A DNA stretch of 64,000 bases from Bdellovibrio sp. SKB1291214 (GTDB lineage: Bacteria > Bdellovibrionota > Bdellovibrionia > Bdellovibrionales > Bdellovibrionaceae), in the NCBI RefSeq assembly GCF_002209355.2, contig NZ_CP106855.1, positions 1,674,001 through 1,738,000 on the forward strand, read 5' to 3'. Of this stretch, positions 1 to 64,000 are shown one piece after another. Made by a program: the position numbers and the translations under genes. The notes beneath the pieces were generated by a model. That model was not told where the DNA came from, searched no databases, and was given only the letters and a program-made list of their open reading frames with translations. The stretch's first letter is position 1, and the number at the start of each line of letters is the position of its first letter.

Positions 1-159
1 GATGTGAATTTCATCGACAAGTGCACATACTGGGCAGGGGATTTGGTTCGCGGAATGGGCTCTTTGGGCCGCTCTCTTCAGACCGGAAATATGCAGCAGT
101 ACGCGATGTACATCGGTATCGGTGTCGTCGTTGTCCTTTCATACGTGATCATGGGGTAA
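1..159 (+). CDS. nuoL: NADH-quinone oxidoreductase subunit L, C-terminal end (partial)
   Basis: Only the last 52 codons are in the window, read in frame 1 and ending with TAA at 157-159. The fragment ends in a hydrophobic helix (about residues 38-51 of the fragment) with no charged tail, as expected for the final membrane segment of a proton-pumping antiporter-like subunit. The identification rests mainly on position: it sits 3 bases before nuoM in the standard nuoL-nuoM-nuoN order of complex I operons. By sequence alone this short piece would not be diagnostic. Confidence 0.8.
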   Translation, partial: DVNFIDKCTYWAGDLVRGMGSLGRSLQTGNMQQYAMYIGIGVVVVLSYVIMG

Positions 160-162
160 GAT

Positions 163-1755
163 ATGATCCTGAGTACAATTGTTTTTCTACCTCTATTGTT
201 TGCTTTGATCATCGCAGTTTGGCCAAATGCTAAGACTCTTCGTCCTTTGGCATTGGGCTTTGCGATCATCGAATTCATCGTTTCTTTGGCCATGCTTCAA
301 CAATTCGATACGGCAACAGCGAACCTGCAAATGGTTGAGCGCTATATGTGGATCGAACGTTTTGGGATCAGTTACTTCTTTGGTATCGACGGTATCTCGT
401 TGTGGTTGGTTCTTCTGACGACGTTCTTGACTCCGATCATTATCCTGGCGAGTTGGACTTCGATCAGCGAAAGAATCAAAGGTTTCCACGTTTGCATGTT
501 CATCTTGCAAACAGCGATGCTTGGTACGTTCTTGGCGATGGATGCGATTTTCTTCTATGTATTCTGGGAATTGGCACTTATTCCGATGTATTTCATGGTC
601 GGTATCTGGGGTGGTTCACGCAGAATTTACGCAACAGTTAAGTTGTTCATTTATACATTCGCCGGCTCAGTGATGATGCTTGTTGCGATGATTTATATGA
701 TGTACCTAACTCAAGAAACGACAGGTCAAATGAGCGCAAGCTTGCTTGATTTCTATAAATTGAAAATCCCATTTGTGGGTGGAACTTTCTTTAGCCTTCA
801 AACTTTGTTGTTCTTTGCGTTTGCTTTGGCATTCGCGATCAAAGTTCCGGCATTTCCAGTTCATACTTGGTTACCCGATGCCCACGTTGAAGCCCCAACT
901 CCTGGCTCAGTTATTCTTGCCGGTGTTATGCTGAAGATGGGTACTTACGGTTTCATGCGCTGGGTGATTCCTTTGTTCCCAGAGGCTTCTGAATACTGGG
1001 CTTGGTTGTTCATGCTTATCGGTACTGTGGGTATCATCTACGGCGCCTTGGTAGCGATGATCCAACCTGACGTTAAGAAACTTGTCGCGTACTCTTCCGT
1101 TTCTCACATGGGTTATATCTTACTGGGTCTGTTTGCATTTAATGCTTACGGTATGACAGGTGGCTTGTATCAGATGTTGAATCACGGTGTTTCTACAGGG
1201 GCACTCTTCATCTTGATCGGTATGATCTATGAAAGAACGCATTCTCGTGAAATTTCTAAGTACGGTGGCTTAGCTGGTGTTCTTCCGTTGTTCACAATCT
1301 TCTTCTTTATCATCACGCTTTCTTCGATTGCGGTTCCGATGACGAACGGGTTCGTGGGCGAATTCTTTATCCTAATGGGTACCTTCCAAGCTCAACCTGT
1401 ATTTGCATACTTTGCAGTTACGGGTGTTGTACTTGGTGCGGTTTACATGCTGTGGATGTTTAAACGTGTGTTCTTTGGTGAGCAAGGTGAGTTGGTTAAA
1501 GACGAACATCACCCACTTCATGATTTGAACCTTCGCGAGATCGTAGTGATGTTACCTCTGGTTTTGATGGTGTTCTGGATGGGCTTGTTCCCGAATAATT
1601 TCCTGAGCTATTCAAAAGCAAGTATCGATCACTTGGTACAACACAAAAATAGTTACAATTTGACTATCAATGAACCTGGTGCGACTGCGACGGCAACAAC
1701 GGCAGCTCCAACGGCTGCGGAAACGACGACAGCTGAAGCACAAGGAGATAAATAA
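163..1755 (+). CDS. nuoM: NADH-quinone oxidoreductase subunit M
   Basis: Membrane subunit of respiratory complex I, one of three antiporter-like proton channels in the inner membrane. The 530-residue protein is almost entirely transmembrane helices. Family hallmarks are visible: the conserved Glu in FWELALIPMYFMVG (about residue 130), the Lys/His region FPVHTWLPDAHVEAPTPGSV (about residues 225-245), and KKLVAYSSVSHMG (about 306-318). The start follows GGGGTAAG, located in the nuoL stop region. The stop overlaps the nuoN start by one base (TAATG), so the two are probably translationally coupled. Odd feature: the last about 27 residues form a soluble Ala/Thr-rich tail (GATATATTAAPTAAETTTAE) that is not part of the core NuoM fold. 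Confidence 0.97.
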   Translation: MILSTIVFLPLLFALIIAVWPNAKTLRPLALGFAIIEFIVSLAMLQQFDTATANLQMVERYMWIERFGISYFFGIDGISLWLVLLTTFLTPIIILASWTSISERIKGFHVCMFILQTAMLGTFLAMDAIFFYVFWELALIPMYFMVGIWGGSRRIYATVKLFIYTFAGSVMMLVAMIYMMYLTQETTGQMSASLLDFYKLKIPFVGGTFFSLQTLLFFAFALAFAIKVPAFPVHTWLPDAHVEAPTPGSVILAGVMLKMGTYGFMRWVIPLFPEASEYWAWLFMLIGTVGIIYGALVAMIQPDVKKLVAYSSVSHMGYILLGLFAFNAYGMTGGLYQMLNHGVSTGALFILIGMIYERTHSREISKYGGLAGVLPLFTIFFFIITLSSIAVPMTNGFVGEFFILMGTFQAQPVFAYFAVTGVVLGAVYMLWMFKRVFFGEQGELVKDEHHPLHDLNLREIVVMLPLVLMVFWMGLFPNNFLSYSKASIDHLVQHKNSYNLTINEPGATATATTAAPTAAETTTAEAQGDK

Positions 1756-3215
1756 TGAATATGAATATTGGTCTTAGCGACATTCTTCTTGTTTCACCAA
1801 TGATCGCGTTGTTCCTAGCCAGCCTTGTGCCGATCACGGCCAAAGTTTTGCGTGGCAACCGCGAGCAAAATCCGATCATCACTCTTTGCCAAGCTTTAAT
1901 TGGTATCGTGATCGCTGTTGGTCTATTAGTCGTTTTCGGGGGCGCGGGTAAAACTGCGTTTAATAACGGCTTGATCTTTGACGGCGTGACTCAGTGGATG
2001 GGCGTGATTGCTTTGTTCTCTGCTGGAGCGGCTATGATCATGATGTACGAAAATCCATCAACGACTGGCAAACAATTCTCGGAATTGATATTCCTGGCGA
2101 TGTCTTCTGCAGTTGGTATGTTGATCCTAGTATCTGCAGTCGACCTTTTGATGGTATTTATCGGTCTCGAAATGATGTCTTTGGCATTGTATCTGATGAT
2201 CGCGATGAGCCACGAAGAAAAACTTTCCAAGGAAGCTGCACTTAAATACTTCATCCTGGGTTCATTTGCTTCGGCATTGTTCCTTTACGGTGTGGCATTT
2301 GTTTTTGGAACAACTGGAAATACAAACATCTTGGCATTCATGGAAAACGCCGCTGAATTGATTCAATCAAGCCGCCTATTCATGTTTGGTATCACGTTTG
2401 TTATCTTGGGTTTCTGCTTCAAGGTTTCAATTGCTCCATTCCATGCTTGGACTCCAGACGTGTACCAAGGAGCTCCGACTCCGCACTCTGCCTTCATGGC
2501 AACAGCTGTTAAGACAGTTTCTTTTGCAGCATTTTTGCGCGTGATTGCGACTCGTTCACTTGTTGGTTCTGAGCACTTGTTCGACATCCTTCAGTGGTTG
2601 GCAGTGATCACAATGATCATTGGTAATACGGCAGCGATCCTTCAAAACAACTTGAAACGCATGCTTGCATACTCTTCAATTGCACATTCTGGTTACCTTC
2701 TTGTAGGGGTCATCACAGCGGGTGTGAGCGACGACGCTGCATTTGGTGCTTCTGGTGTGATCTTTTATTTGTTGAGCTACGGATTGATGACTTTGGGTGC
2801 TTTCGCTATCGCAAGCATGCTTGAGAAATCAGAAAACCATATCATCAACATCGATGATCTAGCAGGATTCGCGAAACAAAGACCGATGATGGCTCTTTGC
2901 TTGACGGTGTTCTTGCTTTCATTGACGGGTATCCCACCAACTTTGGGATTCTTCGGTAAGTTTTATCTGTTCAATGCAGCCATCGGTGAAGGTCTTTTGT
3001 GGTTGGCAGTTTGGGGTATGATTAGCTCCGTAATTTCCGTTTACTACTACTTGCGCCCTATCGTTGTTATGTACATGAGAGACGGCAACGCAGACGTAGC
3101 GGAGCATTCTTTGAATGCAACGACAGTAACTGTTGTGGTTATGGCATTGGCAATCATGTGCATGGGCTTTATGTCAGGCCCATTGTTCGCCGCCGTAGAA
3201 AAAAGCCTTCTGTAA
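1755..3215 (+). CDS. nuoN: NADH-quinone oxidoreductase subunit N
   Basis: Third antiporter-like proton-channel subunit of complex I, about 14 transmembrane segments in 486 residues, normal length. Recognisable motifs are IGLEMMSLALYLMIA (conserved Glu in helix 5, about residue 137), SIAPFHAWTPDVYQGAPTPH (about 225-244) and KRMLAYSSIAHSGYLLVG (about 297-314). It is the last nuo gene, followed by a strong terminator at 3337-3366. Its TAA stop (3213-3215) forms part of the first copy of a 13-bp tandem repeat that runs downstream, so repeat-number change would not alter the protein. Confidence 0.97.
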   Translation: MNMNIGLSDILLVSPMIALFLASLVPITAKVLRGNREQNPIITLCQALIGIVIAVGLLVVFGGAGKTAFNNGLIFDGVTQWMGVIALFSAGAAMIMMYENPSTTGKQFSELIFLAMSSAVGMLILVSAVDLLMVFIGLEMMSLALYLMIAMSHEEKLSKEAALKYFILGSFASALFLYGVAFVFGTTGNTNILAFMENAAELIQSSRLFMFGITFVILGFCFKVSIAPFHAWTPDVYQGAPTPHSAFMATAVKTVSFAAFLRVIATRSLVGSEHLFDILQWLAVITMIIGNTAAILQNNLKRMLAYSSIAHSGYLLVGVITAGVSDDAAFGASGVIFYLLSYGLMTLGAFAIASMLEKSENHIINIDDLAGFAKQRPMMALCLTVFLLSLTGIPPTLGFFGKFYLFNAAIGEGLLWLAVWGMISSVISVYYYLRPIVVMYMRDGNADVAEHSLNATTVTVVVMALAIMCMGFMSGPLFAAVEKSLL

Positions 3216-3272
3216 AAGGTACGTGTAAAAGGTACGTGTAAAAGGTACGTGTAAAAGGTACGTGTAAAAGGT
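3212..3272. repeat. 13-bp tandem repeat beginning at the nuoN stop codon
   Basis: Four exact copies of GTAAAAGGTACGT at 3212-3224, 3225-3237, 3238-3250 and 3251-3263, followed by a partial copy of nine bases at 3264-3272. The first copy contains the nuoN stop. Each copy contains the palindrome GTAC. Exact copies suggest recent slippage expansion; a role is not evident from sequence. Confidence 0.97.
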
Positions 3273-3336
3273 CGCGCCAGAGGTAAAGACACACTTTGTC
3301 CATCTGACGAAGGACTTACGATAACTAGGTATTTTT

Positions 3337-3366
3337 AAAACCCCGGCGATAAACCGGGGTTTTTCT
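3337..3366 (+). terminator. rho-independent terminator of the nuo operon
   Basis: Inverted arms AAAACCCCGG (3337-3346) and CCGGGGTTTT (3354-3363) with a short loop, followed by T-rich sequence. It lies about 120 bases after nuoN, beyond the tandem repeat, and ends complex I transcription. Confidence 0.9.
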
Positions 3367-3389
3367 TTTGAAAGGTAAGTAATTACATC

Positions 3390-3432
3390 TTCAGGTAAGG
3401 CCGTAGCCCAAAAAGGTAGGGACTTACCTGAA
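3390..3432. repeat. GGTAAG inverted repeat at the 3' end of the patatin-like gene
   Basis: TTCAGGTAAG at 3390-3399 is the exact reverse complement of CTTACCTGAA at 3423-3432; the right arm contains the stop codon (complement of 3424-3426) of the minus-strand lipase gene. A further AGGTAAGT lies at 3373-3380. There is no clear T-run, so it may be a weak terminator or a repeat element. Confidence 0.7.
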
Positions 3433-4629
3433 ATCGAACTGGCGAAGGGTGTTGATTCCCGATTTAAACCCGATGCGCACGATGCGGGCCAAGATCTCTG
3501 GATTCAAGCTAAAGTGATCCACAAAGAACATTTCGTAGTTCTGAGGACGCGGAGAAATATAGATGTAATCAACTTCGGGGCGATGATGAACGCGTTCGCG
3601 AATGATTTCCAAAAGCTTTTCGCGCTGTTCTTCAGGCAATTTAATCTGCTTTAAGTATCCATCAACAGCATTATAGATCGTTTTAATATCGTTTTGTGCT
3701 TGGATATGCTTTGCAATCTTTTGCTGAATCACTTGATACAGAGCTTGATTTAAAATCAATGGTATCCCGTACTTATGAAGCGATCCCATTTCTTCTGTAT
3801 AGTGATAGGGCTGCGTGGAATAAGAAGAAATGACTAGATCCGCACCGTGATCAGCGGCTACGTGAGTTGAAAGGGTGTCTCTGATTTCCCCATCGTAAAA
3901 GAACAACTCTTTATTATCTTCGGGCCGTTTGATTCCATAGGGAGCATACACGGGCGGCAACGATGTCGACGCGGCAACCGCCGTACTGATCGGTGCATAG
4001 TTTATGTACATGTGATTTGAAGTTTTATAAGACTCGGGAAAGTTACCAAAGATAGCTTTGCGAGTGTGGTTAAGCTGGGTACCGATCACAAACAGATCTA
4101 CCCCCAAGCGAGCAAAGTCATTATCCAGCAAAACCTCTTTACGCAAATAACTTTCAATCCCACCGGTCGAAAACAAACCATTCAGTTTAAGACCGTTTTT
4201 GATCAAGGACTCTACTCCGCCTTTAACAATGGTTTTATCCAGTAAAGTTCGAGGTATGAATTTCAAAAGTCCGCTAGAGTTTAAGTTAAAGATATTTCGG
4301 TAAGAGATTGGTTTGAGATATCTAAGATCAGATTTCTCAAAGGTTGGTGTCGTTCCCGAGCCTACTTGAAAAGCGTTGATCAAAGATTCGATTGGATATC
4401 CAGCTCCTAAGATTGAAGCAACAAAAGCACCCGCACTGGACCCGACGTAACAACGGATGGTCATCGGATCGTTTTCATCGAAATTCTGACGCACCATCTC
4501 TTTGGTTCCGCCAGCGAACTTGAAACCTTTTTCTTGAAGAGCTAGGCAAACACCAATGTGGAAAGCCGCCGCTTTGATGCCGCCTCCACTTAAAACTAAA
4601 GCTATCTTCTTCTTATCTTTTATACGCAT
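3424..4629 (-). CDS. patatin-like phospholipase
   Basis: Predicted Ser-Asp dyad lipid acyl hydrolase acting on phospholipid ester bonds. The 401-residue protein shows all three family signatures: the oxyanion-hole loop LSGGGIKAAAFH (residues 13-24), the nucleophile elbow GSSAG (63-67, Ser65), and the catalytic Asp in YDGEIRD (Asp246). There is no signal peptide or lipobox; the N-terminus is lysine-rich (MRIKDKKK), so it is cytosolic or exported by a route not visible here. It is a single gene, convergent with nuoN. A role in digestion of prey or self membranes is only inference. Confidence 0.9.
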   Translation of the reverse strand: MRIKDKKKIALVLSGGGIKAAAFHIGVCLALQEKGFKFAGGTKEMVRQNFDENDPMTIRCYVGSSAGAFVASILGAGYPIESLINAFQVGSGTTPTFEKSDLRYLKPISYRNIFNLNSSGLLKFIPRTLLDKTIVKGGVESLIKNGLKLNGLFSTGGIESYLRKEVLLDNDFARLGVDLFVIGTQLNHTRKAIFGNFPESYKTSNHMYINYAPISTAVAASTSLPPVYAPYGIKRPEDNKELFFYDGEIRDTLSTHVAADHGADLVISSYSTQPYHYTEEMGSLHKYGIPLILNQALYQVIQQKIAKHIQAQNDIKTIYNAVDGYLKQIKLPEEQREKLLEIIRERVHHRPEVDYIYISPRPQNYEMFFVDHFSLNPEILARIVRIGFKSGINTLRQFDFR

Positions 4630-4771
4630 AAACTTGCTTAAGTATCTGATCTCACGTCGTGGAGGGCAACACTGGTCAGACGTTGGTCCAGCTTAAAAGC
4701 GTGACTAGTCGCTGAATAGCCAGATCAAGGTCCTGTTTTTTGTTGAATTTGAGTAAGTAGTCACACTATCT

Positions 4772-4799
4772 TTGACAGACTGAAGTCCTGTGATAGGGT
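4772..4799 (+). promoter_or_regulatory. sigma70-type promoter for the HTH/coiled-coil gene
   Basis: Perfect -35 TTGACA (4772-4777), 16-base spacer, -10-like TAGGGT (4794-4799). It would give a leader of about 85 bases before the ATG at 4890. Confidence 0.5.
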
Positions 4800-4889
4800 T
4801 GATTACGCAAGCTGAGTAGGCGACCACCATTTCCGAAAAGCTAGCTACTTGCACTTTGGCGCCAGCCGGGGTGAGTAAAAGGGGATCGA

Positions 4890-5381
4890 ATGAACGTTGA
4901 GATGAATGGTTCTTGGCTACCGCTAATGGACTACTCCACTAAATACAGAATTAGTGTGAGTACTCTCCGCCGAAGAATCAAAGCTGACGACATTCGATTC
5001 CGATTTGAAGACGGCAAGTACTTCATCATGGATGAACCGATGGGTACCCATCAAAGAGTACATCGCCCCTCCCAAGAAAGCGAAGACCTTGCTTTGGTGG
5101 GTGCTCATCAAGGAATGATGAAAGAAGGAACGGAAATGGCTTCTTCAAAGGACGAAGTGAAGGCTCAGGACCTTGCTGAAAAGACGGTTAAAGTAAATAA
5201 GGATGAGCCGATCCTTACAGCTGCAAATAAGCTTTTGAATGAATTAAAAAAAGCTTACACGCAGATCCTTCAGGAAAAGGAAGAGCAAATCTTCCAGTTG
5301 AAGGATGAAGTTACGGACCTCAAAACTTTGGTTCGAGTTTTGGAATCCGAAAACGACCGCCTGAAGGGTTTTAAACAATAA
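4890..5381 (+). CDS. small HTH-N-terminal, coiled-coil C-terminal protein of unknown role
   Basis: 163 residues. The N-terminus (about 15-50) reads as an excisionase/MerR-type helix-turn-helix, with YSTKYRISVSTLRRRIK as the recognition unit and a following wing-like DGKYFIMDEP. The middle is polar and probably flexible. Residues about 112-160 form a heptad-patterned coiled coil (ELKKAYTQILQEKEEQIFQL and on), suggesting dimerisation. The start is supported by AAAGGGG 8-12 bases upstream. It stands alone between a promoter and a strong terminator. It could be a DNA-binding regulator, but I do not recognise a named family. Confidence 0.75.
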   Translation: MNVEMNGSWLPLMDYSTKYRISVSTLRRRIKADDIRFRFEDGKYFIMDEPMGTHQRVHRPSQESEDLALVGAHQGMMKEGTEMASSKDEVKAQDLAEKTVKVNKDEPILTAANKLLNELKKAYTQILQEKEEQIFQLKDEVTDLKTLVRVLESENDRLKGFKQ

Positions 5382-5409
5382 GCCCCTCCCTTTAAATGTT
5401 ATCTTACAG

Positions 5410-5447
5410 AAACCCCGGTTGATGATGTCACCCGGGGTTTTTTGCTT
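5410..5447 (+). terminator. rho-independent terminator after the HTH/coiled-coil gene
   Basis: Arms AAACCCCGG (5410-5418) and CCGGGGTTT (5432-5440) followed by a T-rich tract. The next gene starts only about 10-20 bases later. Confidence 0.9.
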
Positions 5448-5456
5448 TTATCGTTG

Positions 5457-6311
5457 ATGGACATGGAACAATCCCAAAACTTCAATATTCCAGCATCTAC
5501 CCTGAAAGTGACGGCTCAAGCAGGTCGGCCGATGCTGGGTGATTTCATTCAGATCAATCTGTTCTCCGAGGGTGATTACGAACCCCTTCTGACGTTCACT
5601 TTGCAAAAACTAGCGGAAGTGGAAAGCATCTTGAATCTGGATGATCCTCAATCCGAAATTTGCCGAGTGCTGACGGTGGAGGGCGATGATTCCTTCGAAA
5701 TGAGCAAACCTGTCGCTGAAGTTTTAGAAAAAGCTTTGGATATCAGTGCTTTATCAGATGGATTTTTTGAACCGTTTCGCGAAGACTCGCGCAATTTAGA
5801 CCTTCGAAGTCTGATTCGTGGGTATATGATCGATCAAGCTGTGAAAAATATCTTAAGTAAAGAACAATCACTGATGGGGATGGTTCACTTGGCGGAGGGA
5901 ATTCGCTTCTTTAACTGTCCTAAAAAATCAATTCACGTGCGCATGCATAGTTCTGACGTCGAAAAAGAACTGGGTCTGTTTAAAGATGCTATCTCCACGA
6001 CCGAATCGCGAGGCAGCTTATTCGATAGCGAATCCTCAACTTTGTATATTCATCCATTAAGAGCCGGCTTAAGTGGTCGCCACACAGTTTCGGTCATTGC
6101 AGATAACTGTATGAGCGCTAATGTTCTTACAAAAATCGGGATGTATGCTCCAAAAAAGGTCATCCAATCTTGTGTTGCCGAAATGGATGCACAGATCATT
6201 GTTTTTGGAGAATCAGGCGAGATCGAAGAAATCTTTGAAGACGCTAAGGCATATAGCTTTGATCAAGGGCACATTTCTTATTCGTCTTATGACGATAGCA
6301 ATAGGGACTAG
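5457..6311 (+). CDS. ApbE-like protein, probably without FMN-transferase activity
   Basis: The order of segments matches the FAD:protein FMN transferase (ApbE) family: LAEVESILNLDDPQSEICRV, then SDGFFEPF, then LDLRSLIRGYMIDQAV, then AISTTESRGSLF, then a terminal helix with MSANVLTKIGM. Key family features are altered. The Gly-rich GGIAKG loop reads RSLIRG, the NAGGD-type motif reads LAEGI, and the metal-site Asp of the D-A-x-x-T motif is Asn in SANVLT. I infer a non-catalytic or divergent member. No signal peptide is seen. The start is uncertain: ATG at 5457 or 5463, both lacking a clear ribosome-binding site, with a TTG at 5442 inside the upstream terminator. The 3' end overlaps the convergent nuclease gene by 68 bases. 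Confidence 0.65.
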   Translation: MDMEQSQNFNIPASTLKVTAQAGRPMLGDFIQINLFSEGDYEPLLTFTLQKLAEVESILNLDDPQSEICRVLTVEGDDSFEMSKPVAEVLEKALDISALSDGFFEPFREDSRNLDLRSLIRGYMIDQAVKNILSKEQSLMGMVHLAEGIRFFNCPKKSIHVRMHSSDVEKELGLFKDAISTTESRGSLFDSESSTLYIHPLRAGLSGRHTVSVIADNCMSANVLTKIGMYAPKKVIQSCVAEMDAQIIVFGESGEIEEIFEDAKAYSFDQGHISYSSYDDSNRD

Positions 6312-6765
6312 TAAGATTGTTGTCAGACCAAATCCCAAGACGTTGATTTCTTGCTTCATCAACGGACGCAAGATAACGACCCTTTGAGTATTTGGTAGAA
6401 TCATAGGCCCAACCATTTTGAACGATCATCAAATTAACATTCTTATCGCCGATGAAAACAGTACAAGTAACACGATCAAAAGACTTTCCATCGCACTCTA
6501 GATTTACTTGTTTTCCTCGAACGACGGATTCAGTGAAATCACGCGCTTGCTTGCCATACTTTTGCGAAAGCTCAGGGCAATCGATCCCCGCAAAGCGAAC
6601 CTTGGCTATTTTATTTCCAACCTTCACACGACAAGTATCGCCATCATGACATTTCTCAACCACGCCGGATAGAAATTGAGTTTTATTTTGTTTTCTTTTT
6701 TTTGCCTCTGCTGAAAAAACAGAAAAAGAAAGCGCCACTGCCAAAATCAAAGAAGTAAATCTCAT
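6244..6765 (-). CDS. secreted thermonuclease-like (SNase family) protein
   Basis: Staphylococcal-nuclease fold enzyme, a calcium-dependent phosphodiesterase acting on DNA and RNA. 173 residues with a signal peptide of about 21 residues (MRFTSLILAVALSFSVFSAEA), so probably periplasmic or secreted. Catalytic-site landmarks are GDTCRVKVG (metal Asp), VRFAGIDCPEL (Arg and metal/general-base region) and FDRVTCTVFI (second Arg). Its C-terminal 22 codons overlap the ApbE-like gene on the other strand. A role in degrading prey nucleic acid is plausible, and pairs with the nucleoside salvage genes at 27902-30724, but this is inference. Confidence 0.9.
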   Translation of the reverse strand: MRFTSLILAVALSFSVFSAEAKKRKQNKTQFLSGVVEKCHDGDTCRVKVGNKIAKVRFAGIDCPELSQKYGKQARDFTESVVRGKQVNLECDGKSFDRVTCTVFIGDKNVNLMIVQNGWAYDSTKYSKGRYLASVDEARNQRLGIWSDNNLTSPYCYRHKTNKKCALDQSYMP

Positions 6766-6865
6766 AAAGGTGCCTGCCTACTTGCGCGTTGTTTGTTGCA
6801 TCACCGCGTTGGATGTTTGGGAAATAGGATAGATTTGATTGGGGAGTTTTGCAATCCGAGGTCCG

Positions 6866-6900
6866 GAAAAAAGAAAAACGGACTGATTTCTCAGTCCGTT
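6866..6900 (-). terminator. rho-independent terminator of lon
   Basis: Arms AACGGACTGA (6877-6886) and TCAGTCCGTT (6891-6900), loop TTTC; on the minus strand the stem is followed by TTTTTCTTTTTT. It lies 48 bases after the lon stop. Confidence 0.9.
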
Positions 6901-6948
6901 CTATACATCGTCATTAGGGAGGGGCGATGCTTTTTGTTACTCTAGTGC

Positions 6949-9354
6949 TTAAGCTGCTAGAGATTTAGTTTTCTTAGCTTCTTTCTTAACGCCGTTCTTT
7001 TTAGCATCTGTAGCAGCATTTTTATCGAACGCTACTGCGAACACTTCATCAAGATTTTCGGCGAAGATAAAGTTAATCTTGTCTTTGAATACTTTTGGAA
7101 TATCAGCCAAGTCTTTTTTACAAGCCATTGGGATGATGATATTCGTAATACCAAGGTTCAAAGCTGCAAGACACTTCTCTCTGATACCACCGACAGGAAG
7201 CACGCGACCTTGTAGTGTCACTTCACCAGTCATTGCCAAGTCATGGCGAACTGGAGTGCCTGTCATCAAACTTACAAGCGCAGTTGTAAGAGTGATACCT
7301 GCAGAAGGACCGTCTTTAGGGATCGCACCTGCTGGCAAATGGATATGGATATCGTACTTTTCAAAGAAGTCCTCTGGAATATTGAGTTCTTCCATGTGAG
7401 CTCGAGCATAAGACATTGCTGCGTGAGCAGATTCTTTCATCACATCGCCAAGTTGGCCTGTAAGTGAAAGATGTCCTTTACCTTTCATTTTCAAAGCTTC
7501 AACAGTCAACACTTCACCACCAGCTTGTGTCCATGCAAGACCTTGCACAACACCTACTTGAGAGTCAGCGATCTTGTCGTCGCGTTGGAAGCGTGGAGGA
7601 CCAAGAAGCTCTGGAACTGTCGTAGCGTTTACTTCTACGAATTTCGCTTCTTCCATTACCACCATCTTCGCAACTTTACGGCAAACTGAACCTACTTCGC
7701 GCTCAAGGTTACGAAGACCTGCTTCGCGAGTGTAGCCAGCGATAAGGTATTTGATACCTTCATCAGTGAAACTGATGTTCTCTGGAGTGATACCATTTGC
7801 TTCGATTTGTCTTCTGATCAAATGCTTTTTAGTGATCAAAAGTTTATCGTTCTCTGTGTAACCAGGGATGTTCAAGATTTCCATACGGTCACGCAATGCT
7901 GGTGGGATATTCTCCAACACGTTAGCAGTAGCGATGAACAACACGTTTGAAAGGTCGAAATCCACATTCAAATAGTTATCACGGAAAGTCGCATTTTGTT
8001 CTGGATCCAAAACCTCAAGCATTGCTGCTGAAGGGTCACCGCGGAAATCAGAACCCAATTTATCAACTTCATCTAGTACGATAACTGGATTGTTTGTTTT
8101 CGCTTGGCGAAGAGCTTGGATAATTTTACCTGGCATCGCACCAACATAAGTACGGCGGTGACCACGGATTTCCGCTTCGTCCTTCACGCCGCCCAAAGCG
8201 ATACGGAAGTATTCACGGCCCATCGCGCGAGCGATAGATTTACCAAGAGATGTTTTACCTACACCTGGAGGACCACCAAAGCACAAGATAGGTCCTTTAA
8301 GGTCTGGCTTCAATTTTCTAACAGCCAAGAATTCCATGATACGATCTTTAGCTTTTTCAAGCTCATAGTGATCTTCATCAAGAATTTCTTTAGAGCGTTT
8401 AAGATCGATATGATCTTCAGATTTTTTGCTCCAAGGAAGATCCGCCATCCAGTCTAGGTATGTACGAACCATTGTTGCTTCAGATGCATCTGGATGCATG
8501 CGCTCCAAACGGCCCAATTGTTTCATTGCTTCAGCTTCAACATGCGGAGGCATGCCAGCGTTAGTCAACTTGTCGCGAAGTTCATCCATCTCTTCAGATT
8601 TAGAATCTTGTTCGCCAAGCTCGTTCTTTATAGCCTTCATTTGCTCGCGCAAGAAGTATTCACGTTGAGATTTGTTAGCGTCCTCTTTTGCATTTGGACG
8701 ATTCTTCTGTTGAGTTTGCATAACTTCAAGCTCAGCAGCCAAAATCTCAGTAACGATTTTAAGTCTTTCAGTTGAATCATGAGTCTCAAGAACTTTTTGA
8801 GCGTCCTGAACTTTGATACCTAGGTTTGATGCGATCAAGTCAGCAATACGACCTGGATCAGTGACATCGTCTAGTACCAACAAGATGTCTGGAGAAAGAG
8901 GGCGACCCAAAGCGATGATGCGCTCGATGTGCTCTTTCGCAGTTCTGATCAAACCTTCGTTTTCTACAACAGATTTTTGATTTGGGATTTCTTCGATTTT
9001 TTCAACCGCAACTTCGAAAGAAGGATTTGTCTTAGAGTAGTTTTTTACACGACCCTTAGCTACACCTTGAATCAAGATTTTTACGCGACCATCAGAAAGT
9101 TTACGCATTCTCATGATCATCGCGATTGTACCTACTGTGTAGATAGAATCTGGAGTTGGATTTTCTTCGGAGATATCTTTTTGTGATGCAAGGAAGATAA
9201 GGCGATTTTTAGCTAAAGCTTCCTCAACAGAACGGATTGAAGAATCGCGACCTACAAACAATGGAATGATCATGTAGGGGAAAACAACGATGTCTCTCAC
9301 AGGTAGCATTGGAAGTGTCTGTGGGATTTCTAGAACTTTATCGTCAAAACTCAT
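6949..9354 (-). CDS. lon: ATP-dependent Lon protease
   Basis: Cytosolic AAA+ serine protease that degrades misfolded and regulatory proteins. 801 residues, typical length. Domain order: LON substrate-binding domain (about 10-200), coiled linker, AAA+ module with Walker A GGPPGVGKTS (360-369) and Walker B VIVLDEVDK (424-432), then the protease domain with catalytic Ser684 in PKDGPSAG and Lys727 in GGIREKCLA. A Lys/Ala-rich tail (about the last 25 residues) follows. The start is preceded by GGAGGAG 4-10 bases upstream. It is monocistronic: a terminator follows, and the upstream gene has its own stem-loop. Confidence 0.98.
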   Translation of the reverse strand: MSFDDKVLEIPQTLPMLPVRDIVVFPYMIIPLFVGRDSSIRSVEEALAKNRLIFLASQKDISEENPTPDSIYTVGTIAMIMRMRKLSDGRVKILIQGVAKGRVKNYSKTNPSFEVAVEKIEEIPNQKSVVENEGLIRTAKEHIERIIALGRPLSPDILLVLDDVTDPGRIADLIASNLGIKVQDAQKVLETHDSTERLKIVTEILAAELEVMQTQQKNRPNAKEDANKSQREYFLREQMKAIKNELGEQDSKSEEMDELRDKLTNAGMPPHVEAEAMKQLGRLERMHPDASEATMVRTYLDWMADLPWSKKSEDHIDLKRSKEILDEDHYELEKAKDRIMEFLAVRKLKPDLKGPILCFGGPPGVGKTSLGKSIARAMGREYFRIALGGVKDEAEIRGHRRTYVGAMPGKIIQALRQAKTNNPVIVLDEVDKLGSDFRGDPSAAMLEVLDPEQNATFRDNYLNVDFDLSNVLFIATANVLENIPPALRDRMEILNIPGYTENDKLLITKKHLIRRQIEANGITPENISFTDEGIKYLIAGYTREAGLRNLEREVGSVCRKVAKMVVMEEAKFVEVNATTVPELLGPPRFQRDDKIADSQVGVVQGLAWTQAGGEVLTVEALKMKGKGHLSLTGQLGDVMKESAHAAMSYARAHMEELNIPEDFFEKYDIHIHLPAGAIPKDGPSAGITLTTALVSLMTGTPVRHDLAMTGEVTLQGRVLPVGGIREKCLAALNLGITNIIIPMACKKDLADIPKVFKDKINFIFAENLDEVFAVAFDKNAATDAKKNGVKKEAKKTKSLAA

Positions 9355-9457
9355 ACCGCTCCTCCGCGTTGATGCGGGAAATGTTTCATGTATGAGACTT
9401 TTCGGAGCGAGGTAGGAAATGCTTGAATGGACTTGATTAGAAAACTGAAAAATTGGA

Positions 9458-9473
9458 CTGACATCCGTGTCAG
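9458..9473 (-). terminator. possible weak terminator after the zinc-finger DksA-like gene
   Basis: Stem CTGACA (9458-9463) / TGTCAG (9468-9473) with a four-base loop; on the minus strand TCCAATTTTT follows. It is short, so termination is tentative. Confidence 0.4.
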
Positions 9474-9503
9474 TGGAACCTCATCCAGTGAGTTTATCCA
9501 CAA

Positions 9504-9875
9504 TTACTGGAAAAGATTTGCCTGGCTTTCTTGTTCTTCCATGCATTCAATACATAGGGCTGTGAAGGGTCTAGCCTGAAGTCTGCGAGCGCCAATTAGC
9601 TCTCCGCATGCTTCACACTGGCCGTAAGTCCCATCAGAGATTTTCCCCAATGCTCTTTCGATTGCATAGAGTGCCGTGCGATCTCTTTCCTGCAAGTGGA
9701 TAGAGATGTTGTTTGCAACATCTTGTGAAGCAACTTCTGCTTCATCACCAGCGCCACTGATGCTGGATTGTTCTGCAATGAACTCGTGTGACTTATTTAG
9801 GATCGAGCCTTTTTGAATTAGCAGCGAATCCTTTAAGTTTTCTAAATCTGTAGCACTTAGTTCGGTTGCGTTCAT
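9504..9875 (-). CDS. DksA/TraR-family transcription factor with four-Cys zinc finger
   Basis: Small RNA-polymerase secondary-channel factor of the DksA/TraR family, expected to act with ppGpp on promoter output. 123 residues: N-terminal helical coiled-coil arms whose tip reads GDEAEVASQ (44-51), then the zinc finger with Cys87, Cys90, Cys108 and Cys111. At the coil tip the Asp equivalent to E. coli Asp74 is Glu, if the alignment is right. The start at 9875 is chosen because GGGGGG lies 6-11 bases upstream; an in-frame extension to 9950 lacks this. It lies just downstream of a paralogue at 10057-10428 but is separated from it by a terminator. Confidence 0.88.
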   Translation of the reverse strand: MNATELSATDLENLKDSLLIQKGSILNKSHEFIAEQSSISGAGDEAEVASQDVANNISIHLQERDRTALYAIERALGKISDGTYGQCEACGELIGARRLQARPFTALCIECMEEQESQANLFQ

Positions 9876-9944
9876 CTCACCCCCCGATATGATGATCATT
9901 CCCGAAAATTCTTGCTCGTTATTACGGGGGATCGGTGGAGTGTA

Positions 9945-9985
9945 AAGCAAAAAGCAGTGCGTGACGAATTAGTAAGCACTGCTTT
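9945..9985 (-). terminator. rho-independent terminator between the two DksA-like genes
   Basis: Arms AAAGCAGTGC (9951-9960) and GCACTGCTTT (9976-9985); read on the minus strand the stem runs into TTTTTGCTTT. It implies that the two paralogues are separate transcripts. Confidence 0.85.
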
Positions 9986-10056
9986 ATTGCGCCGCTGTGA
10001 GAGTGAAAAGTGTCGAGACAGAAAGTGATACAGAAACAGAAAGTGAAACAGATTTT

Positions 10057-10428
10057 TTAACGCGCAAACTTTCTGCTTACTGCCTCGCGCATTTCTGCAC
10101 CCTCGATAGAAAGTCTTGTCCAAGGAATTGCAAGCAATCTATCTGCTTCAATCGGCTCTTCCGTTTCTTCGCAAAGGCCGTAAGTCCCGCTCTCTATGCG
10201 GGAGAGGGCCATCTCGATCTCGAGCAGTTGATTTCTCATGCGCTCTTGCGACACCAGAAAAGTATGTTCCTCGATATGCGCGACCGAGATATCTCCTTCG
10301 TCCCCGGTCTTTTCCGAATGGGTAAACTCCAACTGGGCTGTTCTGAAACGATTCAGAATGTCTTGTTTTGTAAGGATAAGTTTTCTACGGCACTCAGTAA
10401 CAATGTTTTCTGTGATCGGATTTTTCAT
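10057..10428 (-). CDS. DksA/TraR-like protein lacking the zinc-binding cysteines
   Basis: 123 residues, the same architecture and length as the neighbour at 9504-9875. Coil tip is TGDEGDISVA (41-50). The finger positions keep the exact spacing but not the residues: Cys86-x2-Thr89-x17-Ser107-x2-Gly110, against Cys87-x2-Cys90-x17-Cys108-x2-Cys111 in the neighbour. Zinc binding by the usual four Cys is therefore impossible. Pseudomonas DksA2 is a known precedent for a DksA homologue with reduced cysteines that works under zinc starvation; that parallel is inference here. GGGGGCTGTT precedes the ATG. The upstream region has no clear promoter. Confidence 0.85.
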   Translation of the reverse strand: MKNPITENIVTECRRKLILTKQDILNRFRTAQLEFTHSEKTGDEGDISVAHIEEHTFLVSQERMRNQLLEIEMALSRIESGTYGLCEETEEPIEADRLLAIPWTRLSIEGAEMREAVSRKFAR

Positions 10429-10537
10429 AACAGCCCCCTTCTTTGGACTAAGCGGTCTAGTTTGCCGCTTTGTGTTCCTTAGACGGGAAGGTTGAGGGGG
10501 CCGGTTAAAAAAAGTGTATTAAATATTCTTATGTGAG

Positions 10538-12211
10538 CTATTGGCGAATACGCATAGGTGCAATTTCACCTTTTTCCACGGTCAAAGAGACTACAGGGCG
10601 CTCGATCTCGCGCTCAGAGCTCATTGTGAGCGTGCCAAGGGATCCTGGGAACTTCTTAAGACCAATCAGCTTGGCTGTTAATGCTTCGCGCGTGTCGGCC
10701 CCTGAGGCCACTAATTGACGTAAGATTAAGCCAGCGTCATACGCTTGGATTTCAATCAGGGATGGAGCTTCGCCGTAGAGGTTTTTATACTCCGTGATAA
10801 AACGGGATTGATCTTGAGTCATAGGAGCGATTGAATCCACGAACATTAAGTTGTTTGAAAAGTTACCGGCACGTTTTGCAATGCCCGGGGTATTCCATAA
10901 ATTTGTTCCCATTAACTTTACGCCACGAACATCATTGAATGCGAGCATCGCAGCAATTTGGCCCATTGCTTTAGCGCTATCCGGAATAAAGATCGCGTCG
11001 AAATCGGTGATCGGCGGGAGAACATTTTCTGTATTATCTTTGCGGGCAGAACGTTTTTTGTCGGAGTGTTTCAACTCTTTCAAACGCAGATTGAACTCAT
11101 CCTGACGACCTTCTCCGTAGTATGTGCCAACTAAGCGTTGAACCACCAAGCGAAAGTCAGTTTCTTTGGTTGAATAAGTTTGGATTGCCGTAATCTGCCC
11201 ACCACGAGCCAAAACTTCATCCCAGAAGATATTCGTGAATTCGACACCATACTGATCATTTGGATATAATACTGCAAATTTCTTCATGCCCATGTCGTCC
11301 ATCGCTGTTCTTACCAGCTGACGGACTTGCATTTCGCTTGTCAGAGAGTTTCTAAAAACTGTAGGGCCAATTTCGGTTAAGCCAGAACGTTGTGATAAAG
11401 CGATACTAGGAACACCCAGCTCATCAGATTTTGCAGCGACTGCAGGAGCGGTCTTACTTAGCAAACTTCCAACAACCGCAATAACATTGTCTTCTTTTAC
11501 TAATCTTTCTACACCACGACGAGCAGAGTCTGGATTGCCTTCGCTGTCCATGACCGCCAATTTAAATCCCGATCCGGGAACATGAAGCCCTAAGCCCATT
11601 TCAAGGCCGCGAAGCGCGCGTTGTCCTACGGGTGCATTCTTTCCACTGAGTGGAAGAACCACACCGACAGTTTTAGATTGAACGTTTTTAGCAGCATCCA
11701 GTTGCGACAAGATGTCTTTAGCGCGAATTGCCAGATCACTCTCTGGCAAATAGTCGATCACGCCTGCGTAATATTTTTTTGCTTTGGAAATATCACGCTC
11801 TTCAAGGGCTTTATCAGCAAGGCGAGCCATAGCATGTCCACGCAGAAAACCGTAGTCTGAGTTATCAGCAACTTCCTCAAGCTGTTTTTCATTTAGACGA
11901 TTTTCTACATCTTCAATAGCGCGCAAGCGATACACATCTTGCTCTTGTTTTGTGGGAGCTTGAACGGATTGCGCGACCAGGCCCTTAAGTACAGTCAAAG
12001 GATCTTGAGCCACCGGCGCGGTAGGAACTTGAGTGATGGCGGACGGGGGAGCTGTCTGGGGTGGCTTTGCAGCTAACCCTGACATTCCCTTACCCTTTTT
12101 GCCGTTGTTTTTAGTGACAGGAGCTGGCTTGATCTCCGTTTTTTTCGTCGTTGTTGTAGTACAAGAAGCGATTACAAATGCGGAGAAAATCAAAGCGAGC
12201 TTAGATGTCAT
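10538..12211 (-). CDS. periplasmic-binding-fold lipoprotein (LpoA-like / ABC substrate-binding type)
   Basis: 557 residues. A lipoprotein signal ends in FVIASC (Cys17), followed by a Thr/Lys/Pro-rich linker. Residues about 75-175 look like helical TPR-type repeats, and residues about 180-520 form a type I periplasmic-binding domain ([20 protein letters not shown], then [14 protein letters not shown], then [14 protein letters not shown]). The TPR-plus-binding-fold layout resembles LpoA, the outer-membrane activator of penicillin-binding protein 1A, but a Leu/Ile/Val-type binding protein cannot be excluded. Its ATG overlaps the dnaJ TGA (ATGA), so it is the third gene of a grpE-dnaJ operon, an unusual partner. 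Confidence 0.82.
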
Positions 12212-13227
12212 TTTCTATTCCTCATCAAGTGAGACACTTTTTCGTGGAAGGACTTCACCATCGGTGTTGCGTCCCCGGACTTGGCTAATTCTTCAATCAA
12301 TTCTTTTTGGCGGTTAGAAAGAGTTGGAGGAGTGTCCACCAATATTCTAACCATCATATCACCAGAGCCAAAACCACCAATTTTTGGAAAGCCCTTTCCT
12401 TTCAAACGAAACGTTTGTCCAGAATGAGTTCCAGGTGGGATGCGAATCATCGCTTTGCCCGTCAAAGTTGGAACTTCGATACTTGTTCCTAGGATAGCAT
12501 CAGTGTAGGTGATAGGTAAATCCAGCGTGACATCGTTTTCAGCACGCTTAAATAAAGGATGCTCCTGGAGGGCGATAATCACATAAAGGTCTCCAGCAGA
12601 ACCACCGGCCCCTGCATCACCTTCTCCAGAAAGTTTAAGTCGTTGGCCCTCTTTTACTCCAGCGGGGACATTGACAGAAAGTTTTGCGGATTCCTCTTTA
12701 TTTCCACGCTGGCGCATGAAGCTGATTACTTTTTCAGTGCCAACCGCGGCTTCTTCGTAAGAAACATTTAATGTATAACGTAAATCTGTACCCTTTTGAG
12801 GTCGGCGAGTGCGTGCACCAGCGCCGGCACCAGGACCGCCGCGAGCGCCACCAAAGATGTCGCCAAAGACGTCACCGAAAATATCTTGGAAAGGATCTCC
12901 ACCAGCACCAGCGCCGCCAGTGTTGCCTCCAAAGCCGCCGCCGAAACCACCAAAGCCGCCGGCACCACCGAAGGGACCGCCAGCTCCGCCGCCACCACCA
13001 AAACCAGGGCCGGCGTGACCGAATTGATCATACATCTCGCGTTTTTTAGTATCGCTGAGAACTTCGTATGCTTCGCTCAGTTCCTTGAATTTCTCCTCGG
13101 CCTTTTTGTCACCCGGATTTTTATCGGGATGATACTGCATCGCAAGCTTGCGGAATGATTTTTTAATTTCATCCCCAGTAGCTGTACGCGAAACATTTAA
13201 AAGCGAGTAGTAGTCCTTCTTAGACAA
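12208..13227 (-). CDS. DnaJ/CbpA-type J-domain co-chaperone without zinc finger
   Basis: Hsp40 co-chaperone that stimulates DnaK ATPase and delivers substrates. 339 residues: J domain (1-70) with the HPD motif in [10 protein letters not shown], a long Gly/Phe/Ala-rich linker (about 75-145, GGGGGAGG and similar), then two beta-rich client-binding domains ([37 protein letters not shown]). The four CxxCxGxG zinc motifs of true DnaJ are absent, so this is a class B (CbpA/DnaJB-like) protein occupying the dnaJ position after grpE. The start codon is TTG at 13227, with GAGG 6 bases upstream overlapping the end of grpE. Confidence 0.93.
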
Positions 13228-13237
13228 TCAACGCCTC

Positions 13238-13756
13238 TTATTCTGGTTTTTTCGCAACAACCACTTGGCCTGTGCGAATCACCTTGTCGTGCAATTTGTA
13301 TGGTTTTTTAAATACGCGCGCCACGTGCCCAGGAGCCACTTTTTCTGTAGCCTCACTGCTTAATGCTTCATGGATATTTGGATCAAATGGGGCACCCTCA
13401 GACGGAATTTCAATCACAGAATGTTTCGCCAAAAGGTTGCGAAGTTCGGAGGCTGTCATCTCGATGCCTTGTTTGTAAGTCCCCAGATTCTCTGCGGTTA
13501 CGTTCACTGCTAAAGCACGATCAAAGTTATCTACGATATCCAAAAGGTCACGGATGAATCTTTCGCCACCGTATTTCATCAACTCGGAACGCTCTTTGAT
13601 CGCGTTGCGTTTATAGTTTTCAAATTCCGCGCGCAGGTACAAGAAATCGTTTTTATACTTCTCTGCTTGATCTTGAAGCTTTTGAATTTCAGAAGAGACA
13701 TCGAAATTTTCAGATGCCGCTGGATTGGAATTTTGAGAGTTGTTTTCTTCTGACAT
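13238..13756 (-). CDS. grpE: GrpE nucleotide exchange factor
   Basis: Exchanges ADP for ATP on DnaK. 172 residues from the chosen start: an acidic, disordered N-terminus, a long dimerising helix (EIQKLQDQAEKYKNDFLYLR), the family signature RAEFENYKRNAIKER, and a C-terminal beta domain (PFDPNIHEALS, GHVARVFKKPYKLHDKVIR). The start at 13756 has AAAGGAAC 6 bases upstream; a longer in-frame extension to 13807 has no such site. It is first in the grpE-dnaJ-lipoprotein operon, 10 bases before dnaJ. dnaK itself is not in this window. Confidence 0.96.
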   Translation of the reverse strand: MSEENNSQNSNPAASENFDVSSEIQKLQDQAEKYKNDFLYLRAEFENYKRNAIKERSELMKYGGERFIRDLLDIVDNFDRALAVNVTAENLGTYKQGIEMTASELRNLLAKHSVIEIPSEGAPFDPNIHEALSSEATEKVAPGHVARVFKKPYKLHDKVIRTGQVVVAKKPE

Positions 13757-13778
13757 GAAAGTTCCTTTCGCAATACTT

Positions 13779-13807
13779 AAGATTGTGTATTCATTAGATA
13801 TTGTCAA
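13779..13807 (-). promoter_or_regulatory. possible promoter of the grpE operon
   Basis: On the minus strand TTGACA (complement of 13802-13807), a 17-base spacer, and a weak -10 AATCTT (complement of 13779-13784). The -35 box is perfect, the -10 is poor. I do not see a clear sigma32 consensus or a CIRCE element. Confidence 0.4.
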
Positions 13808-13833
13808 TTAGGGTGGGAGCAGATTTTTGGAAC

Positions 13834-15006
13834 CTAGACATCTTCTTTGAGGAAGGTAAGTTCCTGGAAAACCTTGTTACTAATAACTAGGCCGTCTCGT
13901 GTTAATTTCCAATGCTCTTGGTCAGATTGAACCCAACCATTGCCCACGAGTTTATTCATAATGCTGGAAATTTGATGATAGACCGCAACAGGGAATTTCT
14001 CTTGCAGTTCTCGTTCACTGAGGCCACGCATTAAACGCATGGAAGTATGACAAAAGTCCGTGAGGGCTTGATGCATTTCTAGTTGTTCCACTTGCGCGTC
14101 GGGTAAATGAAGGGATGGCGACGTGAACTCTTTTCCTTCGAACTCAAGAATCTGCTTTTTGTATTCACCAATAGAGTTCAAATTCCAATATCGAGTACCC
14201 CATTTAGATTCTTTGGAATACGAATGAGAACTTAATCCCAAGCTCCAATAAGGTTGATCGATCCAATAAAGCATATTGTGTCGTGATTCATATCCCGGGA
14301 TTGCAAAGTTGGAAATTTCGTACTGTTGAAACCCATGTCCAGTGAGCTCGTTGGCAATGAAATCGAACATATCGACTTGCTCGTCATCTAAAGCACGGCC
14401 TTTAGAAAGGGGATGGCCTTCGGGAACTGTTAAACAATAGGGGCTGATATGTTTTGCCCCTTGTTCCACGGCGATGCGAACATCATTTTGTAGGCCTTCC
14501 AGAGTTTGAGAGGGCAATGCGAACAAAATGTCGAAGCTGAAATTTAAGTTGTGAGCTCGCAAAAGGTCCAGAGTTTCCAGCGTCTGTTTTGCTGAGTGTT
14601 CGCGATGCACCATTTTTAACAAACGATCATCGAAAGTTTGAGCTCCCACACTGAAGCGATTTACTCCGTGGTCGATGTACATTTTCAATTTTTCTTTGTC
14701 GACTGTCGCCGGATTAATCTCGATCGTGATTTCGGTCTCGGGTCCAGTTGTATAGCCATATCTACCCAGCTCTTTGATAACAGCTACAATAAGATGAGCA
14801 GGGATCAAACTTGGTGTTCCGCCACCAAAGTAAAGTGTGTCTAACTTTTGAGGCTGATAGTAGCGATGCTTTTGGCGAATCTCTTCAAATAGCAATTGGA
14901 CGTACTGATCCGGAGGCAAAATCTTACTTTGCTCGTAAGTCGCGAAGTCACAATAAGTGCAGCGCTGAATACAGTAAGGAATGTGAACGTAAACGCCAAA
15001 AGCCAT
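13834..15006 (-). CDS. hemW: HemW-like radical SAM protein (heme chaperone / HemN-like)
   Basis: Radical-SAM family protein of the HemN/HemW group; HemW is regarded as a heme-insertion chaperone, not a coproporphyrinogen oxidase. 390 residues with the 4Fe-4S motif Cys12-x3-Cys16-x2-Cys19 in IPYCIQRCTYCDF, the GGGTPSLI loop (about 82-89), and VNRFSVGAQTFDD. The motif begins close to the N-terminus, as in HemW; oxygen-independent HemN proteins are usually longer at the N-terminus. The C-terminal winged-helix-like HemN domain follows. The start is only 16 bases from the divergent M16 protease start, so any promoter of one must lie inside the other gene. Confidence 0.9.
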   Translation of the reverse strand: MAFGVYVHIPYCIQRCTYCDFATYEQSKILPPDQYVQLLFEEIRQKHRYYQPQKLDTLYFGGGTPSLIPAHLIVAVIKELGRYGYTTGPETEITIEINPATVDKEKLKMYIDHGVNRFSVGAQTFDDRLLKMVHREHSAKQTLETLDLLRAHNLNFSFDILFALPSQTLEGLQNDVRIAVEQGAKHISPYCLTVPEGHPLSKGRALDDEQVDMFDFIANELTGHGFQQYEISNFAIPGYESRHNMLYWIDQPYWSLGLSSHSYSKESKWGTRYWNLNSIGEYKKQILEFEGKEFTSPSLHLPDAQVEQLEMHQALTDFCHTSMRLMRGLSERELQEKFPVAVYHQISSIMNKLVGNGWVQSDQEHWKLTRDGLVISNKVFQELTFLKEDV

Positions 15007-15022
15007 GGGAGTTATCTAGAGT

Positions 15023-17623
15023 ATGTCTAAGAAATTTCAACTAAAAAACGGCCTAAAAGTTCTTTTATTAGAGAGTCATAAGTCACCCGTGGTCTCAGTT
15101 CAAATGTGGGTGAAAACAGGCTCTGCCGACGAAAAAAAGGGCGAAGAGGGGATTTCTCACTTTATTGAGCACTTGGTATTTAAAGGAACTCGTAAATACA
15201 AAGTGGGGGAGATTGCTTCCACGGTAGAGGGTTCCGGTGGGGAGTTAAACGCCTATACGTCGTTCGATCAAACTGTATTTTACGTTACCATTTCCAAGCA
15301 GTTTACTGACGTAGCTATGGATGTAATCAGTGAAATGATGGGTTATCCAACCTTTGATCCACAAGAAATCGACAACGAGCGCGAAGTGGTGATCGAGGAA
15401 ATTAAACGCGGTCAAGATAGCCCAGGTCGCAGATCCAGCCAGCTTTTATTTTCAAATATCTTCCGTAAGCATGCTTACGGAATTCCAGTAATTGGATACG
15501 ACAAGGTTATTAATAAAGTTAGTGCCAAAAAAATTCGCGAATACTATCAAAGTCGTTATGTGCCTTCGAACATGTTCCTGGTCATCGCTGGAGATTTTGA
15601 ATCGAAAGAGATGAAACAAAAAGTTGAAAAAATGTTCGGAGGATTTGCTCCGTATAAACTGCGCAAATCAAAACATGTTAAAGAGCCTGCACAGAAGAAT
15701 ATTCGTATCAAAGTTGAGCAAGCTAAATTTGAAACAACCACTGGTTACTTGAGCTGGAGAATTCCTAACGTTAAACATAAAGATATTGCTGCTCTGGAAG
15801 TATTGGCCTCTATCTTGGGCCAGGGGGATTCATCGCGTTTGATGCAGACCCTGCGCATTCGTGAACCGCTGACAAACTCCGTGGGAGCTTTTAGCTATTC
15901 AATGCCTGATGATGGGTTATTTGCTATATCGTTTAATCTTGAACAAGAAAACTTAGATAAAGCGTTAAATGCGATGATTCCGGTTCTGACCAAGATTATC
16001 CAAGAACCTCCAAGTGTCATGGAGATGCAAAAAGCGATTACGAATTTTGCAAGCCACGAAGTTTATTCGATGGAGACTGTGGATAACATTGCGAGAAAAG
16101 CCGGAGGGGATCAGTTCTATTACGACGATCATGATCACTACCGCAAATATATGAAACAAGTTTACTCTTTAAAGCCGGAAGATATTCAAAAGGCAGCAAA
16201 GAAGTACTTTAAATCAGATGCATTCAGCCTGTCGCTTATGACCAATATGGATAAGACACTGGCTGATAAATCGATGAAACTTTTTGCGAAAAACTTGAAG
16301 AAAGCGTTAGCGACAGTTAAGCCTGCTAAAGAAAAGCCACCTAAGTTTGTTCCTAAGAAATTCTCGATTAACACCGAGGCAGTTAAACACACTCCAGAAA
16401 CTCAAAGAATCACTTTGAAATCAGGGGCAACACTTTTGGTGCGCGAACAAAAAGATACCCCTTACGTTTCCATGAAGGCGGCGTTTTTAGGTGGAGCGCG
16501 CATGGAAGATGGTACAACAAATGGTTTGACGGAACTTTTCTCAAGAAACTGGTTGTCTGGATCTGAAAAATTCACCGAGGACGAAATCAACCATCGGGTG
16601 GATGAATTAGCCGCTGGTATAGGTGCCTTCGGCGGCAGAAACTCTGTGGGTATGTCGATGGACTACCTTTCTCCTTTTGAAGATAAGATGCTTGAAATTT
16701 ACACGGACTCTTTATTACATCCAAAGTTTCCAGTCGATATTTTGGAGCGTGAAAAAGTCGTTCAAAAAAATCAGGTAAAATCTCGTAACGACAATCCAGC
16801 CCAGATTTGCGTGATGAATTTCATGAAAGAAGTTTTCAAGAACCATCCTTATTCACGTGATCTTTTAGGGGATGACAAATCAATTTCCGCAATTACACAA
16901 AACTCTCTGCTAAAATATTATAATAATGTTGCACACGCAAAAAACTTAACAGTATGTGTGGTCGGAGACGTCGATACTAAAAAATGGGTAAACACTTTCG
17001 AAGAGGTCACAGCGGAACTGCCCTCAGGCAAAAAGATTGAAAACCATTTTCCAATCACCAAGGTGAAGGAGTCACGACACATCTTTCACGAACTTAAGAA
17101 AGAGCAAAGTCATATCATCGTCGGCTACCAAGGCCTGACGCTGGCAAGCCCAGAGCGCTACACTCTTGAGATCATTCAATCTATTCTAAGTGGTCAGGGG
17201 GGACGTTTGTTCTTAGAGCTTCGGGACAAAAACTCCTTAGCCTATTCCGTATCGCCTATGCACATGGAAGGCATCGAAGGCGGATACTTTGGTGGATATA
17301 TCGGATGCTCGCCGGAGAAAGCTCAAAAATCTATTCAGATGCTTCAAGCGGAGTTTAAGAAATTAGCCGATGTAAAAGTTGGCGAAGAAGAATTAACTCG
17401 TGCACAACGATACTTAATCGGTCGTCATGATATCGAATTGCAACGTAAAGGTACGATTTGTAATGCGATCTTATTCGATGATATTTATGGTCTTGATTAC
17501 CGTGAAAGTTTGGATGTAGCTGATAAGTATTTTGCGATCACACCAGAAGATATTCAAAATCTGGCTCAGAAGATCTTTGCGCAACCAGAGATTATTTCTC
17601 TGGTTGGGCCGAATGATATTTAA
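15023..17623 (+). CDS. M16-family zinc metalloprotease, fused two-domain form
   Basis: Insulinase/pitrilysin-type protease. 866 residues made of two M16 halves. The N-terminal half carries the inverted zinc motif HFIEH (His46, Glu49, His50) and the distal Glu in NEREVVIEEI (about 118-127). The C-terminal half begins about residue 460 (GARMEDGTTNGLTELFSRN) and has lost the HxxEH motif, as is normal for the structural half of fused M16 enzymes. It includes the R/Y-pair region GQGGRLFLELRDKNSLAYSV. No signal peptide is seen. The start ATG is preceded by GGGAG at 15005-15009, which overlaps the start codon of the divergent hemW gene. Confidence 0.93.
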   Translation: MSKKFQLKNGLKVLLLESHKSPVVSVQMWVKTGSADEKKGEEGISHFIEHLVFKGTRKYKVGEIASTVEGSGGELNAYTSFDQTVFYVTISKQFTDVAMDVISEMMGYPTFDPQEIDNEREVVIEEIKRGQDSPGRRSSQLLFSNIFRKHAYGIPVIGYDKVINKVSAKKIREYYQSRYVPSNMFLVIAGDFESKEMKQKVEKMFGGFAPYKLRKSKHVKEPAQKNIRIKVEQAKFETTTGYLSWRIPNVKHKDIAALEVLASILGQGDSSRLMQTLRIREPLTNSVGAFSYSMPDDGLFAISFNLEQENLDKALNAMIPVLTKIIQEPPSVMEMQKAITNFASHEVYSMETVDNIARKAGGDQFYYDDHDHYRKYMKQVYSLKPEDIQKAAKKYFKSDAFSLSLMTNMDKTLADKSMKLFAKNLKKALATVKPAKEKPPKFVPKKFSINTEAVKHTPETQRITLKSGATLLVREQKDTPYVSMKAAFLGGARMEDGTTNGLTELFSRNWLSGSEKFTEDEINHRVDELAAGIGAFGGRNSVGMSMDYLSPFEDKMLEIYTDSLLHPKFPVDILEREKVVQKNQVKSRNDNPAQICVMNFMKEVFKNHPYSRDLLGDDKSISAITQNSLLKYYNNVAHAKNLTVCVVGDVDTKKWVNTFEEVTAELPSGKKIENHFPITKVKESRHIFHELKKEQSHIIVGYQGLTLASPERYTLEIIQSILSGQGGRLFLELRDKNSLAYSVSPMHMEGIEGGYFGGYIGCSPEKAQKSIQMLQAEFKKLADVKVGEEELTRAQRYLIGRHDIELQRKGTICNAILFDDIYGLDYRESLDVADKYFAITPEDIQNLAQKIFAQPEIISLVGPNDI

Positions 17624-17641
17624 ATCGAGAAGGTAATGGAA

Positions 17642-17664
17642 CTCGCGGTCTATTATAGATCGCG
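17642..17664. other. hairpin between convergent genes, centred on a stop codon
   Basis: Nine-pair stem (17644-17652 with 17656-17664, one G-T pair) around a three-base loop at 17653-17655, which is the complement of the TAA stop of the transglycosylase gene. No T-run follows on either side, so it is not a typical terminator. Confidence 0.6.
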
Positions 17665-19194
17665 GGCTACCGGTTCGCTTAAAGAAACCTCGCTGGAAGC
17701 AGTTTTCGCCTTAGGAGCTTTGCGCTTCTTACCTAAAGTCGCTTGAGCAACGATACCTTTTAGAAGGTCGCGAGAGTCATCATCTAACATCAAAGTAAAG
17801 CCGGATGGAACTTGCGCGTTGATCTTAACGGCCTTTTTCAAATCTGGATTAAACATCACAAAGTTATCTTCTGAAAGTTTACTTTTGCGCAAAAGATCTT
17901 TGGCGTTGATGCTTCGGGAAAGCTTCACGGTGTGGAGATTTAACTTCTCTGAATAGTTCAAATCTTTAAAGGCCTCTTCATGATATTTTTCTGCATAAAG
18001 AGCCGCTAGGAATTCAGAATAGAAATTTGAAGAAGCAAAATCGAAAGACTTAGTTCGGTATTTAGAAATGATTTCGCCTAAATCATGAGATTTTGCTTTC
18101 GCCATACCTTTGCGCATGCCTGGGGGACCATGGTTCCATGCTGTGATCGCTAAAGGCCACGAACGTTTTAAAATCATATGATTTTCTTTAAGCAATTGGG
18201 CAGCCGCCACAGTTGCCTTAAATGGCGAATGTCTTTCATCGATATTGTCATTCACAACCATGAATTTGCGACCTGTGCCGCCCATGAATTGCCAAATACC
18301 TGAGGCACCCACTTTGGATTTCGCATGTTTGTTAAAGCTGCTTTCCACGAATGGAATACGAGTTAGCTCAACCGGAAGACCATAGTTTTCAAAAATTTCT
18401 TCCATTGCCGGAAGGTACTTTGGACTGACTTCAAGACCTTCTTGGAAGAAGTTTCTTTGTCCAGTTTGCACGCGTACATTTTGTAAAGCCATTTTCGCTT
18501 TTGTTTTAACCTCGCCATCCAGATGGGAAAGGGCTTCCATCGCGCGAGTTTCATCTTCGTTCAAATTATCGTAGCTTTTCTTTTTAGCTAGAGACTTCAA
18601 TGCGTTCTTGGTTTTTGCGACTTGTTGTTTTACCAAAGCGTCGGCTTTTAGATTTCTCATCCAACGATGTTTTGGCGTGTCTGATTCAATAATGCTAGTC
18701 ACATCAACAACTTCAAAAATGATCCAAGGATAAACTGAATGGTGGATGACACGTTTATTGGAGTTATGAAGGGTATATACGTCAAACCAAAATCCTACGC
18801 GCTCACGTAGGTTTTCTGGGATATGGAACTCTTCAGAGATGATATTTTCATAGTCATTAAGGATTTCCTCGCGGTTTTCTACCACACCGGATTCAGGAAT
18901 TGGTCCGTTGTCTTCGTCAATAGCAACAAACTGAGGAATATCTAAATTAATCGCTGATTCATCCGCATCGACCTCCGCGTCTTCATCATTATTAGCGAAG
19001 ATCATTGGTTTTTCAGGATTTTTTGGCGTCGCCGGAATCGAAGATTCCCCTGCAAATATTGAATCCGTATCGATAAGATGAACTGAATTATAAAGAGCAA
19101 CGACTCCCGCAAGAACAACCATGGTCGCAACACTGCCGGCCGTCAGTTTCTTCTTTTTAGTATCTAGTTTGGTAATCATATTAACTTTGATCAT
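17653..19194 (-). CDS. MltD-like lytic transglycosylase
   Basis: Peptidoglycan-cleaving enzyme that releases 1,6-anhydro-muropeptides. 513 residues. One N-terminal membrane anchor (about 18-37, LTAGSVATMVVLAGVVAL), a long acidic/helical stretch, then the SLT domain: catalytic Glu284 in IPFVESSFN, GASGIWQFM, and AITAWNHGPPG. The C-terminal about 90 residues (KLNLHTVKLSRSINAKDLL, then VPSGFTLMLDDDSRDLL) resemble a degraded LysM-like region. Orientation suggests a periplasmic, membrane-anchored protein. ATG at 19194, or six codons further in. Convergent with the M16 protease gene. Confidence 0.88.
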   Translation of the reverse strand: MIKVNMITKLDTKKKKLTAGSVATMVVLAGVVALYNSVHLIDTDSIFAGESSIPATPKNPEKPMIFANNDEDAEVDADESAINLDIPQFVAIDEDNGPIPESGVVENREEILNDYENIISEEFHIPENLRERVGFWFDVYTLHNSNKRVIHHSVYPWIIFEVVDVTSIIESDTPKHRWMRNLKADALVKQQVAKTKNALKSLAKKKSYDNLNEDETRAMEALSHLDGEVKTKAKMALQNVRVQTGQRNFFQEGLEVSPKYLPAMEEIFENYGLPVELTRIPFVESSFNKHAKSKVGASGIWQFMGGTGRKFMVVNDNIDERHSPFKATVAAAQLLKENHMILKRSWPLAITAWNHGPPGMRKGMAKAKSHDLGEIISKYRTKSFDFASSNFYSEFLAALYAEKYHEEAFKDLNYSEKLNLHTVKLSRSINAKDLLRKSKLSEDNFVMFNPDLKKAVKINAQVPSGFTLMLDDDSRDLLKGIVAQATLGKKRKAPKAKTASSEVSLSEPVARDL

Positions 19195-19417
19195 TAAAAC
19201 CTGCTCTTTCAGTCAATTAGTAAGAGCAAGCCTGGTGCCGCCGTTAAAACCCGTGGAAACCCAATAGGTGCGGTGGAACCGTATAGAAGTTATACACTTT
19301 GCGCAGAAAGGGCAGCCGTTCCATTTTGATACACTGGACCGTGTGCTTCGCTAGACGTGGAAATGTTTAGGTAGACTCGCCTGGATACTCGAGAGAAAAT
19401 AAACGAAAATCTTTAAC

Positions 19418-19780
19418 TTGCGGTGGGCGGATATTATAAAACGTTTTCAAAACCTCCTTCGCTCTGTGCGCCACCAAAAGGTCAACAAAGTATTGGCGGG
19501 AGCCGTCGTCGTCTTGTGCATACCTACATTTGCATACTTTTGGGATATCGTTTGGGATCGAACTAACAGGGTTGAAATCATTCGTGCCGTTGATTTGTTT
19601 GAAGAACCAAATCCTTCGCCGTCGGCGACGCCTATTGGGATATTGGTGCCGCGTGAAAAACTAAAAGTTCTTAGAGTGCAATTTGGTGATGTGCATATGA
19701 GTGTCAAAATTCAGCGCAAGAATGGTGATGTAGGATGGATTGTATATAACCAAGAATCTGCAGAGATGAACGACTATTAG
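19418..19780 (+). CDS. small membrane-anchored protein with SH3-like tail
   Basis: 120 residues from a TTG start; no ATG is available and the upstream Shine-Dalgarno is weak, so the start is uncertain (a GTG at 19466 is possible). A transmembrane segment at about 25-44 (VLAGAVVVLCIPTFAYFW) is followed by about 70 residues with an SH3b-like pattern (RAVDLFEEPNPSPSATPIG, then NGDVGWIVYNQ). Bacterial SH3 domains often bind cell wall or peptides. It is upstream of the tat gene group and on the same strand. Function unknown. Confidence 0.6.
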   Translation: MRWADIIKRFQNLLRSVRHQKVNKVLAGAVVVLCIPTFAYFWDIVWDRTNRVEIIRAVDLFEEPNPSPSATPIGILVPREKLKVLRVQFGDVHMSVKIQRKNGDVGWIVYNQESAEMNDY

Positions 19781-19897
19781 TCTCTAAATGATACATTGGG
19801 GTCTGTTTTCGACCAACGTCCTGATTTACAATAAACAATTAACCGAATCATTCCGATATGTTGTTAGACTATAGAGAGAATAACAACGAGTCCAGGA

Positions 19898-20503
19898 ATG
19901 AAAGACAAACCAAACTCGCAATCAGTAGAACTTTTTGTAAGCCCTGAAGGCTATTTTCAGGAGCTAGTATCCAAAGGACTTTACGATCGTAAAGTTCAAA
20001 CTTATCCTCTTGTCGAAACGTACCTCGTAAATCTTTTAAAGCAGTATCTAGATGCCAACGCACTTTTTGAAGCTGAAGCGACTCTGGCTGAAATGTATCT
20101 GCATGCTCACCAGGCCGAACAGTCCGTCAAAATGGAAAAGTTTAAAAAGCTGGGCGATCGCGCACTTTATATCAGTGGCTTTTTCGGAGACTCTCTAAGT
20201 CGCAAAGCAGTTGATGTGGATTACTACGCCAACATTGGTGGAGCGGCCTACACGCACTTGGCTCATGCGACACGTGAGGATGGCCTCGCAAAGGTTTATA
20301 AAACGTTCTCAGCGCGCTTCATTGAGTTCGTTGATGTGCTGACTTACATTAGCCAACACTCCTTCGTGAAGTCAGATGAAAGTATTCTTAGACTCTATGA
20401 CCGGTACCAGAAGACGGGTTCAGAGCTTGCTCGGGAAAAGCTCGTGGAAATGGGGGTTCTGACCCTGCCTCAGGACCAAGTAAAGCTTGGCAAACAGGGG
20501 TGA
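19898..20503 (+). CDS. conserved-looking helical protein of unknown function upstream of tatB
   Basis: 201 residues, no signal peptide or membrane segment, mainly alpha-helical (KQYLDANALFEAEATLAEMY, then HQAEQSVKMEKFKKLGDRAL). Codon use and the tight link to tatB (18 bases to its start) support a real gene. I do not recognise a family. It could be a cytosolic accessory of the Tat system, but position is the only hint, and tatB appears to have its own promoter within the last codons of this gene. Confidence 0.75.
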   Translation: MKDKPNSQSVELFVSPEGYFQELVSKGLYDRKVQTYPLVETYLVNLLKQYLDANALFEAEATLAEMYLHAHQAEQSVKMEKFKKLGDRALYISGFFGDSLSRKAVDVDYYANIGGAAYTHLAHATREDGLAKVYKTFSARFIEFVDVLTYISQHSFVKSDESILRLYDRYQKTGSELAREKLVEMGVLTLPQDQVKLGKQG

Positions 20504-20515
20504 TTCCTCTAATCT
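20487..20515 (+). promoter_or_regulatory. promoter of tatB, predicted to give a leaderless mRNA
   Basis: TTGGCA (20487-20492), 17-base spacer, TAATCT (20510-20515), then six bases to the ATG at 20522. Transcription would start at about the A of the start codon. No Shine-Dalgarno is present before this ATG. Confidence 0.5.
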
Positions 20516-20521
20516 GCGACC

Positions 20522-20920
20522 ATGTTCGGTTTAGGCATGTCAGAAATCATTTTCCTAGCTATCCTGGCACTGATCGTGATCGGTCCCAAGGAACTTCCAG
20601 AAGTGGCGCGCACTCTTGGCCGCTTTCTTAACGAACTTAAAAGAACAACAGGTGATTTTACCGAAGACTTGAAAAAACAAGCGCGCGTAGATCACATTGA
20701 TTTGTTCGAGACGCCTAGAAAAGGTCCGCGGAGCGCTCCTCCAGCAAATCCCTCTGTATCGAATGATGAAGAAGGTGATTGGAGTTCGCCAGATCACGTA
20801 CCTCACGGTGGTGCGCCAACAATGCACGATTCAGCACATAAGCGTGAACCCGTTCAAATGGATCTTCCTGAACAAAAGAGCACTGATGACGGTGGCGATA
20901 ACAAAGGGAACAAGGCCTAA
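20522..20920 (+). CDS. tatB: Sec-independent translocase protein TatB (TatA/B family)
   Basis: Component of the twin-arginine translocation complex that moves folded proteins across the inner membrane. 132 residues: one N-terminal transmembrane helix with Glu8 (MFGLGMSEIIFLAILALIVI), the GPKELP hinge, an amphipathic helix (RTLGRFLNELKRTTGDFTED), and a polar, Pro/Asp-rich tail. Glu8, the GP hinge and the long tail favour TatB over TatA. TatA is not seen nearby, so this protein could serve both roles. Its stop overlaps the tatC start by one base. Confidence 0.9.
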   Translation: MFGLGMSEIIFLAILALIVIGPKELPEVARTLGRFLNELKRTTGDFTEDLKKQARVDHIDLFETPRKGPRSAPPANPSVSNDEEGDWSSPDHVPHGGAPTMHDSAHKREPVQMDLPEQKSTDDGGDNKGNKA

Positions 20921-21681
20921 TGAGAACTGAAGACTTAGACCAAAAATCCCAGTCATTATACGAGCATCTTGGTGAACTTCGTTTCCGTTTAGTTCGTATG
21001 GTTTGGATTCTGCTTATTGCAACGGGGATCTGCTATCATTTTAGCGAACCAGTTTTTGATTTCATTCGAGCACCGATCGCACCTTATCTTCCTGGTGGCG
21101 GTTTGATTTACACCGGTCCTCTGGATAAATTCATGGCTCATATCAAGATCGCATTTGTCTGCGGTATTATCGTGTCGTGTCCGTTGTGGCTTTACCAAGT
21201 GTGGAAGTTTGTAGCTCCTGGTCTTTATCAGAACGAACGAAAATATTCTATGGGCTTCATCATCGCCGGATCGGGATTATTCGTTTCTGGAGCCGCTTTC
21301 TCCTACTACGTAGTTTTGCCAATGGCATTTCATTTCCTGATGAACTATGGCGGCACAACAGATAAAGCGATGATTTCCATTGAGCAGTATTTGGGTTTTT
21401 TCACGCAAATGTGTTTGATGTTTGGTGTCTCTTTTGAGCTTCCCTTGATCATTTCGATTCTTGGAATGATGGGTTTAGTGAGCCAAAAGTTTTTAAAAGA
21501 TAAAAGACGTTATGCGATCATGACTTTAGCGGTAGCGGCAGCCATCATCACTCCACCAGATTTAATGAGTATGGTGATGATGCTGATTCCGATGGTTCTT
21601 CTGTATGAGATCGGTGTGATCATGGTGGGTATTTTTGAACGTAAGCGCGAAACGGAAATCCGACAAAACCAAAGAGAGTAG
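20920..21681 (+). CDS. tatC: Sec-independent translocase protein TatC
   Basis: Receptor subunit of the Tat translocase, binding twin-arginine signal peptides. 253 residues with six transmembrane helices. Family landmarks: LYEHLGELRFRLVR (14-27, conserved Glu/Leu/Arg), the first periplasmic loop with APIAPYLPGGG, FVAPGLYQNERKY, and the C-terminal VAAAIITPPDLMSM. The TAATG overlap with tatB implies translational coupling. A bidirectional terminator follows. Confidence 0.97.
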   Translation: MRTEDLDQKSQSLYEHLGELRFRLVRMVWILLIATGICYHFSEPVFDFIRAPIAPYLPGGGLIYTGPLDKFMAHIKIAFVCGIIVSCPLWLYQVWKFVAPGLYQNERKYSMGFIIAGSGLFVSGAAFSYYVVLPMAFHFLMNYGGTTDKAMISIEQYLGFFTQMCLMFGVSFELPLIISILGMMGLVSQKFLKDKRRYAIMTLAVAAAIITPPDLMSMVMMLIPMVLLYEIGVIMVGIFERKRETEIRQNQRE

Positions 21682-21729
21682 CGATTTACACGCTGGCAAC
21701 AGTCAGCAGCTCTTCAATTTAAAAAATAA

Positions 21730-21765
21730 AAAAGGGAAGCTTTGAACAAGCTTCCCTTTTTTTCT
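21730..21765. terminator. bidirectional terminator between tatC and the carboxylase operon
   Basis: Perfect 13-base arms AAAAGGGAAGCTT (21730-21742) and AAGCTTCCCTTTT (21748-21760), loop TGAAC, with A-run and T-run on opposite sides. It serves both convergent transcripts. Confidence 0.93.
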
Positions 21766-21783
21766 AAACATTCTAAGAAACAA

Positions 21784-22311
21784 TTAAGGCTCTTCGAATT
21801 TGATCAGCACAGCGCCTGATTCGACGGAATCACCCTGTTTGATTTTGATCTCTTTGATTTTTACATCACGAGTAGCGCGCATTTCGTTTTCCATTTTCAT
21901 CGCCTCCATGATCAAAAGTGGCTTATTCGCCTTCACGATATCGCCTTCTTTTGCAAAGATTTCGATGATTTTACCTGGCATGCCGGCCTTCAACTCCATA
22001 TCGCCGCCAAAGCCGCCGCCTTTCTTCAAAGATTCATGCAAAAGCATTTCATCATTGAAGATTTTGATCGAACGGAACGAGTTACGCGTAAACACTGTGT
22101 ATTCAGTGTCTGAACCCACAACGTCTATCAAGTAAGACTTACCTTGGAAAAGGAAACTGATGTATTCCTCAGCGTGTTTAAAGTCATTTTTGGAAATGTC
22201 ATGGTGAACCCACTCTTTGCCCTCTTGTTGCAAAGAAATCTTCCAAGCGTGACGACCTTCCGTCACGTCTACTTTGTATTTGATTCCTCTAAGTTCTGCT
22301 TCGAAATACAT
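21784..22311 (-). CDS. biotin carboxyl carrier protein of acyl-CoA carboxylase
   Basis: Carries the carboxylated biotin between the two catalytic subunits. 175 residues: a C-terminal biotinyl domain (about 104-175) with biotin attachment Lys139 in EAMKM, and an N-terminal about 100 residues likely mediating subunit contact. It is the third gene of the operon, one base after the biotin carboxylase. In many propionyl- or methylcrotonyl-CoA carboxylases this domain is fused to the carboxylase; here it is a separate protein. Confidence 0.93.
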   Translation of the reverse strand: MYFEAELRGIKYKVDVTEGRHAWKISLQQEGKEWVHHDISKNDFKHAEEYISFLFQGKSYLIDVVGSDTEYTVFTRNSFRSIKIFNDEMLLHESLKKGGGFGGDMELKAGMPGKIIEIFAKEGDIVKANKPLLIMEAMKMENEMRATRDVKIKEIKIKQGDSVESGAVLIKFEEP

Positions 22312-22312
22312 G

Positions 22313-23815
22313 TTAAGTCCTCAACTGAAGTTTACGACCAACGCTTCTCCAAGTGGAGCGAACGTTAAGCTGACGGATATCCTTCGATTTACGATCGTTA
22401 TAGGCTTCAATAGCCGCCGCGATCAAGAACACTGGATCATCAACTTGTTTGAACATCACAGGTTCGATAACTTCGAAGTTTTTCTCGATAAATTGTGTCG
22501 TGTAAGTACCGTCACGGAAAGTCGGGTGGTCCAAAATCGTTTTATGCAGAACGATGTTTGTTTTGATACCCGTCAATACGAACTCAGACAAAGCACGTTG
22601 CATACGATCGATCGCTTCATTACGAGTGTCACCCCAAGTAATAACCTTAGAGATCATAGGATCGTAATAGATCGGAACGTTGTAACCAGGGTAGGCGTAA
22701 GAATCCACACGCATGAACGGGCCTTGAGGGTGACGGCAAGCGCGGATAACACCTGGATTCGGTTTGTAAGTAACAGGATCTTCTGCGCAGATTCTGGCTT
22801 CGATAGCGTGGCCTTTTTGCTTGATGTCTTCTTGCTTAAAGCTCAAAGGCTTACCAGCAGCAACGTTGATTTGCTCACGAACCAAGTCAACACCAGTCAC
22901 GATTTCCGTGATCGGATGTTCAACTTGCAAACGTGTATTCATTTCCATGAAATAGAATTCTTTAGTCGTGTTGTCGAAGATATATTCTATAGTACCCGCG
23001 CCAACGTAATTGATCTGCTTCGCCGCGCGAACAGATGCTTCACCCATGCGCAAGCGCACTTCATGCGGGACAGAAGGAGACGGAGACTCTTCGATGATCT
23101 TTTGGTTACGACGTTGAACAGAGCACTCACGTTCAAACAAGTGAACGTGGTTACCGTGTTTGTCGCCAAATACTTGGATCTCGATGTGTTTCGGATCATT
23201 GATGAACTTTTCGATGTATACAGTCGGATTTGCGAAATAGTTCTGACCCTCAGAGCGGCAAGCGCGGAAAGCACTTTCAAACTCATCCATCTTACGAACG
23301 ATACGCATCCCTTTACCACCACCACCGGCGGTGGCTTTGATAATAACTGGAAGACCGATTTTTTCTGCAACTTTCAAAGCATCTTCAACAGTATCAACGC
23401 CACCGTCAGAACCCGGAACAGTTGGAACGCCAGATTTTTTCATCAAAGCTTTGGCCGAGATTTTATCTCCCATAGATTCGATGTTAGCGACTGTTGGTCC
23501 GATGAAAGTGATTCCTGCTTCTTCACACGCTTTTGCAAACGTCGTATTTTCAGACAAAAAGCCGTAACCTGGATGGACTGCGTCTGCTCCAGATTGCTTA
23601 GCTACTTCTAAGATTCTTCTGTAATTCAAATAGCTTTCTTTCGATGGTGACGGCCCAATGTGATAAGCCTCATCCGCCAAGAAAACGTGCAAACTATCAC
23701 GATCGGCATCGGAGAAAACCGCAACGGATGCGATACCAAGCTCGCGGCAAGCGCGAGTGATACGAATTGCGATTTCCCCACGATTAGCGATCAGGATTTT
23801 TTTAAACAATGCCAT
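22313..23815 (-). CDS. biotin carboxylase subunit of acyl-CoA carboxylase
   Basis: ATP-dependent carboxylation of biotin. 500 residues: KILIANRGEIAIRITRA (6-22), VHPGYGFLSEN, the ATP-grasp glycine loop KATAGGGGKGMR, catalytic-site region EMNTRLQVEHPITE and the C-terminal domain. The start is preceded by AGGAG. It is eight bases after the carboxyltransferase gene. The partners (a propionyl-CoA carboxylase-type beta subunit and a stand-alone carrier) suggest an acyl-CoA, perhaps propionyl-CoA, carboxylase rather than the housekeeping acetyl-CoA enzyme, but substrate cannot be read from the sequence. Confidence 0.95.
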   Translation of the reverse strand: MALFKKILIANRGEIAIRITRACRELGIASVAVFSDADRDSLHVFLADEAYHIGPSPSKESYLNYRRILEVAKQSGADAVHPGYGFLSENTTFAKACEEAGITFIGPTVANIESMGDKISAKALMKKSGVPTVPGSDGGVDTVEDALKVAEKIGLPVIIKATAGGGGKGMRIVRKMDEFESAFRACRSEGQNYFANPTVYIEKFINDPKHIEIQVFGDKHGNHVHLFERECSVQRRNQKIIEESPSPSVPHEVRLRMGEASVRAAKQINYVGAGTIEYIFDNTTKEFYFMEMNTRLQVEHPITEIVTGVDLVREQINVAAGKPLSFKQEDIKQKGHAIEARICAEDPVTYKPNPGVIRACRHPQGPFMRVDSYAYPGYNVPIYYDPMISKVITWGDTRNEAIDRMQRALSEFVLTGIKTNIVLHKTILDHPTFRDGTYTTQFIEKNFEVIEPVMFKQVDDPVFLIAAAIEAYNDRKSKDIRQLNVRSTWRSVGRKLQLRT

Positions 23816-23823
23816 GTTCGCTC

Positions 23824-25389
23824 CTACAAAGGGATATTGCCGTGCTTTTTAGCCGGAGTGATATCGCGTTTATTTTTAAGCATTTCCAAAGAGTCGATGA
23901 TGCGTTTACGAGTCAACGCTGGATCGATCACTTCGTCAGTATAACCCAACTCTGCAGATACATATGGATTTGAGAACTTTTGTTCATACTGAGCAGTCAG
24001 ACGTGCTTTTTCAGCAACTGGATCGCTTGCTTTATTGATCTCCTCGCGACTGATGATGCTTACTGCACCTTCAGCCCCCATCACTGCGATTTCTGCAGAA
24101 GGGTAAGCCAAGTTCACGTCAGATCTCAAAAGTTTAGAGCCCATTACAATGTAGGCACCACCGTATGCTTTACGAGTGATCACAGTGATTTTAGGAACTG
24201 TGGCTTCAGCGTATGCATACAACAATTTAGCACCGTGAGTGATGATACCATTCCACTCTTGATCTTTACCCGGCAAGAAGCCTGGAACGTCAACGAATGA
24301 AACAACTGGAATGTTGAAAGCATCACAGAAACGGATGAAGCGAGCTGCTTTACGAGAAGCCTCGATGTTCAAGCAACCAGCCAAGATGTTTGGTTGATTT
24401 GCGACGATACCAACAGGGCGACCATTAAATCGGGCGAAACCCACGATCACATTTTGTGCGAAGTGTTTGTGAACTTCAAGGAAGTAACCTTCGTCCACGC
24501 ACTCAGTGATGATTCCAAGCATGTCGTAAGGTTTCTTAGGATTGTCTGGGATCAAATTCATGATCGCTTCAGTCAAGCGGTCAGGGCGATCCGTGTTCGG
24601 CAATGCCGGGGCATCATCCAAGTTATTTGATGGAAGGAAGTTCATCAATTCACGGATTAGCAACAAGCAGTGCTTGTCATCTTCAGCTGCAAAGTGAGCG
24701 ACACCAGATTTCGCAGAGTGAGTTGTAGCTCCGCCCAGGTCTTCTTTAGTTACATCTTCATGAGTCACAGTCTTGATAACATCAGGACCAGTTACGAACA
24801 TATATGAAGTGTTCTTAACCATGAATACAAAGTCAGTGATAGACGGGGAGTAAACTGCGCCACCCGCGCATGGCCCCATGATTGCCGTGATTTGTGGAAC
24901 CAAACCAGAGGCCATCGTGTTGCGAGTAAAGATATCAGCGTAACCACCCAGAGATTCGATACCTTCTTGAATACGCGCGCCACCCGAGTCATTCAAAGAA
25001 ATAAAAGGAGCACCGTTCTTAATTGAAAGGTCCATCACTTTGCAGATTTTGTTTGCTTGAGTGCGTGACATAGATCCACCGATAACAGTGAAATCTTGTG
25101 AAGAGACATAAACCAATTTGCCGTTGATGCGACCGTAACCAGTTACTACGCCGTCGCCAGGAACAACATTTTTGTCCATGCCGAAGTTTGTGCAACGATG
25201 AGTAACGAAACGATCCATCTCAACAAAGCTACCTGGATCCAAAAGAACATCTAAACGCTCGCGTGCAGAAAGTCTGCCGCCTTGTTTGTGTTTCGCAACA
25301 CGAGCAGCACCGCCACCCGCCATCGCGGCTTCATTTCTTTTTTCTAGATCGGCAAGCTTCGCTTGAATGCCTGTAGATACTTCGCTCAT
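23824..25389 (-). CDS. acyl-CoA carboxylase carboxyltransferase (PccB-type)
   Basis: Transfers the carboxyl group from biotin to acyl-CoA. 521 residues containing fused beta and alpha crotonase-like halves: [20 protein letters not shown], the oxyanion-hole region [25 protein letters not shown], and in the second half [30 protein letters not shown]. The start at 25389 (MSEVSTGI) has AAGGA upstream; the in-frame extension to 25437 does not. First gene of a carboxyltransferase-carboxylase-carrier operon; in branched amino-acid or odd-chain fatty-acid catabolism the propionyl enzyme would feed succinyl-CoA. Confidence 0.95.
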
Positions 25390-25469
25390 AAATTCCTTCT
25401 TTAACGTTTGAAAAAACGGAAGGCATATTTCTATCAATGAGCATTTGAGTAATCATCTTAAAACGACAG

Positions 25470-25497
25470 ACGCAGAGCATGTTTTTCTGCTCTGCGT
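25470..25497 (-). terminator. stem-loop after the subtilisin-like gene
   Basis: Arms ACGCAGAGCA (25470-25479) and TGCTCTGCGT (25488-25497). On the minus strand only CTGTCGTTTT follows, so it is a probable but not ideal terminator. Confidence 0.65.
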
Positions 25498-25518
25498 TCA
25501 GTAGGTATCTTGTTGAAT

Positions 25519-26754
25519 TTATGGGACTAACTGTCCAAGTACTTGAAGTGCCTTTTGAATATTGATTCGGCCTCGAGTTTTTACTTTAAACTCGTGTCCT
25601 GAAGTAACGTCAACCGATTGTTCGATAGCTGCTTTGATTTGCTGTGCCGTCGCGTTTGGCTTTGCACTCCATAAAAGTGCGGCAGCGCCCGACACGAATG
25701 GAGCAGCCATGCTTGTCCCATCCATATAAGTCGAGGAGTTACCTGGAATCGTACTCAAAATGTGTTCTCCAGGCGCGGCGACGTGGACAAGGTTGAAGCC
25801 ACTATTTGACCAAGAGGTCATAAAGTCACTCACACTAGAGGCAGCTACTGTGATTTGATTTGAAAGATTAAAAGAGGCTGGAAACTCTGGATACACATCG
25901 ATGTCACGCGCATCGTTACCAGCGGCGACAACAACAAGGATTCCTTTTGCTTCTAAGTTAATGAAAGCACTACGTAAGGATGAAACACAAGGTGCTCCAC
26001 CCCAACTTGCATTGATGATCTTAGCACCGCGACTAGCAGCATACTGAAGAGCTAACACGGCATCGCCCAAAGACCCACCACCATCATTGGCAATAAATTG
26101 TGCTGGAATAATTTGCGCACGGGGAGCAAGACCCGCCACCGGACCATAACTTGAATCAGCAGCAATGATGCCGGCTACGTGAGAACCATGCGGACTTGGA
26201 GATGACGTAGAAGCTGGGACCGAAACAAAGCTTGCGCCATAATAGTCATCTATCACGCCGTTGTTATCATCATCGATTCCGTTGTTTCGAATCTCGCCCG
26301 TATTGATGGCAATGCGGCCCGCAAGCTGAGGATGCGTGACATCCACATACGCATCAACGACAGCAACCTTAACTCCTTGACCATAAAAGCCTTGGGAATA
26401 TGCAGAGCTCGCTTTGATCATGCTCTGGCCCCATGTATCACTCACTGAAGAGCTCGCGTATTCTTTCACCGCTTCCGTTTGGATGCGACGATCGAATTCA
26501 ACACGACGAATTTTTTCCAATTGTGGTGCGATAAATTCTTTTTTGAAAGATTCCGCATCAGTGCCGGATTCGACAGTGAAACTGTCATCTTCCCATTGAA
26601 CGATAAATTTATTTTTGATCGCTTGTCCCATGCACGCTGCAGAATCAAGCGCAGTGCTATCGGAAAAAACGGTATCGGCAGATTTTTTGCTACAAGCTGT
26701 GAATACTAAGACGCAAGCAACCGCCGAGAGTATTTTCTGAACATCCATGTTCAC
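25519..26754 (-). CDS. subtilisin-family (S8) serine protease lipoprotein
   Basis: 411 residues. Lipoprotein signal ends at VFTAC (Cys21). A propeptide-like region runs from about 45 to 105 (FIVQWEDDSFTV). The catalytic domain shows Asp134 (VAVVDAYVD), His189 (PHGSHVAGI), oxyanion Asn280 (VAAGND) and Ser348 (DGTSMAAPF). A calcium-loop-like insert GIDDDNNGVIDD lies at 159-170. All catalytic residues are intact, so an active exported protease anchored to the outer or inner membrane is expected. It stands alone between stem-loops. Confidence 0.95.
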   Translation of the reverse strand: MNMDVQKILSAVACVLVFTACSKKSADTVFSDSTALDSAACMGQAIKNKFIVQWEDDSFTVESGTDAESFKKEFIAPQLEKIRRVEFDRRIQTEAVKEYASSSVSDTWGQSMIKASSAYSQGFYGQGVKVAVVDAYVDVTHPQLAGRIAINTGEIRNNGIDDDNNGVIDDYYGASFVSVPASTSSPSPHGSHVAGIIAADSSYGPVAGLAPRAQIIPAQFIANDGGGSLGDAVLALQYAASRGAKIINASWGGAPCVSSLRSAFINLEAKGILVVVAAGNDARDIDVYPEFPASFNLSNQITVAASSVSDFMTSWSNSGFNLVHVAAPGEHILSTIPGNSSTYMDGTSMAAPFVSGAAALLWSAKPNATAQQIKAAIEQSVDVTSGHEFKVKTRGRINIQKALQVLGQLVP

Positions 26755-26868
26755 TCCCTGTGCGGGCCCAAAGGTCCCATTAATGAGACTTCATGCTAAC
26801 CCACACAGGTTAATAGATCGGAAAAATTCGTCCCATTTTGAGGCTAGTTTATCCTTAAGCCCATAAAC

Positions 26869-26900
26869 AAAAGACCAAGGCGCTAGACCTTGGTCTTTTT
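26869..26900 (-). terminator. terminator after the unknown lipoprotein gene
   Basis: Twelve-base arms AAAAGACCAAGG (26869-26880) and CCTTGGTCTTTT (26888-26899), with A and T runs on opposite sides, so it can work in both directions. Confidence 0.88.
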
Positions 26901-26951
26901 GTTAACCGCAGAGGCATATTGCTGCTCCGCGATTTCCGTCATTGGGTGAAA

Positions 26952-27761
26952 TTAATAGCCTTGCCAGTCTTCGATTTGATCTCGCGGTGCGGAGTTTTCT
27001 GTTCCTTCAGTATCTTCGTCCTTAATATTCAAGCGGAAGGAATAAATCGGTTGAGCCCAAATATCTCGACAGGAAATGACGTAATCATAAAAGGAATTTG
27101 CCACATAACCTGGAACGGAGTTCGAAACCCTGCCAGCCGCACTTAGGGTGTTAGATGTAGCCCTGTTGTTGCCGGCGCTTTTACTGTTCGCCGAGGGAAT
27201 CGTTATGCTAAAGCTTCCCGTCGACCCACTCAAGACAATGTACTGACCTCCGGTTTTTGGATAGTCGCTATAAAGCATAGGGCCAGCTCCGCCCCAGCAC
27301 GCAGGGTTCGCGCGCGGCGCAGTCGCGCATTTAACTTTGTCTGACTCTCCAGGAGGAATATAATCATCAGAATTTGATTTTTGATAACCATAAACGCTAA
27401 AGCTGACTATTGCACAAGTGGCTGGCAGCTTCGATCCTAAGGTGATGATCAAGTCACTATAATATAGTTTGCCCTCAGGTATTAAGATGTCACATTCTTC
27501 TCTTGGACCTTCCGGGCTGTCAACAGACGTCAGAGCTTTACAGTGACCGTGTGTACTCAATGCGCCGGACTCATTTCCTTCCCATCGTGTCTGAACCCCA
27601 ACAAAAAGCGCGGTATCCTTCGGAGCCTCATCAAAGTTCACATCTTTAATTGCAGGTGTCGTAGAAGACGAACCAGTCTCTTTCTTAGGAGGTTCCCCAC
27701 AAGAAATGATAGTTGAAGAAACAGTCGGCAACATGATTGAAAATAAAATAAACTTTTTCAT
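26952..27761 (-). CDS. lipoprotein of unknown function
   Basis: 269 residues from the chosen ATG (27761). Signal MKKFILFSIMLPTVSSTIIS followed by lipobox Cys21 (IISC) and a Ser/Thr-rich linker. The mature part is beta-rich, with several Cys (HGHCKAL, REECDIL, ATCAIV, KVKCAT, ACWGG, VISCRD) that could form disulfides, indicating an envelope or surface protein. No family recognised. A start seven codons upstream is possible but lacks a Shine-Dalgarno. It is the only gene between two stem-loops. Confidence 0.8.
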   Translation of the reverse strand: MKKFILFSIMLPTVSSTIISCGEPPKKETGSSSTTPAIKDVNFDEAPKDTALFVGVQTRWEGNESGALSTHGHCKALTSVDSPEGPREECDILIPEGKLYYSDLIITLGSKLPATCAIVSFSVYGYQKSNSDDYIPPGESDKVKCATAPRANPACWGGAGPMLYSDYPKTGGQYIVLSGSTGSFSITIPSANSKSAGNNRATSNTLSAAGRVSNSVPGYVANSFYDYVISCRDIWAQPIYSFRLNIKDEDTEGTENSAPRDQIEDWQGY

Positions 27762-27875
27762 GTTTCTTCGTTCGGCAGACAAATAATCAAACTTTAATTG
27801 ATTTGTACAAATTCACTAAAAATTGTTTATTTTCAGTCGAGAAATCTGAACTCTTGGATATGGAGTCACACCTAA

Positions 27876-27895
27876 GGCTGTTTATATAAACAGCC
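27876..27895. terminator. perfect 20-bp palindrome after the PNP gene
   Basis: GGCTGTTTATATAAACAGCC reads the same on both strands and lies six bases after the purine nucleoside phosphorylase stop. No T-run follows, so termination is uncertain. Confidence 0.5.
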
Positions 27896-27901
27896 CCAAG
27901 T

Positions 27902-28717
27902 CTAGATATTTGTGATGAATTCTTTAAGGAACGATGTGAATTGAATCTCTACGCGTTTCGCTGTTTCAGTTACTTCATCGTGAGATAATTTTTGCGAAGA
28001 CATACCAGCTGCTAAATTTGTGATGCAGCTAAGTGCAGAAACGCGCAGACCCAAATGATTTGCAGCGATGGTTTCAGGAACAGTACTCATTCCGACGGCC
28101 TTGCCACCGATCAATTTCAAGTAACGAACTTCAGCAGGAGTTTCATACGTAGGACCACTCACACCACAGTAAATACCTTTGTGATAGCGAGTTCCTTGTT
28201 TTTGCAGAACTTGCTCCATGATTGTGATTAAGCGTTTGTCGTAAGCTTCAGTCATGTCTGGGAAGCGAGGGCCAAGTTCCTTAATGTTCGGTCCCATCAA
28301 AGGATTCGTGCCCATCAAATTGATGTGATCTTCGATGATCATAAAATCACCTGCTTGCATGCTTTCACCAAAGCCGCCAGCGGAGTTAGTCAAAATCAAA
28401 GTCTCAATTCCAAGCATTGCAAGGGTTCTAGTTGGGAACACAACACTTTCCATGCTGTGACCTTCATAGTAGTGATTGCGCCCCTGCAAAATCACGATTG
28501 ATTGACCGTTGATTTTTCCGAAAATCAAATTACCAGAGTGACCTTCAACTGTGGGAGGGGAGAAGTGCGGGATATCTTTATAGGGAATTGTTGTTTCAAC
28601 TTCCACATCCTTAACAAAGGCACCCAAACCTGAACCTAGAACGACACCGATCTTCGGTTTCGCCGAAGTTTTAGTACGGATGAAGCTGATCGATTCTTGT
28701 AGATTATTGAGTACCAA
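27902..28717 (-). CDS. purine nucleoside phosphorylase
   Basis: Phosphorolysis of inosine and guanosine (and deoxy forms) to base and (deoxy)ribose-1-phosphate. 271 residues of the trimeric PNP family: VVLGSGLGAFV (25-35), GHSGNLIFG, GRNHYYEGHS, TNSAGGFGESM, GPTYETPAEVR and GMSTVPE (purine-binding region). The start codon is TTG with AGGAG six bases upstream. Third gene of deoC-deoA-PNP, 25 bases after deoA. The trio converts deoxynucleosides to bases and, via DeoC, to acetaldehyde and glyceraldehyde-3-phosphate. DeoB, which links deoxyribose-1-P to DeoC, is not in this window. Confidence 0.94.
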   Translation of the reverse strand: MVLNNLQESISFIRTKTSAKPKIGVVLGSGLGAFVKDVEVETTIPYKDIPHFSPPTVEGHSGNLIFGKINGQSIVILQGRNHYYEGHSMESVVFPTRTLAMLGIETLILTNSAGGFGESMQAGDFMIIEDHINLMGTNPLMGPNIKELGPRFPDMTEAYDKRLITIMEQVLQKQGTRYHKGIYCGVSGPTYETPAEVRYLKLIGGKAVGMSTVPETIAANHLGLRVSALSCITNLAAGMSSQKLSHDEVTETAKRVEIQFTSFLKEFITNI

Positions 28718-28742
28718 GTTGTTCTCCTAATGTCCTCGAGCT

Positions 28743-30062
28743 TTAGCTCAAAACTTTCAGTATCAAACTAGGCTTTGATACCTTTTGCAAGGAAATATTA
28801 ATCGCTGATTTTAGCATCGGCACTGCAGACGCAAGCAAATCTTGATCATCCCCGTGCAGAGTAAATAACGTGTCGCCCGATTTCACTTCATCACCGACTT
28901 TCGCGTGAAATTCAATCCCCGCGGTGGGAGCAATGATATCAGTCGTTTGCGCGCGACCAGCTTTGATTAAAATTCCGGCAACACCGATCGCTTCCGTATG
29001 GAAACCTTGTATAAAGCCTGATTTTTCAGAGGTGATTTTCATGCTGTATTTCGGTTTTGGAACATTGCGAAGATCACCACCGTGAATTTTGCAAAGCTCC
29101 TCAAATTTCGCTAGCGCTTTCCCAGAAGTCAAAGTTTCCAAGGCGATTTGATAAGACTCTTCTTCAGTCTTACCGATACCAGCAAGCAACAGCATGTGGG
29201 CAGAAAGTCGCAGACTTAATTCACGAGTATCCTCATACAAATCGTAGCCCTGAGGGCCGATAAATTTTTCGTTCTTCATGATCGCAACGCACTCGTCAAC
29301 CTCTAAAGAGTTTCCGGCATAGCGACCCAATGGTTGATCCATATTCGTAAGCAGGGAAGTGACCTTTTTGCCGTAACCCTTAGCGATATTCATCAAATTC
29401 ACAGCAAGCTCTTCAGCCAATGCAGGAGTCTTCATGAATGCGCCAGACCCATACTTCACATCTAGCACTAAACCATCAATGCCCTCGGCCAACTTCTTAG
29501 ACATAATCGAGGCACAAATCAAAGGAAGGCTTTCAACCGTCGCCGTTACATCGCGAAGTGCATAGATTTTTTTATCCGCAGGGCAGATCTCTTTAGTTTG
29601 TCCGATGAAACAGATATTATTCTTACGAACAAGTTCAATAAATTCAGGCAAAGGTTTTTGAGTATTAAAGCCAGGAATAGCTTCTAACTTATCTAAAGTA
29701 CCACCGGTATGACCCAAGCCGCGGCCTGAAATCATCGGAACTGGAGCGCCGGCAGCAGCAACGATCGGCCCTAAGATCAAGCTGGTCTTATCTCCCACGC
29801 CACCTGTGGAATGCTTATCAACTTTGAATCCCTTTACTGAAGAGAAGTCGACAACTTCACCAGAATGAAGCATGGCTTTTGTCAGACCTAAAGTTTCTTC
29901 TTTAGTCATACCTTTGAAAAAAATCGCCATCAACAGAGCAGACATTTGATAATCAGGAATAGAGCCCCGAGCATATCCAAGAATAAATTCTTCGATTTCA
30001 TCAGACGTTAATTCGCCACCATTACGTTTCTTTTTAATAATTTCAGCAGGAAGGAAAGACAT
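28743..30062 (-). CDS. deoA: thymidine / pyrimidine-nucleoside phosphorylase
   Basis: Cleaves thymidine (or pyrimidine nucleosides) with phosphate. 439 residues: KHSTGGVGDKTSLILGP phosphate-binding loop (about 83-99), the signature SGRGLGHTGGTLDKLEAIPG (about 117-136), LVLDVKYGSGAF, and the C-terminal PYNP domain. Motifs alone do not separate DeoA from the broader pyrimidine-nucleoside phosphorylase. Its start overlaps the deoC stop by one base (TAATG), indicating co-translation. Confidence 0.95.
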   Translation of the reverse strand: MSFLPAEIIKKKRNGGELTSDEIEEFILGYARGSIPDYQMSALLMAIFFKGMTKEETLGLTKAMLHSGEVVDFSSVKGFKVDKHSTGGVGDKTSLILGPIVAAAGAPVPMISGRGLGHTGGTLDKLEAIPGFNTQKPLPEFIELVRKNNICFIGQTKEICPADKKIYALRDVTATVESLPLICASIMSKKLAEGIDGLVLDVKYGSGAFMKTPALAEELAVNLMNIAKGYGKKVTSLLTNMDQPLGRYAGNSLEVDECVAIMKNEKFIGPQGYDLYEDTRELSLRLSAHMLLLAGIGKTEEESYQIALETLTSGKALAKFEELCKIHGGDLRNVPKPKYSMKITSEKSGFIQGFHTEAIGVAGILIKAGRAQTTDIIAPTAGIEFHAKVGDEVKSGDTLFTLHGDDQDLLASAVPMLKSAINISLQKVSKPSLILKVLS

Positions 30063-30724
30063 TAGTAGCCTCCTTGAGATTGTTGACCTTGAATAAGAGC
30101 GACACCCGAGCTAGTTCCCAAACGAGTTGCACCCGCAGCAATAAGTGCGACAGCTTGTTCTGCACTTTTCACACCGCCGGATGCTTTTACTTCCAACTTG
30201 TCGCCGACGACAGATTTCATAAGTTTTACATCTTCGACTGTGGCGCCTCCGCCAGCAAAGCCCGTGCTTGTTTTAACAAAGTGAGCGCCAGCCTCTAATG
30301 CAGCCTTACATGCCAAAGTTTTTTCTTCATCATTAATCAATGATGTCTCAATGATAACTTTAACTTTCGCTCCACCCGCCGCTTGAACAACAGCCCTAAT
30401 GTCATCACGAACATAGTCCACGCGACGATCTTTAAGTGCACCAATCTGCACGACCATATCAATCTCTTGCGCTCCATTTGCAATTGCAGTGCGAGTTTCA
30501 AAGGCTTTGCTAACAGTGTCCATGGCACCCAAAGGGAAACCAACAACACAGCAAACTTTAACGTCAGAGTCCCGCAACAGTTCCGCACATTGCTTCACAT
30601 AGGAAGTATTCACGCAAACACTAAAGAACTTGTGCTCGATGGCTTCTTTACAAAGCTTTTCAATTTGCGCGGCCTGCGCTTCGGGTTTCAAAAGAGTGTG
30701 ATCGATAAATTTATTTAGTTGCAA
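30062..30724 (-). CDS. deoC: deoxyribose-phosphate aldolase
   Basis: Class I aldolase splitting 2-deoxyribose-5-phosphate to acetaldehyde and glyceraldehyde-3-phosphate. 220 residues, TIM barrel: IDHTLLKPEA (8-17), CVVGFPLG, the region KVIIETSLI, Schiff-base Lys in HFVKTSTGFAGGGAT, and VKASGGVKSAEQA with the second Lys. The start codon is TTG (complement of 30722-30724) with GAGG seven bases upstream. It heads the salvage operon. An AAGGTACCTT palindrome at 30756-30765 lies just upstream and could be an operator or chance. Confidence 0.95.
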   Translation of the reverse strand: MQLNKFIDHTLLKPEAQAAQIEKLCKEAIEHKFFSVCVNTSYVKQCAELLRDSDVKVCCVVGFPLGAMDTVSKAFETRTAIANGAQEIDMVVQIGALKDRRVDYVRDDIRAVVQAAGGAKVKVIIETSLINDEEKTLACKAALEAGAHFVKTSTGFAGGGATVEDVKLMKSVVGDKLEVKASGGVKSAEQAVALIAAGATRLGTSSGVALIQGQQSQGGY

Positions 30725-30755
30725 GCTAGTACCTCGACTTCAGATTCAAAAGAAA

Positions 30756-30765
30756 AAGGTACCTT
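30756..30765. repeat. 10-bp palindrome upstream of deoC
   Basis: AAGGTACCTT, about 32 bases before the deoC start, in the expected promoter region. It shares GGTAC with the nuoN tandem repeat. Operator function is only a possibility. Confidence 0.3.
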
Positions 30766-30789
30766 ACAATAAACTCAAGGGCAATCTAT

Positions 30790-30823
30790 GAAAAAAGAAG
30801 AGCCCTTGGATTTGCCAAGGGCT
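30790..30823 (-). terminator. rho-independent terminator of pilT
   Basis: Arms AGCCCTTGG (30801-30809) and CCAAGGGCT (30815-30823); on the minus strand the stem is followed by CTTCTTTTTT. Confidence 0.9.
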
Positions 30824-30855
30824 CGTTGTGTGTATGAATGTATATGCCGAAAATA

Positions 30856-31941
30856 TTAGCCAGTTTTTGCTTTTGTTCCGCCAGCCATCGTTTGTATTGC
30901 AGTGTCGGCGCTGGATTGACCCAGGAATGTCTTAGCATCGGCAGCAGACACTTTTCCTTTGCGAACCAAGTCTTCGATGTATTTCTCAAACAAGATCATA
31001 CCTTGACTTGAACCTGTTTGCATCGCAGATGCCACCTGATGGAATTTACCTTCACGAATCAAATTCGAAATGGCTTTTGTATTACGCATGATTTCGTAAG
31101 CAGCGACACGACCTTGACCATCCGCACGCGAGAACAGAGTTTGCGCGACAACTCCGCGCAAAGATTCTGCAAGCATGGTTCTGATCTGAGCTTGTTGTCC
31201 CGCAGGAAACACGTCGATGATACGGTCAATAGTTTTCGCAGCACTGTTGGTATGTAGAGTACCAAACACGATGTGACCTGTTTCCGCAGCAGTTAACGCC
31301 AAACCGATCGTTTCCAAGTCACGCAACTCACCCACCAGCAAGATATCCGGGTCTTCACGGAGTGCAGCTTTTAGTGCATTTGCGAAAGTTTTAGTATGGC
31401 TACCAACTTCACGTTGATTTACCAATGATTTAATATTGGGATGCACGAACTCGATCGGATCTTCCACCGTGATAATGTGAGCTTCACGAGTTAGATTGAT
31501 TTGATGGATCATTGCCGCAAGAGTTGTGGATTTACCAGAACCCGTGGGACCCGTAACCAAAATCAAACCACGGTCACAATCAATCATATCTAATACCGCT
31601 GGAGGAACTCCAAGTTCTTGCGCGGTTTTAATTTTTTCAGGAATGATACGCATAACTGCGCCAAGGCCCTTACGCTGCATGAACACGTTGCAACGGAAAC
31701 GCCCAACACCTGGAAGAGTATAGGCAAAATCCAGCTCCCACTTTTCAACGAAGGCCTTTTTTTGTTTCTCGGACAGTATTTCGAAGATCAGACCTTGAAC
31801 GTCTTGATTAGAAAGTTCGCGGTAATTCAACGGAACCATGTTACCGTGCAGGCGCAGATAGGGTGCGGCACCGCTCGTTACGTGCAAGTCGGAAGCGCCT
31901 TGCTCAACCATGAGTTTAAACAGTTCATCAATCGTTGCCAT
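30856..31941 (-). CDS. pilT: twitching motility ATPase PilT
   Basis: Hexameric ATPase that powers type IV pilus retraction. 361 residues: N-terminal PAS-like domain, Walker A GPTGSGKST (131-139), Asp box ITVEDPIEF, Walker B DPDILLVGELRD, His box TGHIVFGTLHTNSAAKTIDR, and the PilT-specific AIRNLIRE-like motif here read as AISNLIREGK. The tail is Thr/Ala/Gly-rich. GGGAGAAT precedes the start. It is divergent from the RNase G gene. Bdellovibrio uses type IV pili in prey entry and is known to carry more than one PilT; which copy this is cannot be told here. Confidence 0.96.
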   Translation of the reverse strand: MATIDELFKLMVEQGASDLHVTSGAAPYLRLHGNMVPLNYRELSNQDVQGLIFEILSEKQKKAFVEKWELDFAYTLPGVGRFRCNVFMQRKGLGAVMRIIPEKIKTAQELGVPPAVLDMIDCDRGLILVTGPTGSGKSTTLAAMIHQINLTREAHIITVEDPIEFVHPNIKSLVNQREVGSHTKTFANALKAALREDPDILLVGELRDLETIGLALTAAETGHIVFGTLHTNSAAKTIDRIIDVFPAGQQAQIRTMLAESLRGVVAQTLFSRADGQGRVAAYEIMRNTKAISNLIREGKFHQVASAMQTGSSQGMILFEKYIEDLVRKGKVSAADAKTFLGQSSADTAIQTMAGGTKAKTG

Positions 31942-32078
31942 TCTATTCTCCCTAAATGGTCTAATTCAGTGATCTTTTCGGTAAGTTGTGCTCTAATGTT
32001 TAAATATTAATTGCTCTCACGATTGTTTCTGGACTATTGAAGAGAGATTGTCCCGTACGTTGCCTCAGGAGGAACCCC

Positions 32079-33596
32079 GTGTCCGCAGAAATTCTCATCA
32101 ATGTTAGACCTCAAGAAACACGAGTTGCCTATGTCGAGGGCGGAATTTTATCTGATTTAAAAATCGAACGTAAAACCTCACCCACTTTGGTCGGGTCCAT
32201 TCATCGCGGAACCGTGATCCGCGTGCTTCCGGGAATGCAGGCAGCTTTCGTAGACATTGGTCTGGAGAAGGCAGCCTTCTTATACGTGGGTGATATTCGC
32301 GAAGACGTCGATGATAACTTCCTATCAAGTGTTGATCGAGAAGAGCCACTTGAAGAGGGTGACGACGATAAACCTCATTCCCATCATGTGAAAACACCAA
32401 TCCAAGATTTAGTGAAAGAAGGCCAAAGTATTTTGGTTCAAGTTTCCAAAGATCCATTGGGAACTAAGGGTGCGCGATTAACGACGCACTTGTCATTGCC
32501 AGGTCGATTCGTAGTGTTTCTGCCAACGGTGCGCCATCTGGGAATTTCTCGTCGTATCGAAGACGAGGCAGAACGCGAAAGACTTCGCCAGCTTGTTCAA
32601 AAAATCAATCCATCAGGTGGAGTCATCGTCCGCACTGCGGGTGATGGCGCCTCTGAAGAAATGCTGAAAGCCGACATCGAATACCTAGATCGTTTGAGTA
32701 AAGAAATTTTCAAAAACTACGAGAAAAAGAAAACTCCCGGGGCCCTACATACAGAGCTGGATGTAGAGCTTCGTGCCCTTCGCGATATGATGAGTGAAGA
32801 AGTCACTAGCGTGTGGGTTGATGATATCGAGATTCATAAAAAAGTTGTGAAATTCGTTTCCCAATTCATGCCTAAGTACAAACAAAACATCGTGCTTTAT
32901 GAAGAGAAAAAACCTCTTTTCGATTTATACGATATTGATATCGAAATCTCTCGGTCCATGGAAAGAAAGATCTGGTTGAAATCCGGCGGTTACATTGTTA
33001 TCGACGAAGCAGAAGCTTTAGTCGTGATCGACGTTAATACGGGTAAATTCGTTGGCAAAAAAGACCTCGAAGACACGATTCTTAAAACCAATTTGGAAGC
33101 CGTTCGCGAAACTGCACATCAACTTCGTATTCGTAATTGCGGTGGTATTATCATCATCGATTTTATCGATATGGAAAAAGAATCCCATCGTGAAAAAGTG
33201 ATGGAGGCCTTGGCAGAAGACTTGGGTAAAGACCGCGCGCGCACGAACATCGTTTCAATGTCTCAATTGGGTTTAGTTGAAATGACTCGTAAACGCATTC
33301 GTCCAAGCTTGATCAAGACATTGTGTGAACCTTGTTCATACTGTGACGGCAAGGGTTACATCAAACGTAAATCCACAGTGGCAAACGAAATTTTCCGCGA
33401 GCTTGAGCGTGATGCCGATATGCTCATCAATAAAAAGACTAACGTTGTTATCCACTGTCATGGTGACGTGACAGATTGGATTTATGAGGTCGAGGGCGAA
33501 AGTTTAGAAAATATTGAAAAGAAACTCGGTCGTTCGGTGGCATTCAAAATCGAACCAAATTACCACTTAGAACAATACGAGATATTCTTCGTCTAA
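32079..33596 (+). CDS. rng: ribonuclease G/E family endoribonuclease
   Basis: Single-strand-specific endoribonuclease of rRNA maturation and mRNA decay. 505 residues, matching RNase G; the long C-terminal degradosome scaffold of RNase E is absent. S1-like domain at the N-terminus (GSIHRGTVIRVLPGMQAAFVDIGL is the usual opening), catalytic Asp residues in VVIDVNTGKF and IIIIDFIDM, and the zinc-link CEPCSYCDGKGY. The start is GTG at 32079, with AGGAGGA (32067-32073) 5 bases upstream; an upstream TTG in frame has no such site. Followed by an imperfect terminator. Confidence 0.95.
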   Translation: MSAEILINVRPQETRVAYVEGGILSDLKIERKTSPTLVGSIHRGTVIRVLPGMQAAFVDIGLEKAAFLYVGDIREDVDDNFLSSVDREEPLEEGDDDKPHSHHVKTPIQDLVKEGQSILVQVSKDPLGTKGARLTTHLSLPGRFVVFLPTVRHLGISRRIEDEAERERLRQLVQKINPSGGVIVRTAGDGASEEMLKADIEYLDRLSKEIFKNYEKKKTPGALHTELDVELRALRDMMSEEVTSVWVDDIEIHKKVVKFVSQFMPKYKQNIVLYEEKKPLFDLYDIDIEISRSMERKIWLKSGGYIVIDEAEALVVIDVNTGKFVGKKDLEDTILKTNLEAVRETAHQLRIRNCGGIIIIDFIDMEKESHREKVMEALAEDLGKDRARTNIVSMSQLGLVEMTRKRIRPSLIKTLCEPCSYCDGKGYIKRKSTVANEIFRELERDADMLINKKTNVVIHCHGDVTDWIYEVEGESLENIEKKLGRSVAFKIEPNYHLEQYEIFFV

Positions 33597-33606
33597 TTTT
33601 GAAACG

Positions 33607-33637
33607 CACCGTCCTTAAAAAGGTCGGTGTTTTTCTT
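33607..33637 (+). terminator. terminator of the RNase G gene
   Basis: Imperfect stem CACCGTCCTT / AAGGTCGGTG (one mismatch) followed by TTTTTCTTT. Confidence 0.75.
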
Positions 33638-33681
33638 TGTAAGCCGTTCATTTTACACTCTAATTGTCCGACCAGAGTACT

Positions 33682-35295
33682 ATGAAACTGATAGTGCTCG
33701 TGATGACATTCTTACTTCTTCCGCTCCTTACTTGGGGGGAGATGTGCAGCTCAGTTTCAAATACTCCTTATGACGGAATTAAAGCCCTTTCACAAAATTA
33801 CTGCGAACAACTTAAGAACTCTAAAGAGTGTAAAGATTTGTATTCACAAATTCGTGCAAATGGGGAAAACCCTGAGGATAAAGCCTTAAAGTGTTCCGAT
33901 GCGAGCGGTGTCTCCCGAGCTTTTGAAAATTCATGGAGCTATACCTCAGGCTGTGTCATTGGCGGTTGGAATTTCGTAAAAGACACCTTTGTTGGAGTTG
34001 GCACTGCCATTGCTGACGGAGCAGAAAGTCTCGGAAAATTTGCAGAGGATGTTGAAGCTGAGCATGCTGCAAATTTGGCTTGCGATAATGATCCCAACGG
34101 CAGAAGTCAGCTGTTTGATCAATACAACCAAAACGTTCCAAAACTTTTGCAAGTCGCTAAACCTTCGGCCGCAGCTCTAGCAAAAACAAGTTGCGGCGGA
34201 ATAAAGGCCACGCTTAAGCAACAACAAACACTTAAAGCCGATGAGCTCAGCTTAAATTTAAATAGAAAAGTTCTTTTGCAAAAAGCAAATTTCAGCAGCG
34301 AAGAAAAAGAGTTCCTTGATTGGGGGCAAAAGCGCCTGCCAGATTCACAACTGAACTTGCTGCAAGCGGCGAAAGCAAAACTTAAGGAAGTGGGAGTAAA
34401 GCTAGATTGCTACAACTCTCAACAAGCAGCAGCCATGGTCTGTGAAGCCATCGCAGATGTTGGAACATTAGCAGCTGGTCCCACCGCATGGGCAGTAAAA
34501 GCAACCAGACTTCAAAACATCGCAAAGATTGCCGGTGTATCGCTTGATGCTCAGAAGGCAGCGTCAGCATCTCGGGCGGTGGCAACAGCGGCCGACCTAG
34601 AAAAAGCAGCCAAGCTTTCGAATGTGGAAAGAATAGCTGCAGCAGAGAAATCCTTGGGGCGTGCTTTAACTGCGGCAGAAAAGAAAGCCTTGATCGATGC
34701 TCACGAGGTAGCAGCTCAAACAGGACGTGGCTACGGAACTTACTCTGCCACAGATTTGAAAAACAAAGCCGACATATTAAAGACAGCCGGTTTTAGCGAA
34801 ACGGAACGGAACTTGTTAATGAGGCAGGGACTTGCTGGGTCGGTTTCAAATGGGTCATCAGCGCGAACATTTTCAAACACCATGCGTCTTCAGGGGGAGA
34901 AGCTCCTTAGCAGTGGCAAAACTGCCGAAGCAAAACAGAGCTTCCGATCCGCCGCCGACTCCTTTGAGGTGGTTGCCAATGATGTAAAATTTGCAAAGTC
35001 AGATCGTGATTATTGGGTGGCAGCAAAAATAAACGCCAACGCCGAAAGATACGACAAAGCCGCCGACTATTTCATCAAAAGCTACAGCAAAGAAACCGGC
35101 AGTTCCAAGTCAGAGGCCATTTTCGAAGCTCTCAACCGTGAAAAGCAAGAACTACGGGTTATTTCAGCAAAGAACCCAAGCAGTGTTGGAGCACAAACCA
35201 CCTACCAAACTCACCGCAAACTCATCGAAGCCGTGGTGAATAACCCTCAGCTCCGCTTAAGCGACGCACTAAGAGCGGAACTCCTGAAACCGTAA
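33682..35295 (+). CDS. secreted helical protein with 'LGR-LT-AEKKALIDAHE' motif
   Basis: 537 residues from the ATG at 33682 (a TTG six codons upstream is also in frame). Signal peptide MKLIVLVMTFLLLPLLTWG, then a Cys-containing region (EMCSSVSN, YCEQLKNSKECKDLY, KCSDASG), so oxidised and exported. The rest is Ala/Lys-rich helix. Around residues 310-345 the motif VERIAAAEKSLGRALTAAEK and following ALIDAHEVA occurs, which I recall as a shared motif of large secreted proteins in predatory bacteria; this is memory, not a search. TPR-like helices follow (QSFRSAADSFEVVANDVKFA, then NAERYDKAADYFIKSY). Function unknown. Confidence 0.8.
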   Translation: MKLIVLVMTFLLLPLLTWGEMCSSVSNTPYDGIKALSQNYCEQLKNSKECKDLYSQIRANGENPEDKALKCSDASGVSRAFENSWSYTSGCVIGGWNFVKDTFVGVGTAIADGAESLGKFAEDVEAEHAANLACDNDPNGRSQLFDQYNQNVPKLLQVAKPSAAALAKTSCGGIKATLKQQQTLKADELSLNLNRKVLLQKANFSSEEKEFLDWGQKRLPDSQLNLLQAAKAKLKEVGVKLDCYNSQQAAAMVCEAIADVGTLAAGPTAWAVKATRLQNIAKIAGVSLDAQKAASASRAVATAADLEKAAKLSNVERIAAAEKSLGRALTAAEKKALIDAHEVAAQTGRGYGTYSATDLKNKADILKTAGFSETERNLLMRQGLAGSVSNGSSARTFSNTMRLQGEKLLSSGKTAEAKQSFRSAADSFEVVANDVKFAKSDRDYWVAAKINANAERYDKAADYFIKSYSKETGSSKSEAIFEALNREKQELRVISAKNPSSVGAQTTYQTHRKLIEAVVNNPQLRLSDALRAELLKP

Positions 35296-35437
35296 TTTAT
35301 AATTAAGCTGCTGATTATACGCGGCTTTTATGGAACGGCTTGATTCTGAAAAAAGCTGTCTTTTTTATTGCCAAGAGTCACCGACATCGATAATCTCTTC
35401 TTCTTCCTGAAAAGCTGAAAAAAATAGCATGTAATAG

Positions 35438-35466
35438 TTGACAAAGCCTAGTGCGAAGTGGCATTT
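35438..35466 (+). promoter_or_regulatory. promoter of rplU-rpmA
   Basis: Perfect -35 TTGACA (35438-35443), 17-base spacer, -10-like GCATTT (35461-35466). It leaves a leader of about 30 bases with GGAGG before the rplU ATG. Confidence 0.5.
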
Positions 35467-35500
35467 ACGACTGGCTTAATTCGGGTAGCTGGAGGTTCTA

Positions 35501-36061
35501 ATGTACGCGATTATTCGTACTGGTGGTAAGCAATATAAAGTTCAAGCTGGTGATGTTGTTCAAGTTGATAAACTTGATCAAAAACTAGGTGCAGAGTTTG
35601 ATATCAACGATATCTTGATGGTTGGTGGTGAGTCCACTCATGTTGGTCAACCTCTTGTTAAAGGTGCAAAAGTAACTGTTGTTGTTACTAAGCAAGCTAA
35701 GACTAGAAAAGAAATCGTTTTCAAAAAGAAACGTCGTCAAGGTTACAGAAAATTCGCAACTCACAAACAAGAGTTCACTGAACTTTTCGTGAAAGCAATT
35801 TCTCTTGATGGTAAATCAACAAAAGCTGACGCTACACCAAATGTAGTAGACGTTGCTGCGAAACGCACTGAAGCTGCTGAAGCTCGCGTTGCTGCTCGCA
35901 AAGAACGTGCATCTACAAAAGGTAAAGGCGAAGAAGTAGTTAAAAAAGCTGCTAAAAAAACTGTAGCGAAAAAGAAAGTTGCTAAAAAAGCAGTTAAAAA
36001 GACTGCAAAAAAAGCAACCGCTAAGAAAAAAACAGCTAAAAAAGCTTCTAAAAAAGCGTAA
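35501..36061 (+). CDS. rplU: 50S ribosomal protein L21 with long Lys/Ala-rich tail
   Basis: Residues 1-103 are a normal L21 (MYAIIRTGGKQYKVQAGD, then KKKRRQGYRKFATHKQ). The protein continues for 83 more residues, ending in about 40 residues of AKK-type repeats (KKAAKKTVAKKKVAKKAVKK and on) like histone H1 C-terminal tails. L21 normally has about 103 residues. The tail is in frame with no stop and the codon use is uniform, so it is not a sequencing join. It could bind rRNA or DNA. GGAGG precedes the ATG. It is followed 27 bases later by rpmA, the usual partner. Confidence 0.97.
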   Translation: MYAIIRTGGKQYKVQAGDVVQVDKLDQKLGAEFDINDILMVGGESTHVGQPLVKGAKVTVVVTKQAKTRKEIVFKKKRRQGYRKFATHKQEFTELFVKAISLDGKSTKADATPNVVDVAAKRTEAAEARVAARKERASTKGKGEEVVKKAAKKTVAKKKVAKKAVKKTAKKATAKKKTAKKASKKA

Positions 36062-36088
36062 TTTAAAAGATTTTAAGCGAGGTTAGTC

Positions 36089-36349
36089 ATGGCAAGTAAG
36101 AAGGCCGGTGGTAGTACAAAGAATGGTCGTGATTCACAGAGTAAACGCTTAGGCGTTAAACGTTTCGGTGGCGAGAAAGTTCTTTCTGGAACAATTATCG
36201 TTCGTCAACGTGGCACAAAATTCCACGTTGGTAACAACGTAAAAATCGGTCGTGACCACACGATCTATTCTGTAATCGAAGGTCTTGTTAAATTTGAGCG
36301 TTTTGCAAAAGATCGCTTCAAAGTTAGTGTTTATCCTAAAGCTGTCTAG
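36089..36349 (+). CDS. rpmA: 50S ribosomal protein L27
   Basis: 86 residues, normal length, near the peptidyl-transferase centre. N-terminal [20 protein letters not shown] is the conserved flexible arm. The Met-Ala-Ser start needs no protease processing of the type seen in Firmicutes. Co-transcribed with rplU; terminator at 36402-36431. Confidence 0.98.
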
Positions 36350-36401
36350 TTCCGACTAGATCCGCAGCTTCGATAAGCACCAAGAGATTTTACAAATACA
36401 T

Positions 36402-36431
36402 AAAAAGGAGCCTCTCTGGGCTCCTTTTTTG
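36402..36431 (+). terminator. rho-independent terminator of rplU-rpmA
   Basis: Eleven-base arms AAAAAGGAGCC (36402-36412) and GGCTCCTTTTT (36419-36429) with a six-base loop and T-run. It ends only about 35 bases before the obgE ATG. Confidence 0.93.
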
Positions 36432-36457
36432 TTGTATATCTCTCCTCAAAGTATTGG
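36429..36457 (+). promoter_or_regulatory. possible promoter of obgE, overlapping the terminator end
   Basis: TTGTTG (36429-36434), 17-base spacer, TATTGG (36452-36457), then seven bases to the ATG at 36465. Boxes are imperfect, but the spacing matches other leaderless candidates in this window, and there is no Shine-Dalgarno. Confidence 0.35.
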
Positions 36458-36464
36458 TGCTCTT

Positions 36465-37493
36465 ATGAAATTCATTGATGAAGTTAGAATCACATTAGCC
36501 TCTGGCCGTGGCGGTCCGGGTTGCGTTAGTTTCCGTAGAGAATCGGGTGCTCCTCGTGGTGGACCAGATGGCGGTGACGGTGGCAAGGGCGGCGATGTTA
36601 TTATCAAGACTTCGCGACATATCAACTCCCTGTTCGAAATCAGACAAAACAAAAGATACGCAGCTCAAAATGGTGAGATGGGTTTCGGCCGTCAAAAACA
36701 TGGTGCGGACGGTGAAAACCTAGTTCTAGTTGTGCCTCAAGGTACAATTCTTAGAAACCTAGAGGGTGAAATCGTTGTTGATATGACTGGCATCGATGAG
36801 CACGTGCTTTTGCGTGGTGGACGTGGTGGTAAAGGTAATGAGTTTTTCAAAACTTCCATTAACCAAGCGCCAACACATGCGCAACCTGGTGAAGACAACG
36901 AAGAGTTGGAAGTTAAGCTTGAGCTTAAATTGATCGCTGACGTGGGTATCATCGGCTTCCCAAATGCGGGTAAATCGACGTTGATCTCTCGTATCTCGGC
37001 AGCGAAACCAAAAATCGCCGACTATCCTTTTACAACTTTGACGCCAAACTTGGGTGTGGTTAAAGCGGGTGACTATAGCTCATTCGTGGTTGCCGATATT
37101 CCCGGTTTGGTTAAGGGCGCGCACGAAGGTGTGGGGCTTGGTATTCAGTTCTTGAAACACGTTGAACGTACACGCGTATTCATTCACTTGGTGGATGCAT
37201 CGGGTTTGTCGGGCCGTGATCCACTTCAAGATTTTGAAGATCTTAACTATGAACTTAAAATGTATGATGAGAGCAATCAGGACAAAGAGGGTTTCTTCCC
37301 TTTGCAGACGCGTCCTCAATTTGTCGTGCTCAACAAAATTGATACTCTCAGCACAGATCAACTTGAAAAACTAAAATTGAAATTCAAAAAAGCGACAGGC
37401 TCTAGTCCCTTGGCTATTTCTGCAGTCACGGGGAAAAACATCACAGAACTTGTTACAGAGTTGGGTCGCCAGATTTTGAAGGATGAAGAATAA
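36465..37493 (+). CDS. obgE: GTPase ObgE/CgtA
   Basis: Essential ribosome-assembly and stress GTPase. 342 residues: glycine-rich Obg domain (KFIDEVRITLASGRGGPGCV, then GGPDGGDGGKGG), then the G domain with G1 GFPNAGKS (about 164-171), G3 VADIPGL, G4 NKID and the switch PFTTLTPNLG. A short C-terminus without a long acidic tail. The ATG at 36465 has no clear ribosome-binding site; an upstream TTG at 36429 lies within the terminator T-run and is rejected. The stop overlaps nadD by one base (TAATG). Confidence 0.96.
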   Translation: MKFIDEVRITLASGRGGPGCVSFRRESGAPRGGPDGGDGGKGGDVIIKTSRHINSLFEIRQNKRYAAQNGEMGFGRQKHGADGENLVLVVPQGTILRNLEGEIVVDMTGIDEHVLLRGGRGGKGNEFFKTSINQAPTHAQPGEDNEELEVKLELKLIADVGIIGFPNAGKSTLISRISAAKPKIADYPFTTLTPNLGVVKAGDYSSFVVADIPGLVKGAHEGVGLGIQFLKHVERTRVFIHLVDASGLSGRDPLQDFEDLNYELKMYDESNQDKEGFFPLQTRPQFVVLNKIDTLSTDQLEKLKLKFKKATGSSPLAISAVTGKNITELVTELGRQILKDEE

Positions 37494-38518
37494 TGAAAAT
37501 TGGTATCTTTGGCGGAAGCTTTAATCCTCCACACATGGGTCACATCAACGCCATTCAAACAGTGGCGAAAAAAATGGGCTTGAACAAAGTCCACGTGATT
37601 CCAGCAGCACAAAACCCTCTAAAAACTCCAGTTGAGGGACCTACGTCTGAACAACGTTTGGAACTTACGCAAAAAGCATTCGCGCAATACGGCGAAACTT
37701 ATTTCGTCGACGACCAAGAGCTTAAGCGTGGTGGTATGAGCTATACGATCGACACGGTCATGAACCTTCGTAAGACATACGAGGCTTCTGATTTGTTCTT
37801 GATCGTGGGCGCAGATAAATTCGAAGAGCTTTCTCAATGGAAAGACTATTCCAAAATTTTGGCAGAGACGAACCTAGTTGTGACAACTCGTCCTGGTTAC
37901 GACATGCCAGAATCTATGGATGAGATGCCTGGTTACTTGAAACCTTTAGTTGCGGATTTCGATTTCAACTTTATCGAGCTGACAACTGGGCGTAGTATTC
38001 AGTTCATCACTTTGCGTGATATCGAAGTTTCTTCCAGCGAAGTTCGTAAATGGCTTCGTTCGGGTAAACCTGTCGAGCAGTACTTGCCACTTGCTGTTGA
38101 AACTTACATTAAAGAGCACAAGCTTTACAGAAACCTTGGTGACCGTATCGGTGACTACACTAAGTTCACTGAATTCTGCGCGAATGTTCTGTTCGCGAAC
38201 AAGGGAATCAATGTTCTTGGTTACGATCTAACTAAGATCACAGCTCCAAGTGAGTACGCTTTGATTGCTTCTGGTACTTCTACTCGTCACGCAACTGCTA
38301 TGGCAGAAAATATCGTGATTGCAGTGAAAGAAGAATTCAACGTTCATCCACAATCCGTTGAGGGTGTTGATGAAGGTCGTTGGGTTCTAGTTGATTACGG
38401 TACTTTGATCATTCACGTGTTCTATGACTTTGTACGCCTTGAGTACGGTCTAGAAAACTTGTGGAGACAAGGCACTGTATTGCCTCTTAAAGATCCTTAC
38501 GTTGGAAAACAGCAGTAA
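37493..38518 (+). CDS. nadD: fused nicotinate-nucleotide adenylyltransferase (NadD) and ribosomal silencing factor (RsfS)
   Basis: One continuous 341-residue frame joins two proteins normally encoded by adjacent genes. Residues 1-210 are NadD, making deamido-NAD from nicotinate mononucleotide and ATP: GGSFNPPHMGH (7-17, nucleotidyl-transfer motif) and ISSSEVR-type motif at 178-185. Residues about 220-332 are RsfS, which binds L14 and blocks 50S-30S joining: LIASGTSTRHATAMAENI (257-274) and VEGVDEGRWVLVDYGTLIIH (289-308). The joint (about 205-222) has no Met-led restart. It overlaps both obgE and rlmH by one base, so four functions are translationally coupled. Confidence 0.95.
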   Translation: MKIGIFGGSFNPPHMGHINAIQTVAKKMGLNKVHVIPAAQNPLKTPVEGPTSEQRLELTQKAFAQYGETYFVDDQELKRGGMSYTIDTVMNLRKTYEASDLFLIVGADKFEELSQWKDYSKILAETNLVVTTRPGYDMPESMDEMPGYLKPLVADFDFNFIELTTGRSIQFITLRDIEVSSSEVRKWLRSGKPVEQYLPLAVETYIKEHKLYRNLGDRIGDYTKFTEFCANVLFANKGINVLGYDLTKITAPSEYALIASGTSTRHATAMAENIVIAVKEEFNVHPQSVEGVDEGRWVLVDYGTLIIHVFYDFVRLEYGLENLWRQGTVLPLKDPYVGKQQ

Positions 38519-38988
38519 TGAAATTCGTATTGTACAACCTCGCGACAGCCAAGGAAGCCTGGGCCGACGAGGTGAGCGAGTTGTACAAAAAGAAGATCTC
38601 CTTCTTTATTCCCTTCGATATTCAAACTTTGAAAGCCAAAAAGTCAGCTCGTGAAGACGCTGACTTTAAACGCAACGAAGAGTCTGAACTCATTCTTAAA
38701 AATATAAACTCTGATGATTACGTTGTTTTGTTCGACGAACGTGGATCAGTGTTTGATTCGATCCAATTTTCAAAAAAAATAGAAAACATCTTGGGAAGCT
38801 CTAAAAAGCGCGCCATTTTTATTATTGGCGGCGCGTTTGGTGTAAATGAAGATGTACGCAAACGCGCTGATTTAAAGGTCGCTCTGTCACCCATGGTGAT
38901 GAATCACTTGATGGCCCAAGCAATGAGCATGGAGCAAATCTATAGAGCCTTCACCATCATAAAAAAGATCCCATATCACAACGGGTAA
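38518..38988 (+). CDS. rlmH: 23S rRNA pseudouridine-1915 N3-methyltransferase
   Basis: SPOUT-class methyltransferase acting on the assembled 70S ribosome. 156 residues, usual size. Motifs: DYVVLFDERG (70-79), FIIGGAFGVNEDV (SAM-binding knot), LSPMVMNHLMAQAMSMEQIYRAF, and the C-terminal PYHNG. Standard neighbour of rsfS, here coupled to the nadD-rsfS fusion by the TAATG overlap. Its stop codon lies in the left arm of a 25-bp inverted repeat. Confidence 0.97.
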   Translation: MKFVLYNLATAKEAWADEVSELYKKKISFFIPFDIQTLKAKKSAREDADFKRNEESELILKNINSDDYVVLFDERGSVFDSIQFSKKIENILGSSKKRAIFIIGGAFGVNEDVRKRADLKVALSPMVMNHLMAQAMSMEQIYRAFTIIKKIPYHNG

Positions 38989-39076
38989 CAGTTCCCTTTT
39001 TTAGGATTTGTTCACGCCGGCGATTGGTACAGTTTTATTTTAGAATTATTCAATCCTAAAAAAGGGAACTGTTACC
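38984..39076. repeat. 25-bp perfect inverted repeat holding two convergent stop codons
   Basis: Left arm 38984-39008 begins GGTAACAGTTCCC; right arm 39052-39076 is its exact reverse complement, ending GGGAACTGTTACC. The spacer is 43 bases. The left arm contains the rlmH TAA (38986-38988); the right arm ends within the stop of the minus-strand gene (39076-39078). Each arm has a T6/A6 run after GGGAA, so it may terminate both transcripts, but the arms are far apart for a simple terminator. Confidence 0.95.
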
Positions 39077-39852
39077 TAAAGCCAGGGGGGTTGGTTGCCG
39101 AGTTCTTTTTCTGGGTTTCGGCCTAAATCAAGGAGTCTGTTCCATTCTTCCGGAAGGAACGCGCGTTGTTCTTGTTCAGCCATATCTTCGTCGATTTTAG
39201 GGGGCTTTACGCATGTACTATCTGGATCGAAAGCATCTTTAGAGCAGATCGCAAATTTAATTCCTGTGGAGTCTCCGCCAATGGCCTTATTCCAGCTGTT
39301 CAATGTCATCGGTTCATGGGGATTCAAGGCAGGATCCAAAACGTACGCCGTGTTACCTACGCGGTAGGTGACAGCCACATGGTACCACCACTCAACCCAA
39401 CCATTCGGGGCATTATTAGTCGAGGCGTGAAGTTCGCCAAAAGCAAAAACCTTTTTAGGGGTCACTGCATTTTTTAGGATCAGATTTTCAGCGGCGAGTT
39501 CCGCGCGAGCATAACAGCCGTCATCAGGGTATAACCAAGTAAGACGACGTTGGCTCATACCATCTTTCAGAAAATAGGAATCGCGGATAAATTTAAATTG
39601 GGAAACAAGCAGCTCATAACTTTCAACTGCAGGAATATCGGCAAGTTTAAGCTGACTCAACGGGCGGGCCAGTGATTCCGGCCCAGATCCAGTAAGTTCT
39701 GTGGCATTCTGTTCAGAGAAAAGTACGGCACCGTGACTGCGCGTTTTTGCTTGATGGTAAGTCTCATGGGACAGGCGTTGTGCAGATAAACCGGCAAACG
39801 CATTTATCGCAATGAAGCTTAAGGCCGTAAATATAATTGCTGAACTTTTCAT
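39076..39852 (-). CDS. secreted protein-glutaminase-like protein (Cys-His-Asp deamidase)
   Basis: 258 residues from the ATG at 39852 with GGGGA upstream. Signal peptide MKSSAIIFTALSFIAINAFA. The catalytic-looking triad matches the protein-glutaminase family: Cys113 in DDGCYARAELA, His158 in WWYHVAV, Asp173 in YVLDPAL, with the usual spacing. Such enzymes convert protein glutamine to glutamate. Export suggests that it acts on envelope or prey proteins; that is inference. No immunity or inhibitor gene is seen next to it. It is convergent with rlmH across the 25-bp inverted repeat. Confidence 0.8.
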   Translation of the reverse strand: MKSSAIIFTALSFIAINAFAGLSAQRLSHETYHQAKTRSHGAVLFSEQNATELTGSGPESLARPLSQLKLADIPAVESYELLVSQFKFIRDSYFLKDGMSQRRLTWLYPDDGCYARAELAAENLILKNAVTPKKVFAFGELHASTNNAPNGWVEWWYHVAVTYRVGNTAYVLDPALNPHEPMTLNSWNKAIGGDSTGIKFAICSKDAFDPDSTCVKPPKIDEDMAEQEQRAFLPEEWNRLLDLGRNPEKELGNQPPWL

Positions 39853-39947
39853 ATAATTCCCCACCCATTTTCGGTTCTAGGATGGTGAGGAATCCTTGTC
39901 AAATGAAAGGCTGCCAGTTGGTGATGTAATTGCTCTGTGAACGCCCC

Positions 39948-40604
39948 ATGGAAAGCATATCAGATCTTATTCGTCGCTATATTCATCCCTGTTTGCATTG
40001 CGGATCATTTTTTAAGTCTACCGGACTTCTATGTGAGCCTTGCAGAGGGAGAATTCTTCAATATCTAGAGACAAAACTCGTCACTCGTACGCTAGCAATC
40101 TTTGAAGCCCATGCCTTATTTAGATGGAATCCTGGAGTCAGTGATCTTTTGTCAGTGCAGCTGGTAGGACTCAAGGGCTCACACCCTCGGGCTGATTGGG
40201 CTTATTGGGCAGATCATTTTTTACGACGCCGTATTCACGACGGACTTCCCTTACGAAGAATCATCATTATCCCAGCACCATCAAAATCCCGTTCAAAGGA
40301 TCACGCGTATCAGTGGGCCGAAGCTTTGGCCACTGCCGTTGGGGGAGAGGTCTATCCTTGTCTTAGAAAGATAAAGGCCCAGAACCAAAGGGGAGCGGGA
40401 CGGGAAAAGCGGGTTGAGGTTGAGTTAGAACTCGATGAAAATTCTTCATTGGTGTCTGATTATTGGTCAGAAGCACTTTGGATCTTTGCGGATGATATCG
40501 TTACCACGGGCTCCACAGCGCTTGCGGCGTTTAAAGCTCTTGGAAGTCCCCCTCATTTTGAAACCTGGGCCCTTGCCCATAGGACGCTTACTTGCAGGGA
40601 CTGA
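39948..40604 (+). CDS. ComF-like phosphoribosyltransferase-fold protein
   Basis: 218 residues. N-terminal zinc-ribbon-like Cys pairs (CLHCG and CEPC), then a type I phosphoribosyltransferase fold with the PRPP loop LWIFADDIVTTGSTALAAF (about 183-201). This layout is the ComF/GntX family, which has a role in DNA uptake in competent bacteria; the molecular activity is unsettled. The start is uncertain: ATG 39948 or TTG 39930, neither with a Shine-Dalgarno. The lolA promoter appears to lie in its last codons. Confidence 0.85.
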   Translation: MESISDLIRRYIHPCLHCGSFFKSTGLLCEPCRGRILQYLETKLVTRTLAIFEAHALFRWNPGVSDLLSVQLVGLKGSHPRADWAYWADHFLRRRIHDGLPLRRIIIIPAPSKSRSKDHAYQWAEALATAVGGEVYPCLRKIKAQNQRGAGREKRVEVELELDENSSLVSDYWSEALWIFADDIVTTGSTALAAFKALGSPPHFETWALAHRTLTCRD

Positions 40605-40620
40605 CTCAATCTGTTATAAC
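40592..40620 (+). promoter_or_regulatory. promoter of lolA, predicted to give a leaderless mRNA
   Basis: TTGCAG (40592-40597), 17-base spacer, TATAAC (40615-40620), then six bases to the ATG at 40627. No Shine-Dalgarno. The initiation point would be at or next to the start codon. Confidence 0.6.
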
Positions 40621-40626
40621 GCCCGA

Positions 40627-41274
40627 ATGTTTAAACAAATCAGTGCCTTAATTTTATCGCTTGGACTTTCAGCAAACGTATTTGCAGCCGACAAAATCAA
40701 CGCCAATCTCAAAAAAGTTTCACAGAAATATCGTGCAGCTAAAGTCGTTGAGATGAACATCGAAAAAACTGTTAAGAGTGATCTAACCGGAAAACTTGAT
40801 AAATTCACAGGCACTGTTGCAATCGCCAATGAAAAATTCCGTATCGACACTAAAACCCCTGATGAAGCTTTGCTTTTGTTTGACGGTACAACGCTTTGGA
40901 ACGTTCAATATCCACCGAAAGAATTTGGCGGACCTGCACAAGTTGCTAAAGGTAAACCAGACAAGAAAACTCGTGCTTTGATGTTAGCAGCGACTTTGTT
41001 GGGTGGAGACATTCAAAAAACCTTCAAGGTTACTAACGAAAAAAAAGATGGCGACATTGTGACCCTGTCGGTTGCTTCGAAGGACGATCTTCCAGTTAAG
41101 AACATTCAAATGGTTCTTGATATGAAAAAACAAGAGATCAAAGAAATCTCGTACACAGATGAAATTCCGAACTTTGTGACGATGAAATTCTCTGACGTGA
41201 AATTAAAAGACAGCATTAAAAAGAATCTATTTAAGTACGAAATCCCTAAAGATGCGCAGGTAACAAACCTATGA
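40627..41274 (+). CDS. lolA: outer-membrane lipoprotein carrier protein LolA
   Basis: Periplasmic shuttle that takes lipoproteins from the LolCDE complex to the outer membrane. 215 residues: signal peptide MFKQISALILSLGLSANVFA, then a beta-rich LolA half-barrel with features FTGTVAIANEKFRIDTKTPD and DGTTLWNVQYPPKEFG. The ATG at 40627 is chosen because it opens the signal peptide; the frame extends upstream into comF but that reading is a shadow. The stop overlaps the rimO start (ATGA). Fits the many lipoproteins in this window. Confidence 0.92.
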   Translation: MFKQISALILSLGLSANVFAADKINANLKKVSQKYRAAKVVEMNIEKTVKSDLTGKLDKFTGTVAIANEKFRIDTKTPDEALLLFDGTTLWNVQYPPKEFGGPAQVAKGKPDKKTRALMLAATLLGGDIQKTFKVTNEKKDGDIVTLSVASKDDLPVKNIQMVLDMKKQEIKEISYTDEIPNFVTMKFSDVKLKDSIKKNLFKYEIPKDAQVTNL

Positions 41275-42644
41275 AACAAGAAACAACTCAAAACAATAAA
41301 GTACACTTTATCAGCCTAGGCTGCCCTAAGAATCTTGTCGATTCTGAGATTATGGCCGGTACGCTTATGAAGGATGGTTTCCAGGTTGTGGGCGAGGCGG
41401 ACGAAGCCGACACAGTTATCGTGAACACATGCGGTTTTATCGAAGATTCTAAAAAAGAATCTATCCAACGTATCTTGGATATGAGCGATCTTAAACAACA
41501 AGGTAAAGTTAAAAAAGTAGTGGTCGCTGGTTGCCTTACTCAGCGCTATAAAGACGACCTTGTTGAAGGGTTGCCGGAAGCTGACTTGTTTGTCGGTTCT
41601 GGTGAGTTCCAAAACATTGCTAAGATCTTGAAAAATTCTGATGCTGGAGAAAAGAAAAAAACCTTCTTTAACTTGCCAACATATTTGCAAGAGGAAGCAA
41701 CTCCACGTGTGAACTCTCAACCAGGTCACCGAGCGTATTTGAAAATCTCTGAAGGTTGCATGAAGCGTTGTGCTTTCTGCGCGATCCCTTTGATCCGCGG
41801 TAACTTGCAGTCTCGTTCTATCGACGCCATCGTGGCCGAAGCTAAATTGCTGGTTGCTGGTGGAGTTAAAGAACTTATCATTATCAGTCATGACTTTACT
41901 GACTATGGCTGGGATATCCGTCGTAAGGATCCAACTCGCAAAGAAAGCCCTGTGGAGCTATTGAAAGCGCTTGAGCACGTCGAAGGTTTACAGTGGATCC
42001 GCTTGATGTATTTGTATCCAGATGGCATCACGCAAGAAATGGTTCAAGTGATTAAGAACAGCAAAAAAATTGTTCGTTACTTTGATATGCCACTTCAGCA
42101 CGTAAACGATGCGGTTTTGAAAAGCATGAACCGCAAAATGACTCGTGATGAAATCGAAACGGCTTTGATGAATATCCGCGAGCATTTGCCAGAAGCAGTG
42201 ATTCGTACGCAATTCATCGTGGGTTTCCCAGGTGAAACTGAGGAGCAATTTGAAGAGCTATTGAACTTTGTAGCTGAACAACAGTTCGACCGTGTGGGTT
42301 GTTTCAAATACTCTCCTGAAGAAAATACTCCGGGTGGTCGTATGGATAACCAAATTGACGATGAAACTAAAGATTATCGTCATGATGCATTGATGGAAGT
42401 TCAACAAAACATTTCTCGCAATAAACATCGTGATTTCGTCGGTAAAACTATCGATGTCATCGTCGAAGGTTTCTCTGAAGAAACTGACTTGTTATTGCAG
42501 GGGCGTTTCTGGGGCCAAGCTCCGGACATCGACGGTGTTGTTTTGATTAACGACGGTGAAGCCAAAGTTGGCGACATGGTAAAAGTCCACGTAACTGATT
42601 CCATGGAATATGATCTAATTGGCGAGATCGTCACTGAGAACTAG
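41271..42644 (+). CDS. rimO: ribosomal protein S12 methylthiotransferase RimO
   Basis: Radical SAM enzyme that adds a methylthio group to an Asp of ribosomal protein S12. 457 residues: N-terminal cluster Cys18 (LGCPKNLVDSE), Cys54 (VNTCGFI), Cys88 (VAGCLTQRY); radical-SAM Cys163, Cys167, Cys170 (SEGCMKRCAFC); C-terminal TRAM domain. The LGCPKNLVDSE start distinguishes RimO from MiaB. Four-base overlap with lolA. Terminator at 42656-42686. Confidence 0.96.
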   Translation: MKQETTQNNKVHFISLGCPKNLVDSEIMAGTLMKDGFQVVGEADEADTVIVNTCGFIEDSKKESIQRILDMSDLKQQGKVKKVVVAGCLTQRYKDDLVEGLPEADLFVGSGEFQNIAKILKNSDAGEKKKTFFNLPTYLQEEATPRVNSQPGHRAYLKISEGCMKRCAFCAIPLIRGNLQSRSIDAIVAEAKLLVAGGVKELIIISHDFTDYGWDIRRKDPTRKESPVELLKALEHVEGLQWIRLMYLYPDGITQEMVQVIKNSKKIVRYFDMPLQHVNDAVLKSMNRKMTRDEIETALMNIREHLPEAVIRTQFIVGFPGETEEQFEELLNFVAEQQFDRVGCFKYSPEENTPGGRMDNQIDDETKDYRHDALMEVQQNISRNKHRDFVGKTIDVIVEGFSEETDLLLQGRFWGQAPDIDGVVLINDGEAKVGDMVKVHVTDSMEYDLIGEIVTEN

Positions 42645-42655
42645 ATCAGAGAAAT

Positions 42656-42686
42656 AAAAAGGCTCCCCAAAAGGAGCCTTTTTTAT
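42656..42686. terminator. bidirectional terminator after rimO
   Basis: Arms AAAAAGGCTCC (42656-42666) and GGAGCCTTTTT (42673-42683), loop CCAAAA. It serves rimO and the convergent TPR gene. Confidence 0.93.
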
Positions 42687-42708
42687 TTGGACTGATACGG
42701 TTTGATCT

Positions 42709-43773
42709 TTAAAAAGTACAATTTTCAGACGCACTTTCAAATTTCCCAACCCATTCAGTGACTCGAGAATTTCTTAAGATTGTCGTCGCTTTTCTGAAGG
42801 CTACAGCATTTTTCTTATCAAACTTACAGGCGTTCTTATAGGCGATTAAAGAAACATCGTATTTCTTATTATCAAAGGATGACGTCGCTAAACCCAGCCA
42901 GGAGCGCGCAGACTTCGGGTCAGCCTCGGTGCCTGTCTTGAAGTATCTCATCGCCTCTATGGAGCTTTTATCCTCTTCTAGAAGGTTTCCGTAAGTGTAC
43001 TGGGCGAATTCTGATTTGGGAAAATCGTCAGCGGCTTTCTTAAGAGTGGCTTTCGCTTTATCGTCGTCTCCCATACCCTTCATGCTGAGACCTAAATTGA
43101 CATATGCACTAGCACGCTTCGGATCTTTTTGAATAACTTCGCGACAAGTCGTCACACCCGCTTCGAAAGTTCCGTCATTCGTGTTGACCTCACAAAGCTT
43201 TTCCAAATATTCGGGACGCTTGCCAATATTGTCGATCATATCCTGAGCTAAAATGCGCATTTCATAATAGTTTGGCGGCTGACGCGTTTCGTACATCTTC
43301 ATCAAAGCATTGTAAGGCGGTTCATACTTTGGATTTGCCTCAATCGCTGACTTATAGCTTTCAAGAGCTTCTTTGGGTTTTTTTTGTAATACGTAGGCGT
43401 TTCCAAGCAGAGAGTACGCTTCGAAATCTTTGTCGTTTTTCCCTATTAGATTATTAAGCGCACGAATCATGTCGCCTGTTTCATTGCGCGCTTCATGAGC
43501 GCGCGCCAGTAATAAAATGGCAGGGCGATCGATTTTATCGATCTGTTTCCACAGCAAAAGGGTTACCTTTTCGTAGTCCTTTTGGTTGTAAAACTCCTGC
43601 GCCAACTGCACGACGAGCTTGGTGTTTTTGGGGTCTTTTTTTATTTCAGTTTTAAGCTGTTCGACTTTGTCCTGACCGGAGGTCGGGGTGCCTGTTCCGG
43701 CAACGGTCGATAGTGAGACAAAAGGCAAGATGATTACCACGAGCATGTGTTTGAAATTCAGTCTGCTTTTCAT
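42709..43773 (-). CDS. exported TPR-repeat protein
   Basis: 354 residues: signal peptide of about 25 residues (MKSRLNFKHMLVVIILPFVS, then LSTVAG), followed by consecutive TPR units (DPKNTKLVVQLAQEFYNQKD, DFEAYSLLGNAYVLQKKPKE, RASAYVNLGLSMKGMGDDDK, SARSWLGLATSSFDNKKYD). TPRs serve as protein-binding scaffolds. It is divergent from the pilin-like gene at 43793 with only 19 bases between starts, so the two may share control. The precise partner is unknown. Confidence 0.85.
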   Translation of the reverse strand: MKSRLNFKHMLVVIILPFVSLSTVAGTGTPTSGQDKVEQLKTEIKKDPKNTKLVVQLAQEFYNQKDYEKVTLLLWKQIDKIDRPAILLLARAHEARNETGDMIRALNNLIGKNDKDFEAYSLLGNAYVLQKKPKEALESYKSAIEANPKYEPPYNALMKMYETRQPPNYYEMRILAQDMIDNIGKRPEYLEKLCEVNTNDGTFEAGVTTCREVIQKDPKRASAYVNLGLSMKGMGDDDKAKATLKKAADDFPKSEFAQYTYGNLLEEDKSSIEAMRYFKTGTEADPKSARSWLGLATSSFDNKKYDVSLIAYKNACKFDKKNAVAFRKATTILRNSRVTEWVGKFESASENCTF

Positions 43774-43779
43774 ATGTTG

Positions 43780-43785
43780 TATTAT
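43780..43785 (+). promoter_or_regulatory. -10 box before the pilin-like gene
   Basis: TATTAT, seven bases before the ATG at 43793. No good -35 at 17 bases. It suggests a short or absent leader. Confidence 0.3.
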
Positions 43786-43792
43786 GACTTAA

Positions 43793-44656
43793 ATGCCCAT
43801 GCGAGTGAAGAGAACTAAATATTCAGCTAGACTAAAAAATAATCACGGTCAGGCTGTGATTGAATACACGTTGATGTTGGTCATCGCGGTATCGCTTATT
43901 TTGATGCTGATCACTCAAATCTTTAAGCCCCTTCAAGCTTTTGTTCAGTCATTCACTGGTACCTATATGGAATGCCTTTTGGAAAAAGGTGAATTGCCAA
44001 ACTTAGGCACTTCTAATCCGGATGATGAGTGTAAATTTAGCTTTCAAAGTGTTGCTGGAAGCACCAATAATTCATCGAAATCATCGAGTGGTGGCAGCAG
44101 TTCAAGTTCTGATTCCTCTAACAGCAACAGTTCTAAAAGCTCAACCTCTTCGTCTTCATCATCTTCGTCATCTTCAAGCAGTAGTTACGCGGGATCTAAC
44201 TCGCGTGCTGGAGGTAGTAATTATATCTCCAACTCTCGCTCACCACGCAAAGGCGTCGATAGTGCTGCTCAAAGTGGAAAAGTTGTAGAAATTGCCTTGG
44301 AAGGCGGCGGTGCGGGTTCTTTCTTTGCTTCAAAAAATGGGAATTCATACGAAGTTGTCGGCCGTCGCGTGGCCTCTGTGCCTTTGACGGGATTTACCGA
44401 TTCAGAGCGTAAGAAATTAGAGAAACGTGGCGATGCTGGAACAAAATCTAAGATGCTGGCTGGAGAAGGTTTGAATCCACCGCCGAAGAAAATCGCAGTC
44501 AAAGCACCTGAAAATAAATCAATTGTTCTTAGTGAGGATAAGCCTGTTACCTTTGGAAATTTTATACGTTGGTTATTTATCGGCGCGTTGATTATCGCAT
44601 TGGTGATCTTCCTTGGTGGTCAGGCGTTACAATTTTCCAAGAGCTCTGAAAAATAG
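43793..44656 (+). CDS. pilin-like (Flp/TadE-type) protein with Ser-rich linker and second membrane helix
   Basis: 287 residues. Positively charged N-terminus, then HGQAVIEYTLMLVIAVSLIL (about 18-37): a Gly followed by a hydrophobic helix with Glu at position +5, like class III/Flp or TadE-type pilin signals. A low-complexity Ser stretch (about 90-135, GGSSSSSDSSNSNSSKSS and a run of Ser) follows. Near the C-terminus a second membrane segment (FIRWLFIGALIIALVIFLGG, about 258-277) is unusual for a pilin. It may be a minor pseudopilin or envelope-tethered spacer. Start ATG at 43793 or two codons later. Confidence 0.8.
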   Translation: MPMRVKRTKYSARLKNNHGQAVIEYTLMLVIAVSLILMLITQIFKPLQAFVQSFTGTYMECLLEKGELPNLGTSNPDDECKFSFQSVAGSTNNSSKSSSGGSSSSSDSSNSNSSKSSTSSSSSSSSSSSSSYAGSNSRAGGSNYISNSRSPRKGVDSAAQSGKVVEIALEGGGAGSFFASKNGNSYEVVGRRVASVPLTGFTDSERKKLEKRGDAGTKSKMLAGEGLNPPPKKIAVKAPENKSIVLSEDKPVTFGNFIRWLFIGALIIALVIFLGGQALQFSKSSEK

Positions 44657-44720
44657 TCTGCATCGCGTTTAGAAAAATTCCACACAAAATCTTAAGTTGT
44701 CTGTCACCTATCGGAAAGGC

Positions 44721-44749
44721 TTGATACATCCGTTTGTTTCGAGCATACA
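44721..44749 (+). promoter_or_regulatory. promoter of the DUF2203 gene
   Basis: TTGATA (44721-44726), 17-base spacer, CATACA (44744-44749), about 30 bases before the TTG start at 44780. Confidence 0.5.
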
Positions 44750-44779
44750 AGGCACTCGCTGTTTTCGAGGGGGACTCTG

Positions 44780-45145
44780 TTGGAAAATGTGATTGAGATC
44801 AATCGCAAAAAATTCTTCACAATTAGTGAAGCACGTCAGTTGTTGCCGATAATTTATCGCTTAACTGAAGAGGCCAGCCGCGAAGTGAAACTGCACGTCA
44901 ACAGGATCGAAGCGTATTCTGATAAAAACCATCCCTCTGTTACTATTATCGAAGAGCAGATTAATGGCATAATCGATCGCTGGCAGGCCAAGGTTGAAAA
45001 ACTGGGTGCAGAGCCTAAAGGACTATGGATGGCGGACTTTGACAGTGGTGAGGGCTATTTCTGTTGGAAATACCCTGAAACTCAGGTCGGTCATTTCCAT
45101 GGTTATCAGGATGGCTTCTCAGGTCGAAAACCTGTCGACAACTAA
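44780..45145 (+). CDS. DUF2203-family protein
   Basis: 121 residues. A helical N-terminus (FFTISEARQLLPIIYRLTEE) and the family's conserved C-terminal segment FDSGEGYFCWKYPETQVGHF, followed by HGYQDGFSGRKPV. Function of the family is unknown. The start is TTG with GAGGGGG 7 bases upstream; no ATG is available. It lies just before nadE but nadE appears to have its own promoter. Confidence 0.88.
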   Translation: MENVIEINRKKFFTISEARQLLPIIYRLTEEASREVKLHVNRIEAYSDKNHPSVTIIEEQINGIIDRWQAKVEKLGAEPKGLWMADFDSGEGYFCWKYPETQVGHFHGYQDGFSGRKPVDN

Positions 45146-45154
45146 AAACCCGAC

Positions 45155-45182
45155 TTGAAACTGGAATGCGAGAGCGTATATT
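45155..45182 (+). promoter_or_regulatory. promoter of nadE, predicted to give a leaderless mRNA
   Basis: TTGAAA (45155-45160), 16-base spacer, TATATT (45177-45182), then six bases to the ATG at 45189. No Shine-Dalgarno between the -10 box and the ATG. Confidence 0.6.
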
Positions 45183-45188
45183 GAGCCC

Positions 45189-46802
45189 ATGAGAATAGCT
45201 CTGGCGCAAATCAATCCGACTCTTGCAGACTTCAAATCAAATAAAGAAAAAATTCTAAATTACGTCCATCAAGCGCAACAAAAGAAATGCGATATGGTGG
45301 TGTTTCCTGAATGTTCACTTTTTGGTTACCATCCATTTGACCTTCTTGAGCGTGAACAAATCGTTAAAAAGCAAGAAGCCGAAATGCGCGATCTATTAAA
45401 AAAGATTCCGAAAGGTATCGCAGTTATTTTCGGAGTGATCACACGCAATCCTGAAAAAAAGGGACGTCCGTATTTTAATTCCGCGGTGTTTGCAGTTAAA
45501 GGTCAGAAGCCTCGCTTTTTCCATAAGCAACTGTTACCGACCGGCGACGTTTTCGATGAAGCTCGCTTTATCGAACCAGGTGATTTTTCTAAAAATTACT
45601 TCACGTGGAAGGGTAAGAAGTTTTTTCTTACGATCTGTGAAGATATTTGGGCATGGGCTGATGAAAAAGGCCGTTCCCCCTATAAAGTGAATCCGCTTGC
45701 TAAGGTTAAGAAGCAGAAGATCGACATGGTTGTGAATCTAAGTGCTTCTCCGTACTTCGTTAATAAAATGAAGCAACGCGAATATGTGACTCGTAAAACG
45801 GCGGAGTATTTTAATGCTCCAATCCTTTACGCCAACATGGTGGGTGCACAAGACGAAATTATTTTTGATGGCGCAAGCTTTGTACTGGATAAAAAAGGTA
45901 AAAAGCTTATGACATGTCAGTCTTTTGAAGAAGACTTGAACGTTATCGATCTCGACACCAAAGTAGTCTGGCAAAAAAGCGCAAAGATCGGAAACCTGGA
46001 AGAGCTGCGCCGAGCCTTAGTATTAGGCATTAGAGATTTCTGCGCAAAAACGGGAATGAAGAAAGTTCACTTGGGTTCAAGTGGTGGTATTGACTCTGCT
46101 GTGGCTGCAGCGTTGGCAGTCGATGCAATGGGTCCTGCGAATGTGACGACGTTGGCGTTGCCTGGTCCCTACAATGCATCCATGAGTTTAACATTAGCCG
46201 AGAAACTAGCTAAGAATTTGGGTGTGGAATTTAAAGTTGTAGAGATTGCTCCCATGTATGACCAAGTTGTTAAATCATTGGCTAAGGGAATCGATCTGCA
46301 GGGATTCAGCGTCGCGAATGAAAATCTTCAGGCCCGTCTGCGTGGTTTAACTTTGATGGCGTTTTCAAACCAGAATAACAGCATGCTTCTGACGACGGGT
46401 AATAAGAGTGAATATGCTTCGGGGTATTCGACGTTGTACGGAGACATGTGTGGTGGTTTGGCGCCGTTGGGAGATCTGACAAAGCACCAAGTGTATGCCC
46501 TGGCAGAGTATTACAACAAAGAAGATGAAATTATCCCGAGCGATATCATCACTCGTCCACCTTCTGCGGAACTTCGTCCAAATCAAAAAGATCAGGATTC
46601 ACTCCCTCCATATGATGCCTTGGATAAATCAGTCGTTTCGTTGATTGAGCAATTTAAAGAGCCAAAAACTGAATCGGATCAATGGTTGCTTCCGATTTTG
46701 ATGAGAACGGAGTTTAAACGTTGGCAAGCTGCTCCGATTTTGAAGGTGTCACCGCATGCTTTCGGTCGTGGTCGTCGTTATCCGATAGCTCACAAGGCGT
46801 AA
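45189..46802 (+). CDS. nadE: glutamine-dependent NAD+ synthetase
   Basis: Last step of NAD synthesis: deamido-NAD plus ATP and glutamine-derived ammonia give NAD. 537 residues in two domains. The N-terminal nitrilase-type glutaminase shows Glu41 (FPECSLFGYHP), Lys in FHKQLLPTGDVFDE, and Cys in LTICEDIWAW. The C-terminal synthetase has the PP-loop LGSSGGIDSAVAA, KSEYASGYSTLYGDMCGG and RPPSAELRPNQKDQDSLP. It acts directly after NadD, which is encoded 7 kb upstream as the RsfS fusion. Confidence 0.96.
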   Translation: MRIALAQINPTLADFKSNKEKILNYVHQAQQKKCDMVVFPECSLFGYHPFDLLEREQIVKKQEAEMRDLLKKIPKGIAVIFGVITRNPEKKGRPYFNSAVFAVKGQKPRFFHKQLLPTGDVFDEARFIEPGDFSKNYFTWKGKKFFLTICEDIWAWADEKGRSPYKVNPLAKVKKQKIDMVVNLSASPYFVNKMKQREYVTRKTAEYFNAPILYANMVGAQDEIIFDGASFVLDKKGKKLMTCQSFEEDLNVIDLDTKVVWQKSAKIGNLEELRRALVLGIRDFCAKTGMKKVHLGSSGGIDSAVAAALAVDAMGPANVTTLALPGPYNASMSLTLAEKLAKNLGVEFKVVEIAPMYDQVVKSLAKGIDLQGFSVANENLQARLRGLTLMAFSNQNNSMLLTTGNKSEYASGYSTLYGDMCGGLAPLGDLTKHQVYALAEYYNKEDEIIPSDIITRPPSAELRPNQKDQDSLPPYDALDKSVVSLIEQFKEPKTESDQWLLPILMRTEFKRWQAAPILKVSPHAFGRGRRYPIAHKA

Positions 46803-46833
46803 AAAAAAGGCCGTGTCACCACGGCCTTTTTTT
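46802..46833. terminator. bidirectional terminator after nadE
   Basis: Arms GGCCGTG (46809-46815) and CACGGCC (46820-46826) extended by A7 and T7 runs. It serves nadE and the convergent exonuclease gene. Confidence 0.93.
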
Positions 46834-46854
46834 AAATCGAAATTTCAGAAAAAA

Positions 46855-47469
46855 CTAAACGCCAAAGAAATCCATCTGTTTGGGTTGGCGCACGATTTGT
46901 GGGAAACGCAACTCAGGTTTACCCGTCAATGCTACCAAGTTCGCGATTTGCGGAGCTTGGCCACCGATAGAAATTCTTTTTAGCATAGCTGTGAACATGT
47001 GCCCCAGATAAGTGGCGTCTTCTTCAGCTCTGTGGAAATCGGTTGTGGGAATTTTTAGATGTTGAACCAAAGTTCCCAATTTGTAGTTCGGAAGACCAGG
47101 GAACACCTTACGAGCGATTGGCAAAGAGTCCAATACGATGCCGCGAGGAGCTTTTGATTCATGTCTTTTCACGTCGGCAGTCAGGAATTGAGCATCGAAA
47201 GGTGCATTGTGCGCAACCATAATATCGTCGCCGCAGAAATCCGCCAATGAATCCAACAATGTGTCGATTGTTGGTTTACCCTTTACCATTTCGTCGAAAA
47301 TTCCATTCACTTTTGAAGCGCCTGGTGGAATAGGACGAAGAGGGTCAACAAGAGTCGCAAATACGGCCTCTGGCTCACCATTGATGAAGCGCACGGCTCC
47401 AATTTCGATAATTTGGTCAACGCCAGGTACAGTTCCAGTTGTTTCAAAGTCAAAAGCTACAAATCTCAT
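46855..47469 (-). CDS. DEDDh 3'-5' exonuclease (DNA polymerase III epsilon-like)
   Basis: 204 residues from the ATG at 47469. Motifs: Exo I FDFETTG (Asp, Glu), Exo II AHNAPFDAQFL, Exo III HRAEEDATYLG. Length and the absence of a C-terminal polymerase-binding extension leave open whether this is the replicative DnaQ proofreading subunit or a free exonuclease such as the ExoX type. The longer in-frame start at 47505 would overlap the region of the divergent ferredoxin promoter and is less likely. Confidence 0.9.
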   Translation of the reverse strand: MRFVAFDFETTGTVPGVDQIIEIGAVRFINGEPEAVFATLVDPLRPIPPGASKVNGIFDEMVKGKPTIDTLLDSLADFCGDDIMVAHNAPFDAQFLTADVKRHESKAPRGIVLDSLPIARKVFPGLPNYKLGTLVQHLKIPTTDFHRAEEDATYLGHMFTAMLKRISIGGQAPQIANLVALTGKPELRFPQIVRQPKQMDFFGV

Positions 47470-47538
47470 GGCATAATTGATACAAAATGGCTGAGGCCCT
47501 TTCAACTAGAGAGTGCCCGTTTAAGGGAGAATTCCGCC

Positions 47539-47862
47539 GTGAAGCCTAAGTCTGGAAAATATATAACCTTTTTGCCGGACGGCATTGATGCCTTGGTGAG
47601 TCAAAGGGACCAGAGTGTGCTGGAAGTCGCGATTCGCGAGGGTTTAGCTCTAGATCACACGTGCGGAGGCTTTGGAACATGCGGAACCTGTCGCATATTT
47701 GTTCGAGAAGGCCTCGAGAAACTGCCTCCAAGAAATGAAATTGAAGCGGAAATCGCACAAGACCGCGGTTTTCAAAATTTCGAAAGATTAGCCTGCCAAA
47801 CAGAACCCTTCGAGGGACTTGTGATCGAAAGACCTATTAAGGTCGAACGTAAAACGGATTAG
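47539..47862 (+). CDS. 2Fe-2S ferredoxin
   Basis: 107 residues. Plant-type/adrenodoxin-like beta-grasp with cluster ligands in HTCGGFGTCGTCRIF (C-x5-C-x2-C) and the distal Cys in LACQTEP. Electron-transfer partner unknown. Start is GTG at 47539 with AAGGGAGA upstream. Its last 26 bases overlap the 3' end of the convergent PHP-like gene. Confidence 0.92.
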   Translation: MKPKSGKYITFLPDGIDALVSQRDQSVLEVAIREGLALDHTCGGFGTCGTCRIFVREGLEKLPPRNEIEAEIAQDRGFQNFERLACQTEPFEGLVIERPIKVERKTD

Positions 47863-49045
47863 TGTAAATCCAGGTAAACCATTTTTTTGCATCGGGAATT
47901 GGTAACATTGCGATTACGCGAACTTGTACTCGATAAACGCCGGCCTCGTCCACGGGGAATGAGACTTCCGGTTGATTGACTCGGGCGACGGGTTCTCCGT
48001 TTTTGAAAACAATAATCTCAAAAAATTCTTTAGGCATCGTTGGAAGTTTCACTTTTAAAGTCATGCCCTTTTTTAACTTCACTTCAGAGCCCATCATATA
48101 AGATTGCTTATCGTCATCAATTGTTGCGACGAAGCCTTTGGGATCGCCCAAGATATCCATCGCCATATAGAAGTTCCCTTGCTTTAAGGCATTGAATATT
48201 TTGGCGCGATCGCCGTTAAAACTTCCTGTGAGTTCAGATTTTAGAACAACGTGATTGCTCATGATTTCAAACGAGCGTTTGTAGCTTGGAAAACGGATAA
48301 AGTAATTTGCCAAAGGAATAGCCCGAGCGGAGGCTTCAGCGCCGGCATAAACAACGATTTTTCTTTGTGTAGACAATTTATCTAATAAAGAAATTTCGTC
48401 AGTTGGTTCGGAATACAGACGTAAGAACGAAAGACGGGGATTGAAGGGATAAATCAACAAGCTCCAGATTGTCGAAAGTTTCGAATCATACCAAGCGCGG
48501 TTCGAAAGACTTTTAAGATTCCATAATTCAAAACCATCAAGGCCCGACGGAATTTCACCATTCCATGAAAAACCAGCCTTATACGGATGAGCTAGGATTG
48601 TCAGGGAGTCCTTATTTGCACCTGTTTTTTGGGACAACAAATCAGCCAGCGTAACTTGTGCCTCGCCCAAACTATTCCCGATACTTTCTTGGGACAAAGA
48701 ATAGTAAATCAATCTTGAATCCAAATAGCTGTACTTGCCGGCAGACATCACCATCAGGTTGCCGTGGTAGGATTCAAAACTCGTGGGCATATTGAAAAGA
48801 TTCAAGTCTGTGAACATCAGAAAATCTAAGTTTGCAAGCTTAGCAGATGTAATTACGAAACTTGGTGTCGCCGAACCCGCAGACAGATCTGTGTGTACGT
48901 TCAGCACACCTTTATAATCATAGTAGTTTGAAGAATGAGCTGCCGAAAGCTGTCTTGGAACAATAGCGGTGTCGAACTGATTCAGATAGAATCCGTAAAG
49001 AAAATAAGCCACTAATAAAAACGAAAATGCGACAAGTGATTTCAT
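47837..49045 (-). CDS. membrane-anchored protein with degenerate PHP domain
   Basis: 402 residues. One N-terminal membrane segment (about 5-21). The region GVLNVHTDLSAGSATPSF (45-62), then LDFLMFTDLN, ILAHPYKAGF and YAGAEASARAI follows the order of PHP phosphoesterase motifs, but metal ligands are changed: the HxH reads NVH, TDHN reads TDLN, and GSDAH reads GAEAS. The AHP His is kept. I infer a non-catalytic PHP-like fold, then a beta-sandwich C-terminus (about 290-402). ATGA overlap with the GT39 gene indicates a linked role in the envelope. Confidence 0.78.
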   Translation of the reverse strand: MKSLVAFSFLLVAYFLYGFYLNQFDTAIVPRQLSAAHSSNYYDYKGVLNVHTDLSAGSATPSFVITSAKLANLDFLMFTDLNLFNMPTSFESYHGNLMVMSAGKYSYLDSRLIYYSLSQESIGNSLGEAQVTLADLLSQKTGANKDSLTILAHPYKAGFSWNGEIPSGLDGFELWNLKSLSNRAWYDSKLSTIWSLLIYPFNPRLSFLRLYSEPTDEISLLDKLSTQRKIVVYAGAEASARAIPLANYFIRFPSYKRSFEIMSNHVVLKSELTGSFNGDRAKIFNALKQGNFYMAMDILGDPKGFVATIDDDKQSYMMGSEVKLKKGMTLKVKLPTMPKEFFEIIVFKNGEPVARVNQPEVSFPVDEAGVYRVQVRVIAMLPIPDAKKWFTWIYTNPFYVRP

Positions 49046-50358
49046 GGGCGTGTGATTTCCAAAACAACAAAGTCAGGAGCAATTTTTTTCACTTCCTGAA
49101 GAGTCCATTGTTGTTCGGAAACCCAAGCCGGTAAACCATTGCCTTCATGCTTCACCAAATAAAACTTATTTCCCGCAGGTTTTGCTTCGGGAAGAGTGTC
49201 AAAAAAGTCGAAACGGCTGATATCTTTGAGTTTATATACGGGTGATTTGCTGAAATACCAAAGTGACGATGACATTTGGTAAGAATCTGCGTACAGAGGT
49301 CTGTAATCCCTCGTCTCTTCGGCAAGATTTTGAAGAATGAAAGGTTCACCAATTTTCGGGTTCATGTCGCGAATTTGTGGAACAAAAAGCGCAATTAGTA
49401 CGGCGACGATCAATACGCCATAAAAGCCCACATAATACTTCTTCCACTTAGTCATTGCCGGATGCATGGCTGCCAACATTAAAACACCAGGATAAGCAAC
49501 GATCGGCCAATTGGCTTCGACCAAGGCTTTGAATGATGTTCCAAAGAAAAACAATAAGGGCACCCACGCAAAATAGATTAAATAGCGCAGTTGAGTGATC
49601 GGCTTTGCTTTGGCAGCAGCCCATAGCACCCATGGAAAAATAATTATGATTTGTGCGAGGACATAGGAAATAGTCCATTCCGGGTTATAGGATGGACGCT
49701 CGAAGCCGTGTTCAATTTGAAATCTGAATGACGCGAAATCATTCTGATAATTCCAAAAAATAACAGGGAGACAAAAAATCAAACCAGCAGCCAGGGTTGC
49801 AGGAACATGTCGCCAGTTAATTAAGTTCCATTTTTTTTCAATAAGGACATACGCCACAAGGCATGGAACAAATAAGACGATGTGGTATTTCGCACAAAAG
49901 CCTAAACCCAACGCGATACCTAAGAGAGCATAACTTTTAAGGTCTTTTCTTTCCAACACCAAATCGAAACAGTACAAGCTAAAGATCCAAAAAAAGATCA
50001 CCGGTAAATCCGGAGTAACGATAAGTGAGCCAAATCCTAACAGTGGTGAAAATAGAACTAAGTATACCCAAGTCCGCACTTGTTCTAGGTTTATATATTT
50101 CTTTAAAAGCTGAATGCCAAACCAGATGGCGGCATGACCTAAAATAACTGCGGGCCAACGAACAGCGTGCATCAGGGGCTCAAGAAAATGCCCTATATAA
50201 AACAGCCACGCAACCATAGGTGGATGGTCGAAATAACTTAATTGTAAACGATGAGACCAAACCCAGTAGTAGGCTTCGTCGGCACTGAGAGGAATCAGTG
50301 CCGCCAAAATAAGTTTCACGAAAAGGCTGATAAGCCAAAGTCGCTTGAGGTCTTTCAA
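49042..50358 (-). CDS. GT39-type membrane glycosyltransferase (ArnT/PMT-like)
   Basis: 438 residues, multi-helix membrane protein. The luminal Asp-Glu motif and following arginine-aromatic stretch SADEAYYWVWSHRLQLSYFD (25-44), HPPMVAWLFYIG and the RWPAVILGH segment are typical of polyprenyl-phosphate-sugar-dependent transferases of the dolichyl-phosphate-mannose/ArnT superfamily. It would attach a sugar to lipid A or another acceptor on the outer leaf of the inner membrane. The substrate is not apparent. Two bases after the rodZ-like gene; overlaps the PHP-like gene by four. Confidence 0.87.
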   Translation of the reverse strand: MKDLKRLWLISLFVKLILAALIPLSADEAYYWVWSHRLQLSYFDHPPMVAWLFYIGHFLEPLMHAVRWPAVILGHAAIWFGIQLLKKYINLEQVRTWVYLVLFSPLLGFGSLIVTPDLPVIFFWIFSLYCFDLVLERKDLKSYALLGIALGLGFCAKYHIVLFVPCLVAYVLIEKKWNLINWRHVPATLAAGLIFCLPVIFWNYQNDFASFRFQIEHGFERPSYNPEWTISYVLAQIIIIFPWVLWAAAKAKPITQLRYLIYFAWVPLLFFFGTSFKALVEANWPIVAYPGVLMLAAMHPAMTKWKKYYVGFYGVLIVAVLIALFVPQIRDMNPKIGEPFILQNLAEETRDYRPLYADSYQMSSSLWYFSKSPVYKLKDISRFDFFDTLPEAKPAGNKFYLVKHEGNGLPAWVSEQQWTLQEVKKIAPDFVVLEITRP

Positions 50359-50360
50359 GA

Positions 50361-51437
50361 CTAGTAACTCAGTTTAATTGGCTTACCCAAGTCGCCCGGG
50401 ATGCCCAATTCTTTTCCATTCAAGATCAAGTTAACTGCACCACCGTTTGAGAAGTTAATCTTCAAACCGCTTTTGCTTTTGAATGTATGAACCTGTTCCG
50501 CAGAAAGTTTAATTTTCTGTGGTTTTCCGTTTGGCGAAGAATATTCGATTTCCACAGTATCCAAAGCTTCCACGATCAGCTCAACTGGTTTTGGCTTTTC
50601 ATCTTTCGGTGTTGGAGATGCCGAAGGAGAAGGAGAAGCTGTTGCCGTAGATGACGCTGTTACCGATGGAGAAACAGACGGCGTCGGTGATGGCGACGGA
50701 GTGTGAGTTGCAGAGGGGCTCGGAGAAGCTTTTGCAGTCTCAGTCGCAGAAGGTGTTGGAGCCGGGGTCGATTTTGTGATCGGCTCCGGCTTAGCAGAGT
50801 CAGATTTCGTGATTGATTCCAGAGGAGAATTTGAAGGTGTCGGGCTTTGAGAAGTCATTGGCTCTGTCAAAGTTGGCGCTTCACCGTCAACCGCCGTCGC
50901 ACCTTCCATTGTTTGTGCAACTTGAGAAGATGGAACTTCAGCTTCTTTAGAATACTTATCGATCATCTTTTTAGTGAAAATAATTAGTCCGGCTAGCACA
51001 CACAAAAGAACGATGGCCACGATAGTTTTCGTGTTGTTCTTTTTATTCAGCGGAGAATAGTCGTTAGGTGTTGTTTGCGCAGGAGCTGCTTTCCGAATAG
51101 GAGTCACCGTAGCTTCTGAGGGCTCTGAAGGTTCCGGTTTAGAATCAATAACCATGTCTCGTTCAGGAGTTGTCGAGGGGCGAATGTAAGGTTGTGGACG
51201 AGTGCTGCCCATTTCTTCGTAAAAAGATTCTAGAATCTTATCAGCATCCAGACGGAGTAAGGTCGCGTAACTTTTTACAAAGCCGCGCAAGAAAGTTTTT
51301 GCGGGTAGTTGGCTTTCGTCGCCTTCTTCGATGGCTTTCAAAACTTTGCTGCTGATCTTAAGTGACAGGGCCACTTCATTCAGAGAGAGGCCTTTTTCTT
51401 CACGTGCTGCCTTGAGTATCTCACCTGTTTTCTTCAT
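50361..51437 (-). CDS. RodZ-like cytoskeletal/HTH membrane protein
   Basis: 358 residues. N-terminal Cro/CI-type HTH (GEILKAAREEKGLSLNEVAL, 5-24, to about 70), one transmembrane helix (138-155), a Ser/Thr/Pro-rich linker (about 200-275, ASPSPSATHTPSPSPTPSVS) and a C-terminal DUF4115-like beta domain (VELIVEALDTVEIEYSSPNG). RodZ links MreB to the cell-wall elongation machine. The Pro-rich linker is long. Overlaps the TPR lipoprotein gene stop by one base (TAATG). Confidence 0.85.
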   Translation of the reverse strand: MKKTGEILKAAREEKGLSLNEVALSLKISSKVLKAIEEGDESQLPAKTFLRGFVKSYATLLRLDADKILESFYEEMGSTRPQPYIRPSTTPERDMVIDSKPEPSEPSEATVTPIRKAAPAQTTPNDYSPLNKKNNTKTIVAIVLLCVLAGLIIFTKKMIDKYSKEAEVPSSQVAQTMEGATAVDGEAPTLTEPMTSQSPTPSNSPLESITKSDSAKPEPITKSTPAPTPSATETAKASPSPSATHTPSPSPTPSVSPSVTASSTATASPSPSASPTPKDEKPKPVELIVEALDTVEIEYSSPNGKPQKIKLSAEQVHTFKSKSGLKINFSNGGAVNLILNGKELGIPGDLGKPIKLSY

Positions 51438-52189
51438 TATTGAGCCTTTCGAATCAGATCCAGCATGCCCTTGGCTTTTTCACGGTATTTGCCTTCAGGA
51501 TAGTAGCGAATGATTTCTTCAAAACGAGCGATGGCTTTGGACTTTTCTCCCAGACGGTAATACGCAAGGGCTGAGTAATAGTGTGGCTCATCGACGAGGG
51601 CCTTTTGACACATGCCAATTGCACGATCTAAAGCCTCAGATGCTTGGGAGTATTTTTTTTCTTCGAACAAAGCTCGACCATAGTATGAGTTGGCCCAGCA
51701 ATCATCGGATTTGACTTTCAAAACCTTCAAAAAAGCGTCCTGAGCAGCGGCATATTTTTTTTGATTGAATTTGGAAAGGCCAAGGTTTGTGAAAGCCTTG
51801 TCCACTCCGCTATAAGTCAGATCATCCAAAACCATCGTCAGCTCTTTGTCGGCTTCAGCGTATTTGCCCTCTTCGATCAGGGTTCGCGCTAAGTTATTGC
51901 GAGCATCAGAGTATTTCGCATCCATGGTAACAGCTTTGCGGAACTGTTTTTCTGCAAGGTCATAGCGTTCGCGCATAAACAGCGCTTGGCCCATGGCATT
52001 TGCTACCGCGGGATTTGTGGGATCTAACTCTTGTGCTTTTTGAAGGGCTACAATGGCATTCGGATAGTTGGCCTCTTCGATAAGGGCGTTGCCCATTCGA
52101 AGATACAACTCAGATTTTTCTTTGTCCTTTTTCCAACTTGCACATCCCACCATAGTGAGAGCACAGGCAGCGATAATCCATTTACGCAT
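51437..52189 (-). CDS. PilF/PilW-like TPR lipoprotein
   Basis: 250 residues. Lipoprotein signal MRKWIIAACALTMVGC (Cys16), then about five TPR units (ELYLRMGNALIEEANYPNAI, AVANAMGQALFMRERYDLAE, SDARNNLARTLIEEGKYAEA). This size and layout match PilF/PilW, which helps the type IV pilus secretin to assemble in the outer membrane. Neighbour rodZ-like gene on the same transcript. A general TPR lipoprotein is an alternative. Confidence 0.82.
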   Translation of the reverse strand: MRKWIIAACALTMVGCASWKKDKEKSELYLRMGNALIEEANYPNAIVALQKAQELDPTNPAVANAMGQALFMRERYDLAEKQFRKAVTMDAKYSDARNNLARTLIEEGKYAEADKELTMVLDDLTYSGVDKAFTNLGLSKFNQKKYAAAQDAFLKVLKVKSDDCWANSYYGRALFEEKKYSQASEALDRAIGMCQKALVDEPHYYSALAYYRLGEKSKAIARFEEIIRYYPEGKYREKAKGMLDLIRKAQ

Positions 52190-52213
52190 GTCTAAAAAGG
52201 TATCATTAGAGGG

Positions 52214-53359
52214 CTAAGAGTCAACCCTGAGCTCAGCAATAGTCTCTACGTGGTCTGTCTGCGGGAACATCTCGAAGGTTTGCACTCTCTCGAGGCGGAA
52301 ATTTTTGCCGAGCTTTTGAGCCCATGCGAAAAACCATTTCAGATCTCGAGCTAAAGAAACCGGATGGCAACTGATGTAAATGATCTTTTGGGGACCGGCA
52401 GCCGCTAAAGAGCGCATAATATACTCGCTTGCGCCTGCTCGGGGAGGGTCTAGGACGACAAGGTCCTGAGATTGAATATTTGCTCTGCGCATGTAGCTTT
52501 CCACGTCAGACATGAAATAGCGCAGGCGTTTATCTTTGTTCAAACCTCGACCACGTTCCACCAGTTTGGGATTTAGTTCCACGGCGGTGACATCCGCATT
52601 TTTATACTTCTGCATTAACGGAAACGTGAAATTTCCCGAACCGGCGTACAGATCAAAAACTTGTGGATACTCGACATCGCCGGCCCAATTTAATGTCGTT
52701 TCTAACAAATGTGGATTTTGAAAACGGTTTACTTGGGAAAAACCGATACCGTCGTCATCGTCAGTGATTAAACCATAGCGAACTTCTTCGTTTTCAGAAA
52801 TATACATTTCAAGACGCAAAAGCTCTCGAGACTTTTTATCCGCGGCCCATTGTCTGACTTCTGGAAATTTTTTCGTCAGAACTTCCTCAGTGATTGGACA
52901 ATCGTCAATTTCGACAATTTCATGGGAGTTTCTTGCGAAAAATCCGAAGCGGCCGTTGTGAAACTTTGGTTGAATACGATTGCGATAACGGAATGTACGT
53001 GGGCTCGCTTGCAGTGGCAAATAGTCGAAATTTAATTCAGGATTGAATTTTTTGATGGTTTCGAAAACCAACGACTCTTTTTGTTTTTGTTGTTCAGGCT
53101 CAATGATTTGTTGCCAGTTACACCCACCGCAAATATTTGCGACAGGACATGGCGGAGTTCTGCGTGAAGGACCTGGTTTTAAAATATCAACGATACGTGC
53201 TTCGGCAAAATTCTTTTTAGCCGTGGTAACTTCAACTATAAGCTCATCGCCAGGTGCCGCAAGAGGCACAAAAATAACAAGGCCATCGTGACGGGCGATG
53301 CCCGCTCCACCGATGGCCATTTTCTCGATCTTAACTTGGATACGAGAATTTACGATCAC
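52214..53359 (-). CDS. 23S rRNA 5-methyluridine methyltransferase (RlmD/TrmA family)
   Basis: SAM-dependent uracil C5 methylation of 23S rRNA or tRNA. 381 residues: N-terminal TRAM-like domain, Fe-S cluster Cys in CPVANICGGCNWQQ, SAM loop FDLYAGSGNFTFP, catalytic region VLDPPRAGASE and YISCHPVSLARDL, where the Cys is the nucleophile. RlmD versus RlmCD or TrmA cannot be told by motif. Three bases after ndk, so co-transcribed. Confidence 0.92.
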   Translation of the reverse strand: MIVNSRIQVKIEKMAIGGAGIARHDGLVIFVPLAAPGDELIVEVTTAKKNFAEARIVDILKPGPSRRTPPCPVANICGGCNWQQIIEPEQQKQKESLVFETIKKFNPELNFDYLPLQASPRTFRYRNRIQPKFHNGRFGFFARNSHEIVEIDDCPITEEVLTKKFPEVRQWAADKKSRELLRLEMYISENEEVRYGLITDDDDGIGFSQVNRFQNPHLLETTLNWAGDVEYPQVFDLYAGSGNFTFPLMQKYKNADVTAVELNPKLVERGRGLNKDKRLRYFMSDVESYMRRANIQSQDLVVLDPPRAGASEYIMRSLAAAGPQKIIYISCHPVSLARDLKWFFAWAQKLGKNFRLERVQTFEMFPQTDHVETIAELRVDS

Positions 53360-53362
53360 AAA

Positions 53363-53788
53363 CTACGCGTTGCAGATTTCGTGTTTTTCGAAGAACAATG
53401 CAAGTTCGCGAGCAGCAGATTCAACAGAATCAGAACCGTGAACCGCGTTTTCACCTACGTTGTCGCCGAATTTAGAACGGATAGTTCCTGGGTTAGCTTT
53501 TTTAGGATCAGTTGCGCCCATGATTTCACGGTTTTTCAAAACTGCGCCTTCACCTTGCAAGCACATCAACATAACTGGACCAGAAGTCATGAAAGAAACT
53601 AGTTCGCCGAAGAATGGACGAGCTTTGTGTTCAGCGTAGAATTCGCCAGCTTTATCAGCAGACAACACAACGATTTTAGCAGCAGCGATTTTCAAACCGT
53701 TTGCTTCGAACATGCTTACGATGTCACCGATAGCATTTTTTTTCATAGCGTTTGGTTTGATGATTGAGAATGTTTGTTCGATAGCCAT
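53363..53788 (-). CDS. ndk: nucleoside diphosphate kinase
   Basis: Balances nucleoside triphosphate pools. 141 residues, normal length; active-site His in [25 protein letters not shown] at the N-terminus, and [12 protein letters not shown]. Strong AAGGAG before the ATG. Second gene after the small secreted protein; in an operon with rlmD. Confidence 0.97.
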
Positions 53789-53802
53789 TAGGTATCTCCT
53801 TG

Positions 53803-54108
53803 TTATTTACAAATTGTGTAAGTGATTTCAAAAAATTCTGGTGTTTTATGGAATTGAGTTACGCAGTTCCATTCGCGAACTTGCGAAGTGATCAGGTTGC
53901 GGATCTCAACAACTGTTTGAATAGCAGTTCCGTCTGAATCATCAGCTTGTGCGAAGCCCTGACCCTTAACTATATGGCGATAGTCAGGATTTAATAGATC
54001 CAAAGTTTGTTCGACATCGTCCATTGCCATAATAGCAACTTCTTTGATGGCGCCTGCATGAGCCGTCGACGATGCCAAAAGCAAAGCCATGACAAAAAGC
54101 TTCTTCAC
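53803..54108 (-). CDS. small exported protein of unknown function
   Basis: 101 residues. Signal peptide [18 protein letters not shown], then about 83 residues with two Cys (WNCVTQ, TYTICK) that could form a disulfide. Good Shine-Dalgarno (GGGAGACC) before the ATG. No family recognised. It is the gene just before ndk, 14 bases away. Confidence 0.75.
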
Positions 54109-54174
54109 AGTGGTCTCCCTTTTTTAAGGCCCTCTTGTTAGCCTTTCGAGGACCCCACTGTCAAGCTTTCCGTC

Positions 54175-55320
54175 CTAGTTTCGCAAGTTTACGTACTCCT
54201 CTAAGGCATTGATAATATGGTACAAAGAGCTGGATTTAGAGAAATTTCCAGAAAAAGTATCCTGAGCTGAAAGCTGGTCGTACCACATTCCCTTTTTAGG
54301 CGTTCCAAAGAACTTGAACAGGGTATCCATCGCGTCATCAGCTCCCTTATGGTAAGGCGCCTGCTCAGATGGGGGAACTTCCTTACCTAAGCGAACTGCT
54401 GCTTTAATACGCTCACCCTGTGGCCAGAAACGGGAGGAAATAGTTTTAGGCGTGAAATCACTCCACATTTCGTCGAATGCGATTTTACGAACAGGATCGG
54501 TGCCGTGCTTTTCGGCGGACAGGAAAAGGTGATGGCGGATAGCCTTGGTGTCTTTGCCAGTCAAATCTTGATAGAGCGAAAACAACCACGACCACTCATA
54601 TTGGTGACCAGGCTCGTACATGAAACGGCCGTTTTCCCGAACGTGGTTCCAGTTTTCATCAAAAATCTCACCCAGAACACCTGTTTGCTTGTCGATGAAT
54701 TTATTTAAGGCCAGCTCGCACAGCTCTTGTCCCAATTTCCACCACTCAGGATCTTTATCGATTTGCATCCAGGCGATAGCAGATTCAAACATGTGCATGT
54801 GCGGATTTGATTTATAGGAAACATTTCCTTTTTCATCCAATTCTGTAAAACCACCGGCTTTCACACTGCGCTCACGATAAAGATATTTAATCAAATCCTT
54901 TGCGCGAGTTTTATATTCTGGCTTTGGATCCAATTGATATGCTTGAGCCAAACCAAACAAAGCAAAGGCTTGCGTGTAAAGATCTGGATTCATACTTTTT
55001 GGGGTGCCGTCGACATTCACAGAATAAATGAAAGCGCCAGAGGGCTGCTGGAACTTGTCGATCATGTACCTAACGCCCTGGTTAACTGCGAATGTCGCAA
55101 TGTCTTTTGAAACAACATTCATACGAAGACCCGTTAAGAACGAATAAATTTGGCGAGATTGTACCATCGCTCGGCGAGGCATATCCATAGGCTCGCCTTC
55201 AAACGTCAGATTTTCCTCAAAGCCACCGTTTTTGCGATCAATACCTTTGCCGCTCCAAAGTGGAAAGACGTCGTTAGACAGCCAGTTTTTAGAAAACTCA
55301 ATGCGTTGAGAAGGAGTCAT
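54175..55320 (-). CDS. AGE-family sugar epimerase/isomerase
   Basis: N-acylglucosamine 2-epimerase / mannose (or cellobiose) isomerase superfamily. 381 residues from the ATG at 55320. All-alpha (alpha/alpha)6 barrel with conserved NPHMHMFESAIAWMQ and GHQYEWSWLFSL, which carry the catalytic His residues of the family, and SRFWPQGERIKA. No signal peptide, so cytosolic. Which sugar it uses is not visible. A longer start at 55386 is possible but less likely. Confidence 0.88.
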   Translation of the reverse strand: MTPSQRIEFSKNWLSNDVFPLWSGKGIDRKNGGFEENLTFEGEPMDMPRRAMVQSRQIYSFLTGLRMNVVSKDIATFAVNQGVRYMIDKFQQPSGAFIYSVNVDGTPKSMNPDLYTQAFALFGLAQAYQLDPKPEYKTRAKDLIKYLYRERSVKAGGFTELDEKGNVSYKSNPHMHMFESAIAWMQIDKDPEWWKLGQELCELALNKFIDKQTGVLGEIFDENWNHVRENGRFMYEPGHQYEWSWLFSLYQDLTGKDTKAIRHHLFLSAEKHGTDPVRKIAFDEMWSDFTPKTISSRFWPQGERIKAAVRLGKEVPPSEQAPYHKGADDAMDTLFKFFGTPKKGMWYDQLSAQDTFSGNFSKSSSLYHIINALEEYVNLRN

Positions 55321-55392
55321 ATTTGCTCTCGGTTCTTCTGAAAGTGTTAATATCAGAAGAATTATTTCCCGGGACCAAATCGTCAAGTGTGA

Positions 55393-56220
55393 TTAGAGTT
55401 TGTTGCTGATGTGTGACGTTTTTAAAAAGGTTTCGCCGCGGCACTGTCCATTGGCGCAGCTGTTAAAGTTGACGCACCCACCTTGTGTTTGTACCCGGTA
55501 AATATCGTCTTCCAAGATATCATCTTCGCCACGACTTAGGATCCCGACAAGCTGTCCTTTCTTGTCAAATAGGGGCGATCCCGAACTACCTGAAAAAGTA
55601 TCCACAGCTACTTTGAAAAATGAACTGTCTGGTGATGAATCAAGAACTTTTCCAATGTCTTGTTTTAGCGGTAATCCCAAGGGGTATGACATGCTTAAAA
55701 CGAAATCTTGATCATTAAGATCAAAACTAGAAGCCGCTTTCACGGGAGTAACTCTCGCAACTTCACGATCTAATTCAACGATTGCGTAATCTAATTTTCG
55801 GTCCAACTGAGCAACGTTCTTGCAACTATATATCGCAAGATTCTGTACGCCATTGAAGGCGCCAAACACAAAGTGGGAACTTTGGCAGCGAGTGGATTCT
55901 TGCATGCAATGAGCTGCAGTCAGCACCTTATTTGGAGCAATCAAAACGCCAGAGCAAAATCCGATTAGTTTTTGATCTTGAAATCGCTCATCCTGGCATA
56001 GCGGGTACATTTCACCTAAAGATGGAAAGCTCTTTTTATTTCCGTCAAAGATCATCGCTGTGGCTTGGCCCACAATGTAGGTGCGATCCGAAGTAGTTAC
56101 TTCTTGGCGGGAATCCCCGTCATACAGGACACCTTCACGTTCTGCAGATGTGATTAGGCCCGAGCCCTTTGGTGTGCACGCACAAAGAATAAATAAAACG
56201 ATAAGTCCAAGAATTCTCAT
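55393..56220 (-). CDS. trypsin-like serine protease lipoprotein
   Basis: 275 residues from the ATG at 56220 (a TTG six codons upstream is in frame). Lipoprotein signal MRILGLIVLFILCAC (lipobox Cys15). Catalytic triad is complete: His104 in LTAAHCM, Asp144 in LDYAIVEL, Ser213 in GSSGSPLF. Several further Cys suggest disulfides. Expected to be anchored at the outer membrane. It is the first gene of the long minus-strand run; no clear Shine-Dalgarno, and GATAAT lies ten bases before the ATG, so the leader may be very short. Confidence 0.9.
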   Translation of the reverse strand: MRILGLIVLFILCACTPKGSGLITSAEREGVLYDGDSRQEVTTSDRTYIVGQATAMIFDGNKKSFPSLGEMYPLCQDERFQDQKLIGFCSGVLIAPNKVLTAAHCMQESTRCQSSHFVFGAFNGVQNLAIYSCKNVAQLDRKLDYAIVELDREVARVTPVKAASSFDLNDQDFVLSMSYPLGLPLKQDIGKVLDSSPDSSFFKVAVDTFSGSSGSPLFDKKGQLVGILSRGEDDILEDDIYRVQTQGGCVNFNSCANGQCRGETFLKTSHISNKL

Positions 56221-56316
56221 GATTCGCGATATTATCAAAAGAGCGGATTTTGTAGGGAAATATAGCGAAAATAGAAAATTCTACCTGGGGAAGCTGTCCA
56301 GATTTTGGTCAGTAAC

Positions 56317-56481
56317 TTAGAATGATCTAATGACGAAATAAGGAATCAACACATAAAGGGTGATGTCTCGTACGAGGTAATAACTGATGATGACGGCAAA
56401 CATCTTCCAGCCGTATTTCTTGCGAAGGCCCTTAAAGCCACCGTCTTTATAGGTCTGTTTAACATCCTTAAATACCGTCAT
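56317..56481 (-). CDS. small membrane protein
   Basis: About 54 residues from the ATG at 56481 (or 60 from 56499). Layout: basic amphipathic N-terminus (FKDVKQTYKDGGFKGLRKKY), then one hydrophobic helix (MFAVIISYYLVRDITLYVLI, PYFVIRSF at the end) carrying a conserved-looking Arg-Asp pair. I recall similar small proteins in related bacteria but cannot confirm. Below the size normally called by eye, so confidence is moderate. Confidence 0.55.
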   Translation of the reverse strand: MTVFKDVKQTYKDGGFKGLRKKYGWKMFAVIISYYLVRDITLYVLIPYFVIRSF

Positions 56482-56648
56482 GTAAAAAGGATATATCACG
56501 GTATGAGGTGCCTCAATGTCTAATGACGTTTTACATAGGCAATTTCCGCCTTAAACCAGACCCCATTTTCATTCAGTTATTAATTGGAAAACGGTCTTGC
56601 CTCTGAAACCCACTAGGGATAAACGGTTCACAAATTTTAGGAGTATCC

Positions 56649-57074
56649 ATGAAAGCATTGGTATTGGCAGTTTTGCTTCAAGTTCCATTTTTTGCAATGG
56701 CATCTTTCACCCAATTGACGTGTTCAACAATCACTCAAGATGCAACAGTTCGCGTGCAACTTGCTCGTGCAGTGGATCCTCAACATCCATGGGTTGGGTT
56801 CAGTACTATTGGTGCAAACTTGTCTGTGCAAATGAAAGGCGCCTACAACAAATATGAAACTTCAATCAGTCTGACACCCATTTCTGGTTCAGATGATTTA
56901 AACATGCGCGGAGATGCTACTCAAGGCGGCGTGTACTTGCAGCTTTACCCACAAATCGTAAACGGTCAGGCCACTGGCAAATACACGGGGCAGTTGTTTA
57001 TCAATGATCTAGATAAACGCGAATACTTTGATTTCAGAAGCGAAGCCCACGAACCAGGATTGGTTTGTCACTAA
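56649..57074 (+). CDS. secreted protein of unknown function
   Basis: 141 residues. Signal peptide MKALVLAVLLQVPFFAMAS; the mature part is beta-rich with Cys in LTCSTI and a C-terminal VCH. AGGAGTATCC precedes the ATG. No family recognised. It is a single gene with no clear partners. Confidence 0.8.
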   Translation: MKALVLAVLLQVPFFAMASFTQLTCSTITQDATVRVQLARAVDPQHPWVGFSTIGANLSVQMKGAYNKYETSISLTPISGSDDLNMRGDATQGGVYLQLYPQIVNGQATGKYTGQLFINDLDKREYFDFRSEAHEPGLVCH

Positions 57075-57081
57075 TACTCAA

Positions 57082-57747
57082 CTAGTGAGCACCCTTACGA
57101 GAATCGGCTGTGGATGAGTGCACAGCCTTCTTTTCAGGTGCATCTGACAATTCAGATTCTATCATTTTGCAGGCGTTGTAATCCTTCATCAAGGTTTGCA
57201 AAGAGCTTGGAGTGCTTTTAACGACCGTAGGAATTGCGCCATTAGCAACAGACAGTGCTTTTGCACCTTCATCTAAAAGCTCATCTGCCCCCGCGCGGCT
57301 ATAATTAATTTTACTTGAAAGATCAGCACATTCTTTCATTTTCTTTACATCAAAATCAAATCCGCCAGCTTCGACTTTTCCAATAAGTTCTTTACACATT
57401 CCCGCTGTTTGACCATCGCAAGATGTAAATTTCGTTGATTTTAGAAATTTACACTGAGCCTGTCCTAAGACTTTTCCCTGATCGTCGAGCTTCGTGTATT
57501 GCATATACAACTCGTTGTTCTGACGATAAATTCTGCTGACATATTCGTTTTTTTTGTAAACTATTTTGTAATAGCTGGATCCCACCGACTTATCATAAAT
57601 TTGCGTGCCGCCAGATTTAGAAACCGCACGAAACCCGTCGATACCAAGTTCTTGAGCTGATTTGCCAAAGCCGTAAAGGGCAACGGGATCAGACGCCCGA
57701 GCGCCGGATGTAAATATAATGCCGATAAAAAGAATTTTACTTAACAT
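57082..57747 (-). CDS. exported protein co-encoded with the papain-like protease
   Basis: 221 residues from the ATG at 57747, which has AAGGA upstream within the protease gene's end. Signal peptide MLSKILFIGIIFTSGARAS. The mature region has several Cys (GQAQCKFL, TSCDGQ, GMCKEL, KECADL) and a basic C-terminus. It overlaps the papain-like protease gene by 11 bases, so translation is linked. It could be a partner or inhibitor of that protease; there is no sequence evidence for the role. Confidence 0.75.
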   Translation of the reverse strand: MLSKILFIGIIFTSGARASDPVALYGFGKSAQELGIDGFRAVSKSGGTQIYDKSVGSSYYKIVYKKNEYVSRIYRQNNELYMQYTKLDDQGKVLGQAQCKFLKSTKFTSCDGQTAGMCKELIGKVEAGGFDFDVKKMKECADLSSKINYSRAGADELLDEGAKALSVANGAIPTVVKSTPSSLQTLMKDYNACKMIESELSDAPEKKAVHSSTADSRKGAH

Positions 57748-59017
57748 AACTAGCATTCCTTGTTGCTTCAATCATGCGAGCTTTAGGGACCCACGCGTAG
57801 CCACCTTCAGATTCAAATTCATCTGAGGCTGCGGGTTTCCAGTCTTTTCCATATGAGTTTTTAAGCAAGTATTCACATTGACCTGTTTTTTTATTCATGC
57901 GTCGACCCACCAAAAGGCTCGAGTGATAGGCCAATCCTGAAGGTGTGTACGGATGCGTAAAGAAATGACCGTTGTAACCGATCTCAACTGGTCTTGATTC
58001 ATTGAGGTGCTGATCAAGTTCTTTTCCAAATTTTTTTGCATCGAAATTATTAAAAAATGACATTTCCATGCCTTCAGCACTCACGCGATGTTTGCAGCTT
58101 TTTCTAACAAGTTTGTTGAAGTAGGTGGACTTGCTTGCACGTTCTAATACTTGACCAATTTGTTCTTTGGTTAGATTCGGAAAAGCTTTTGCCGCGAGCT
58201 TATTTAAATCTTCCTGAGAGATCTTGCCACTGATCACATCTTTGCCCATTTTATCAAGGACAGCTAATGGTACATTGGTTTCGATACCGTTGAAGCCTTC
58301 GCTGGGAAGTTCGCTTTCAAGGCAAAATCCTTTTGATTTCGATGCGCGAAATGCAGCCGTTGTAAATCCTTGGTTAGTGATAAAGTCTTGATTCGCACCC
58401 AGCATACGATAGATGTCGTGGTATCCATTATCAGAATAACCAAATGCAACGGCGGCCGCGGAAATATCTTTACCCGTTTTCCATGACACCAAGTTTGCGA
58501 CGGTGAACGCATAACACCAGCCATCCATGCCTTGATTGCGAACGGGTCCGGTTTTGTCCCGCAGATCGACAGCTGTGCAGGTTTTTGATTCCTCTGCATA
58601 GGATTGCTCGGCCTGTCTTTTAACGTCGTCGATGTATTTCTGCGTCTTATCAGGGTTTAAATCTTTTCCCGTCGCCATGTACTTTTTGAAAGCTTCAAGT
58701 TTTGCGTCGATTTTTCCAGACGTTGCGTAAAGTGAAAGAATAAATTTCTGACGAGTGATTTCATCGCGGCGGTTGTTTGCTAAGGCATCTTTGTAAATAG
58801 AATCGGGAACCCCGATTTTTCTAAGATCGAATTTACACTCATCAACAATCTTAATTGCTGCATTCACTTTGGGTGTCATGTCCACAAACTCGGATTGATC
58901 CCCGAAAATTTCTGTGTTTAGAGCACGCAAAGAGTCAGCGGCCTTGTCGCAGTTAGCTGGTTCCGCTAAGGCTACAGAATTAATGAAGAAAGCAAAGATG
59001 ATGAGCAGTTTATGCAT
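57737..59017 (-). CDS. exported papain-like (C1) cysteine protease
   Basis: 426 residues: signal peptide MHKLLIIFAFFINSVALA, an alpha-helical pro-like region (about 25-145), then the C1 core. Catalytic set: Gln162 (PVRNQGMDGW), Cys168 (WCYAFT), His365 (AYHSSLLVG), Asn387 (LLKNSYGKDW). The PVRNQG-x-x-GxCYAF pattern is the classic papain motif. The insertion of about 190 residues between Cys and His (papain has about 130) is unusual. Active protease likely, exported to the periplasm or beyond. Confidence 0.9.
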   Translation of the reverse strand: MHKLLIIFAFFINSVALAEPANCDKAADSLRALNTEIFGDQSEFVDMTPKVNAAIKIVDECKFDLRKIGVPDSIYKDALANNRRDEITRQKFILSLYATSGKIDAKLEAFKKYMATGKDLNPDKTQKYIDDVKRQAEQSYAEESKTCTAVDLRDKTGPVRNQGMDGWCYAFTVANLVSWKTGKDISAAAVAFGYSDNGYHDIYRMLGANQDFITNQGFTTAAFRASKSKGFCLESELPSEGFNGIETNVPLAVLDKMGKDVISGKISQEDLNKLAAKAFPNLTKEQIGQVLERASKSTYFNKLVRKSCKHRVSAEGMEMSFFNNFDAKKFGKELDQHLNESRPVEIGYNGHFFTHPYTPSGLAYHSSLLVGRRMNKKTGQCEYLLKNSYGKDWKPAASDEFESEGGYAWVPKARMIEATRNASYVK

Positions 59018-59081
59018 GTGTTACTTGTCGGAATTTCTGTAAGCAAAACTGAAGGCTTACGCGATGCTTTTGGGCCGAAAC

Positions 59082-59111
59082 TTGTTTACACCGTAAAATC
59101 AGGACCATAAT
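59082..59111 (+). promoter_or_regulatory. possible promoter of the TonB-like gene
   Basis: TTGTTT (59082-59087), 18-base spacer, CATAAT (59106-59111), then eight bases to the ATG at 59120; no Shine-Dalgarno. Confidence 0.4.
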
Positions 59112-59119
59112 CTAGCCTC

Positions 59120-59992
59120 ATGAAGTTAAATCTGATTCTTTCCATAGCATTACATGCATTTGTTGGTGGAGCCGTTGTCTTTTTCGCGTCCCCGGATTTG
59201 AGAAAATCAACGGAGGTGATTCAGTTTGAGATTCAGGATGCGCCAAAATCAAAGCTAGAATTTGCTGGTTCGGGTAATGGTGGACATCGTGGTAAGTCCA
59301 TCGCGATCAAGCCGAAAGGCTCAAATTTGAATCTTTTCGGCAAAGGATATGTCGCTGATTCCAAAGTTAAAGTTCAGAATGAAATTGCGGGTCCATCGAC
59401 AGATTATCGCGATCACGCAATGTATATTGGTGATGCAGAATCATTTATTTCTGATGGCAATCAATGGACTTACTTTGAGCAAGTCTTCAAAAAAGTGGAT
59501 GAGCAACTGATATTTGATTCCTTGTTGGCACAGTACAATCACTTCGGAAATGTGTACGTAGAATTTGAAGTGGATGCTCAGGGACGTTTTGTTGAGCGTG
59601 GTTTGAAAGTTACAGCAGAAGATGCAATTCTGAAGGTGCACGCATTAAGAGCATTGATAAAAGGCCTTAGTGAATCATTTGATAAAGCAAAATGGAACCC
59701 GACTGGGAAAAGTCAAATTTTTCAGGCGAATTTCAAATTTGTCCAGAATTCCTACTCTGAAAACCGCAGAAAACAATCCGCTTTTGCAAAACCAGTTTTA
59801 GCCTTCAACAGATCAACACCAGAAAAGCCAATTCCAACGAATCTGACAGACCAATTGCTGACCGGTGGTGTTCATTATGATCTTTTTTCGGTGACAGAGC
59901 GCTGGCAGAAGTACAACAAACGTAAAAAGCTGCGTGAACAAGAATTCGATCCGTTTGCGGCTTACAAAGCAGATCCTCTTTACAAACTTTAG
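59120..59992 (+). CDS. TonB-like membrane-anchored protein
   Basis: 290 residues. An N-terminal signal-anchor (LNLILSIALHAFVGGAVVFF, 3-22) followed by a polar region and a segment resembling the TonB C-terminal fold (GNVYVEFEVDAQGRFVERGL, then HALRALIKGL). TonB proteins pass inner-membrane energy to outer-membrane transporters. The Pro-rich periplasmic span of classical TonB is missing and no ExbB/ExbD genes lie in this window, so the match is partial. Start ATG may lack a leader. Confidence 0.65.
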   Translation: MKLNLILSIALHAFVGGAVVFFASPDLRKSTEVIQFEIQDAPKSKLEFAGSGNGGHRGKSIAIKPKGSNLNLFGKGYVADSKVKVQNEIAGPSTDYRDHAMYIGDAESFISDGNQWTYFEQVFKKVDEQLIFDSLLAQYNHFGNVYVEFEVDAQGRFVERGLKVTAEDAILKVHALRALIKGLSESFDKAKWNPTGKSQIFQANFKFVQNSYSENRRKQSAFAKPVLAFNRSTPEKPIPTNLTDQLLTGGVHYDLFSVTERWQKYNKRKKLREQEFDPFAAYKADPLYKL

Positions 59993-59998
59993 ACATAA

Positions 59999-60034
59999 AA
60001 AACCCACGATTCATCACCGTGGGTTTTAATTTTT
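59999..60034. terminator. bidirectional terminator between the TonB-like gene and sucD
   Basis: Arms AAAACCCACG (59999-60008) and CGTGGGTTTT (60018-60027), nine-base loop, followed by AATTTTT. Confidence 0.9.
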
Positions 60035-60055
60035 AAAACGATTTCGCTTTAAGAA

Positions 60056-60928
60056 CTACTTCTTAAGCATGGATTGCATTGTCGTTCCCATGTCAGCAGG
60101 AGAGCGAGAGATTTTGCAACCAGCAGCCTCTAGAGCCGCGAATTTAGCTTCAGCAGTACCCTTACCACCACTGATGATGGCACCAGCGTGACCCATACGT
60201 TTACCAGCAGGAGCCGCAGCACCAGCGATGAACGCAGTCACAGGTTTTTTGAAGTGATTTTTGATGTATTCGGCAGCTTCTTCCTCTGCAGAACCACCGA
60301 TTTCACCGATCATGATTACGCCGTCAGTATCTGGATCTTCATTGAACAATTTCAAAACGTCGATGAAGTTTGTGCCATTCACTGGGTCACCACCGATACC
60401 TACGCAAGTCGATTGACCGATACCAAGTGCAGTCAATTGACCAACAGCTTCGTAAGTCAATGTGCCGGAACGTGAAAGAACGCCGATACGACCTGGTTTG
60501 TGGATGTGGCCTGGCATAATACCGATTTTGCATTCGCCTGGAGTGATAACACCTGGGCAGTTTGGACCAACCAAACGAGTGCGTTTACCCTTCATGTATT
60601 CTTTTACTTTAACCATATCAAGTACTGGGATGCCCTCAGTGATACAGATCACAAGATCCAAATCAGCATCAACAGCTTCCATGATAGAGTCCGCAGCAAA
60701 TGGAGGAGGTACGAAGATCACAGAAGCGTTGCAACCAGTTGCAGCTTTAGCTTCTTTTACAGTGTTGAACACTGGAAGACCAATGTGAGTTGTGCCACCT
60801 TTACCTGGAGTCACGCCACCAACCATTTTAGTTCCGTATGCCAATGCTTGCTCAGAGTGGAATGTACCTTGAGCACCAGTGAAACCTTGGCAGATTACTT
60901 TTGTGTTTTTGTTAATAAGAATTGCCAT
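60056..60928 (-). CDS. sucD: succinyl-CoA synthetase alpha subunit
   Basis: TCA-cycle substrate-level phosphorylation. 290 residues: Rossmann CoA-binding domain ([20 protein letters not shown]), the active-site His region in [18 protein letters not shown], and [14 protein letters not shown]-type loop. Operon with sucC, six bases after it. The pair would accept succinyl-CoA from the TCA cycle or from propionyl-CoA metabolism, which fits the carboxylase operon at 21784-25389. Confidence 0.97.
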
Positions 60929-60934
60929 GTTCGC

Positions 60935-62098
60935 TTATCCTTTAATCGCAGCAACGATTTTCTTAGCTGCATCAGTCAAATTGTCCGCTGGAGTGATGTT
61001 CAAGCCAGACTCTTTCAACATTTTTTTACCAAGTTCCACGTTTGTACCTTCAAGACGTACAACCAATGGAACTTTAAGACCCAACTCTTTAGAAGCAGCG
61101 ATTACGCCCTCAGCGATGATGTCACATTTCATGATACCACCGAAGATGTTAACCAAGATGCCTTTAACGTTTTTGTCTTTAAGGATGATTTTGAACGCTT
61201 CAGTTACTTTCTCTTTGTTAGCGCCGCCGCCAACATCCAAGAAGTTTGCAGGTTCAGCACCATGCAATTTGATGATATCCAAAGTCGCCATCGCAAGTCC
61301 CGCACCATTCACCAAGCAACCGATGTTACCATCAAGTTTGATGAACGCTAGATCGAACTTAGAGGCTTCAATTTCAGAAGGTTCTTCTTCGTTAAGATCG
61401 CGCATTTCAACGATATCTGGATGTCTGAACAAAGAGTTTGAATCGAAGTTCATTTTAGCGTCTAGGCAAAGAACATCGCCCTCTTTAGTTACAACTAGAG
61501 GATTGATTTCAGCGATAGAGCAGTCAGTTGCGATGAAAGCGTTGTACAAACCAGAGAAGAACTTAACAGCTTTGTTAACGATCTCTGGAGACATTCCAAT
61601 TTCAAAAGCCAATTGACGAGCTTGGAAAGGCATCAAACCAACAGTTGGATCGATGTCTACTTTTTTAATCGCGTTTGGATTGTGTTCAGCAACTTCCTCG
61701 ATATCCATACCGCCTTCAGAAGAAGCCATTATTGCAGCTCTTCCAGTCGCGCGGTCGATCAAACATGCTACGTAATATTCTTTAGCGATGTTGCAACCTT
61801 GTTCGATGAAAACTTTTTGAACAACTTTGCCTTCAGGACCTGTTTGATGAGTCACCAAAGTCATGCCGATCATTTTTTTAGTGTAGTCTGCAACTTCATC
61901 CAAAGACTTAGCAACTTTAACACCACCGCCTTTACCGCGGCCACCAGCGTGGATTTGAGCTTTTACAACCCAAACTGATCCACCGATTTCTTTAGCAGCA
62001 GCAACTGCTTCTTCTGGAGAGTGAGCAAGCTTACCTTTAAGCGTCGCTACTCCGAATTTTCTCAAGACTTCTTTAGCCTGATACTCATGAATATTCAT
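60935..62098 (-). CDS. sucC: succinyl-CoA synthetase beta subunit
   Basis: 387 residues. ATP-grasp domain ([36 protein letters not shown]) and the CoA-ligase domain ([49 protein letters not shown]). CGGAG precedes the ATG. First gene of the sucCD pair. Nucleotide preference (ATP or GTP) is not clear by eye. Confidence 0.97.
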
Positions 62099-62224
62099 TA
62101 TTATAACTCCGATTGGGAAATGAATAGAAATTTAAAACTTGCGTTTGATGACTCATTCAATATCAAATCATAGACAGAAACAAGGATTACCGCTGGGCGC
62201 AGGACTGATGGAAGGGTAGAGATA

Positions 62225-62989
62225 ATGACAAGTGCACTCCGTCTTGAAAACGTGACTGTGGCTTTTGACTCACACGTCGTGTTGCGCTCCGTAAATCTGG
62301 ATATAAAGTCCGGCGAAGCTTTTGTTATCGTGGGCCCCAGTGGGCAAGGTAAAACGACTCTACTTAAAACTCTTTCAGGCCTTGTAACCCCTCAAGATGG
62401 CAAAGTTTTTGTTGAACAAAACGCCTGGCTAACGCTGAGCAATAAAGAGCGCTTGCCGCAGCTTAAAAAGATGGGGATTTTGTTTCAAAAAAATGCCCTG
62501 TTTGATTCCCTGACCTCCCTTGAAAATATCTGTTTTCCTTTGCGTGAGACATCAACCCTGACGGAGTGGGAAATAACAAAAAAAGCGGAAAGTTTTTTAG
62601 ATGCCGTGGGCATTCCCCATGCACGTGATTTATATCCTGATGAAATCAGTGGAGGCATGCAAAAACGCCTAGGAATCGCTCGGGCATTGGCTCTTGATCC
62701 TAAGATCATTTTCTATGATGACCCGACTGCGGGTTTAGATCCGATAACTTCAAAAAAAATTATCTCTCTGATTAAGACTTTGCAGCAGCAAAATAATTCC
62801 ACAGTAGTCGCGGTGACGAATGATATGAATCGTGCTTATCAAATGGCTGACAGAATTGCGATGGTGGTGGATCAAGAAGTCATCGTCACGGGGACGCCTC
62901 AAGAAACAGAAAGCCATTCTGATCCACGCGTGCGCCAGTTTGTACGCGGTCTTCTGCAAGGGCCTTTGACGGCGCTTGACCCTGTGTAA
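62225..62989 (+). CDS. Mla-type ABC transporter ATPase 1 (degenerate catalytic site, intact signature)
   Basis: ATPase of an MlaF/Mkl-type lipid-transport ABC system. 254 residues. Walker A GPSGQGKTT (37-45), Q-loop Gln88, signature ISGGMQ (141-146), Walker B IIFYDD (161-166), D-loop GLDP, H-loop position TND (198-200). The catalytic Glu after Walker B is Asp166, and the H-loop His is Asn199. Its own composite site is thus degenerate, while its signature is canonical. Operon partner of the ATPase at 63006 (16-base gap) and the MlaE-like permease at 63737. A promoter is not obvious. Confidence 0.92.
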   Translation: MTSALRLENVTVAFDSHVVLRSVNLDIKSGEAFVIVGPSGQGKTTLLKTLSGLVTPQDGKVFVEQNAWLTLSNKERLPQLKKMGILFQKNALFDSLTSLENICFPLRETSTLTEWEITKKAESFLDAVGIPHARDLYPDEISGGMQKRLGIARALALDPKIIFYDDPTAGLDPITSKKIISLIKTLQQQNNSTVVAVTNDMNRAYQMADRIAMVVDQEVIVTGTPQETESHSDPRVRQFVRGLLQGPLTALDPV

Positions 62990-63005
62990 GTAAAGCACCT
63001 AAGAT

Positions 63006-63740
63006 TTGTTGGTGATTGAGTTCAAAAAGATCATTAAAAGATTTGGTGACCGCACAGTTCTTAACGGACTATCCGCTGTCATTCGCGAGGGCGAGATCGT
63101 TTTCATTCTGGGAACATCAGGAACTGGCAAATCTGTTTTACTGAAAAATCTTGTTGGATTGTTAACTCCGGATGAAGGTGAAATTTGGATCGACGGGCAA
63201 GAAGTTTCCAAATTTTCAGAGGAAGAATATCTTCCAATCCGAAAAAAATGCGGCATGGTTTTTCAGCACCCCGCTTTGTTTGATTCTCTGACGATTTTTG
63301 AGAACGTCGCTTTTGGCTTACGCAGACACTATGATTATTCCGAAGAAGTGATCCGCGAAAAGGTTGTGAAGTCGTTGCGCCTCGTGCATTTAAAAGATGT
63401 CGAAGAAAAACTTCCAGCGCAAATTTCATACGGTATGCAAAAACGTGTCAGTCTTGCTCGCACGATTGCACTTGATCCAAAAATTTTGCTTTTTGACGAG
63501 CCCACAACAGGACTTGATCCGGTAACGACGACCGCCGTGAATCAATTAATTTTAGATTTATCGCGCACGCTGAAAACTACATCCATCGTCGTCAGCCATG
63601 ATATGAATTGTGCTCTATCGATCGCAGACCGTATTATCGTTTTAGATAAAGGTCAGATTGTTGCAATGGGAACGCCGGCAGAGTTAAAAACTTCGCAAGT
63701 TCCCCTGGTTCAAGACTTTCTGGCTGAGGTTCTGGCATGA
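63006..63740 (+). CDS. Mla-type ABC transporter ATPase 2 (intact catalytic site, altered signature)
   Basis: 244 residues, similar to the preceding ATPase (PALFDSLT, GMQKR motifs in both). Walker A GTSGTGKSV (36-44), Gln87, Walker B ILLFDEP (Asp164, Glu165), H-loop His198 in VVSHDMN: all catalytic residues present. The signature reads ISYGMQ (140-145): the first Gly of LSGG is Tyr. The pattern is the mirror of the first ATPase. The start is TTG at 63006 (another TTG, then a GTG, follow directly); no good Shine-Dalgarno, so coupling with the upstream gene is likely. ATGA overlap with the permease. Confidence 0.92.
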   Translation: MLVIEFKKIIKRFGDRTVLNGLSAVIREGEIVFILGTSGTGKSVLLKNLVGLLTPDEGEIWIDGQEVSKFSEEEYLPIRKKCGMVFQHPALFDSLTIFENVAFGLRRHYDYSEEVIREKVVKSLRLVHLKDVEEKLPAQISYGMQKRVSLARTIALDPKILLFDEPTTGLDPVTTTAVNQLILDLSRTLKTTSIVVSHDMNCALSIADRIIVLDKGQIVAMGTPAELKTSQVPLVQDFLAEVLA

Positions 63741-64000
63741 TGTCTTTAATTATTCATGTCCTAGATGAAATCGGCGGCACTCTTTTGTTTCTAAAAAAGA
63801 TACTGCATACCGTTTTTGTCAAAAAGCTAAAAACACACGAAATATTTGTGCAAATTTGGAAGGTTTCTACGGAATCCTTTCCGACGACCGCTATGGCAGG
63901 ATTTTTCGTGGGTGCGATCATGGCGGTTCAGTTCGCAATGCCCATCCGTGAATTTGGAGCTTTGGGATTTTTAGGCGGACTTGCTACCAGCGCGACGTTT
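63737..64000 (+). CDS. MlaE-like lipid ABC permease, N-terminal part (cut by window end)
   Basis: First 88 codons from the ATG overlapping the ATPase stop (ATGA); a second ATG follows immediately. The N-terminus has an amphipathic helix, then STESFPTTAMAGFFVGAIMA, which is the MlaE-family membrane-segment motif. MlaE permeases move phospholipids between inner and outer membrane with MlaF, MlaB and MlaD; the remaining genes lie beyond the window. Confidence 0.85.
   Translation, partial: MMSLIIHVLDEIGGTLLFLKKILHTVFVKKLKTHEIFVQIWKVSTESFPTTAMAGFFVGAIMAVQFAMPIREFGALGFLGGLATSATF

Follow-up and report, generated by a model that had tools for sequence, protein, structure and literature searches.

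A Cys-poor DksA-family lineage in Bdellovibrionales that may act without zinc and without ppGpp site 2

The window analysed here, the whole stretch of 64,000 nucleotides from Bdellovibrio sp. SKB1291214, carries two adjacent genes for DksA-family proteins, only one of which encodes a complete zinc finger, and this raises the question of what the zinc-ligand-poor protein does beside its C4 neighbour. Both genes, each encoding 123 amino acids, were found in tandem on the minus strand, as the preliminary description of this DNA had reported. Copy B (10057-10428) is followed on that strand by copy A (9504-9875, taking as its start the ATG that has a GGGGGG Shine-Dalgarno sequence) and then by lon (6949-9354); a gene for a 557-aa protein lies upstream of B, with dnaJ and grpE beyond. 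The names lon, dnaJ, and grpE are presumptive and were given from their sequences. Downstream of lon, the minus-strand frame 6244-6765 looks by eye like a secreted thermonuclease of the staphylococcal-nuclease type. The C4 finger of A (Cys87, Cys90, Cys108, and Cys111; 9543-9617, minus strand) is matched in B by a degenerate finger (Cys86-x2-Thr89 and Ser107-x2-Gly110; 10099-10173, minus strand) at the same spacing, which bears out the earlier claim of a C4 and a Cys-poor protein and is also the spacing of E. coli DksA residues 114/117/135/138 by ungapped offsets. At the E. coli D71..D74.A76 positions, the coiled-coil tip of A reads D-E-A-E-V-A (DxxExA; 9729-9746, minus strand), and that of B reads D-E-G-D-I-S (DxxDxS; 10285-10302, minus strand).

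Both proteins passed the cut-off of Pfam zf-dskA_traR (PF01258; 24.9 bits), A with 41 bits and B with 33.8 bits, and B thus lies inside the DksA/TraR family. Neither reached the 115.5-bit cut-off of the DksA equivalog (NCBIfam TIGR02420; A, 78.7 bits; B, 56.4 bits). The AlphaFold2 models were good (mean pLDDT, 91.4 for B and 89.7 for A), and the coiled coil, globular domain, and C-terminal helix of the DksA fold were present in both. The best PDB match to the B model was Pseudomonas aeruginosa DksA2 (4ijj, Z 13.5), followed by E. coli DksA (1tjl, Z 13.4), over 119-122 residues (VIA-align/Foldseek); DksA2 and then E. coli DksA also headed the matches to the A model (Foldseek). DksA2 is a zinc-free form of the same fold, and since it is the best match to the AlphaFold2 model of B, zinc-free folding of B is plausible. 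Helices 7-36 and 44-80 of B form a hairpin in the model; B is thus full length, unlike the F plasmid protein TraR, which is short (73 aa), has no coiled coil, and carries C4.

Exactly three PF01258 matches (E up to 10) were found in the genome, namely A, B, and a third copy, C, which lies at 3.36 Mb, 1.68 Mb from the pair. From its position, we take C to be probably the counterpart of dksA Bd3519 of B. bacteriovorus HD100. C also exceeded the Pfam cut-off and has a C-T-S-G finger like B, so that the canonical C4 zinc site is absent from B and C and present in A. The canonical DxxDxA tip was seen in none of the three, C having DxxDxT. Pairwise identities were 57.9% for B and C, 33.6% for A and C, and 32.0% for A and B; the word 'twin', used previously for B beside A, is thus inapt, since B is only 32% identical to A and 58% to C. 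The trio, with the tandem B-A and a distant C, was present in all 24 Bdellovibrio genomes searched, and in every one B resembled C more closely than A. Within the genus, C was the best conserved copy (mean pairwise identity, 93.2%, as against 81.6% for A and 79.9% for B). In an 87-sequence tree, the genus B and C copies without A had a support of 0.83, all Cys-poor proteins 0.949, and the C4 copies of the family 0.999, and in a tree of all 254 proteins surveyed below plus E. coli DksA the support for B with C was only 0.07 (supports are from FastTree only). A recent tandem duplication from A to B was considered as the origin of B and was ruled out by the identities and the tree. B would rather go back to an ancient duplication in the Cys-poor lineage that is universal in the order, of which C would be the housekeeping member. 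In one genome of the family (G232, L081), PF01258 matches a fourth protein; this one is C4, scores higher (52.4 bits), and has no Cys-poor gene in tandem.

The distribution of the two protein types was surveyed across the order in 254 DksA-family proteins, drawn from 100 genomes (24 of the genus, 26 of other genera of the family, and 50 from outside the family, taken to sequence out of 72). Three of these 50 genomes fell outside the band of 90% completeness and 5% contamination, and drafts may miss genes. There were 190 Cys-poor proteins, 62 C4 proteins, and two that were unparsed. The C-T-S-G finger occurred in 188 of the 254 (188 of the 190 Cys-poor proteins), so the finger pattern of B is not due to chance. 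Every one of the 100 genomes had a Cys-poor copy, the C4 copy was missing in 39 of the 50 genomes outside the family, and in the 14 of these 50 that have a single copy, this copy was always Cys-poor. Two CBS-domain fusions (L121 and L233) were unalignable and do not enter the residue counts; in the tally of genomes without C4 they were treated as possible C4 copies. The C4 finger match lies inside a longer frame (205-308 codons) in these two (genomes G153 and G200) and in L094 (G044), and the rest of the longer frames of G153 and G200 is CBS-domain-like by eye.

A Cys-poor gene followed by a C4 gene was found at 24/24 C4 loci of the genus, 25/27 of other genera of the family, and, in the sister families f28 and f27, at 6/6 and 1/1. 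Among these 56 tandem loci, lon and the 557-aa gene were both matched in 48, the 557-aa gene alone in five, and lon alone in three, neighbours being matched within ca. 1.5 kb on each side. The tandem and its neighbours are thus shared across families, which indicates that A and B are old; judging from the sequences surveyed, several families have probably lost A. Beyond the order, 30 genomes of the phylum were queried with the alignment of Cys-poor proteins, keeping the best match of each only. Eight of these best matches were C-T-S-G proteins, and the zinc-free lineage thus predates the order. All eight have a DxxDxA tip; replacement of this Ala by Thr or Ser is, in the sequences compared, typical of the order. 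Another 10 best matches were C4 proteins, eight of which have K98, R129, and K139.

These last residues bear on the link to ppGpp. According to PMC7676912, K98, R91, K139, L95, and R129 of E. coli DksA contact ppGpp at site 2, and DksA K98A or R129A binds RNA polymerase and does not support site-2 ppGpp. E. coli numbering was transferred without gaps, from helix and finger spacing. On this numbering, the K98 column of the 190 Cys-poor proteins holds E in 181, D in four, K in two, and another residue in three; the R129 column holds I, L, or V and the K139 column A in all 190, and R91 is retained in 183. B itself has Glu70 for K98, Ile101 for R129, and Ala111 for K139, and C likewise has E, I, and A. 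The A copies of the genus have A or S, R, and M at positions 98, 129, and 139 in 24/24 genomes, only R129 being retained, and the full K98/R129/K139 triad is in none of A, B, and C. It was also found in 0 of 27 C4 copies from the remaining genera of the family, and the C4 copies of f27 and f28 combine DxxDxA with K98/R129/K139 in 7/7.

Zinc ligands can be lost without these residues being lost as well. Proteobacterial controls, drawn from the best 80 of 572 relatives and hence an unfair sample of proteobacteria, have K98 and R129 in 63 of 64, and most of them are Cys-poor (finger C-T-S-A in 58 of 64). Residue 139 is Gln in these controls from the best 80, so that only K98 and R129 are diagnostic. 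Four sequences were left out of the 64: L298 and L317 (wrong ORF), L288 (Opitutales; E, V, and Q in the K98, R129, and K139 columns), and L250 (Bacteriovoracaceae; Q, I, and A). Cys-poor proteins that work as DksA and whose globular domain holds without zinc are known, among them R. sphaeroides RSP2654 and S. meliloti SMc00469 (PMC9239242), and the zinc-finger-less housekeeping DksA of alpha- and betaproteobacteria is a better parallel for the finger of B than DksA2. Such controls, within the best 80 of 572, differ from B in K98 and R129 (63/64), in Phe at the Cys13 column, and in a finger that ends in Ala rather than Gly. There is nothing unusual in a Cys-poor DksA as such; the noteworthy part is the order-wide loss of site-2 residues with Rel kept.

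The other parts of the ppGpp system were examined in the genome. It has a single Rel, encoded by a full-length 738-codon frame, and ppGpp is probably made in the cell, judging from this gene. The rpoZ gene lies ca. 1 kb from the Rel gene on the same strand (L318, L237; ca. 3.1587-3.1601 Mb), and rpoZ is preceded by a gmk-like frame. At site 1, R362 and R417 are replaced by Lys, K615 and D622 are kept, and omega begins with MARV (MAR start kept); ppGpp may bind at this site. The beta-prime side of site 2 is also kept (E677, R678, N680, K681, and D684); from the residues compared, site 2 appears to lack its DksA half. An alternative geometry that binds ppGpp with other residues is possible. Chlamydia trachomatis DksA (6PTG) is likewise zinc-ligand-poor and works in a cell without ppGpp enzymes (PMC10995303); unlike Chlamydia, which has no (p)ppGpp synthesis, the Bdellovibrio genome has a full-length Rel. 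B would share with TraR the ability to act on RNA polymerase without ppGpp, as PMC7676912 describes for the plasmid protein.

Taken together, we consider it fairly probable, from sequence conservation and the predicted fold, that B acts in the secondary channel without zinc and without coupling to ppGpp at site 2, and that it belongs to a lineage which persisted in most of the order after canonical DksA had gone. On this view, B would regulate RNA polymerase from the secondary channel, as DksA does, and its globular domain would need no zinc to fold. Its coiled coil would reach the active site of the polymerase via tip residues Asp43 and Asp46, and Arg63 (R91 of E. coli) would dock it on the beta-prime rim; we infer this binding, and any direction of regulation, from the alignment and the model. 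Since K98, R129, and K139 are replaced by Glu70, Ile101, and Ala111, B would form no ppGpp site 2, and ppGpp from the single Rel would act only via site 1 or other targets. Relative to E. coli DksA (TIGR02420/PRK10778; PDB 1TJL and 7KHI), B and C share the coiled coil, globular domain, and C-terminal helix and keep R91 and both tip aspartates, but they differ in having no C4, a DxxDx[S/T] tip, K98E, R129I, K139A, and no N-terminal 27 residues. A differs from it in the DxxExA tip, K98A, and K139M and keeps C4; it would be a C4 protein related to canonical DksA in which K98 and K139 were lost and the tip is Gre-like. Among the papers listed in a search of mostly open-access literature on Bdellovibrio with DksA, Bd3519, or ppGpp, we saw no study of these residues, and a prior description is possible.

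Two cysteines of the Cys-poor proteins might point to another role. Cys86, the first finger Cys, is present in 190/190 Cys-poor proteins. Cys13 of B (10390-10392, minus strand), in the column of E. coli F40, is kept in the Cys-poor lineage (181 of the 187 proteins with a residue there) and is in none of the 60 C4 copies with a residue there; the column is Phe in all 61 controls with a residue (controls from the best 80 of 572). Cys13 and Cys86 of B and C could form a reversible disulphide or a ligand site, a redox sensor that replaces the zinc thiolate switch of C4 proteins, and conservation of both across the Cys-poor lineage, together with Cys13 in seven of the eight C-T-S-G proteins found elsewhere in the phylum, is consistent with this. 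Such a thiol switch is unlikely, however, as the model puts Cys13 on the first long helix (7-36) and Cys86 in the globular domain, perhaps too distant from each other, and position 13 belongs to the hydrophobic core in other groups, where Cys may be a mere packing choice.

The tips differ among the copies as well. Throughout the genus, B has DxxDxS and C has DxxDxT (24/24 each), the Ala of E. coli position 76 being Ser in B and Thr in C, and given this change the tip activity of B and C may differ or be lost. The A copies have D, E, and A at the tip positions in 23/24 genomes and E, E, and A in one, that is, E at the D74 position and A76 in all 24. DxxExA is the GreA/GreB motif (PMC9239242), and this likeness would fit A being a specialised copy whose tip acts in a Gre-like way when RNA polymerase is paused or backtracked, with C4 kept for stability. 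We regard this as quite improbable, since the tip of the C4 copy varies in other genera of the family (DDV, DDT, DEA, and others) and relaxed constraint is as likely as a new function.

The preliminary description had proposed that B is a low-zinc spare as in Pseudomonas, replacing A when zinc is scarce and induced on loss of Zur repression. Its account of the family, of the C4/Cys-poor pair, and of the terminator between the genes stood; the low-zinc spare was not supported, and we now hold it to be very improbable. A C4 gene does lie beside a zinc-ligand-poor gene that has its own terminator and leader, and the best structural match is DksA2, the zinc-free, Zur-repressed spare of P. aeruginosa (PMC9213440). 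DksA2, however, has a C-T-C-A finger, a DxxDxA tip, and K98/R129/K139, none of which is found in B, and B grouped with the Cys-poor set of its own order with 4ijj outside (FastTree, one DksA2 sequence, 107 residues). The universality of Cys-poor copies in the order, their occurrence alone in 14 genomes, and the absence of C4 from most of the 50 genomes examined outside the family also argue against a spare, and C, the nearest paralogue and a second Cys-poor copy, would make B redundant as one. A search of the window for the Zur-type palindrome gave 15 matches as against 18.9 expected by chance, none of them upstream of B. The two Fur-family proteins of the genome scored 39.8 and 59.8 bits with the Zur model (cut-off, 167 bits), an enterobacterial model below whose cut-off a divergent Zur could fall, and scored best with Fur models. 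A Cys-poor DksA should thus not always be taken for a low-zinc spare. That B is a decaying duplicate of little function, as its lack of the Arg, Lys, and Ala residues that matter in E. coli and its faster evolution than C might suggest, is very unlikely in view of its intact state and its conserved finger residues, tip aspartates, and Cys13 in all 24 genomes of the genus and of the tandem kept at nearly all C4 loci of the other family genera, f28, and f27.

Returning to B as a zinc-free factor beside A and C, the copies are likely under separate control. The strong terminator reported earlier between B and A was recovered as an intrinsic terminator (9951-9985, minus strand) with a 10-bp stem and a T-run (-13.7 kcal/mol; z -3.84; 0/200 shuffles as good), which makes the separate control proposed on that ground probable; our pattern scan misses it since the scan takes loops of 3-8 nt and this loop is longer. 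A candidate promoter of A (9919-9946, minus strand) consists of TTTACA, 16 nt, and TAATAA, and the -35-like TGACA/TTACA and -10-like TAATA upstream of A are conserved in most of the 24 genomes. A consensus promoter scan yielded no promoter-like sites, and hence not this candidate. The block CATCATATCGGGGGGTGAGATGA (9872-9894, minus strand), over the Shine-Dalgarno sequence and start codon of A, is identical in all columns but one in 24/24 genomes. Conservation also extends to two short runs: CCCCCG, which falls within the candidate promoter's spacer and immediately precedes the -10-like TAATA, and CGGGGGG, located where A starts. A hairpin of these two runs that would mask the start of A was tried and rejected (z -0.11; 80/200 shuffles as good); in two of the 24 genomes (L073 and L077) the C-run is altered and the G-run unchanged. 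No Rfam match was found in 9300-10700 at E up to 1. At the C loci (L034 etc.; L078 omitted), about 110 bases upstream of C, a long region is very conserved in 23 aligned genomes; GTTCC and GGAAC can pair there ahead of the Shine-Dalgarno sequence, and both are invariant and so give no evidence of covariation. In B. bacteriovorus HD100, expression of dksA Bd3519 falls on leaving the attack phase, which Lambert et al. link to relief of ppGpp control (PMC2797640).

Tentatively, most of Bdellovibrionales may have dismantled the DksA half of the stringent response and kept Rel. The canonical C4, ppGpp-binding DksA would have been lost or eroded, remaining intact only in f27 and f28 among the families examined, and the zinc-free lineage would drive RNA polymerase without site-2 ppGpp. 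The three Bdellovibrio factors, with their DxxExA, DxxDxS, and DxxDxT tips and distinct leaders, could then split the work, e.g. between attack and growth phases, with Cys13 and Cys86 as a possible redox input. DksA is usually seen as the RNA-polymerase partner of ppGpp, and Rel together with a site-2-less DksA in a predatory order would, if true, be a natural separation-of-function experiment. It would also alter the account of how Bdellovibrio switches between the starving attack phase and the growth phase.

Follow-up and report, generated by a model that had tools for sequence, protein, structure and literature searches.

The two ATPase genes and their operon

We analysed a window of 64,000 nucleotides from Bdellovibrio sp. 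SKB1291214 (contig NZ_CP106855.1, positions 1,674,001 to 1,738,000 of the forward strand). Two genes for ABC ATPases, A1 and A2, lie at its end and head a five-gene operon of the order A1-A2-MlaE permease 1 (P1)-MlaE permease 2 (P2)-MCE (MlaD) protein. Most of this operon lies just outside the window. The features are given below, with the evidence for each in brackets.

62225..62989, + strand: ATPase 1 (A1), a MlaF/MceG-like ABC ATPase, predicted to form the Walker half of the degenerate site (ORF, sequence matches, fold)
62333..62356, + strand: A1 Walker A, GPSGQGKT, intact (sequence)
62648..62656, + strand: A1 signature SGG (residues 142-144), intact, predicted to contribute to the consensus site (invariant in the A1 alignment; 120/120 pairs)
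62720..62722, + strand: A1 Asp166 in place of the catalytic Glu (invariant, n=38 aligned A1 sequences)
62819..62821, + strand: A1 Asn199 in place of the H-loop His (37/38 aligned A1 sequences)
63006..63740, + strand: ATPase 2 (A2), a MlaF/MceG-like ABC ATPase (ORF, sequence matches, fold)
63111..63134, + strand: A2 Walker A, GTSGTGKS, intact (sequence)
63429..63431, + strand: A2 Tyr142 in place of the first signature Gly (ISYGM), predicted to contribute to the degenerate site (invariant, n=40 aligned A2 sequences)
63498..63500, + strand: A2 catalytic Glu165, intact (alignment; 120/120 pairs)
63597..63599, + strand: A2 H-loop His198, intact (alignment; 120/120 pairs)
63737..64000, + strand: P1, MlaE family, truncated by the end of the window; full gene at L006:3738-4520 (PF02405)
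L006:4517-5236, outside the window: P2, MlaE family (PF02405)
L006:5255-6031, outside the window: MCE/MlaD protein, 258 aa (PF02470)

The motifs of A1 are GPSGQGKT, ISGGM, YDDP (Asp166) and VTND (Asn199), and those of A2 are GTSGTGKS, ISYGM, FDEP (Glu165) and VSHD (His198), the latter numbered from the listed TTG. The ORF coordinates and residues on which the original prediction rested (Asp166, Asn199 and ISGG in A1; Glu165, His198 and ISYG in A2) were all confirmed. The Q-loop Gln and Walker A are unaltered in both proteins, and ATP binding by A1 is probably kept, its Walker A being intact. The true start of A2 is probably the GTG at 63012, two codons past the listed TTG, since the orthologues begin at the matching codon.

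For both ATPases the best PDB matches, by sequence and by predicted fold, were MlaF/MceG. The AF2 model of A1 (pLDDT 91.8) was closest to MlaF (6xbd), and that of A2 (pLDDT 93.3) to MceG (8fed) and then to MlaF. When the two proteins were scored against the MlaF equivalog NF008809, 185 and 204 bits were obtained, and the curated cut-off of 441 was not reached; they are consequently referred to as MlaF-like and not as MlaF proper. A1 is the faster evolving of the two, its mean column identity in the alignments being 60% against 69% for A2. The start of the MlaF-like C-terminal extension is kept in A1 (GPL, with Gly246 nearly invariant), and A2 ends earlier than A1.

P1 and P2 scored 201 and 215 bits against the MlaE permease family PF02405 (cut-off 22.5), and the MCE/MlaD domain PF02470 was found in the MCE protein with 69.5 bits (cut-off 25.1). 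With a predicted MlaE permease, MCE protein and MlaF/MceG-like ATPase, the operon meets the criteria of an MCE-type (type VIII) ABC transporter. The permeases are followed by a single MCE gene, and no gene that could be MlaB lies between permease and MCE protein. No match to PF05494 or PF04333, the families of the MlaC and MlaA partners, was found in the genome, while the controls were detected; the operon is therefore not a classical Mla shuttle. Directly 3' of the MCE gene lies a gene for a 217-aa protein (L006:6057-6710) with a signal-like N-terminus and no Pfam match, which is possibly an outer-membrane partner.

Distribution and gene order

P2 orthologues were present in 51/60 near relatives, in 93 of the 144 genomes of the class and in 108 of the 241 sampled genomes of the phylum (E<=1e-60). 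The loci surveyed comprised about 110 stretches and 80 further loci from named genomes. From these, 120 non-redundant A1/A2 pairs were compared, drawn from many genera and from several families and classes. It may be noted that the 120 pairs share ancestry and are not 120 independent tests; state changes are nearer to independent events.

The gene order A1-A2-P1-P2-MCE is nearly constant over Bdellovibrionota. In seven genomes A1 was not adjacent to the operon. Its absence there was rejected, as in 7/7 it was found, with the same motifs, kilobases upstream or on another contig. In several Bdellovibrio genomes (L050, L051, L053-L056 and others) A1 and A2 are separated by other sequence, about 0.5 kb long or longer; in L050 this contains a 136-aa frame that resembles a small membrane protein. 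A second ATPase-1-like protein was seen in L270 (G003:C283:17395-18141; LSGGM, VFYDDP, VTHS). It was set aside as contamination or a paralogue, the G003 assembly being fragmented with 4% contamination.

Among the best 80 loci of the named-genome scan, two-ATPase operons came only from contigs of Bdellovibrionota type, and single-ATPase operons from Acidobacteriota. As the scan used only two peptide patterns, the occurrence of two-ATPase operons in other phyla remains possible. A tblastn search of plasmids with A1 was uninformative: its hits were generic ABC ATPases, numbering in the thousands.

Asymmetry of the two ATP sites

Each ATP site of an ABC dimer is built from the Walker motifs and H-loop of one subunit and the signature of the other (PMC7756269). 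The original prediction held that an A1:A2 dimer would have one intact and one deviating composite site. When the motifs of the 120 pairs were read in this manner, asymmetry was found in every pair. The A1 signature was SGG in 120/120, and A2 had its catalytic Glu in 120/120 and its His in 120/120. No A1 combined the catalytic Glu with the H-loop His (0/120); one or both were always missing. Likewise, no A2 had an SGG signature, Tyr or Phe being present in all that could be read (one A2 signature was masked in the record). The composite site of A2 Walker/His and A1 signature is thus fully canonical in 120/120, while that of A1 Walker/H-loop and A2 signature deviates in Glu and/or the H-loop and in the partner signature. 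All recurrent substitutions fell in the site that had been predicted to carry them. In no homologue found did either ATPase by itself carry the complete set of catalytic residues; one that did would have spoken against the original prediction.

The make-up of the deviating site varies. Among the pairs counted from the same order or class, A1 had Asp with Asn in 35/35 and A2 had SYG in 35/35; a few further sequences had Asp with His (e.g., L155, which comes from one genome with L086). In A1 from outside the class, Glu with Asn or Glu with Ser was frequent, and Asp with Ser, Asp with Asn or Ser with His occurred sometimes; A2 had SYG or SFG. Overall, the H-loop His was present in three A1 sequences, and Glu was kept in some, so that neither position is fixed by itself. 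To judge from these alignments, the common condition is loss of the H-loop His together with an altered partner signature, and the change of Glu to Asp would have come later or repeatedly, since A1 outside the class often keeps Glu alongside an H-loop change. The site had been described as fully degenerate; this is more apt for Bdellovibrionia than for the phylum at large, since outside the class often only the H-loop of A1 is changed.

State changes were counted on trees built with the motif positions masked. The fewest changes required were 6 for the A1 catalytic position, 6 for the A1 H-loop and 7 for the A2 signature (19 in total), and 0 each for the A1 signature, the A2 catalytic position and the A2 His. 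As an ABC site is shared between subunits, a single composite site takes up all 19 changes. This confinement is the strongest evidence that the sequences offer for an A1:A2 heterodimer. All of the single MlaF-type ATPases that were sampled, in this phylum and in Acidobacteriota, were fully canonical (17/17).

The altered positions (partner signature, Glu to Asp, H-loop) are the known hallmarks of a degenerate site (PMC7756269). It could be argued that the heterodimer is real but that both of its sites hydrolyse ATP usefully, the asymmetry being drift without mechanistic meaning. Asp is a conservative replacement for Glu and can still permit slow hydrolysis at the catalytic position (PMC7756269), and some A1 proteins outside the class keep Glu. 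Against this, substitution of the signature Gly by Tyr or Phe coincides in one site with loss of Glu and/or His wherever a pair could be read, and the pattern is maintained across the phylum with no reversion to a canonical site. We regard this alternative as unlikely.

Evidence for one machine

In the trees, A1 and A2 were each set off by a supported branch (SH-aLRT 96 and 98), apart from the single-ATPase relatives, and the same was true of P1 and P2 (SH-aLRT 100 and 99). When genomes without P2 were searched, 19/20 had no A1- or A2-specific match, and in those 19 the best hits to the A1 and A2 profiles were the same canonical single ATPases. The exception, G036 (81% complete), keeps A1 without P2 or an A2-specific match. 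On these trees and profiles, each of the two ATPases and each of the two permeases is an old lineage of its own, and all four are largely present or absent together.

In one genome (L152/L259), A2 and P1 are fused in a single 580-aa frame (L259:1809-3548) with a linker of about 70 residues, and A1 and P2 remain separate genes. Other long frames that resembled fusions were rejected, as only this frame has two full domains of different subunits. The fusion suggests that A2 sits on P1. The two permeases, the matched presence and absence of the subunits and the A2-P1 fusion all support the asymmetric heterodimer as originally proposed, in which the physical 1:1 dimer is an inference. What is observed, at the level of sequence alone, is two divergent ATPase lineages with complementary motifs, which speak against an ATPase homodimer like that of MlaFEDB and Mce1.

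With two ATPases and two permeases, two separate homodimeric transporters (e.g., A1 with one permease and A2 with the other) are conceivable in principle; they would have one MCE protein in common, and both ATP sites of each would be half-defective. That A1 can be genetically separate from the operon, and that the A2-P1 fusion could self-dimerise, would be compatible with such an arrangement. However, an A1:A1 dimer would have two sites without Glu and/or His, and an A2:A2 dimer two sites with a blocked signature, so that neither has an intact site. Moreover, one A1/A2 composite site is invariant at every tested residue while the other drifts, and a single MCE gene follows the permeases. Separate homodimers are, in our judgement, quite improbable.

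The faster evolution of A1 and the greater degeneracy of its Walker half raise the further question of whether A1 is mainly a regulatory or structural pseudo-ATPase, with no need for a stable dimer with A2 in the core. Against this, A1 retains its signature, which is invariant, together with Walker A and Q-loop, as required to complete the A2 site, and A2 alone is without an intact site owing to its own signature. This role for A1 is very improbable. Finally, sequencing error, a pseudogene or chance substitution in one strain had nothing in its favour and is ruled out, since the same kind of substitutions occurs in all 120 non-redundant pairs.

Other MCE operons of the genome

The genome has three other MlaE operons. 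Two of these (L008 and L009) have a single canonical ATPase, and the third (L007) has a single degenerate one. The L007 operon (L007:4854-8653; G000:C1, about 2854853-2858652) has the order MlaE permease-ATPase-MCE, followed by an FtsX-like permease. Its ATPase is degenerate in almost every motif (VPGRL signature, Walker B DDP, D-loop GLGQ, H-loop SSYD, Q-loop FDYG), GKS being kept. Orthologues were recognisable in 48/60 relatives; 30 of these were read, and all 30 had similar motifs and kept the permease and MCE neighbours. By its motifs, it is a conserved putative pseudo-ATPase and the sole ATPase of its MCE operon.

Comparison with known systems

The MlaFEDB transporter (E. coli, P. aeruginosa, A. 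baumannii; type VIII) shares with the Bdellovibrio operon the MlaE permease, the MlaD-family MCE protein, the MlaF-like fold and the SGGM-type signature. It differs in having one kind of ATPase, which forms a homodimer (PMC7367683), and one kind of permease, whereas the Bdellovibrio operon has two of each and one degenerate site; the absence of MlaC/MlaA families and of a gene in the MlaB position is a further difference. Mycobacterial Mce1 likewise has two different permeases (YrbE1A/YrbE1B), and its ATPase MceG is the best structural match of A2. MceG, however, is a homodimer (PMC9882608), while the Bdellovibrio ATPases are two different, asymmetric proteins. Single-ATPase MCE operons, represented by L008 and L009 in the same genome and by Geothrix in Acidobacteriota, have permeases, ATPases and MCE proteins of the same families, but their one ATPase has all catalytic residues canonical, unlike the A1/A2 pair.

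The same Glu to Asp, H-loop and partner-signature changes, with the other site intact, are found in heterodimeric exporters (TM287/288, BmrCD, TmrAB, TAP, CFTR, MsRv1273c/72c) (PMC7756269). Those exporters have another permease class and their ATPase is usually fused, whereas in the Bdellovibrio operon the permease is of type VIII, the ATPases are separate and an MCE protein is present. Degenerate sites are thus well known in exporters; what is new here, as far as the literature was searched, is a predicted one-site design in the MCE lipid-transporter family. No description of an asymmetric ATPase pair in an MCE transporter was found in the open-access papers searched, which is consistent with the earlier view that such a system is undescribed, the literature as a whole not being covered.

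Proposed mechanism and significance

We consider it highly probable, from the sequence evidence taken together, that the operon encodes a type VIII/MCE ABC transporter of heteromeric build, in which one ATP site hydrolyses ATP and the other is degenerate and serves as a clamp; the heterodimer, the clamp, the lipid substrate and the direction are inferred. An A1:A2 ATPase heterodimer would sit on a P1:P2 heterodimer of MlaE-family permeases, for which there are no complex data, and a periplasmic MCE ring protein would be joined to this ABC core. The site of A2 Walker/His and A1 signature would hydrolyse ATP and power each cycle. The site of A1 Walker/H-loop and A2 signature would bind ATP, because the Walker A of A1 is intact, with slow turnover or none. 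It would act as a clamp that holds the ATPases together and makes the cycle asymmetric, as proposed for heterodimeric exporters.

The substrate is inferred to be, probably, a phospholipid or another envelope lipid. A three-component bridge has been proposed for Veillonella MlaEFD (PMC10665443), and by analogy a bridge of this type is a possible model for the A1/A2 transporter. In MlaF, the C-terminal extension grips the neighbouring subunit (PMC7367683). As A1 keeps the start of this extension and A2 ends earlier, it may be inferred that the grip is one-sided here.

A wider reading is put forward only tentatively, as a possibility that we would not count on: that Bdellovibrionota have evolved an MCE transporter in which the whole ABC core, ATPases and permeases alike, is asymmetric, with one ATP site staying occupied as a clamp, and that, taken with the L007 pseudo-ATPase, the ATP cycles behind envelope lipid transport in this phylum differ from all those described for Mla and Mce systems. 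It is not settled how the hydrolysis of ATP is coupled to the movement of lipid by MCE transporters, or which way the lipid is moved. With two different halves and one site off, each half could be labelled or mutated separately, so that coupling would become directly testable site by site. The operon would also represent a one-site ABC design that arose outside the exporter class, and living relatives preserve graded intermediates, in which the H-loop is changed and Glu is either retained or replaced by Asp.
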